Source of the DNA: an uncultured Bacilli bacterium
Lineage (GTDB): Bacteria; Bacillota_I; Bacilli_A; RF39; UBA660
Assembly (NCBI GenBank): GCA_944332205.1
Contig: CALVJN010000018.1
Location: 1-32,835, forward strand
Reading direction: 5' to 3'
Length of the DNA: 32,835 nucleotides
Under the pieces are notes generated by a model. That model did no database searches. It saw only the letters and a list, made by a program, of their open reading frames with translations, and was not told where the DNA came from. The translations under genes and the position numbers were made by a program. How positions within the stretch are numbered: position 1 is the first letter of the stretch; every line of letters starts with the position of its first letter. This document shows positions 1 through 32,835 of the stretch, in pieces.

Positions 1-32
1 ATATATATATTCCTAATTTAAATTTCTTAAAT

Positions 33-139
33 TCAAACAAACAAAATGGACCTCTTTCGAGGTCCTTCAGGGGGTTTGGTTGAATACACTCTTACATTAT
101 ATGACGGTAAGAGTGTGCATAATGTTTTACCATCATGCA
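33..139 (-). ncRNA. putative small RNA A, downstream of recG
   Basis: A free-standing transcript of about 105 bases is inferred on the minus strand. A promoter (145-173) is followed by three hairpins: 139-116 (9 bp, one G-U), 116-86 (10 bp perfect, 11-base loop) and 65-48 (7 bp GGACCTC/GAGGTCC closed by a GAAA tetraloop). The last one runs into a T-rich tail, ATTTTGTTTGTTTG, as in an intrinsic terminator. The segment between the second and third hairpins (85-66) is unpaired and contains CCAAACCCCCTGAA, a striking C-run in this AT-rich DNA. No ORF is present. It matches no RNA family that I recognise. A processed recG 3' end is the alternative, but the strong promoter argues against it. Confidence 0.6.
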
Positions 140-144
140 TATTA

Positions 145-173
145 ATCATAATATGTTATTTAAAAATTGTCAA
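145..173 (-). promoter_or_regulatory. sigma-A promoter of small RNA A
   Basis: On the minus strand a perfect -35 TTGACA (173-168) is separated by 17 bases from the -10 TATGAT (150-145). The predicted start, near 139, coincides with the base of the first hairpin of RNA A. It lies just past the recG stop codon. Confidence 0.7.
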
Positions 174-197
174 TTGAATTTATTTTTATTTTTTAAA

Positions 198-2192
198 TTA
201 ATCTATTTTTATTGTAGCAATAAGTCTCTTTTTTAATTCTTCTTTATCATAACATTCATTTTTTAAGTAGTCATCAGAATCCATTTTTGCTTGTACTAAT
301 ATCTTATAATCATTTTTCAAATTAGCCATTTTAAAAGTCATATCCCCACTTTGTTTTGTTCCAAATAAATCACCTGATCCTCGTAATTTAAAATCTTCTT
401 CGCTAATAACAAAACCATCAGTTGTATTTTCCATTATTTCTAATCTTTTAGTATCAGAATCACTTATTAATAAACATTTAGATTCTAAAGAATTTCTTCC
501 CACTCTTCCTCTTAATTGATGTAAAGTAGAAAGTCCAAACCTATTAGCATCAAAAATAACCATCATAGTAGCATTAGGAACATCTACTCCTACTTCTATT
601 ACTGTCGTACTTATCAAAATATTTACAATATTTTGTTTAAATTCTTCCATTATTAATTCTTTTTCTTTAGCTTTCATTTTACCATGTACAATGTCAATTT
701 TATACTTATTACCAAAAATCAAATTTATTTTATCACGTAAAGTATATATATTAGTTAAATCCAAATCATCATTTTCTTCTATTAAAGGCGCTATAACATA
801 TACTTGATGACTTTCTTTTAATTCTTCTTTCATTAAATTGTAAACATCATTCATTTCTTTAGTAGTAAATACTTTAGTCTTAACTGGTATTCTTCCTTTA
901 GGCATTTGTTTTATTATCGATACATCCATATCACCATAAATGGTTAAAGCATAAGTTCTAGGAATTGGTGTTGCACTCATATATAAAACATCTGGTTTTA
1001 TACCTTTATTTTTCAAATTAGAGCGTTGATTAACTCCAAATCTATGCTGTTCATCAGTTACTACTAGTCCTAAATTATTATATTCTACATCTTCTTGAAT
1101 AAGTGCATGTGTTCCAATAATTATATTTACTTTTCCTTCTTTTAATTCATTATATATACTTTGCTTTTCTTTCTTTGTAATTGACCCAGTTAATAATTCA
1201 ATATTTATTTTTTCTTTTCCAAGTAACTGTTTAATATTATTATAATGCTGAGTTGCTAATATTTCCGTTGGTGCCATCAAAGCACTTTGATAACCGCAAA
1301 GATAATTATAATACATTGCTAAAATAGCAACAATTGTTTTTCCACTACCAACATCACCTTGTAAAAGACGATTCATTCTTCTTTCACTATTTAAATCACT
1401 TATAATTTCTTCTAAAGCTTTTAATTGATCTTCTGTTAACTCAAAAGGTAATTTTTTTATAAATGTATCTATTTTCTTTTCTGTATGTCTTTTAATACCA
1501 ACATTATCTTTATTATTTTCTGCACGTAAATAATTTATTTTAAACATAAATTCAAATAATTCTTCATATTTAAGTCTTATACTAGCTTCTTTAAGTTTAT
1601 CGTAATTAGGAGGATTATGGACAATATTTAAAGCTGTCTTTTTATTTAAAAAATTATATTTTTCAATTAAATGTTTAGGAATACTATCTACAATTTCATT
1701 TCCATAACTAACCAAAGCATTATTTATAGCACTGGAAATAACTTTTTGAGTAAGTCCACTGGTAGTATGATATACAGATTCAATTCTCTCTTGATTTGTT
1801 AAACTTCCAAATTTTATATCTGAAGCATTTACTATATTTTTATTTGGATCATATTTACCAATAACAATTATTTTTTCTCCTATTGGTAAACTTTGTTTTA
1901 AAAATGCTCTTCCGAAAATAGATACACCAACAATACCATTAATAGTTGATAATCGAAAGTTTAATTTATTGGTTCCTCCTCTAAATCTAATTACTAATGG
2001 AATACTTTCTACTTTTCCGTCTATTACTATTTTTTGCTCTAAATCTGTAACTGTTTTTAAATCTGTTCTTTTTAAAACATCATATCGAAAAGGATAATGT
2101 GTAACTAAATCATCTATTGTAAATATACCTATTTTATTTAATAAAGGCTCTGTTTTAGGGCCAATTCCTTTTACTTTAGATAACTTATCCAT
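198..2192 (-). CDS. recG: ATP-dependent DNA helicase RecG
   Basis: RecG is the branch-migration helicase that remodels stalled forks and Holliday junctions. The 664 residues show the N-terminal wedge/OB part (about 1-230) with the opening KGIGPKTEPLLNKIGI. The superfamily 2 helicase core follows: Walker A GDVGSGKT (279-286), DEQH box (380-383), MSATPIPRT (about 406) and LHQLRGRVGRN in the second RecA-like lobe. Length is close to the usual 670-690. The start is an ATG preceded by AGAGGAAG. Its promoter lies only a few bases upstream (TGG-TATAAT, 2213-2221), so the leader is very short. In Bacillus recG sits near fatty acid genes; here it stands alone between two putative small RNAs. Confidence 0.97.
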   Translation of the reverse strand: MDKLSKVKGIGPKTEPLLNKIGIFTIDDLVTHYPFRYDVLKRTDLKTVTDLEQKIVIDGKVESIPLVIRFRGGTNKLNFRLSTINGIVGVSIFGRAFLKQSLPIGEKIIVIGKYDPNKNIVNASDIKFGSLTNQERIESVYHTTSGLTQKVISSAINNALVSYGNEIVDSIPKHLIEKYNFLNKKTALNIVHNPPNYDKLKEASIRLKYEELFEFMFKINYLRAENNKDNVGIKRHTEKKIDTFIKKLPFELTEDQLKALEEIISDLNSERRMNRLLQGDVGSGKTIVAILAMYYNYLCGYQSALMAPTEILATQHYNNIKQLLGKEKINIELLTGSITKKEKQSIYNELKEGKVNIIIGTHALIQEDVEYNNLGLVVTDEQHRFGVNQRSNLKNKGIKPDVLYMSATPIPRTYALTIYGDMDVSIIKQMPKGRIPVKTKVFTTKEMNDVYNLMKEELKESHQVYVIAPLIEENDDLDLTNIYTLRDKINLIFGNKYKIDIVHGKMKAKEKELIMEEFKQNIVNILISTTVIEVGVDVPNATMMVIFDANRFGLSTLHQLRGRVGRNSLESKCLLISDSDTKRLEIMENTTDGFVISEEDFKLRGSGDLFGTKQSGDMTFKMANLKNDYKILVQAKMDSDDYLKNECYDKEELKKRLIATIKID

Positions 2193-2212
2193 ACTACCAC
2201 TTCCTCTTGTGT

Positions 2213-2221
2213 ATTATACCA
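2213..2221 (-). promoter_or_regulatory. extended -10 promoter of recG
   Basis: On the minus strand TGGTATAAT forms an extended -10 element (TGn-TATAAT) about 20 bases before the recG ATG. I see no good -35 element. Transcription would begin around 2206, leaving a leader of roughly a dozen bases. Confidence 0.6.
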
Positions 2222-2289
2222 TAAAAGTTAAAAATTAAAAAGCAAAAACAAGTTAACTTTAAAATAATATAAATTTAATTATATTCTTC

Positions 2290-2318
2290 TTGACAAATCT
2301 TTTTCTTTCGATTATTAT
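2290..2318 (+). promoter_or_regulatory. sigma-A promoter of small RNA B
   Basis: On the plus strand a perfect -35 TTGACA (2290-2295) and a -10 TATTAT (2313-2318) are 17 bases apart. The direction is divergent from recG, and no protein gene follows on this strand. It fires towards the hairpins of RNA B. Confidence 0.7.
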
Positions 2319-2323
2319 AGAAA

Positions 2324-2428
2324 TCACCAATTCGGAAAATGGCGAATTGGTCGCTAGTATCACACTAGCCAACCCCTTTTTATTCTTTTGTGAAGTACCT
2401 TCTTCAGGGGGAGGTACTTCTTTTTTTT
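2324..2428 (+). ncRNA. putative small RNA B, between recG and the PFOR gene
   Basis: A transcript of about 105 bases is inferred on the plus strand, opposite to both neighbouring genes. After the promoter come hairpin 1 (2326-2334/2343-2351, 9 bp perfect), hairpin 2 (2353-2358/2364-2369, 6 bp), an unpaired CCAACCCCTTTTTA (from 2369), and a terminator hairpin (2392-2400/2412-2420, GAAGTACCT/AGGTACTTC) followed by eight Ts. The terminator loop is TCTTCAGGGGG (2401-2411). The loop Gs could fold back on the CCCC at 2373-2376 as a pseudoknot, or pair in trans with RNA A. There is no ORF. It does not match an RNA family I know. Confidence 0.65.
2392..2428 (+). terminator. terminator of small RNA B
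   Basis: A 9-bp perfect stem (GAAGTACCT/AGGTACTTC) with an 11-base G-rich loop is followed by TTTTTTTT. This is a strong intrinsic terminator on the plus strand only. Confidence 0.8.
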
Positions 2429-2431
2429 GAA

Positions 2432-2475
2432 AAAAAGACTATTATTATTTTTATTTTAATAATAATGGTCTTTTT
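2432..2475 (-). terminator. terminator of the PFOR gene
   Basis: An 18-base inverted repeat (2432-2449/2458-2475, one mismatch or wobble) has A- and T-runs at its ends. It begins just after the stop codon of the pyruvate:ferredoxin oxidoreductase gene. It sits back-to-back with the terminator of small RNA B and could also work on the plus strand. Confidence 0.7.
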
Positions 2476-2485
2476 ATTTTTATCT

Positions 2486-5400
2486 TTAATTATTATTCTT
2501 ATTAGTTAAACTTTCATAATATTTGTATCTTTCTTCAGCATTTTTCTGATTTTGCTCATATAAATCATCTTTTTTATCAGGATTTACTTTTGCTAAAGAA
2601 GAATATCTTGTTTCTCCATCTAAGAATTCACTATATTTAGAAAAGTCAGCTTTACTATCTAAAGAAAATTCTTTTGTTTCTGGATTATATCTAAATATTG
2701 GGAAATATCCTGAATCTGTAGCTTTCTTTTCTTCTTGAATACTATTAGTCATTCCAAGTTTTATTCCTTGAGCAATACAAGGTGAATAAGCAATTATTAG
2801 TGAAGGGCCATTATAATTTTTAGCTTCTGTGAATGCTTTAATTGTTTGCATCATATTTGCCCCTAATGATACTGTTGCAACATAAACATGGGGATATGAT
2901 AAAGCAATTTTAGCAAGATCTTTTTTTGCTACAGTTTTACCGGTAGAAGAAAATTTTGCAACACTGCCAATTTTACTTGACTTTGATGACTGCCCACCTG
3001 TATTAGAATATACTTCAGTATCTAATACTAAAATGTTAATATTTTCTCTTGTCGATAATACATGATCTAAACCATTATATCCAATATCGTAAGCCCAGCC
3101 ATCTCCACCAATTATCCAAAAAGATTTTGTTTTTATAAATGGCTTCAATTCAATTAATTCTTTTATCTTGGATTTTTCAATTACTTCATAAAGTAGACAA
3201 CTTGATTCATAATCACATTTTTTATAATATGAAGCAAATATTTCTTTGTATTCATTTGGTATTTTCTTTAAATTATTATATATTGCATTTTTTATTCTCT
3301 CTTTATGAACTTTATCAGCAAGAGCCATTCCAAAGCCAAATTCTGCATTGTCTTCGAATAGAGAATTAGCCCATGGAACACTATATGAAGTACTAGGTAT
3401 ACTTCCGCCATAAATAGATGAACATCCAGTTGCATTAGCAATAACTAATTCACTACCGAATAATTGAGTTAACAATTTTAAATATGGAGTTTCCCCACAT
3501 CCAGCACATGCGCCAGAAAATTCAAACTTTGGATAAGCAAATTGACTTCCCTTTATGGTATTTAAACTCATTACTTTCTTTTCTTTTATTTTTTCAAAAA
3601 GATAATTGTTTTTTTCAATATTCTCTTCACTTTTTACTTCCATTGTAGGTTTCATTATTAACGCTTTTTTGTTATTTTTTCCAGGGCACACATTACTACA
3701 TAAACCGCACCCTGTACAATTATCCATGTTTACACCAATAACAAATTTTAAATTTTTATCTTTAATTAATGAATCTTTTAAATCTTTTTTCAATGATTCA
3801 GGAGCTTTTTTTTCTTCTTTGTCATCCACTAAAAAAGGCCTTATAACTCCATGTGGACATACTAAAGAACATTGATTACACATTATGCAATTTTCTTTGT
3901 TATAGCAAGGAAGAAATTCTGTAATATCTTTCTTTTCCTTTTTTGAATATCCTCCTTCAAAAGTTCCATCAACATATTGTTCTAGTTTACTTATTGGTAT
4001 AGAATTACCTTTTCTTTCATTGATTAATTCAAAAACACTTTTATTATTCTTAATTATTCTCTCATTCTTAATTATTATATTTTCTATTTCAACATTTTCT
4101 AATGTTTCTAATGCTCGATCTATTGCTTTTATATTTTTTTCAATAATTTCTTTACCTTTATTAGTAAGTAATGTCTCTAAAGATTTTTTTATTTCATTGA
4201 TTGCAAAATTAAAATCTATAAGTTTACCAATTTTAAATATTATAGTAGCCATTATAGTATTTATCTTATTATTTAAACCTTCTTCTATCGCTATTTTATT
4301 AGCATTAATTATATAAAATCTTATATGTCTTTTTTTCAATATTTCTTTTTCATTATTATCCATGTATTCTAATATTTGTTCTTTTGTCTTAGAAGTGTTT
4401 AAAATAAAAATTCCATTTTCTACTATGTTATCTAACATATTAAATTTCTTTAAATAAGTATCTTTGGTACATACTATTATCGTTGGATTTTCAACATAAT
4501 AAGTTGATCTTATTTTATTATTACCTAATCTAATATGGCATTTTGTTACTCCTCCAGACTTTTTAGAATCATATTCAAAATATCCTTGAGTAAAAGCTTT
4601 TGTATTATTGCCAACTATTTTTAAAATATCTTTTGATACACTTACCATACCATCAGAACCAAAACCATATATTAATATCTCATAATTTGGATTTTTATAA
4701 TCTAATTTTACTGGTTTTAAACTCAAATTTGTTACATCATCATCAATACCAATTGTAAACCCATTAAAGTTATCTTTCGAATCTAAAAATTCAAAAACAC
4801 TATTTATATGATCTGGCGTTGTATTTTTACTTGATAGTCCATAGCGTCCACCAATTACTTTAATTTTCCTATTACTTTCTTTAATAACATCCGATACATC
4901 TAAATATAAAGGTTCTTTTGATCCTGGCTCTTTAGTTCTATCTAATACTGCGATACTTTTAACGCTTTTAGGGAGTACATTGAAAAAATATTTACTACTA
5001 AAAGGTCTATATAAATGGACTTCAATAAGTCCTACTTTTTTATTATTTTTATTTAGTATATCTATAGTTTCTTTTATGGTTTCGCAAACTGATCCCATTG
5101 CAACAATAACTTTAGTAGCTGATTTATCCCCATAATAATTAAATGGCTTATAATCATTGCCAGTTATTTCATTTATTTTTTGCATATAATTATCTACTAT
5201 ATCAGGTAGTGCATTATAATATTTATTTCTTGCTTCAGTTATTTGAAAATATATGTCATCATTTTCATTAGTTCCCCTTGTTACATTGTTTATACTAATG
5301 GCTCTTTTTCTAAAATCTATTAATGATTTTTTATCTATTAGTTGTTTTACTTTATTTATATCTATTAGTTCAATTTTTTGAAGTTCATGGCTTGTTCTAA

Positions 5401-5911
5401 ATCCATCAAAAAAGTTTAAAAAAGGAATTCTTCCTTTTAAAGCTGATAAATATGATACACTAGTTAAATCCATTACCTGCTGAACAGACGATAATGCAAG
5501 CATAGCAAAGCCAGTTTGTCTTGTTGCATAGATATCTTGATGATCACCTAGTATTGATAGTGCATGAGTAGCAATACTTCTTGCTGCTACATTTATTACA
5601 CAAGGAAGCATTTCCCCTGCTATTTTATACATATTGGGAATCATTAATAATAATCCTTGAGAAGCAGTATAAGTAGTTGCAAGTATTCCATTTTGTAATG
5701 CTCCATGAACTATTCCAATTGCTCCAGCTTCACTTTCCATTTGAACCACTTTTACGGGATAGCCAAAAAAGTTTTCTTTTTTTTCATTTGCCCATTTATC
5801 TATATATTCTGCCATTGGTGAGGCTGGTGTTATTGGATATATTCCAGCAAGTTCCGAAAAATTGTAGGATACATAACTACAAGCTTCATTCCCATCCATA
5901 ATTTTATACAT
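2486..5911 (-). CDS. nifJ: pyruvate:ferredoxin (flavodoxin) oxidoreductase
   Basis: This cytoplasmic homodimeric enzyme oxidises pyruvate with CoA to acetyl-CoA and CO2 and passes electrons to ferredoxin or flavodoxin; it is oxygen-sensitive and typical of anaerobes. All family domains are present in one 1141-residue chain: the pyruvate-binding N-terminus with YPITPASPMAE (25-35), two 4Fe-4S motifs in the ferredoxin insert (C675-x2-C-x2-C-x3-C685 and C732-x2-C-x2-C-x3-C742), cysteines 802, 805 and 830 of the third cluster, and the thiamine-diphosphate site GGDGWAYDIGYNGLDH (935-950) with YSNTGGQSSKSS after it. Length is slightly under the usual 1170. It is monocistronic, with terminators on both sides. 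The Shine-Dalgarno (AAAGAGAG) is modest. The symbol nifJ is the customary family name and does not imply nitrogen fixation. Confidence 0.96.
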   Translation of the reverse strand: MYKIMDGNEACSYVSYNFSELAGIYPITPASPMAEYIDKWANEKKENFFGYPVKVVQMESEAGAIGIVHGALQNGILATTYTASQGLLLMIPNMYKIAGEMLPCVINVAARSIATHALSILGDHQDIYATRQTGFAMLALSSVQQVMDLTSVSYLSALKGRIPFLNFFDGFRTSHELQKIELIDINKVKQLIDKKSLIDFRKRAISINNVTRGTNENDDIYFQITEARNKYYNALPDIVDNYMQKINEITGNDYKPFNYYGDKSATKVIVAMGSVCETIKETIDILNKNNKKVGLIEVHLYRPFSSKYFFNVLPKSVKSIAVLDRTKEPGSKEPLYLDVSDVIKESNRKIKVIGGRYGLSSKNTTPDHINSVFEFLDSKDNFNGFTIGIDDDVTNLSLKPVKLDYKNPNYEILIYGFGSDGMVSVSKDILKIVGNNTKAFTQGYFEYDSKKSGGVTKCHIRLGNNKIRSTYYVENPTIIVCTKDTYLKKFNMLDNIVENGIFILNTSKTKEQILEYMDNNEKEILKKRHIRFYIINANKIAIEEGLNNKINTIMATIIFKIGKLIDFNFAINEIKKSLETLLTNKGKEIIEKNIKAIDRALETLENVEIENIIIKNERIIKNNKSVFELINERKGNSIPISKLEQYVDGTFEGGYSKKEKKDITEFLPCYNKENCIMCNQCSLVCPHGVIRPFLVDDKEEKKAPESLKKDLKDSLIKDKNLKFVIGVNMDNCTGCGLCSNVCPGKNNKKALIMKPTMEVKSEENIEKNNYLFEKIKEKKVMSLNTIKGSQFAYPKFEFSGACAGCGETPYLKLLTQLFGSELVIANATGCSSIYGGSIPSTSYSVPWANSLFEDNAEFGFGMALADKVHKERIKNAIYNNLKKIPNEYKEIFASYYKKCDYESSCLLYEVIEKSKIKELIELKPFIKTKSFWIIGGDGWAYDIGYNGLDHVLSTRENINILVLDTEVYSNTGGQSSKSSKIGSVAKFSSTGKTVAKKDLAKIALSYPHVYVATVSLGANMMQTIKAFTEAKNYNGPSLIIAYSPCIAQGIKLGMTNSIQEEKKATDSGYFPIFRYNPETKEFSLDSKADFSKYSEFLDGETRYSSLAKVNPDKKDDLYEQNQKNAEERYKYYESLTNKNNN

Positions 5912-5976
5912 GTTATCACTCTCTTTATATTACTAATTATATATTTATTATATAATAGCTTTAATTTTTTTTCATT

Positions 5977-6014
5977 AAAAAAAGTATTAAAAAATCGACT
6001 TTATAATACTTTTT
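5977..6014 (-). terminator. terminator of the glycan operon
   Basis: On the minus strand an 11-bp AT stem (AAAAAGTATTA/TAATACTTTTT) is followed by a T-run. It ends the five-gene glycosyltransferase operon just after the GT2 gene and before the PFOR leader. Confidence 0.7.
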
Positions 6015-6024
6015 AATAATATTT

Positions 6025-6969
6025 TTATTTTTTCTTATCTTTTTCAGTTTCTTTTACAATATAGATTGGTCTTTTTTTTGTTTCAAGATAAGTTTTTGAA
6101 AGATAAGCACCAATTATACCTAAACAGAAAAGTTGAACACCACTTACAAAGAAAATAATACATACTAAACTTGGCCATCCTCCAACAGGATCTCCAAACA
6201 TTAAAGTTTTAGCAATTATAACAATAATCATAATAAATGATACTATAAAAAACATGATTCCTATAATTGCTGCAATAACTAGAGGCACTGTTGAAAAGGC
6301 AATAATCCCTTCAAATGCATAAATTAAAAGTTTCCAAAAGCTCCATTTGGTTGTTCCAGCAACACGTTCAACATTTTCGTATTCTAACCATTTAGTTTTA
6401 TATCCAACAAAACTAAATAATCCTTTAGAATATCTATTATATTCTTTTAGTTCTAATATTGAATCAACCATTTGTCTTGTCATCAATCTAAAATCTCTGG
6501 CACCATCAACCATTTCTGTTTTAGACATCTTATTTATAATCTTGTAAAACATTCTTGCGAAAAAACTTCTTATTGGTGGTTCTCCTTTTCTTGTAACACG
6601 GCGAGTACCAACACAATCATAACCCTCATTTTCAATAGCATTATACATCTCAATTAATAAATGTGGTGGATCCTGTAAATCAGCATCCATTATTGTAACA
6701 TAATCACCACTTGAATATTCAAGACCCGCAAGCATTGCAGCTTCTTTCCCAAAATTTCTAGAAAATGATATATATCTTGCCTTATCATCTTTTTTAGAAA
6801 ATTTTCTTAAAATTTCTAATGTTTTATCTTTTGATCCATCATTTACAAAAATATATTCAAAATTTAAATATTCCATCTTCTCTTCAATTTTTTTAATTTC
6901 TTTGTAAAATAATGGCAGAGCCTCCTCTTCGTTATAACATGGTACTATAATTGATATCTTCTTTTTCAT
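6025..6969 (-). CDS. family 2 glycosyltransferase, polyprenyl-phosphate sugar synthase type (GtrB/CsbB-like)
   Basis: Enzymes of this group move a hexose from a nucleotide sugar to undecaprenyl phosphate on the inner face of the membrane, giving the donor for an extracytoplasmic GT-C transferase. The 314 residues start with the GT2 fold signature ISIIVPCYNEEEALP, then VNDGSKDKT, the metal-binding DAD in IMDADLQDPP (94-101), RNFGKEAAMLAG, and DGARDFRLMTRQ. Two hydrophobic segments near the C-terminus (about 220-255 and 270-295) fit the DPM1/GtrB topology. It is the last gene of its operon, one base after the multi-pass membrane protein. In Bacillus CsbB acts together with the membrane transferase YfhO, so its neighbour may play that part. 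The sugar cannot be told from sequence. Confidence 0.9.
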   Translation of the reverse strand: MKKKISIIVPCYNEEEALPLFYKEIKKIEEKMEYLNFEYIFVNDGSKDKTLEILRKFSKKDDKARYISFSRNFGKEAAMLAGLEYSSGDYVTIMDADLQDPPHLLIEMYNAIENEGYDCVGTRRVTRKGEPPIRSFFARMFYKIINKMSKTEMVDGARDFRLMTRQMVDSILELKEYNRYSKGLFSFVGYKTKWLEYENVERVAGTTKWSFWKLLIYAFEGIIAFSTVPLVIAAIIGIMFFIVSFIMIIVIIAKTLMFGDPVGGWPSLVCIIFFVSGVQLFCLGIIGAYLSKTYLETKKRPIYIVKETEKDKKK

Positions 6970-6970
6970 A

Positions 6971-8446
6971 CTAATCTTCCTTTACTTTCTTTTCAATTTT
7001 TTCAAATATCCCAAGGTATTTAACTTCTAATGATTTGTTTTGTGGAATATTATAATAATTTTTAAATTCTTTTTGTTGAAAAACATTTGTTGGATTATAT
7101 CGCCAAATTAAATATATCGGGTTAGCTTTAACAACTATGGTATTTTCTTCGTATTTTAATTGTTCTTCTATATATTCTTCTCTTGTAATATCAATATATT
7201 TAGTGATACTTAGCAAGGACAGATAATAAATTACCAATATTCCTACAAAAGATATTAATAATTTAGGATATATTTTAATTTCCAATTCTTTTAATAGAGT
7301 AGATATTGATATAATCATAAAAAATACAATAATAATATTGGTACCTTCATCCCAAATTGGTGAAATAAAAATTGTAATACTAGATAAAAAACTTATTATA
7401 AATAAAAGTATAAGAAATTTTTTTATCTTTACATTCTTTATTAAATGAAGAATACTTAGAAACAATAAACAAATATACAATATAAAATAAAAAATATAAT
7501 ACCAATTTTCTACAGCAAATACACCAAAATATTTGTTAATTATTAAATTTAAGTTCACTGGTGAATAGTAAAAAAAGTTATATGTCAAGCTAAATATTAA
7601 TATTACATCAAACAATGTTATAATTAATCTTTTATAAATACAGCTTTGTAATTTATCATTAAGATAATAATTAATTGGTATAGCTCCTAGCAAAAATAAA
7701 ATAATATTTTTAGAAAAAATTGTATCTATATAATTAGATAAATTTGCTAACGATATTTCTATACTATTATAAAATAATGTTTTATCTACAAAATACATGG
7801 ATAAAATAAAACATATTATTTGCAAAATTATTATTAATAAATATTTTTTATATGATTGTTTTATTTTTCTGAAGAAATAAATAAAGAAGAAAATATTGCC
7901 AAATAGAAATATAAATGATAGATGAATAGATGAAAGAGATATATATATAGTTATTAACAATAAAATAATCAATTCTTTAATATTAATTACTAGAGTTTCT
8001 TTATTAAATAAATACATATAATATATAAATATCATTAATATAGGAAATGTATAAGTAACTGTCGAAGTTACTGACAAATAATTGTAAGAAAATGTAAAAG
8101 TTGAAACCAAAATAGTTCCTAAAAATGGAAATATATAATAATATTTATTTTTTACATAACCTAATAAATTATTGCAATAATAGACAAACAAACTCATTAA
8201 GACAGAAAATATTAAATTAAATAAAAACTTATTGTATGTCAAAAAGTTTATCAAAAATCCACTTATAATTCTACCATCATTGAAACTTATATTGTTTATT
8301 GAATTAATAATTCCTTCTTTTCCAATTAAATAACTTGTCCAGTCGGCACCACTAATCGGAGCTAATGAACTAATTATAAAGAAAAAAAGAAAAGTAAAAA
8401 CTACTATTTTATATTTAAAATCTAAAACTTCCATTCTCTCTTTCAT
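6971..8446 (-). CDS. multi-pass membrane protein, possible GT-C type glycosyltransferase
   Basis: The 491 residues hold roughly a dozen hydrophobic segments. The first outward loop, after TM1, contains ISGADWTSY with an acidic residue, followed by DGRIISGF, an arrangement seen in GT-C type and DUF6056-like membrane proteins. A hydrophilic C-terminal tail of about 70 residues ends in KIEKKVKED. No firm family match can be claimed. Its place directly before a GtrB/CsbB-like synthase suggests that it uses the polyprenyl-phosphate sugar on the outer face of the membrane; this is inference from context. Start: ATG with AGAGGTAG upstream, nine bases after the PssE-like stop. A Wzy-like polymerase or a flippase are alternatives. 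Confidence 0.6.
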   Translation of the reverse strand: MKERMEVLDFKYKIVVFTFLFFFIISSLAPISGADWTSYLIGKEGIINSINNISFNDGRIISGFLINFLTYNKFLFNLIFSVLMSLFVYYCNNLLGYVKNKYYYIFPFLGTILVSTFTFSYNYLSVTSTVTYTFPILMIFIYYMYLFNKETLVINIKELIILLLITIYISLSSIHLSFIFLFGNIFFFIYFFRKIKQSYKKYLLIIILQIICFILSMYFVDKTLFYNSIEISLANLSNYIDTIFSKNIILFLLGAIPINYYLNDKLQSCIYKRLIITLFDVILIFSLTYNFFYYSPVNLNLIINKYFGVFAVENWYYIFYFILYICLLFLSILHLIKNVKIKKFLILLFIISFLSSITIFISPIWDEGTNIIIVFFMIISISTLLKELEIKIYPKLLISFVGILVIYYLSLLSITKYIDITREEYIEEQLKYEENTIVVKANPIYLIWRYNPTNVFQQKEFKNYYNIPQNKSLEVKYLGIFEKIEKKVKED

Positions 8447-8454
8447 AACTACCT

Positions 8455-8934
8455 CTAAATGCTATCGATATAATCTTCTAAGTTTTTAATTATATTTTCT
8501 GTATTGCTAACAAACTTTTTTGGTTTAAAATCTTTTGCTTTTTCTAATATTTTGCCTATTTTTGTAAAATCTTTTAATACTAAAATATATTTTTTCTTTC
8601 CGAGATTTTCGATGATTTGTAACTGATGATCGTTAACATGCTCATTATATTTAGCAAGTCTTGGTGCTGCTATTACAACTTTACCATGCAATAATCCCGA
8701 TAATATTGATCCTACCCCACCATGGGTAATAAGTAAATCACATTTTGTAATTAAATCTTCAAACTTATCATTTGGTATTAAATCAAATATTTCCATATTT
8801 TTACTTTCATACTTTGTACAACCAGCTTGCACTATTACTTTATCTTTAATCTTTTTATTATCTATTTCGTGATCTATTGCAACAAGTAATCTTTCAAATC
8901 CTTTATCTTGAGTACCTAATGTTACTAGTATCAA
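8455..8934 (-). CDS. PssE/Alg13-like glycosyltransferase catalytic subunit
   Basis: This is the GT28-type C-terminal half of a split MurG/Alg13-14 enzyme that adds a second sugar to a lipid-linked monosaccharide. Diagnostic motifs are the opening ILVTLGTQDKGFERLL, the central DLLITHGGVGSILSGLLHGK and the donor-site region APRLAKYNEHVNDHQ. I place the start at a TTG at 8934, giving the typical M-ILVTLGT opening and 159 residues; GGGGGTGG lies five bases upstream. That TTG overlaps the TGA of the preceding PssD-like gene as TTGA, a four-base overlap typical of translational coupling and fitting for two subunits of one enzyme. An upstream TTG at 8949 would only add five residues. Confidence 0.88.
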   Translation of the reverse strand: MILVTLGTQDKGFERLLVAIDHEIDNKKIKDKVIVQAGCTKYESKNMEIFDLIPNDKFEDLITKCDLLITHGGVGSILSGLLHGKVVIAAPRLAKYNEHVNDHQLQIIENLGKKKYILVLKDFTKIGKILEKAKDFKPKKFVSNTENIIKNLEDYIDSI

Positions 8935-9410
8935 TATATCCACCCCCAATATTTAGCTTTTGGATAGAGTTTCAACATACTTTCCCATTGGACAATAAAT
9001 AAGTCTGCAAAATGATAGATAATTCTGCCAGTTACAGTCTTGGTGTTACTATTAGCTAATGTTTCAATATATATTATTTTACTTCCAAAAATTTTCCCAA
9101 TTATGCACATTGGACCTGCCGTATGTGCTCCTGTTGTAATAATTACTTTAGGTTTTATTTTACAGTATAAAACTAAACTTTTTATTGTATTATATAATAA
9201 TTTAAAAGGATAAGTAAAAAAATGACTTTTAGTTCCATAAACTAAGAAATTAACTCTATTAGGATATTTTTCTAATAATCCCATATTTGATTTAGTTTTT
9301 TCTGTTATAATATGATAATCATATTTTTCGAACATTGGAGATAATCTTAACATTTCAGATAAGTGTCCACCTGTTGAAGATATAAACAATACTTTTTTTT
9401 GTTTTTTCAT
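8931..9410 (-). CDS. PssD/Alg14-like glycosyltransferase membrane subunit
   Basis: This is the partner of the PssE-like protein: Alg14-type subunits bind the lipid acceptor at the membrane and recruit the catalytic half. The 159 residues contain the family signatures KVLFISSTGGHLSEMLRL (after MKKQK), IITTGAHTAGPMCIIGKI and IYIETLA, and end in the usual hydrophobic FIVQWESMLKLYPKAKYWG. The start is ATG 9410 behind AAAGGTGATGTT. This Shine-Dalgarno overlaps the TGA stop of the upstream GT4 gene, so the operon is tightly packed. A longer in-frame ORF starting at 9455 would lie inside the GT4 gene and is not supported. Confidence 0.88.
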   Translation of the reverse strand: MKKQKKVLFISSTGGHLSEMLRLSPMFEKYDYHIITEKTKSNMGLLEKYPNRVNFLVYGTKSHFFTYPFKLLYNTIKSLVLYCKIKPKVIITTGAHTAGPMCIIGKIFGSKIIYIETLANSNTKTVTGRIIYHFADLFIVQWESMLKLYPKAKYWGWIY

Positions 9411-9414
9411 AACA

Positions 9415-11475
9415 TCACCTTTTATCAAGTAAATCAAACCATAATTTTGATACATTATCTAGCGAATAATTAAGGGAATTTTCATAGCCGTTCTTAGCTA
9501 TTTTGTCTCGATACTTTTTATCTTCAAACAATTTAACAATAGCATTTTTCATTTTTATTTTATCCCTTTTCGCAATAAGAATTCCGCAATCATTTTTTAA
9601 TAGTGTCTTTACTCCTTCAGCACTATCAAAAGCTACTATTGGTACTTTATAGCTACAAGCTTCTAATACTGCTAATCCAAAAGATTCTGTATAAGAAGTT
9701 GTAACAAATATTGAACTATCTAACATTTTTAATTCTATCTCATTTTTAGAAAGAAAACCAGTTAAAATAACATTTTTCTTCAAATTGTGGCTATTTATAT
9801 ATTTTTTTAGATTATTTTTTTCTTCGCCATCACCAATTAGATATAGTTTTATATCTTTATAATCTTTTTTTAATAGTGTCACTACTTTTAACAAATCAAG
9901 TTGTCCTTTTTCTTTCGATAATCTCCCAATACTTATTAAATTATGAGATTGACAGTTACTTTTTTTCTTAGGAAGGTAGTCTAATGCATTTGGTATATAT
10001 ATACATTTAGTATTTACTTTATCTTTATAAAATTCTTGTAATGTTTTAGAAACTAAAACAAAGTAATTAACTTTTTTTACTGAATTAACAATTTTTTTAA
10101 TATATTTTTTATTATTGTTATGATAGTTATGTTCTGTTGCTATTTTTATAATTGTTGGATCAGCATATTCTCCTACAAGACGATTATGAAAATCCCTAGT
10201 AGTTATTATATACTTACTTTTTATGTTTTCAATATATTCAATATTTAAATATTTTTTTCTATACAGCAATATTAAAGATTTTATTCCTTCTTTTAGAGTG
10301 GTAAAATATTTTTTTTCTTTTAAAGATTTTTTTAATTCTTCCTTATTAGGTTTAGTATTTATTAAATATTTTATATCTATTTTATTATCGAAATAAAATG
10401 CTGGTTTATCTAATACTTTATATGTTGATATTATTTCTATTTGATATTTTATATCTAACATTTTGCAAAGCGATGAAATGTATTGCTCAATTCCTCCATA
10501 TCCTAAGTGAAGAGCCATTATTGTTATTGAATTTTCTTTTTTCTCTTTTAAAAAATTATCTATTAAATTTTCTAAATAAAATAAAATATAGCAAGTAATT
10601 AAAACTAATATGAAAGAAGAAATAACTGCATTAAATATTAATAAAATGTAGACGTTTATTATAGATATAATTAGACAAATTACATTAAAGGAAAGAATTT
10701 TTTTTGTTTTAAAAAGTGATTTTAACGCTTTGATTGTATAAATTAAATATGGTATAAAACAAACAAAGTTAATTAATAGGTTTGAAAGGTTAAAATTTAA
10801 ATTATTAATTGGATTATACAGTATATTTTGATTATTAATTAAAAGGATGACTACTAATAAAATATAAAATAAAATAAGGAACAAATGTTGTTTTTTTTCT
10901 TTAATATTTAATAGATAATAAAGCAAAAATATAATTAAAATTAATAGTTGAAATATAATAATTATAAGGTTTGCTGAATAGGATAATGATATTATAGAAA
11001 CCAATATTGCTAATATGTTAAAAGCACTTATTTTTTTATCAAAATAACTAAAAATAATTGGAAATAATAAAAATATTATATATAAAATAATGCTATTTTC
11101 AGAAAAATATGATAAATTAAGTAATAAACCTAAAATAATAGTAGCTGTTAAAGACAAATGATAAAATATAATTCTTTTTAGTTTTATTTTAGAATGCATA
11201 TTTTTTAAAAATAAAAAAGTTAATAAAAAATAAATGCAATTCATAAAGTCTAAATAATCAGTATTGAGTACTATGGATAATAAGGTCATTAACGATATCA
11301 ATGATACTATTGTTAATATTTGCTTTTTATTATAGTCAATATAAAAAAAGTAAATTAATTCTAATATTACGATTACGTTTTTAATTGCTATATAATATTT
11401 TAAATCAATTATACTTGCAATAATTAATAATATTTGACCAATAATAAATGATATTAAATATTTATTTTTTTCCAT
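9415..11475 (-). CDS. membrane-anchored family 4 glycosyltransferase (large N-terminal membrane domain)
   Basis: The protein is 686 residues long from ATG 11475 (GGAG eight bases upstream). Residues 1-305 are a multi-pass membrane domain with about ten hydrophobic helices and no recognised family. Residues 317-686 form a GT-B glycosyltransferase: ITIMALHLGYGGIEQYISSL at its start, the GT4/GT1 core with LISIGRLSKEKGQLDLL and YLIGDGEE, and the donor-site E-x7-E motif in YTESFGLAVLEAC. Ordinary GT4 enzymes have no such membrane domain, so this is a fusion, perhaps of a polymerase- or flippase-like membrane part with a cytoplasmic transferase. It opens the five-gene minus-strand glycan operon, divergent from the surface-protein operon. 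Confidence 0.85.
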   Translation of the reverse strand: MEKNKYLISFIIGQILLIIASIIDLKYYIAIKNVIVILELIYFFYIDYNKKQILTIVSLISLMTLLSIVLNTDYLDFMNCIYFLLTFLFLKNMHSKIKLKRIIFYHLSLTATIILGLLLNLSYFSENSIILYIIFLLFPIIFSYFDKKISAFNILAILVSIISLSYSANLIIIIFQLLILIIFLLYYLLNIKEKKQHLFLILFYILLVVILLINNQNILYNPINNLNFNLSNLLINFVCFIPYLIYTIKALKSLFKTKKILSFNVICLIISIINVYILLIFNAVISSFILVLITCYILFYLENLIDNFLKEKKENSITIMALHLGYGGIEQYISSLCKMLDIKYQIEIISTYKVLDKPAFYFDNKIDIKYLINTKPNKEELKKSLKEKKYFTTLKEGIKSLILLYRKKYLNIEYIENIKSKYIITTRDFHNRLVGEYADPTIIKIATEHNYHNNNKKYIKKIVNSVKKVNYFVLVSKTLQEFYKDKVNTKCIYIPNALDYLPKKKSNCQSHNLISIGRLSKEKGQLDLLKVVTLLKKDYKDIKLYLIGDGEEKNNLKKYINSHNLKKNVILTGFLSKNEIELKMLDSSIFVTTSYTESFGLAVLEACSYKVPIVAFDSAEGVKTLLKNDCGILIAKRDKIKMKNAIVKLFEDKKYRDKIAKNGYENSLNYSLDNVSKLWFDLLDKR

Positions 11476-11535
11476 AATAATTTCTCCATATATATATTTT
11501 ACCAAATTATTTAATTTTTTTTAAGTATTAGTTAC

Positions 11536-11564
11536 AATTTAATTAAGTTTTTATTAGATGTAAA
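11536..11564 (-). promoter_or_regulatory. probable promoter of the glycan operon
   Basis: On the minus strand TTTACA (11564-11559), a 17-base spacer and TAAATT (11541-11536) form a weak sigma-A-type promoter about 60 bases ahead of the GT4 gene. It matches only 4 of 6 consensus bases in the -10 box, so this is tentative. Confidence 0.35.
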
Positions 11565-11590
11565 TTTTTGTCTAGTTTTGTTAACTAATT

Positions 11591-11624
11591 AAAAGAGTAC
11601 TTTGCAAAAGTAGACTCTTTTTTT
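11591..11624. repeat. inverted repeat in the divergent intergenic region
   Basis: The plus strand can fold AAAAGAGT-ACT against AGT-AG-ACTCTTTT around TTGCAAA, with a two-base bulge, followed by a T-run. It looks like a plus-strand terminator, but no gene precedes it on that strand. It overlaps the candidate -35 element of the downstream operon, so it could be an operator or a leader hairpin. Confidence 0.5.
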
Positions 11625-11639
11625 ATTATGTTATATAAT
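11611..11639 (+). promoter_or_regulatory. probable promoter of the cohesin-dockerin operon
   Basis: TAGACT (11611-11616), a 17-base spacer and a perfect TATAAT (11634-11639) precede the glucosaminidase gene by about 35 bases. The -35 element lies within the right arm of the inverted repeat. Confidence 0.5.
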
Positions 11640-11672
11640 TATATATACTAGAATATATAATTGGAGGTGTTT

Positions 11673-13727
11673 ATGAAAAAAAGCAATTTTAATGTTGGAA
11701 TTATATTTTTTGCTAGTATTTTTGTTTTCTTTTTATTAACATTTCCTGTGTTTGCGGAAGAAAAAGTAACAGGTAGAATATCTTCTACTACTGGGGTTAA
11801 ATTAAGAAGTGGACCAGGAACATCGTATGACAGAATAGCTGGTGTTCCACATAATGCAAGAGTTACAATTCTTTCATATGTCGATGGTGGTAATGATAGC
11901 GGTTGTGAAGATGAATGGGCACAAATAATTTACGATGATACAAACTTATCTTATACTGGTTATATTTGCTCCACTTACATTGAAGATATTGAAACAGAAA
12001 TAGTTGAAAATCCTACCCCACCTGCTTCTTCTGAGATGGCAAATATGACTGAAGAAGAATTTGAAGCTTATCTAGATAGTCAAGGATTTCCAGAAAGTTA
12101 TAAAGTAAAGTTGAGAGCATTACATAAAATCCATCCGACTTGGATTTTTAAAGGTGTTAAAACTGAATATACTTGGGATGAGGTATTATCTTTAGAAGGT
12201 GAACAGGGAAGAAATTTGTATAATGTAAATCAATCAGCAAAAGAAAAAGGCCTTGAAGGATATTTATCAACAGCTCCTGGGGATTATGATTTTGCAACTG
12301 ATACTTTTTTTGCACATGATGGTGTTTATTGGTTTCAAGCAAATATTCAAACGATAGGATATTATATAGATCCAAGAAATTTTTTAACTGAAAATTATGT
12401 TTTTATGTTTGAGGATTTATTATATGATCCAAGTTATCAAAATATAGATACAATAAATAAGATTTTGACTTCTGAGTTTATGCAACAATATTCACAATAT
12501 TTTTTAGAAGCTGCTCAAACTTATAATGTGTCACCGATGTTTCTTGCATCACTATCAAGACAAGAAGTTGGTCTTAGTGATACAAATATAGTTACTAATG
12601 GTAAAGCTGGTGTTTTATCAGATGGAGTTGATTATACAGGATACTACAATTTTTTTAATCATGGTGCTAGTTCTTCTCCTGATCCTAAGTTAAAATCATT
12701 ACAAGCAGCAAAAGAATATAAGTGGAATAACCCAAGAATTTCTATTATTGAAGGAACTTATCTTATTGCTTACAATTATATTATGTGTGGTCAATATACT
12801 TCTTATTTTCAACGTTTTAATCTATCACCTACAGCTACTAAAGGTATTTGGCACCAATATGATACAAATATAATTTCTCGATTAAGTCCAGCATCTACTA
12901 CTTTTTCTTCATATAGAAGTATGGGAATTTTAGAACAAGAATTTTCTTTTTCTATACCTATTTATGAAAATATGCCTGAATCTACTACTCTTCCTAATTT
13001 AGGTAATCCTAATAATTGGCTTAAAGAATTAAAAGTAAATAATACTTTAGTTACAAATTTCAGCGGTGGAACTGTTGAATATTCTGTTACTGTTCCATAT
13101 TCTGACAGCGTTACAATCGATGCTTCAACAGTTAATAGCAATGCTAAAATAGAAGGAATAGGACAAAAAAAATTAACAGGTGATAAAACAACTTTTACAA
13201 TAACAGTTACAGCTCAAAATGGCGATGTAAAAACTTATAATATTACAATAAATAGAGAAGAAGAAGAAAATATAGATGAAGAATTAAAGTATACTGTTAC
13301 TGATGTTTTAAATTCAAGCGGATTAAAGTATGACGATTATTACTTATGGAACATAACTTTGGCAACTGATGTTTCAGGATTAATTAACATTTTAACAAAA
13401 GATTATAAAACAGTAAGTATTAATATTCAAAATCGTGATAATCAAATAAAAAATGAAGGAACTATCGTTACTGGTGATAAAGTAACTATTTCTATAAATG
13501 GAGATTCAAAAACTTTAGAAGTTGTTATTTTTGGTGATAATAGTGGTGATGGTAATATTTCAGCCATCGATCTACTTAATATTCAAAAACATATTTTAGG
13601 TTATACTACTTTATTAGGTCCATATTATAGAGCCACTGATATAAATAAAGATTCTAATGTTTCAGCATATGATTTATTACAAGTTCAAAAACACATCTTA
13701 GGATACATAAACATTAGTCAACAATAG
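11673..13727 (+). CDS. secreted SH3-glucosaminidase with C-terminal dockerin
   Basis: A predicted peptidoglycan hydrolase of 684 residues. In order: a signal peptide (1-28, cleavage near VFA-EE); a bacterial SH3 domain (about 32-108, LRSGPGTSYDRI); an N-acetylglucosaminidase domain of the LytD/GH73 type (about 280-430), with FLASLSRQEVG (catalytic-type Glu298), GYYNFFNHGASSSPDP and HQYDTNI; a cadherin-like beta-sandwich domain (about 447-530); a second beta-rich region; and a type I dockerin (620-680) made of two calcium-loop repeats, GDNSGDGNISAIDLLNIQKH and TDINKDSNVSAYDLLQVQKH. The start is ATG 11673, behind GGAGGTG; a TTG twelve bases earlier falls in the ribosome site. The next gene encodes a cohesin-type protein, so the enzyme is probably held at the surface by cohesin-dockerin binding. 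Family assignments come from motifs only. Confidence 0.85.
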   Translation: MKKSNFNVGIIFFASIFVFFLLTFPVFAEEKVTGRISSTTGVKLRSGPGTSYDRIAGVPHNARVTILSYVDGGNDSGCEDEWAQIIYDDTNLSYTGYICSTYIEDIETEIVENPTPPASSEMANMTEEEFEAYLDSQGFPESYKVKLRALHKIHPTWIFKGVKTEYTWDEVLSLEGEQGRNLYNVNQSAKEKGLEGYLSTAPGDYDFATDTFFAHDGVYWFQANIQTIGYYIDPRNFLTENYVFMFEDLLYDPSYQNIDTINKILTSEFMQQYSQYFLEAAQTYNVSPMFLASLSRQEVGLSDTNIVTNGKAGVLSDGVDYTGYYNFFNHGASSSPDPKLKSLQAAKEYKWNNPRISIIEGTYLIAYNYIMCGQYTSYFQRFNLSPTATKGIWHQYDTNIISRLSPASTTFSSYRSMGILEQEFSFSIPIYENMPESTTLPNLGNPNNWLKELKVNNTLVTNFSGGTVEYSVTVPYSDSVTIDASTVNSNAKIEGIGQKKLTGDKTTFTITVTAQNGDVKTYNITINREEEENIDEELKYTVTDVLNSSGLKYDDYYLWNITLATDVSGLINILTKDYKTVSINIQNRDNQIKNEGTIVTGDKVTISINGDSKTLEVVIFGDNSGDGNISAIDLLNIQKHILGYTTLLGPYYRATDINKDSNVSAYDLLQVQKHILGYINISQQ

Positions 13728-13740
13728 TTAAGGAGGTTAC

Positions 13741-15207
13741 ATGAAGTTATTAAAAAAAATATTTTTTATTTTATTATTTGCAATAACAATTACTTATAAT
13801 ACTACAAAGTGTGATGCTGCTAGCGCTTCTGTTCGTTTAACTTCTAGTACTAGTAAAGCTGTCGTAGGTAATTATGTTACATATACTGTTAAAATATCAT
13901 CATCTTCACTACTTGGTAGTTTAGTTTATAAATTTAATTATGATACATCAAAATTGACTTTAGTAAGTGGAACATTAAATGCTGCGCCTGTTTTCTCTGG
14001 TAAGGAAAAATCAGCAACTTATACATTTAAATTTAAAGCTAAAGCTAGAGGAAATGCAACCGTATCTTTCGTTATTAATGAAGCTCTAGATTGGGATGGA
14101 AATAATTTAAGTATGAATAAAACCACGTCCAAAACAATCAGCATTATAACCCAAGCTGAATTAGAAGCAAGTTATAGTAAAAATAATTATTTATCTAGTC
14201 TTAGTGTTGATGGTTATAATATTTCACCTTCTTTTAACAAAGATACTTTAGAGTATTCATTAACATTAGAAAATGATATTCGTTCAATTAATATTTCGGG
14301 TTCTAAAGATGATTCTAAAGCTTCTGTCACTGGCCTTGGAACACATACTTTGAATGAAGGTATAAACAAAATAAATGTTATTGTTACTGCACAAAACGGT
14401 AGTACTAGAACTTATACATTGAGTGTTACTGTTAAAGAGCTTACACCTATTGTTGTAGATGTTAATGGAAAGCAATACAATGTAGTTAGAAAAAAAGAAC
14501 TTATTACTTCCCCAAATTCAATGTATAAAGAAACAAATATAAAAATAAACGAAGAAGAAGTTCCAGCTTTCATAAATGAAGTTACTAATGTTACTTTAGT
14601 TGGGTTAACTGATTCTGAAGGCAATATCGCTCTTTATTCTTATAATAATGATGCATATACTTTATATAGGGAATTTTCTTTTAACAAAATAATTGTAACT
14701 GAAGAAAAAATTTCATCTATTCCTTCCGGTTATAAAGAAGTAAAAATAAAAATAAACGGTCAAGAATTAACTGCTTATCAAAAAGATTCTTCATCAAATT
14801 TTTATTTAATTTACGCAAAAAATATTGAGAATGGATTTACTAATTTATATCAATATGATTCAAAAGAAAATACCATTCAATTATTTAATGAGCAAGACAA
14901 AGAAGAAACTGACAATATAAGAGAAAAAAATAGAATTTATGAATATATTATCATTGGAATGGGAACTATATTAGTAGTAACTTATACATATTTATTAATA
15001 ACAATGTTAAAAAAGGAACAAAAGACCATAAAAAAGAAAAAAAGCAATCAAAAATTTTTTGAAGAAAAAGATAAGTTTACAGAAAATGATATAGAAGTTG
15101 CAAATTTATTAGAAGATAGTAGTCAATTTTATAAAAATAGTGATAAAATAGAAGATGATATTTCATTAGAAAAGAAAAAGAACAAAAGAAAAAAAGAAAA
15201 GAAATAA
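13741..15207 (+). CDS. cohesin-domain membrane-anchored surface protein
   Basis: A 488-residue type I membrane protein. A signal peptide (1 to about 26) leads into a cohesin-like beta-sandwich (about 27-137), with VRLTSSTSKAVVGNYVTYTV and the hallmark YKFNYDTSKLTLVSG. A cadherin-like beta-sandwich repeat (about 147-233) follows, of the same kind as in the preceding hydrolase (both carry VTAQNG before the last strand). Then come an unrecognised region (235-395), one transmembrane helix (401-423) and a very charged Lys/Glu-rich cytoplasmic tail (424-488). The gene starts 13 bases after the dockerin gene with TAAGGAGG upstream. Likely role: a small surface anchor that receives the dockerin enzyme. 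The cohesin call rests on fold-like motifs, so a related carbohydrate-binding or adhesin beta-sandwich remains possible. Confidence 0.72.
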   Translation: MKLLKKIFFILLFAITITYNTTKCDAASASVRLTSSTSKAVVGNYVTYTVKISSSSLLGSLVYKFNYDTSKLTLVSGTLNAAPVFSGKEKSATYTFKFKAKARGNATVSFVINEALDWDGNNLSMNKTTSKTISIITQAELEASYSKNNYLSSLSVDGYNISPSFNKDTLEYSLTLENDIRSINISGSKDDSKASVTGLGTHTLNEGINKINVIVTAQNGSTRTYTLSVTVKELTPIVVDVNGKQYNVVRKKELITSPNSMYKETNIKINEEEVPAFINEVTNVTLVGLTDSEGNIALYSYNNDAYTLYREFSFNKIIVTEEKISSIPSGYKEVKIKINGQELTAYQKDSSSNFYLIYAKNIENGFTNLYQYDSKENTIQLFNEQDKEETDNIREKNRIYEYIIIGMGTILVVTYTYLLITMLKKEQKTIKKKKSNQKFFEEKDKFTENDIEVANLLEDSSQFYKNSDKIEDDISLEKKKNKRKKEKK

Positions 15208-15243
15208 CATCTTCTTTTTTTAATTCTTTTACAAGGAGGTTTT

Positions 15244-17385
15244 ATGAAGAAAAAAAAGATAAAAATAATGGGAATAATCTCTTTATTATGTATTCTTTTG
15301 AGTATTTATTTAATACGTTCTATTTACAAATTTAGTCAAATTGAAACAATGCTTAGATATTGTGTTATATTTATTATTTTTTTATTAGATATTTTTATTT
15401 TTATAAAATTATTTTTTAATAATAAAAAGAAAAAAAAGATATATAATACTTTTTTAATAATAATTACTATCACCTATATAATTTCAAGTTTTTATTTAAA
15501 TAAAATATATACTTATTTTTCTAATTTAAATAAAAATGTTATATATTCTACTAGTTTAGTTACTCTATCAGAACGTGATGATATTGATCTAATAACTTTA
15601 AAAGATGCTAACATCGGTATTATATCAAATAATGATGAAAGTGATAAATTAAGAGAATTAGCATTAGAAATTATTTCTAGTGAAAATTTATCTAAGAATA
15701 ACAATATTGTTGACTTTGATAATTATATAACTATGATTACTGCACTTTATGAAAAAGAGTTAGATTATGCTTTTTTACCTACTAATTTTGCCGATATTTA
15801 TAGCACTACTGAAGGTTTTGAGAATTTAAAAAATGATTTAAAAATTATAACAAGCACTGAGAAAGAAGAAACTAAGGAAGAAGCACAACTATTAGGTAGT
15901 TCTAAAGATATTTCAGAACCATTTACAATTTTACTTATTGGCATAGATTCAACAACAGAAAATTTAAAGCAAGCTGATTCTTTTAATGGAGATTCACTGA
16001 TATTAGTTACATTTAATCCTAAAACGATGACAGCTACAATGCTTAGCATTCCTCGAGATAGTTATGTTCCAATTGCTTGTTTTGCTGGCCAATATGAGAA
16101 TAAAATAACTCATTCGGCTTCACGTGGAACTAGTTGCGTCATTAATACAATTGAAAACTTTTTAGATATTAAAATTGATTATTATATGAAAATTAATTTT
16201 ACTGGTCTTGTCGATTTAGTTGATACTTTAGGAGGAATTGAGGTAGATGTTCCATATAGTTTTTGTGAGCAAAATAGTAAACGTGAGTTTGGAAATGGTA
16301 CAATATATGTTACAGCAGGTTATCAAACTTTGAATGGTGAACAAGCTTTAGCATTTTCACGAAACAGAAAAAAGAATTCTGAATATTGTAGCAAAGAATG
16401 GACTCAAGGGAATCGTGATGATTTTGTAAGAGGAAATAATCAGCAAGCAGTTATTCAAGCAATATTAAACAAAATGAAACAATTTACTGATATAACTAAA
16501 ATTGATGATATTTTGGAAGTTATTTCCAATAATTTAGATACTAATATGACTGAAGAAACAATATTTTCTTTTTATAATATTGCTAAAGATGTAATGTTTT
16601 CTTCTTCTAATGATGAAGTTTTAACTATTCAAAAACTATTTATTGCAGGTACTGGACAGTATATATACGATGAAAGTACAAAGTTACAATTATGGAATTA
16701 TATACCTAATAAGAAAAGTGTCGAAGATGTAATAGAAGCAATGAAAATAAATCTTGGTGAACAAGAACATACACTAATTAAAGAATTTAGTTATTCAATA
16801 AAAGATGGATATGAACAAAAAGTAATTGGTGAAGGTCCTTATTCTACTTATACCACATATGATTTATTAGTTGATTTAACTGATAAAACTTTAAGTGAGG
16901 CACAAACTTGGGCAACTAAAAATAATATAAAATTAAATATTGAATATGTAGAAAATTCTAAATATAAAAATGGAACTATATTGAGCCAAGATTATCCTGT
17001 TAATAAGAGACTAGATAAAATTAATAATAAAACAGTGACAATAAAAGTTGTTAAAAACAAAGAAAATGAAGAAGACTCAAAAAAAATAAATTGTTTAGAA
17101 GATACTGATAATAGCATATGCAGTATTCCTAATTTTGTTTCTAAAACAAAAAAAGATGTTACTAATTGGGGAAGTAAATTTTCAAATACAATTTCAATTT
17201 ATTATGAGTATGTAGAATCAGATAAAGAAGCTGGTACAATAATTAGTCAATCTGTAAAAGAAGGTACTTCGGTAAAAGATATTATTGAAAAAAGCACAAC
17301 AATAACAATAACTATTGCAAAAGAAAAAGAAATTACTTCTAGCGAAAATACTGATAATAATAATGAAGAAAAAGATAATAGTTAA
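15244..17385 (+). CDS. LytR-CpsA-Psr (LCP) family protein with PASTA-like C-terminus
   Basis: LCP enzymes transfer lipid-linked glycopolymers (teichoic acids, capsule) to peptidoglycan outside the cell. The 713 residues begin with three hydrophobic helices (about 9-28, 38-58, 66-86) and an outside segment (105-205) that I do not recognise. The LCP domain follows (228-412), with ILLIGIDS, MLSIPRDSYV (Arg271), INFTGLVDLVDTLGGIEVDV, GEQALAFSRNRK and NRDDFVRGNNQQ, which hold the conserved Arg and Asp residues that bind the pyrophosphate. Two PASTA-like repeats come last (about 540-605 and 628-692), each with a proline- or glycine-marked turn and GTILSQ / GTIISQ. The tail is acidic. Canonical LCP proteins have one helix and no PASTA repeats. 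The start is ATG after AAGGAGG. Last gene of the operon; it may attach the product of the divergent glycan operon. Confidence 0.88.
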   Translation: MKKKKIKIMGIISLLCILLSIYLIRSIYKFSQIETMLRYCVIFIIFLLDIFIFIKLFFNNKKKKKIYNTFLIIITITYIISSFYLNKIYTYFSNLNKNVIYSTSLVTLSERDDIDLITLKDANIGIISNNDESDKLRELALEIISSENLSKNNNIVDFDNYITMITALYEKELDYAFLPTNFADIYSTTEGFENLKNDLKIITSTEKEETKEEAQLLGSSKDISEPFTILLIGIDSTTENLKQADSFNGDSLILVTFNPKTMTATMLSIPRDSYVPIACFAGQYENKITHSASRGTSCVINTIENFLDIKIDYYMKINFTGLVDLVDTLGGIEVDVPYSFCEQNSKREFGNGTIYVTAGYQTLNGEQALAFSRNRKKNSEYCSKEWTQGNRDDFVRGNNQQAVIQAILNKMKQFTDITKIDDILEVISNNLDTNMTEETIFSFYNIAKDVMFSSSNDEVLTIQKLFIAGTGQYIYDESTKLQLWNYIPNKKSVEDVIEAMKINLGEQEHTLIKEFSYSIKDGYEQKVIGEGPYSTYTTYDLLVDLTDKTLSEAQTWATKNNIKLNIEYVENSKYKNGTILSQDYPVNKRLDKINNKTVTIKVVKNKENEEDSKKINCLEDTDNSICSIPNFVSKTKKDVTNWGSKFSNTISIYYEYVESDKEAGTIISQSVKEGTSVKDIIEKSTTITITIAKEKEITSSENTDNNNEEKDNS

Positions 17386-17410
17386 GTATGATATTTTATC
17401 ATACTTTTTT
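17384..17410 (+). terminator. terminator of the surface operon
   Basis: AAGTATGAT/ATCATACTT is a perfect 9-bp stem with an ATTTT loop, followed by TTTT. It overlaps the stop codon of the LCP gene. Confidence 0.8.
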
Positions 17411-17455
17411 ATTAACATTTTTTTACTATTAAGAGGTCTTGTTTCAATAAAATTA

Positions 17456-17484
17456 TAGACAAAAATATCATTTTATAGTATAAT
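17456..17484 (+). promoter_or_regulatory. sigma-A promoter of the RNase J gene
   Basis: TAGACA (17456-17461), a 17-base spacer and TATAAT (17479-17484). The predicted start near 17491 gives a leader of about 28 bases. Confidence 0.65.
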
Positions 17485-17518
17485 TTCATAGTTAGTTCTA
17501 AAAAAGAAAGGAGAAAAT

Positions 17519-19198
17519 ATGAATAAAAAAACAAACGATACTAAAATTATTATTTTAGGAGGTTTGGGTGAAGTAGGTAAAAACATGTATTGTGTAATGC
17601 ATGATGATGAAATTATTATTATTGATTCAGGTATTAGTTTCCCTGATGGTGGTCTTCTTGGAATCGATTATATTTTACCTGATTTTGCTTTTTTAAAACA
17701 AAACCAAGATAAAATTAAAGCTTTAGTTATTACTCATGGTCATGAAGATCATATTGGTGGGATTCCATTTTTAGTTCAATCTTTAGAGATTCCAGCAATA
17801 TATGCTCCTAATCAAGCTAAAGAATTGATTTTCTTAAAATTTCAAGATAAAAATATAAGATATGATAATTTGTTTGTATACGATGATAAAACTATTTTAA
17901 AATTTAAACATTTTCAAATAGAATTTTTCAGAACGACACATTCCATTCCAGATTCGCATGGTATTTTAATAAAAACGCCTAATGGTAATATTGTGACAAC
18001 AGGAGATTTCAAGTTTGATTTTACACCTATTGGACCTATGGCTGATATTCACAAAATGGCAAGAATTGGAGAAAATGGTGTTGACTTATTGATTAGTGAT
18101 TCAACTAATGCCTTAAATGAAGGTATGAGTATTAGTGAAACAAAAGTCGATAATGCTTTAAATGATATTTTTGACAAATATATAACTAGAAGAATAATTA
18201 TTGCCACTTTTGCTTCTAATATTTATAGATTAAAACATATTATTGAAACTTGTTATAATCATGGTAGAAAAATTTGTGTTTTTGGTAGAAGTATGGAGAA
18301 TAATATTAAAATTTCTATTGAAGGTGGTTATATTAATCATCCTGATATTTTAATTGAACCAGAAGAAGCTAATAATTTAAAACCTGGAGAAGTTACTATA
18401 TTATGTACAGGTTCACAAGGAGAACCACTTGCAGCATTGTCAAGAATAGCTAATGGTTCTCATAAACAAATAAAATTAAGGCCTGATGATATTGTTGTTT
18501 TCTCGTCTTCCCCTATACCTGGAAATGCACTTTCTATTGGTAATACTATAAATAAATTGTATTTACAAGGAGTCAAGGTTTTTACAAATACATCTTTAAA
18601 TGAAATACATACCTCTGGTCATGCCAATATGGAAGAATTAAAGCTTATGATTAGACTAATTAAACCAAAATATTTAATGCCTTTTCATGGAGATTATCGC
18701 ATGCTTAAAAGCCATGCTAGTTTGGGTGTAGAATGTGATATTCCAAAAGAAAATACCTTTGTTTTACAAAATGGTGATGTTCTTAGTCTTTATAAACATA
18801 CTATTACAAAAACTAATCCTGTTCCAACTAGTGATATTTATATTGATGGAAATCGTTTAGGAGAAATAAATAGTGCTGTTTTACGAGATAGAAAAATAAT
18901 GGCTAGTGATGGAATTTTAGTAGTTATTGCAAATATTGATATGAAGCATAGAAATCTTTTAATTAGACCTAATATAACTACACGTGGTTTTGTATTAATA
19001 AATGAGAATGAGGCTCTAATTAAGAAAATTGAGTCAATGTCAGAAAAAATTATTACTGATAAACTTAAAGAAGAAAATGTTACTTTCTCTGATATTAAAG
19101 GTCAACTTATTGCGGAATTATTCCCTTATATTTATGAACTAACAGGAAGAAAGCCAATTGTGTTACCAGTAATATTGGATATAAGAAAAGAAAATTAA
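17519..19198 (+). CDS. rnj: ribonuclease J
   Basis: RNase J is a metallo-beta-lactamase/beta-CASP enzyme with 5'-3' exonuclease and endonuclease activity. It acts in mRNA decay and rRNA maturation, usually together with RNase Y (also in this window). The 559 residues carry the zinc motif THGHEDHIGG (His73, His75, Asp77, His78), TTGDFKFD with the metal-bridging Asp, the beta-CASP signature CTGSQGEP with SSSPIPGN, and HTSGHANMEELKLM followed by LMPFHGDYRML. Length is typical (555-560). The start is ATG after AAAGGAG. It has its own promoter and terminator and is monocistronic. Only one RNase J is in the window, so J1 and J2 cannot be told apart. Confidence 0.96.
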   Translation: MNKKTNDTKIIILGGLGEVGKNMYCVMHDDEIIIIDSGISFPDGGLLGIDYILPDFAFLKQNQDKIKALVITHGHEDHIGGIPFLVQSLEIPAIYAPNQAKELIFLKFQDKNIRYDNLFVYDDKTILKFKHFQIEFFRTTHSIPDSHGILIKTPNGNIVTTGDFKFDFTPIGPMADIHKMARIGENGVDLLISDSTNALNEGMSISETKVDNALNDIFDKYITRRIIIATFASNIYRLKHIIETCYNHGRKICVFGRSMENNIKISIEGGYINHPDILIEPEEANNLKPGEVTILCTGSQGEPLAALSRIANGSHKQIKLRPDDIVVFSSSPIPGNALSIGNTINKLYLQGVKVFTNTSLNEIHTSGHANMEELKLMIRLIKPKYLMPFHGDYRMLKSHASLGVECDIPKENTFVLQNGDVLSLYKHTITKTNPVPTSDIYIDGNRLGEINSAVLRDRKIMASDGILVVIANIDMKHRNLLIRPNITTRGFVLINENEALIKKIESMSEKIITDKLKEENVTFSDIKGQLIAELFPYIYELTGRKPIVLPVILDIRKEN

Positions 19199-19253
19199 AA
19201 GGTATTATTTTTATTAATATTAATATTAAAATTATAATTGCAAGATAAAATTT

Positions 19254-19281
19254 AAGAAAGTTGTTTTACTTTCTTTTTTTT
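19254..19281 (+). terminator. terminator of the RNase J gene
   Basis: AAGAAAG/CTTTCTT stem of 7 bp with an 8-base loop, followed by a long T-run. Confidence 0.75.
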
Positions 19282-19503
19282 GCATTCAAATTTATCAAAT
19301 TAAGTATAGAGTAACATAGCTACTAATTAAATAATTTATTTAAGTGGTTTATAAAAATTTCTATTGATAATTTTATTTTTTTTATTTTTTTATAAAAAAG
19401 GGGGCTATAGAATACATACAATGTTTGATTAAACATTAACATTATATTAGAGCAATGCATTATTGAAATATATATATTATACTTGTTATTATAAATTATT
19501 ACA

Positions 19504-19531
19504 CAAAAAAAGAATACTATTAGATATTCTT
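19504..19531 (-). terminator. terminator of rny
   Basis: On the minus strand AAGAATA/TATTCTT (7 bp) is followed by a run of Ts. It starts directly after the rny stop codon. Confidence 0.7.
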
Positions 19532-21082
19532 CTACTTTGCCTCTTCTTGAGCTCTTGTTTCTCTTATTACAGTAACTTTTATTGTCCCTGGGTATTGCAT
19601 AGTTGATTCTATTTTTTCTTTTACATCTCTTGCAATTTTATGAGCACCTAAATCATCAACTTCTTCTGGTTTTACTATTACACGCAATTCTCTTCCTGCT
19701 TGTACAGCATATGTTTTTTCAATTCCTTCTATTTCATTAGCAACATTTTCTAATTGTTCTAAACGTTTAATATAATTTTCTAACGAATCGTTTCTTGCAC
19801 CTGGTCTAGATGCTGAAAGTGCATCTGCTATAGCAACTATAATAGCAATTGTAGATTTAGCCTCCTGATCACCATGATGTGATGCAATTGAGTTAATTAC
19901 TATATCATTTTCATTAAATTTTTTAGCTATATCAACACCTATTTCTACATGGCTACCTTCAACTTCATGGTCAATTGCTTTTCCAATATCATGAAGCAAT
20001 CCTGCTCTTTTAGCAAGAATTACATTTTCTCCTAGTTCACTTGCAATTAACCCTGATAAATGTGCAACTTCTTTAGAATGTTCTAGGGCATTTTGCCCAT
20101 AACTAGTTCTAAAATGTAATTTTCCTATTATCTCAATTAAATTTGGATCTACTTTTGTAATTCCTAATTCAAATAGTGCATCATTACCATAATCAATAAT
20201 CTTTTGTTTCATATCTTTACTAACTTTATCATATAATTCTTCAATTCTTGTTGGATGTATTCTTCCATCTTTTAATAATGTTTCTAAAGTTACTCTAGCA
20301 ATTTCTCTACGTAAAGGATCAAAACTTGATAATACAACAGCTTCTGGTGTATCATCAATAATTAAATCAACACCTGTAATTGCCTCTATTGTTCTAATGT
20401 TTCTTCCTTCTCTTCCTATAATTCTCCCTTTTAATTCATCATCTGGAAGTGAAACTACAGTTACCGTTTGTTCGTTAGCAATATCAGCTGCATATCTTTG
20501 CATTGAAATCGCAAGTAAATTTTTAGCCTTTTTATCAACTTCTAATTTTGCCTCATCTTCTTTTTCTTTTATATATATTGAAATTTCTTTAGTCATTGAT
20601 TCTTCAACTTTTTTCATTACTTGTTTTCTAGCTTCTTCTTTGCTTAACCTAGCAATTTTTGTTAATTGTTCTAATTCTTCTTGCTTCAATTCTTCTATTT
20701 TTGCATATTCAGATTGGATATCCTTTTGTGACTCAATTATTTTTTTCTCTTTTTCTTCTAAAGTTAATTCTCTTTTTTGAAACAATTCATCACGTTTATC
20801 AAGATTATTTTCTCTTTGAATAAGTCTATCTTCAGATAACTTTATATCTTCTTTTTTTTCTTTTATTTCTTTTTCAGCTTCTAGCTTTGCCTTATTAATT
20901 TTTTCTTTTAATTCAAATAAAAAGTCTCTTTTTGTTTTTTCTGCTTCTTTTTTTGCTTTTTCAACAATTTCTTCAGCTTTTTTAGTAGAATTATTCATTT
21001 TTGTATTTATTACATAATAACCTATTAAAAATCCTGTCGATATTCCAACCACAACTAGCAAAATAGAGAATAATATTTCCAT
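19532..21082 (-). CDS. rny: ribonuclease Y
   Basis: RNase Y is the membrane-anchored endonuclease that starts mRNA decay in Bacilli. The 516 residues (B. subtilis enzyme 520) show an N-terminal membrane helix ([20 protein letters not shown]), a long Lys/Glu coiled coil (about 30-180), a KH domain with [19 protein letters not shown], and an HD domain with [17 protein letters not shown] (metal-binding His-Asp) and a later SHHGD. The start is ATG 21082 after GGAGGT. The ORF can be read 29 codons further upstream, but that stretch holds the promoter, which settles the choice. Neighbour order recA-rny is as in Bacillus. Confidence 0.97.
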
Positions 21083-21140
21083 ATAATTACCTCCATTTTC
21101 TAATTTGTATATTAAAACTATAATTAATATTACTAATTCT

Positions 21141-21169
21141 ATTGTAGAGTTTTTTATCAATATTGTCAA
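21141..21169 (-). promoter_or_regulatory. sigma-A promoter of rny
   Basis: On the minus strand TTGACA (21169-21164), a 17-base spacer and TACAAT (21146-21141) form a strong promoter just downstream of recA. The leader would be about 50 bases. Confidence 0.7.
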
Positions 21170-21209
21170 AATAAATTTTTAAAAGTTATATTCAACAAAA
21201 AAAAAGAAA

Positions 21210-22235
21210 TTATTTTTCTTCTTTCTTTTTACTTTTATTATCAGAAATTCCATAAAATGCACGCGTTTTTTCTTCAATTTCTGAACATAAATCTTTTTTA
21301 TCTTTTAATAACAATTTAACATTTTCTTTGCCTTGTCCAATTTTCTCACCGTTATATGAAAACCATGCACCACTTTTTTCTATTATATTAGCATTTACCG
21401 CTAAATCAATTAACTCGCCTTCATGAGATATACCTTCACCATACATAATATCAATCGTTGCTGTCTTAAATGGTGGTGCTACTTTATTTTTTACAACTTT
21501 TACTGTGGTTTTATTTCCAACTATTCCCTCACCTATTTTTAATTGCTCACTTCTTCTTACTTCTAATCTTATAGTTGAATAAAATTTTAAGGCACGCCCT
21601 CCTGGTGTTGTTTCTGGGTTCCCAAACATTACTCCAACTTTTTCACGTAACTGATTTATAAAAATTGCAATTGTTTTAGTTTTATTAATCGCTCCGGATA
21701 ATTTTCTTAAAGCCTGACTCATAAGTCTAGCTTGTAGTCCTACATGAGAATCTCCCATTTCACCATCTATTTCAGCTTGTGGTACTAATGCTGCTACCGA
21801 ATCAATTACTATTATACTTACTGCCTCACTTCTAACTAAAGCTTCACAAATTTCTAATGCTTGTTCGCCTGTATCGGGCTGTGACAGTAAAAGCTCATTA
21901 ATATTTACCCCTAGATTTTTTGCATAAGCTGGATCCAAAGCATGTTCAGCATCAATAAATGCTGCTCTTCCACCTCTTTTTTGTACTTCTGCTATAGCAT
22001 GTAAAGCAAAAGTTGTTTTACCACTAGATTCAGGTCCATATATTTCTATGATTCTACCTTTTGGATATCCACCAACGCCTAGAGCAATATCTAACGATAA
22101 AGATCCACTCGGACAAACATCAACTTCCATATGTTTACTTTCACCCAATCTCATAATAGAACCCTTTCCAAATTGTTTTTCTATATCATTTAGAACTTGC
22201 TCTAATGTTTTATCCTTATCTATCATTTTATTCAT
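21210..22235 (-). CDS. recA: recombinase A
   Basis: RecA forms the filament for strand exchange and triggers LexA self-cleavage. The 341 residues include Walker A GPESSGKT (67-74), [16 protein letters not shown] (Walker B), the loop 1 region [18 protein letters not shown] and the loop 2 region [22 protein letters not shown]. The C-terminus is basic (SKKKEEK). The start is ATG 22235, five bases after GGAGGT; an upstream in-frame ATG at 22247 falls ahead of the ribosome site. Regulation: a Bacillus-type LexA box lies upstream of the promoter. The stop is followed by a weak AT-rich hairpin with a T-run (about 21191-21215), so transcription may partly run on into rny. Confidence 0.98.
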
Positions 22236-22266
22236 AATTACCTCCACTTTTTTTATTTACAACTTA

Positions 22267-22295
22267 ATAATACACTATACTTTTTAAAATTGCAA
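22267..22295 (-). promoter_or_regulatory. sigma-A promoter of recA
   Basis: On the minus strand TTGCAA (22295-22290), a 17-base spacer and TATTAT (22272-22267) lie about 32 bases before the start codon. Confidence 0.65.
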
Positions 22296-22305
22296 CACAT
22301 TTTTT

Positions 22306-22319
22306 CGAACAATTGTTTG
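22306..22319. promoter_or_regulatory. LexA (SOS) box of recA
   Basis: CGAACAATTGTTTG matches the Bacillus LexA/DinR consensus CGAAC-N4-GTTCG at all but one defined base. It lies ten bases upstream of the recA -35 element. SOS control of recA is known in Bacillus; that it works here is inferred from the site. Confidence 0.75.
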
Positions 22320-22346
22320 TTATTCGATTTTACAATACTTTTTATT

Positions 22347-22379
22347 TAAAAAAAAAAGAATTTCTTAAATAGAAACTCT
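22347..22379 (-). terminator. terminator of pgsA
   Basis: On the minus strand AGAGTTTCT/AGAAATTCT forms a 9-bp stem (one G-U) with a five-base loop, followed by a run of Ts. It separates the rodZ-pgsA transcript from the SOS-controlled recA. Confidence 0.75.
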
Positions 22380-22390
22380 AAATTTTTAGC

Positions 22391-22984
22391 TTATTTTTCT
22401 TCGATTATCAATTTTTTATTAATATTATAATATTGAATCATAGATACAATAGACATAATTGTTGCAAAATATAAGAAAAATTCTGCTACTCTTAAACCAA
22501 TCAATTCGAAAGGCAAATTTCCAAAAAATATTAATATTACTCCAATCATTAAGGATGCTGTTTTTAATTTACCACTTTTTATTGCTGCTACAACTTTCCC
22601 TTTAGCTGCTGCCTCCATCTTTATTGTATTTACTAATATATCTCTTACAACTATTACAACAGGTATTATAGCATCTATTTCATTTAAAGACGTCAACACT
22701 ATTAAAACAGAATTTACTAAAATTTTATCAGCAATTGCATCTAACATCTTACCTGTATTAGTTATAAGCCCCTTTTTTCTAGCTATATATCCATCAAGAA
22801 AATCTGTTAGGCTAGCAATTATAAATAAAATTCCTGATATTATATACCTCAAATTCAAATCAACATCAACAATTGTCACATCAGGAAAGTCAATACCTAT
22901 TTCATAAAACGGAAAACAAAGAATTATTATTATAATTATTGACAAAACAATTCTTGTTATCGTTAATTTATTTGGTAAATTCAA
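22391..22984 (-). CDS. pgsA: CDP-diacylglycerol-glycerol-3-phosphate 3-phosphatidyltransferase
   Basis: PgsA makes phosphatidylglycerolphosphate, the first committed step to phosphatidylglycerol and cardiolipin, in the membrane. The 197-residue protein opens with NLPNKLTITRI, typical of the family, and holds the CDP-alcohol phosphotransferase motif D-G-x2-A-R-x8-G-x3-D-x3-D (SLTDFLDGYIARKKGLITNT, then GKMLDAIADK). Several membrane helices follow. I choose a TTG start at 22984 with AAAGGTG at the proper distance. This overlaps the end of the RodZ-like gene by 17 bases; a GTG three codons earlier would crowd the ribosome site. The gene order rodZ-pgsA-recA lacks the cinA found between pgsA and recA in Bacillus. 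Confidence 0.93.
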   Translation of the reverse strand: MNLPNKLTITRIVLSIIIIIILCFPFYEIGIDFPDVTIVDVDLNLRYIISGILFIIASLTDFLDGYIARKKGLITNTGKMLDAIADKILVNSVLIVLTSLNEIDAIIPVVIVVRDILVNTIKMEAAAKGKVVAAIKSGKLKTASLMIGVILIFFGNLPFELIGLRVAEFFLYFATIMSIVSMIQYYNINKKLIIEEK

Positions 22985-23477
22985 AATAATCACCTTTAAC
23001 TTTCATATCTAATAATTCATTGGTTATTTTTTCTTCTTTTGGAATTAGCATATTTATTGTTATAAATATTATTATAAATATTAAAAGCATAATTGTAAAG
23101 CACATATATATAGCATTCTTATTTACTTTTTTTTGTTTAATAATAGTATAAGGCGATGATACTTTTTTAGTTATTGCCTGTTTTTCTTTACTTCTTTGTT
23201 TTTCAGCTTCTAGTATATCTGAAAGTGAAATTTTAGAAGTATGTTCAAATAAAAAATCATTAAATTCATCTGCAACTTCTTCAGGATTTAATCCTAAATA
23301 TTTAGCATATGATTTTATTTTTTCTTTAATTCCTAAAACATCTTTAAAAGCTCTTATATTTCCAGCTTCTAAATTTTCTAAAATAAAACTATCGATATTT
23401 AAATCATCGCTAGCTTCTTCAATGCTGACACCATTGCTGATTCTTATCTGTTTTAAATATTCACCGAGTTCCTTCAC
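22968..23477 (-). CDS. short RodZ-like membrane protein with N-terminal helix-turn-helix
   Basis: A RodZ/YmfM-type protein: RodZ links MreB to the membrane in cell-wall elongation. The 169 residues carry a Xre-like helix-turn-helix domain (about 4-75, with LGEYLKQIRISNGVSIEEAS and INIDSFILENLEAG-like spacing), a Lys-rich linker, one transmembrane helix (about 123-144) and only about 25 residues outside. The beta-rich outer domain (DUF4115) of full RodZ proteins (about 290-300 residues) is missing. The start is GTG after GAGGTG. The RNase P RNA ends about 20 bases upstream with no terminator between, so they are probably co-transcribed. Its place before pgsA supports the RodZ call. Confidence 0.82.
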   Translation of the reverse strand: MKELGEYLKQIRISNGVSIEEASDDLNIDSFILENLEAGNIRAFKDVLGIKEKIKSYAKYLGLNPEEVADEFNDFLFEHTSKISLSDILEAEKQRSKEKQAITKKVSSPYTIIKQKKVNKNAIYMCFTIMLLIFIIIFITINMLIPKEEKITNELLDMKVKGDYFEFTK

Positions 23478-23497
23478 GTAAACACCTCATTAAAAAT

Positions 23498-23848
23498 AAT
23501 ACTTTATAAGCCATGTTCTGTACCTATTGCTAGGTGGCAAACATTTATCTACTAATTTTCATTAGTCCTTAACTCTGTTTTATTCCTTCGTTAAAGCTCC
23601 TCTACCAATATTTGAGTTTCTCACTCGTGGGGTTTATCACGTTCCACTTCCATTGTTTCCAATTTCTTCGTCACTATGACACTTTATAATTACTTTAGCC
23701 ATATCATTGGACTTAGGCTATTTCATCGCCGTTAGCAATATGCTACCTAGAGTTATTTTTTTCTCTAGCACGAACACTACAAACATCACAGTTTGTGTGA
23801 GCATGGACTTTCCTCTATATACTAAAATATAGCGTTTGCCAAAATATT
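23498..23848 (-). ncRNA. rnpB: RNase P RNA, type B
   Basis: This is the catalytic RNA that trims the 5' ends of tRNA precursors. Read on the minus strand it shows the conserved GAGGAAAGTCCATGCTCAC near the 5' end and GTAGTGTTCGTGCTAGAG. Further on come the universal GTGGAACGTGATAAACCCC-type segment and the 3' part ACAGAACATGGCTTAT. The ends are set by helix P1: AATATTTT (23848-23841) pairs with AAAGTATT (23505-23498). The layout follows the Bacillus-type (B) RNA, about 350 bases long. The 5' end falls directly on the gpsB stop codon. No good promoter is seen before it, so it may be cut from a gpsB transcript. Neighbourhood of gpsB is as in Bacillus. Confidence 0.95.
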
Positions 23849-24185
23849 ATTCATCTTTACCATATACAATTTTCTCAAGTTGTGACAATCTTCTTATAAC
23901 ATCAACATTAGAAATATTTTTATTAGAATCATCACCTTCTGATGCTTTTGCAATTTCTATACTTGTTTTTAAATTGCGAATTTCTTGTTTCAAACTCATA
24001 ATTTCATCTAATAATTCTTCTTTTTCTTTGTCATATTGTTTTAGAATTTTAAAAAATTGTTCATAATCACCAATAATAAGATCAAGATATTGATCTACCT
24101 CTTTTAATCTATATCCCCTAGTATCAATTTTAAATTCTTTTTCCAAGATATCTTTTGGAGATAAATTAAATTGATCTTGATACAT
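23847..24185 (-). CDS. gpsB: cell division/PBP regulator GpsB
   Basis: GpsB is a small DivIVA-like adaptor that carries class A PBPs between side wall and septum. The 112 residues have the DivIVA N-terminal domain LSPKDILEKEFKIDTRGYRL-KEVDQYLD, a coiled coil (about 35-80) and the short C-terminal GpsB domain NVDVIRRLSQLEKIVYG. The shape and length match the B. subtilis protein (98 residues). The ribosome site is GGTGATA. It has its own strong promoter at 24212-24240 and is followed without a gap by rnpB. A class A PBP, its known partner, is encoded on the other strand nearby. Confidence 0.95.
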   Translation of the reverse strand: MYQDQFNLSPKDILEKEFKIDTRGYRLKEVDQYLDLIIGDYEQFFKILKQYDKEKEELLDEIMSLKQEIRNLKTSIEIAKASEGDDSNKNISNVDVIRRLSQLEKIVYGKDE

Positions 24186-24211
24186 CTTATCACCAATCCC
24201 TTACGATTATT

Positions 24212-24240
24212 ATTATCTTATAAAATAGTTATTTTGTCAA
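24212..24240 (-). promoter_or_regulatory. sigma-A promoter of gpsB (and probably rnpB)
   Basis: On the minus strand TTGACA (24240-24235), a 17-base spacer and GATAAT (24217-24212). It lies about 27 bases before the gpsB start codon. Confidence 0.7.
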
Positions 24241-24262
24241 ATATAACCATTGATGTTTTCAA

Positions 24263-24364
24263 CTAAATTTTATACTTTATATGTATCCATCTTTGTAGCA
24301 GTTTAGAATGTTTAGTATTATCTTCCATTCTATTTAAAACTAGAACTAGCTCTTCTTTTCTCAT
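24263..24364 (-). CDS. putative small protein of 33 residues, unknown function
   Basis: A short ORF with a very good ribosome site (AAAGGAG, four bases before ATG) and a stop TAG at 24263. The product starts MRKEELVLVLNRMEDN and ends RWIHIKYKI; it is basic and likely helical, with no signal peptide or membrane segment. A possible extended -10 (TGTTATATT) lies upstream. It is co-directional with gpsB, whose promoter begins 22 bases after the stop, and divergent from recU. I do not recognise the family. The strong ribosome site is the main support; chance occurrence or a leader peptide are the alternatives. Confidence 0.5.
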   Translation of the reverse strand: MRKEELVLVLNRMEDNTKHSKLLQRWIHIKYKI

Positions 24365-24526
24365 AAATGCTCCTTTGCTAACTACTATTAAAATATAACA
24401 TAAAAATTTAAAAAATCTATATATTCGACAAAACTAGTCTTTTTTTGATAACTTATTTTAATTTTTAATATATTTAATTGTATTTTTATAATTATTATGT
24501 AAATTGTCATTAATTCATTAAAATTG

Positions 24527-24555
24527 TAGAAAAAAAAAAGAATATATAGTATAAT
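24527..24555 (+). promoter_or_regulatory. probable promoter of recU-ponA
   Basis: TAGAAA (24527-24532), a 17-base spacer and a perfect TATAAT (24550-24555) precede recU by about 42 bases. Confidence 0.55.
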
Positions 24556-24597
24556 TTATTAGTATATATAATTATTGATATTTAGTAAGGTGATTTA

Positions 24598-25167
24598 ATG
24601 AATTATCCAAAAGGAATAAAAAATGATAACATTATCAATAAAGTTCCCACACGTTATGATAACCGTGGTATGGGTTTAGAAAATGATATAAATTTAACAA
24701 ATCAATATTATATAAATATTAAAAAAGCATATATATACAAAAAACCAACACCAATACAAGTTACAAAAATTGAATACAAAAATAATAGCATTATAATAAA
24801 AGAGGGGTTCTTTAAAGAGCCATCTACAACAGATTATAATGGATTATATAATGGTAAATATATAGATTTTGAAGCCAAAGAGACAAATAATAAAACATCT
24901 TTTTCATTAAATAATATTCATAAGCATCAAGTTGAACACATAAGAAATATCATTAATAATAATGGTATTGGATTTATTATAGTAAGATTTAATAAATTAA
25001 ATAAGAGTTTTTTACTATTTGGAAAAGATTTAATAGACTTTATTGATAATAATGGTAGAAAATCTATACCACTTACTTATTTTGTTGATAAAGGTTTTTT
25101 GATTCAAGATAACTACTTACCAAGACTTGATTATTTAAAAATTATTGACAATATCTTAGGAGGTTAA
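24598..25167 (+). CDS. recU: Holliday junction resolvase RecU
   Basis: RecU is the Bacillota resolvase that cuts Holliday junctions and modulates RecA. The 189 residues align along their length with B. subtilis RecU (about 206): YDNRGMGLENDINLTNQYY, the KKPTPIQV segment, the catalytic region STTDYNGLYNGKYIDFEAKET (Asp and Glu metal ligands, Lys), then HKHQVEHIRNI and a closing LPRLDYLKIIDNI. The first 20 residues are a shortened version of the flexible N-terminus. The ribosome site is AAGGTGA. The end of the gene contains the AGGAGG that serves the next gene, ponA, a pairing kept in Bacillus. Confidence 0.96.
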   Translation: MNYPKGIKNDNIINKVPTRYDNRGMGLENDINLTNQYYINIKKAYIYKKPTPIQVTKIEYKNNSIIIKEGFFKEPSTTDYNGLYNGKYIDFEAKETNNKTSFSLNNIHKHQVEHIRNIINNNGIGFIIVRFNKLNKSFLLFGKDLIDFIDNNGRKSIPLTYFVDKGFLIQDNYLPRLDYLKIIDNILGG

Positions 25168-25172
25168 AAAAA

Positions 25173-27977
25173 ATGACGAAAAAGAACAAAAAGGTGAATA
25201 ATAAAAGACACATGAAAAAAAATGTAAGAGATTTAATAATATTTATTATTATTTTAACAATATTAGGATTAATTTTTATGAATTTTCTTTTTACATTTTT
25301 CTTAATATTTGGAATCATTTTAATATTATTAATCTCAAATTGGTTTAGTAAAAAGAAAAAGAAAAGATGGATTAGAATTACAATTAATTGTCTTGCAATA
25401 TTTATTTTATTGTGTGCAATTGCTGGAGTTGGAGTTACAGCATGGTTTTTATCATATGTTGTTGAACACGCGCCTGAATTTAATGAAGATGCTTTAACTA
25501 TGACACAAACTTCAATTGTTTATGATTCTTCAAATGTTGAAATTGCTGAACTAGGTACTGAAAAGCGTGAAATCATTACTTATGACCAAATGAGCGAGGT
25601 CTTAATAGATGCTTTAATTGCAACTGAAGATTCAAGATTTTTTCAACATAATGGTTTTGATGCACCAAGATTTCTAGTGGCTTCAATAAAGCAAGTTTTA
25701 GGTAATTCAGATGCTGGTGGAGCTTCTACCTTGACAATGCAGGTTGCTAAAAATAGTTATAATAAAGAAAATGCTACAGTATCAAAAGGTTTCAAAGGTA
25801 TTGTTCGTAAATTTACTGATATATATTTAGCTGTATTTAAAATTGAAAAGCATTATTCAAAACAAGAAATTATTGAGTTCTATGTAAACAATCATTTCTT
25901 AGGTAATAATGCTTATGGTGTCGAACAAGCAAGTCAAACTTATTTTGGAAAGCATGCAAATGAATTAAATTTGGCAGAAGCTAGTTTATTAGTTGGAATG
26001 TTCCAAGCACCTACTGCCTATAACCCATTTAAATATCCTGAGGCTGCTGCTGAAAGACGTGCTACTGTGTTAAATTTAATGTACAAACATGGTTATATAT
26101 CTAAAGAAGAAAGAGACATAGCTAATAGTATTCCTGTATCTAGTTTACTTGCACCATCTGAAGCAGAGCAACAATATTATTCATATTTAAATACTGTAAT
26201 AGAGGAAGCTTATGATAAATATGGTGTTCTTCCTACAACTACTTCAATGTTAGTATACACCAATATGAATTCCGAATATCAAAAAGCAATAGACGATGTT
26301 TTTAGTGGAAAGACATATAATTGGGAAAATCCTGTAGTTCAAGCAGGTGTTGCAGTTGTCGATGTTCATTCTGGAAAAATTTTAGCAATTGGAGCTGGAA
26401 GAAATCAAGATGGATTAAGAAAAACAAATTATGCTACTGATACTAAGCGTCAAATAGGATCTACTGCTAAACCAATATTTGATTATGCACCGGGAATGGA
26501 GTTTAACAACTGGTCAACATATACTTTATTTGATGATTCAAAATATTATTATACTAGCGGTCAAGAAATAAGAAATTCTGATAGAACTTACATGGGAGTT
26601 ATTACTCTTAGAACTGCGCTTGCACAGTCTAGAAATATTCCGGCTCTAAAAGCTTTCCAAGCTAATGATAATAGTAAAATATATGATTTTGCTTCTTCTT
26701 TGGGAATAACATTTGAACAAGAATCAATAAATACGCATTATTTGCATGAGGCTTATTCAATAGGTTCCTTCAATGGTTCTAATCCTCTTGAAATGGCAGC
26801 AGCTTATGCTGCATTTGCAAACGGTGGTTACTATTATGAACCATATACAATTAATAAAATTGTATTTAGGGATACTGGTGAAGTAATTACATACGAATCA
26901 GAAAAGAAACAAGTTATGAGTGATTCAACTGCTTTTATGATTACTGATGTTTTAAAAACAGCTGTAAATAGTGGTCTTAGTGGAGCAGCTAAAATTAATG
27001 GTGTAAACATTGCGGCTAAAACTGGAACAACAAATTATAATGCTTCTACTCTTTATACATATGGATTACCTAATTCAGCCATTAATGATGCTTGGATTGT
27101 TGGATATGATCCAAATATTGCAATGGGATTGTGGTATGGATATGAACCTATAAGCCGTGAATATTGGACTACGGCTACCACAGCATATACTCAAAGAAAA
27201 GGGTTATGGTCAGCAATAGGTTCAAAAATATTTAAAAAAGATGGTTCAGATTTCACTGTTCCTAATAGTGTTATTAAAGTCGGTGTTGAATTAAGTAGTG
27301 ACCCAACAGCTGCACCAAAGCTAGCAAGCCAATATACACCAGAAGATAAAATTGTCTATGAATACTTTAAAAAAGGAACTGAACCTACTGAAGTATCAAC
27401 AGTATATCAGAAATTAGAAAATGCTACTGGTCTTAATGTTACCTATGAGCCTTCTGATTTAACAATTGTTCTTTCTTGGAATAAAATTGCAACACCTAGT
27501 GATATAAACACAGAATTTGGTGATTTAGGATATAAAATTTATAAAGATGATATTTATATAGGATTCACAACTGAATCTACTTACAAAATATCTGATGTTA
27601 TTAATCCTAATGGTACATATAAAGTAGTAACTGGTTATAGAGATAGTCAAACAAATGATAGTGTTGGTATAACTTATAAATTAGAATATGATGATCCAAA
27701 TAGATATGAAGTTAAGCTTCTTGTTCCTTCTGAAAAGACATATCAAATAGGAGCAACACTAGATGATTATGATGCAAATGTCGGTATAGGTGATATTGAT
27801 GTTACTAAAGATGGTTTATCAGTAAAAGCTTCTATAAGCATTTCAATTACTAATAAGGATAATGAAACAATTGCAAATATTTCTACTATGGAAGAAGATG
27901 TATTTACAATAACCTATTTAGTAAATTATGAATCATTTGCTACGACCATAAAAAGAACTATAAAAATCGTAAAATAA
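25173..27977 (+). CDS. ponA: class A penicillin-binding protein (PBP1A type)
   Basis: A two-function wall synthase: glycan polymerase and transpeptidase. The 934 residues begin with a basic cytoplasmic stretch and a hydrophobic stretch long enough for two helices (about 19-58), then the usual membrane anchor (about 67-95). The GT51 domain follows (about 125-310), with TEDSRFFQHNGFD (catalytic Glu152) and GGASTLTMQVAKN. The transpeptidase domain (about 380-680) has the serine motif GSTAKP (Ser430, Lys433), SRN (486-488) and KTGT (616-619). Residues from about 745 carry an FN3-like module and another beta-rich end. The extra N-terminal helices are unusual, since PBP1 proteins normally have one. 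The start is ATG after AGGAGG inside recU. GpsB, a regulator of such PBPs, lies just upstream on the other strand. Confidence 0.95.
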   Translation: MTKKNKKVNNKRHMKKNVRDLIIFIIILTILGLIFMNFLFTFFLIFGIILILLISNWFSKKKKKRWIRITINCLAIFILLCAIAGVGVTAWFLSYVVEHAPEFNEDALTMTQTSIVYDSSNVEIAELGTEKREIITYDQMSEVLIDALIATEDSRFFQHNGFDAPRFLVASIKQVLGNSDAGGASTLTMQVAKNSYNKENATVSKGFKGIVRKFTDIYLAVFKIEKHYSKQEIIEFYVNNHFLGNNAYGVEQASQTYFGKHANELNLAEASLLVGMFQAPTAYNPFKYPEAAAERRATVLNLMYKHGYISKEERDIANSIPVSSLLAPSEAEQQYYSYLNTVIEEAYDKYGVLPTTTSMLVYTNMNSEYQKAIDDVFSGKTYNWENPVVQAGVAVVDVHSGKILAIGAGRNQDGLRKTNYATDTKRQIGSTAKPIFDYAPGMEFNNWSTYTLFDDSKYYYTSGQEIRNSDRTYMGVITLRTALAQSRNIPALKAFQANDNSKIYDFASSLGITFEQESINTHYLHEAYSIGSFNGSNPLEMAAAYAAFANGGYYYEPYTINKIVFRDTGEVITYESEKKQVMSDSTAFMITDVLKTAVNSGLSGAAKINGVNIAAKTGTTNYNASTLYTYGLPNSAINDAWIVGYDPNIAMGLWYGYEPISREYWTTATTAYTQRKGLWSAIGSKIFKKDGSDFTVPNSVIKVGVELSSDPTAAPKLASQYTPEDKIVYEYFKKGTEPTEVSTVYQKLENATGLNVTYEPSDLTIVLSWNKIATPSDINTEFGDLGYKIYKDDIYIGFTTESTYKISDVINPNGTYKVVTGYRDSQTNDSVGITYKLEYDDPNRYEVKLLVPSEKTYQIGATLDDYDANVGIGDIDVTKDGLSVKASISISITNKDNETIANISTMEEDVFTITYLVNYESFATTIKRTIKIVK

Positions 27978-27998
27978 CTCAATTAATTTGAGTTATTT
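27972..27998. terminator. shared bidirectional terminator of ponA and the ZIP gene
   Basis: AAATAACTCAA/TTGAGTTATTT is a perfect 11-bp stem with a five-base loop between two convergent genes. The ponA stop codon lies inside one arm, and the ZIP stop codon begins one base beyond the other. T-runs follow on the plus strand, and a shorter one on the minus strand. Confidence 0.75.
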
Positions 27999-28739
27999 TT
28001 ATATTAATAATTTACTTAATATCATAATAATTATGCCTAAAGTAAAATAAGCCATTAATAATTTTCTATTACATAATTCTATTCCTTTAGGAATCAATTC
28101 ATAAACGGCAATATAAATCATTATTCCAGCTGTAACGGCAAACGAAAAAGAAAAAAAATAATTGTTAACTACTTTAGATAAAAAAAGCCAAGCTATAAAA
28201 GCACCAAACACTTCTGAAAATCCTGCTATAAAAGTATATAAAATAGCTTTCTTTTTATTATGATTGCTAAAATATATAGGTACAAAAATACTAATTCCTT
28301 CTGGTATATTGTGTAACGCAATAGATAAACTTAAAGATAAGCCAAGTTTAAAATCTTTTGTTGTTGTTAAAAATGTTATTATACCCTCAGGTATATTATG
28401 TACTATTAAAGCAATCATTGAAATGATTCCTACTTTATAAAGATCTTCTTCAACTTTTATTACGTGTTTTATAAAGTAAATAAATAAAAATCCAAAAAAT
28501 AAAAAAATTGAAATTATTATAATGCTTGGAATAAGCTCATAAAATTTAAATAAGTATTTAAAAGAAGTAGGTATTAAATCGAATATAGAAATAAAAATCA
28601 TTACGCTAGAAGAAAAAATAAGACTAAAAGAAATTATTTTTATTTTCTTTTTACATTTAAAAAAGACAGGTAACGATCCTAACATTGTTGATAAACCGGC
28701 AATAGTAGTTATAACAAAACTTAAAAAAAGATTATTCAT
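27999..28739 (-). CDS. ZIP family metal transporter (ZupT-like)
   Basis: ZIP proteins import divalent metals such as zinc, iron or manganese. The 246 residues have eight hydrophobic segments and the two paired metal-site motifs of the family, LIVHNIPEGIITF in TM4 and IALHNIPEGISIF in TM5 (His, Asn, Glu ligands). YELIPKG is near the end. The His-rich loop between TM3 and TM4 found in many ZIPs is absent. The start is ATG 28739 after AAAGGTGAG; a GTG three codons earlier lies within the ribosome site. The start codon and ribosome site are embedded in a perfect hairpin (see 28727-28773), suggesting control of expression. Metal preference cannot be read from sequence. Confidence 0.92.
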   Translation of the reverse strand: MNNLFLSFVITTIAGLSTMLGSLPVFFKCKKKIKIISFSLIFSSSVMIFISIFDLIPTSFKYLFKFYELIPSIIIISIFLFFGFLFIYFIKHVIKVEEDLYKVGIISMIALIVHNIPEGIITFLTTTKDFKLGLSLSLSIALHNIPEGISIFVPIYFSNHNKKKAILYTFIAGFSEVFGAFIAWLFLSKVVNNYFFSFSFAVTAGIMIYIAVYELIPKGIELCNRKLLMAYFTLGIIIMILSKLLI

Positions 28740-28773
28740 ATCTCTCACCTTTTAAATTATATGAATAATCTTT
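28723..28773 (-). promoter_or_regulatory. hairpin spanning the nth stop and the ZIP ribosome site and start codon
   Basis: On the minus strand AAAGATTATTCATAT pairs perfectly with ATATGAATAATCTTT (15 bp, 28773-28759 with 28741-28727). The 17-base loop contains the Shine-Dalgarno AAAGGTGAG, the start ATG of the ZIP gene lies in the second arm, and TTTT continues the T-run after it. The fold looks both like an intrinsic terminator for nth and like a translation block for the ZIP gene. Confidence 0.7.
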
Positions 28774-29413
28774 ATTTATTTTGTCTTTGAACGTATAAAT
28801 CTTTTTTATATTTGCAAAACTCTCCTAATTTACAACCATTACATTCTGGTTTCACTGCTTTGCAATGATATCTTCCGAATAATACTAATTGATGATGTCT
28901 TTTACTCCATTCATTTTTTTTAAATTTTTTCATTAATTTTCTCTCAATTGTCATCACATCATCGTTAATTTTAGCAAGATTTAATCTCTTACTAACTCTT
29001 GCAACATGCGTATCTACTGCAATTGCTGGATAATTGAATAAATTACTTAAAACAACATTTGCTGTTTTTCTTCCTACACCTGGAATTGTTTCTAATTTTT
29101 TTCGATCACTAGGAACAATACTATTACATTTTTTTATCAAGTAATTTGTAATTTCTTTAATAAAAATACTCTTTTTATTATATGTTCCTATTGGTCTGAT
29201 TATATTTTTTAAGTCATCAATATCAGCGTTAGCTAATTTTTCCAAGGTATCATACTTTTTAAATAATATATCAGTAACACTATTTACTCTTTTATCAGTA
29301 GTCTGAGCACTTAACATTACAGCTATTAAAAGTTCATAATCTTTGCTATAATTTAATTCACATTTAGGATTAGGATATAATTCATCTAAATATTCTTCTA
29401 TTTTATCAATCAT
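28772..29413 (-). CDS. nth: endonuclease III
   Basis: A DNA glycosylase/AP lyase that removes oxidised pyrimidines in base excision repair. The 213 residues contain LLIAVMLSAQTTDKRVN, the helix-hairpin-helix LETIPGVGRKTANVVL with the catalytic Lys, the catalytic Asp in AVDTHVARVSKRL, and the C-terminal 4Fe-4S loop C-x6-C-x2-C-x5-C (CKAVKPECNGCKLGEFC). The start is ATG 29413, giving MIDKIEEYLDELYP, in an eight-base overlap with the end of dnaD; GGAAG lies just upstream. A longer in-frame ORF reaching 29575 lies within dnaD and is not supported. dnaD-nth is a conserved Bacilli pair. Confidence 0.95.
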   Translation of the reverse strand: MIDKIEEYLDELYPNPKCELNYSKDYELLIAVMLSAQTTDKRVNSVTDILFKKYDTLEKLANADIDDLKNIIRPIGTYNKKSIFIKEITNYLIKKCNSIVPSDRKKLETIPGVGRKTANVVLSNLFNYPAIAVDTHVARVSKRLNLAKINDDVMTIERKLMKKFKKNEWSKRHHQLVLFGRYHCKAVKPECNGCKLGEFCKYKKDLYVQRQNK

Positions 29414-30068
29414 TTCCATCTTCCATCCAATCATAATCGAAAACATCAACTTTTTTATTCTTTTCTTTTTCTCTAAATTGCTTCTTATTTTTTTCGACAT
29501 CTTCCTTTGTTTTAATATTCTTTTTAGCCCATTCATAAAGAATTTTATCAATATATCGAAGATTTGCAACTCCATTATAGACAGCTTCTTTTATTGCTTC
29601 TTTTATAATTTCATCACTATAATTACTATTTTTCCATGCTTTAACTATTTCATATTCAATAGGTGAAAGCTGTTTCCCTAATTCACTTTCTAAAATTTCA
29701 AAAATATTGGTTGTATCTTCTTTTTCATTATTTATTTCTTCTATAATATTTATAGAAACTTTCTCATAAAATAAATCTAAAGAAATATATTCTTCTATTA
29801 TATTTTTATCATTTTTAACAACTTTTAATTCTATCAATTTTTTATCCTGCAATATCGAAATATATTCCATTACTTTTTTTATATCACAACAAAACTCTTC
29901 TGATAATCTTTTAATATCAAATATTAAGAACTGCCCTTTTCCATTTAAATACATTAAAAAAAGAAAAGTTTCTAAATTTATTTCAAGCTTTGGAAACATT
30001 TTATATAAATACATAGGTATTACTATATTATTTTCTTTTACTATTTCTAATATTTTTCCAAATTTCAT
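29406..30068 (-). CDS. dnaD: DNA replication initiation protein DnaD
   Basis: DnaD helps DnaA and DnaB load the replicative helicase at origins and restart sites in Bacilli. The 220 residues have the N-terminal winged-helix part (about 1-100, with the FPKLEINLETFLFLMYLNGK region) and the C-terminal DnaD/DnaB-II domain with the family signature region IFEILESELGKQLSPIEYEI, then EAVYNGVANLRYIDKILYEW, and an acidic tail with DYDWMEDG. The start is ATG 30068 behind AGGTGGGG; a GTG three codons earlier lies inside the ribosome site. It follows cca by nine bases and overlaps nth. Confidence 0.93.
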   Translation of the reverse strand: MKFGKILEIVKENNIVIPMYLYKMFPKLEINLETFLFLMYLNGKGQFLIFDIKRLSEEFCCDIKKVMEYISILQDKKLIELKVVKNDKNIIEEYISLDLFYEKVSINIIEEINNEKEDTTNIFEILESELGKQLSPIEYEIVKAWKNSNYSDEIIKEAIKEAVYNGVANLRYIDKILYEWAKKNIKTKEDVEKNKKQFREKEKNKKVDVFDYDWMEDGND

Positions 30069-30077
30069 AAACCCCAC

Positions 30078-31166
30078 CTATCTATATTTTTCTAAGACAT
30101 ACTTTTGTAATTGATTTTCATCATTTTGTAATTTACCATTTAATATTTTATCTTCTAAATCATTATATATATCTTTAAAATATGCGCCTGCTTTTTTATT
30201 TAAAATATTCATTATTGTTTGGCTAGTTATTTTTATCGATTTTCTAGAGTTAATAGGTAATTTCTCATACATTTTAGATATTAAAATTCTATCAATTCCA
30301 ATTATATCAGCTGCAACTTGATTTACATATAAACCATATTTATACAAAGTAACATTGCTTATTGATGATTTAACAACTTCTTTAACATTTTTAATAATTT
30401 GTTTTTCATTGCTATTAAATTGATATCTATCCGATATGTCCAATGATGCCCAAATACCTATAATATCACTTTTTAACTTTATATCTTTTAAATTATATAT
30501 TTCTAACTCTTTGTCCATTTCTAATTCTAATAATAAGTCTACACCATATTGTGAATTTGAACTAGTAAATATTTTATCTAATTCTTGCTTTTTTCTAGTA
30601 TAAGATAATTCTTTCAAATTTTTTTTATTTAATATTATTGCTTTTTTCACATCATCACTTAATTTAAAATTTAAATTAGCTGCAAATCTTATTGCTCTTA
30701 GCATTCGAAGAGAATCTTGTGAAAATTTAAAATTACTATCCCCTACTGTATTAATTATTTTATTGTCAATATCTTCTTTACCATTTAATAAATCAATTAT
30801 GTTTCCATTTTTATCTATACACAAAGAATTTATTTTAAAATCTCTTCGTTTAAGATCTTCCAACAAATCATTTATATATTCTATTTCTATTGGTTTTCGA
30901 TTATTTATGTATCTTATTTCCTTTCTAAATGTAGTTACCTCAAAGCGAGAATTTTTAACGTATAAAGTTACTGCACCATATTCAACGCTAGGTAAAACTC
31001 CATTATCAAAAATCTCCATAATATCTTTTGGAGTAGCATTTGTTGCAATATCAACATCTTTTGATTCTATCCCTAGCAAATAATCTCTAACAAAACCACC
31101 GACAATATAAGCTGAAAAACCATTTTCTTCTATTTTAGATAAAACTTTTAAAGCTGTTTCTAGCAT
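30078..31166 (-). CDS. cca: CCA tRNA nucleotidyltransferase
   Basis: This class II nucleotidyltransferase adds or repairs the 3' CCA end of tRNAs without a template. The 362 residues open with the nucleotidyltransferase core YIVGGFVRDYLLGIESKDVD-IATNATP (DxD metal site, about 20-46). The CCA-specific RRDFKINSLCID, the RRxxDSLRMLRAIRFAANL-type motif and a helical tRNA-binding C-terminus follow. It is somewhat shorter than the B. subtilis enzyme (397). The start is ATG 31166 after GGTGAT. It is the first gene of the cca-dnaD-nth-ZIP operon, with an extended -10 promoter just upstream. Confidence 0.93.
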   Translation of the reverse strand: MLETALKVLSKIEENGFSAYIVGGFVRDYLLGIESKDVDIATNATPKDIMEIFDNGVLPSVEYGAVTLYVKNSRFEVTTFRKEIRYINNRKPIEIEYINDLLEDLKRRDFKINSLCIDKNGNIIDLLNGKEDIDNKIINTVGDSNFKFSQDSLRMLRAIRFAANLNFKLSDDVKKAIILNKKNLKELSYTRKKQELDKIFTSSNSQYGVDLLLELEMDKELEIYNLKDIKLKSDIIGIWASLDISDRYQFNSNEKQIIKNVKEVVKSSISNVTLYKYGLYVNQVAADIIGIDRILISKMYEKLPINSRKSIKITSQTIMNILNKKAGAYFKDIYNDLEDKILNGKLQNDENQLQKYVLEKYR

Positions 31167-31185
31167 GAATTTATCACCATTTTAT

Positions 31186-31194
31186 ATTATATCA
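31186..31194 (-). promoter_or_regulatory. extended -10 promoter of the cca operon
   Basis: On the minus strand TGATATAAT (TGn-TATAAT) lies 20 bases before the cca start. The -35 region (TTTAGT at a 17-base spacing) is poor, as is usual for extended -10 promoters. Confidence 0.55.
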
Positions 31195-31239
31195 AAAATA
31201 ATACAAAAACTAAAGATATTAAGTTTTACATTTTATAAA

Positions 31240-31263
31240 AAAAAGAAAAGGTTTACTTTTCTT
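31240..31263 (-). terminator. terminator of hup
   Basis: On the minus strand AAGAAAAG/CTTTTCTT (8 bp) with a TAAAC loop is followed by a T-run. It begins ten bases after the hup stop codon. Confidence 0.75.
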
Positions 31264-31272
31264 AAATTTCAA

Positions 31273-31545
31273 TTAATTTACTGCTTCTTTTAATGCTGTT
31301 CCAGCTTTAAATGTTACAGCTTTTCTTGCAGCGATTTTAACTTTTTCTCCTGTTTGAGGATTACGTCCTTCTCTTGCTTTTCTTTGTGAAATTGCAAAAG
31401 TTCCAAATCCAGCTACTGGTACTTTTTCTCCATTTTCTAAAGCTTTTGAAATAGTTTCAAATACGGCATCGATAGCACGTGTTGCATCTGCTTTAGTTAG
31501 ACCAGTCTTTTCTGCTACTGCTTCTACTAGTTCTGCTTTTTTCAT
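31273..31545 (-). CDS. hup: DNA-binding protein HU
   Basis: HU is the small, abundant histone-like protein that bends and compacts DNA. The 90 residues match the family along their length: MKKAELVEAVAEKTGLTKAD at the dimerising N-terminus, VPVAGFGTFAISQRKAREGRN-type core, the DNA-binding arm RNPQTGEKVKIAA, and AVTFKAGTALKEAVN at the end. The start is ATG after GGAGGT. It has its own promoter and terminator. spoIVA followed by hup is the Bacillus order (spoIVA-hbs). Confidence 0.97.
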   Translation of the reverse strand: MKKAELVEAVAEKTGLTKADATRAIDAVFETISKALENGEKVPVAGFGTFAISQRKAREGRNPQTGEKVKIAARKAVTFKAGTALKEAVN

Positions 31546-31588
31546 TCTATTACCTCCATCCTTTTAAGCACAATATGCTTACATATAC

Positions 31589-31617
31589 AAAATATCATAT
31601 TTTATTATTAAAATCAA
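31589..31617 (-). promoter_or_regulatory. promoter of hup
   Basis: On the minus strand TTGATT (31617-31612), a 17-base spacer and TATTTT (31594-31589), with TGA before the -10 as in extended -10 promoters. A 5-bp hairpin (AAGCA/TGCTT) lies in the leader. Confidence 0.6.
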
Positions 31618-31655
31618 TGTTTTATACGCTTTTTTAAGTATATTTACACAAAATA

Positions 31656-32835
31656 TTAAATAACAATTGCGATTAAATTATTTGATCCTTTATTGACAAT
31701 TTTAGTTAATGTTTGACTTAACTTGTATCTTATATTATCTGGCATTAATGAAATTTTAGATTGAATTCCTTCTTGAACTATAACATCTAGACTTCTACCA
31801 AAAATTTCGCTCTTCCAAATATTTTTTGGATCATTTTCATAATCTTTCATTAAATAATCTATTAATTCTTTGCTTTGAAGTTCACTTCCTATGATTGGTT
31901 CAAATGTTGAGTTTACGTCTACTCTTATCATGTGAATAGATGGTGCAACTGCTTTTAATTTTATACCATATCTACTTCCTTGTTTAATAATTTCTGGTGT
32001 ATCTAATTTCATATCTTTTAATGTTGGTGATGCAACACCATATCCTGTTTGTTTTACCATTTTTAAGGCATATTTTATTTGATCATATTCAGTCTTAGCT
32101 TCATTGTATTCTTGAAATAGAGATAATAACTCTGCTTTATTTTTGACATCTATTTTAATAATTTCTTTTAATACTTCATTATATAATTCATTTTGTGCTT
32201 CTAAATTAATTGTTACTATACCAGTTGAAGGATCCACTTCACTAAGATAAGCTTTTAATATATTTTCATTATCTAAAAATCCATTAGTTATATTCTCAAT
32301 ATCTTTTAATTTATCTACTTCCTTAACACTACTTCTTATAGATTCAATATAGCTTTTCTTAACTTTATTATTTGGGCTTAAAATGGCAATCCATTCTGGC
32401 ATATTTACTTTAACCTCTAGTATAGGAAATTCATATAGCGCTTCTCTTAAAATATTATATATATCTTTTTCATTCATTGTATCAACATTCATTGGTATTA
32501 CTGGTACATTATACTCTTCTCTTAAATTTTCTGCTATTTTTTCAGTTTCTGGTAGCATTGGATGCGTTGAATTTAAAACAACAATAAATGGCTTTCCTAT
32601 ATCCTTTAATTCGTTTATAACTCTACTTTCTGCTTCTATATAATCAGAACGGTCAAATTCTCCAATTGAACCATCAGTTGCTATAACAATACCGATAGTT
32701 GAATGTTCCTTTATAACTTTTTCAGTTCCTAATTCTGCAGCTTCAACAAATGGAATTGCTTCATCATACCAGTATGACCTGTTTTCGTGATACCCCTTGA
32801 TATTTTTAAAAATTGCTATCAAGCAATGTATCATT
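31656..32835 (-). CDS. spoIVA: stage IV sporulation protein A, C-terminal part (cut by window end)
   Basis: SpoIVA is the ATPase that polymerises into the basement layer of the spore coat. About 392 of the usual 492 residues are inside the window. The match is strong from YDEAIPFVEAAELGTEKVIKE onward: STIGIVIATDGSIGEF, KPFIVVLNSTHP, LREALYEFPILEVKVN, KTEYDQIKYALKMVKQTGYG, SIHMIRVDVNSTFEPIIG, and the C-terminus SLMPDNIRYKL...LIAIVI that docks to SpoVM and the membrane. The Walker A region lies outside the window. The outermost 25 residues match poorly: the expected Asp and Gly of the DxxG Walker B segment read as HCLI, and a few residues before YWYDEAIPF are missing. Presence of spoIVA suggests a spore former, or descent from one. 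Confidence 0.92.
   Translation of the reverse strand, partial: MIHCLIAIFKNIKGYHENRSYWYDEAIPFVEAAELGTEKVIKEHSTIGIVIATDGSIGEFDRSDYIEAESRVINELKDIGKPFIVVLNSTHPMLPETEKIAENLREEYNVPVIPMNVDTMNEKDIYNILREALYEFPILEVKVNMPEWIAILSPNNKVKKSYIESIRSSVKEVDKLKDIENITNGFLDNENILKAYLSEVDPSTGIVTINLEAQNELYNEVLKEIIKIDVKNKAELLSLFQEYNEAKTEYDQIKYALKMVKQTGYGVASPTLKDMKLDTPEIIKQGSRYGIKLKAVAPSIHMIRVDVNSTFEPIIGSELQSKELIDYLMKDYENDPKNIWKSEIFGRSLDVIVQEGIQSKISLMPDNIRYKLSQTLTKIVNKGSNNLIAIVI
32790..32835. repeat. imperfect inverted repeat at the window end
   Basis: TGATAC-ccc-TTGATA faces TATCAA-gcaat-GTATCA across a 14-base centre. It covers the poorly matching start of the spoIVA fragment. Such an end-located inverted repeat can be an assembly artefact of a contig end. 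Confidence 0.45.

Follow-up and report, generated by a model that had tools for sequence, protein, structure and literature searches.

The DNA-repair gene recG of an uncultured Bacilli bacterium is flanked by two small RNA genes, RNA A and RNA B, which are two new sRNA families absent from Rfam. Comparison with relatives supports both as genuine sRNA genes that are kept throughout a family comprising more than 140 genera. The window analysed here, meaning the whole stretch of 32,835 nucleotides, corresponds to contig C18 of a draft genome of 1.25 Mb. Other carriers of both RNAs are metagenome-assembled genomes of uncultured Bacilli/Mycoplasmata type from gut and rumen (e.g. Candidatus Pelethosoma). 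Between the two RNA genes lies recG (198–2192, minus strand; Pfam RecG_wedge and RecG_dom3_C), and the next gene after RNA B encodes a pyruvate:ferredoxin oxidoreductase (2486–5911). The window also holds an RNase P RNA of bacterial class B (23502–23847, minus strand).

RNA A is a C-rich sRNA located downstream of recG on the minus strand (33–139). Its promoter (145–173) consists of TTGACA at 173–168 and TATGAT at 150–145 with a 17-nt spacer and reached 11/12 in a consensus scan; relatives have TTGAC(A/T) and TAT-AT boxes ahead of RNA A as well. Predicted hairpins 1 (117–138) and 2 (86–116) are followed by an invariant motif, AACCCCCUGAAG (65–76), which holds the heptamer complementary to the RNA B loop as well as the putative attachment-site core, and then by a terminator hairpin (GGACCTCGAAAGAGGTCC, 48–65) with a T-rich tail, which is exchangeable between genomes. 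RNA B, a dual C-rich/G-rich sRNA divergent from recG, is located on the plus strand (2324–2428). Its promoter (2290–2318; TTGACA at 2290–2295, 17-nt spacer, TATTAT at 2313–2318) likewise scored 11/12, and the two promoters are the top-scoring ones of the region. Hairpin 1 (CCAATTCG...CGAATTGG, 2326–2351) precedes an invariant module of hairpin 2 (GCTAGTATCACACTAGC) and CAACCCCTTTTTATTCTTTT (2353–2389). The predicted terminator hairpin (2392–2420) has a stem that differs among relatives and displays the loop heptamer CAGGGGG (2405–2411), the complement of CCCCCUG in RNA A. The coordinates, the −35 and −10 boxes, the 17-base spacers and the sequences of both RNAs given in the original prediction were confirmed to the base. 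Its architecture of two 5' hairpins and a terminator hairpin per RNA was also borne out by fold prediction, with energies better than those of 200 out of 200 dinucleotide shuffles (z = −7.95 for RNA A and −5.03 for RNA B).

With BLAST, RNA B matched 24 of 39 relatives, which is every genome of the same family that was searched, and RNA A matched 17 of the 39, most of the same-family genomes. Neither RNA gave a match in the 15 genomes from other families of the class. The covariance search of relatives that had been proposed along with the original prediction extended this picture: model R2 detected RNA B in 172 of 193 family genomes and 139 of 148 genera, and model R1 detected RNA A in 121 of 193 genomes and 98 of 148 genera. 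A broader RNA A model recovers RNA A in many of the genomes previously missed. In relatives the two RNAs usually flank recG as they do in the window; in several genomes RNA A is located away from recG. No Rfam family fits either RNA.

The 5' hairpins of RNA A carry both-sided compensatory changes at all 17 pairs (8/8 in hairpin 1 and 9/9 modelled pairs in hairpin 2). Double-change cells numbered 196, whereas shuffled controls gave 40 and slid controls no more than 35; the counts are biased upward by an alignment fitted to the structure. Judged by these compensatory changes, the structure of RNA A is under selection. In RNA B, hairpin 1 shows both-sided changes at five of nine pairs. Hairpin 2 and the CAACCCCUUUUUAUUCUUUU core that follows it, a module of approximately 37–38 nt, hardly vary across the family, so the sequence itself is constrained there. 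In two loci (L192 and L274) RNA B genes are tandemly duplicated with a promoter for each copy, and one copy in L192 is without the CAGGGGG loop. In a further locus (L130, at about position 3100 on the minus strand) a separate hairpin with the loop AACCAAAAACCCCCTG adjoins RNA B.

The original prediction centred on an exact 10-base complement between the RNA A linker (CCCCCTGAAG, 74–65, minus strand) and the RNA B terminator loop (CTTCAGGGGG, 2402–2411). The complement is present, and the window duplex of linker and loop has a predicted energy of −25.1 kcal/mol. To call it unlikely by chance was too strong for a single genome: among 3000 pairs of dinucleotide-shuffled sequences, 45 had at least 10 perfectly complementary bases, since this type of shuffling leaves runs of C and of G intact. 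The match in one genome is weak evidence, and the case therefore rests on conservation. The two segments had further been described as unpaired. Part of the RNA B loop is closed by U.G pairs in the predicted fold, and the bases preceding the C-run of RNA A pair with the 3' tail, so that neither is fully open.

Across the family the match keeps its position nearly everywhere, but just 7 of its 10 base pairs are conserved. CAGGGG is found in the terminator loop of 150 of 169 unique RNA B sequences on a stem that varies freely. Among 159 loops with (C/U)AGGG the first base is C in 154, the sixth is G in 157 and the last is G in 154. On the other side, CCCCCUG is kept in every RNA A copy listed, even where the linker shrinks, in searches that favour copies carrying this motif. 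Both motifs hold their places, in the RNA A linker and in the RNA B loop, almost everywhere while both terminator stems vary, and the conserved stretches of loop and linker are co-extensive 7-nt complements (CAGGGGG and CCCCCUG). CAGGGGG occurs just 14 times in the 1.25-Mb genome of the window, once antisense to RNA A and once in the RNA B loop. Coincidence or artefact, in the sense that neither locus encodes an RNA or that the motifs have no functional relation, could draw on the 1.5% of shuffled pairs with 10-nt complementarity. Family-wide conservation and compensatory changes speak against it, it is already contradicted for the RNAs themselves, and we consider it scarcely probable.

The conserved complementarity gives no evidence of a dedicated, co-evolving contact. 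Pairing beyond the heptamer was unrelated to the partner (150 observed, 147.3 after shuffling, with 634 of 2000 shuffles as high); the extra pairs seen in the window are not co-conserved. On a FastTree phylogeny of recG the loop is absent in 9 of 133 RNA B sequences, which requires six changes, at least five of them forced by well supported branches; the loop was lost about 5–6 times independently. Among the loop-less genomes in which RNA A could be read, CCCCCUG is retained in all (L112, L127, L135, L147, L155, L162, L164, L181 and L235). The RNA A motif is kept without the RNA B loop, and therefore the RNA A seed appears to have a role independent of that loop. Three genomes have the loop UAGGGGG and a fourth has CUUAGGGAU; RNA A is still CCCCCUG, and we searched the RNA A of the UAGGGGG genomes for a compensatory change and found none. 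Conversely, the loop is present in three genomes in which no RNA A was found (G143, G062 and G146), in assemblies that are 95–96% complete and with an RNA gene that is prone to fall in contig gaps. The loop-less genomes were also searched for a third RNA carrying CAGGGGG in its terminator loop, and no convincing candidate emerged. Both RNAs therefore persist in relatives without covariation of loop and linker, an outcome that the original prediction itself had named as refuting it.

These observations leave room for a different origin of the match, in which the motifs are kept for separate reasons: the RNA B loop would pair with RNA B's own core in an AGGGG/CCCCU pseudoknot and gate it, CCCCCUG of RNA A would bind mRNAs, and the complementarity between the RNAs would be a by-product. 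A pseudoknot between a G-rich and a C-rich part has been described for RsaOG. The core–loop duplex of RNA B has a predicted energy of −11.8 kcal/mol, the RNAalifold consensus includes this pairing, and in one genome (L144) the core has changed to CCCCA together with a change of the loop to GGGGU, as fits self-pairing. The independent variation of the RNA B loop and RNA A also agrees with separate reasons. Self-pairing, however, gives no reason for the conservation of C at the first and G at the last loop position, and the core is invariant even where the loop is lost. The co-extensive heptamers favour pairing between RNA A and RNA B over self-pairing of RNA B, since pairing with RNA A would explain all seven loop positions and self-pairing with CCCCU five. 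Overall we regard separate reasons as possible though rather unlikely.

Sponge RNAs are recognised by complementarity to the seed of another sRNA, and RNA B has this, over 7 bp across the family and, in the window, over 10 bp together with flanking bases. Co-conservation of the complementarity with the partner, a second mark of a sponge, was not found, given some 5–6 losses of the loop with the seed kept and no compensation. The suggestion that one RNA acts as a sponge or decoy of the other consequently stands in part: a dedicated, co-evolving contact is not supported, but a one-sided sponge, with RNA B binding RNA A where the loop is present, would be compatible with the data. RNA B as a sponge of RNA A is a plausible hypothesis.

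There is precedent for such an arrangement. RsaI and RosA are G-rich sRNAs of this phylum that bind C-rich sRNAs (PMC8216469). RsaI is reported to bind mRNAs via a C-rich region and the C-rich sRNAs RsaG, RsaD and RsaE via a G-rich region (PMC8216469, PMC9266662). Like RsaI/RsaOG of Staphylococcus (RF01775), RNA B is a stand-alone RNA with two 5' hairpins and unpaired C-rich and G-rich regions, here the conserved CAACCCC (2370–2376) and the terminator loop CAGGGGG (2405–2411); it differs in sequence, lineage and neighbourhood. Repression by CcpA and binding of Shine-Dalgarno sequences also characterise RsaI. Membership of RNA B in the RsaOG family was rejected: RF01775 exceeded its gathering cut-off in none of 11 family genomes and was not among the 15 Rfam matches to RNA B at E-values up to 10. 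RosA of Bacillus subtilis is a sponge of RoxS and FsrA, and its G-rich stretch complements a C-rich sRNA seed (PMC8216469). RNA B shares this feature, but in RosA the G-rich regions are several and a C-rich target region is lacking, whereas RNA B combines one G-rich loop with an invariant C-rich module. RNA A resembles RoxS/RsaE, FsrA and CsfG in displaying a short single-stranded C-rich seed; it differs from them in having one seed, a different structure and no Rfam match, and in that its gene serves as a putative integration site.

Taking these likenesses together, we tentatively propose an RsaI-like logic with a trans-acting, C-rich RNA A and a dual RNA B able to titrate it, to which we give not quite an even chance; in this proposal it is inferred that both RNAs are transcribed and pair, which of them controls the other and what they target. 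C-rich-region sRNAs of Bacillota bind G-rich ribosome-binding sites. Both loci would encode trans-acting sRNAs, and RNA A would display its C-rich seed AACCCCCUG in the linker that separates hairpin 2 from the terminator. The invariant module of RNA B would bind one or more targets of its own. Its G-rich terminator loop would form 7 bp with the RNA A seed and titrate RNA A, as proposed for RsaI. The loop contact would be a lineage-dependent add-on, with the loop dispensable and the RNA A seed and the RNA B module indispensable.

RNA A also appears to be a target for integration. Copies of RNA A lie less than 100 nt from a sequence end in 19 of 146 cases, and the window itself begins just behind RNA A. 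Among the 105 loci that have 600 nt or more of downstream sequence, 27 carry a convergent tyrosine integrase behind the RNA A terminator (PF00589 in two examples), and a viral contig (L415) carries RNA A followed by an integrase. Some RNA A terminators are identical between genomes. The genome of the window has two copies of CCCCCTGA with a terminator hairpin but without the upstream part of RNA A (G000:C27:390 and 8715), both on a contig that encodes a matching integrase as well, and similar displaced copies with unrelated upstream sequence are located downstream of RNA A in two further loci (L352:1812 and L366:2987). An adjacent tyrosine integrase and a displaced gene fragment, the two marks of an attachment site, are both present. 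The loci concerned are 33–76 (minus strand) in the window, G000:C27:390 and 8715, L029, L106, L134, L145, L158 and L415. The simplest reading of these sequences is that RNA A is an integration hotspot used in a tRNA-like manner, with CCCCCTGAAG as the core and the element bringing a new terminator. Genes for tRNA and tmRNA are known integration targets of mobile elements (Islander, PMC4383910). RNA A shares with such sites the adjoining tyrosine integrase, the RNA 3' end supplied by the element and the displaced fragment marking the other end; it differs in being an sRNA gene whose core precedes the terminator, within the linker, with the result that integration exchanges the terminator.

The linker is also the putative attachment core, and this would place a second constraint on the RNA A motif beside the RNA B loop. 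The linker might even be invariant mainly as a core that integrating elements must restore, which would make the match to the RNA B loop incidental. The integrases at 27 of 105 loci, the displaced copies and the shared terminators could be understood in this way. Most RNA A loci, however, keep the motif with no integrase nearby, and in the tRNA and tmRNA precedents integrases adopt an already conserved sequence and do not create it; we consider this explanation very unlikely.

Part of RNA B in turn recurs in phages. Exact copies of the hairpin-2-plus-core module of about 38 nt, in the same sense as the phage genes, precede terminase and portal genes in two viral contigs that are related to each other and in a prophage-like region (G015); the copies lie at about 4315–4350 in L295, about 8113–8150 in L296 and about 1005–1045 in L382. 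In the viral contigs L295 and L296 the module comes immediately after a tRNA-like sequence with a CCA end, for which ARAGORN makes no call. Among cellular sequences, a near-perfect complement of the RNA B core is located between ppdK and an HTH-like gene in two genera (L383, G001:C25; L384, G013:C20), and this intergenic complement downstream of ppdK is a possible target or sponge of RNA B. In the three rsmH genes readable over the stretch concerned, complementarity to the core extends over 15 contiguous nt in the window genome and amounts to 22/22 in G016 and 16/22 in G063, which makes rsmH a lead as a candidate RNA B target; the complement (L174, L385, L405) lies within the coding sequence at KRIKRG(W/Y) codons. 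For RNA A, the Shine-Dalgarno sequence of dnaA in the window genome is CAGGGGG and complementary to the seed (L315, G000:C19:9596, minus strand), and the same holds in G001. As a family-wide target dnaA was rejected, the CAGGGGG Shine-Dalgarno being absent from the 28 other dnaA leaders read. No extended complement of the RNA A linker was found elsewhere in the window genome within 3 mismatches of 18.

In a wider view, the pair flanking recG might be a place where mobile DNA meets the RNA regulation of the host: the RNA A seed would double as an integrase core, each integration would swap the terminator, and the phage module would mimic RNA B and thereby hijack or titrate its partners. We offer this as a speculation that is clearly unlikely at present. 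A limited literature search found no sRNA work on this uncultured gut Bacilli lineage. The lineage is very large, its members have reduced genomes, and RNA A and RNA B would represent two sRNA families in it that are abundant and so far undescribed. A dual C-rich/G-rich sRNA in these organisms would suggest that sRNA-on-sRNA control in the style of RsaI and RosA is recurrent in Bacillota, and the integration site in an sRNA gene together with the phage-borne RNA B module would offer testable handles on the function of both RNAs.
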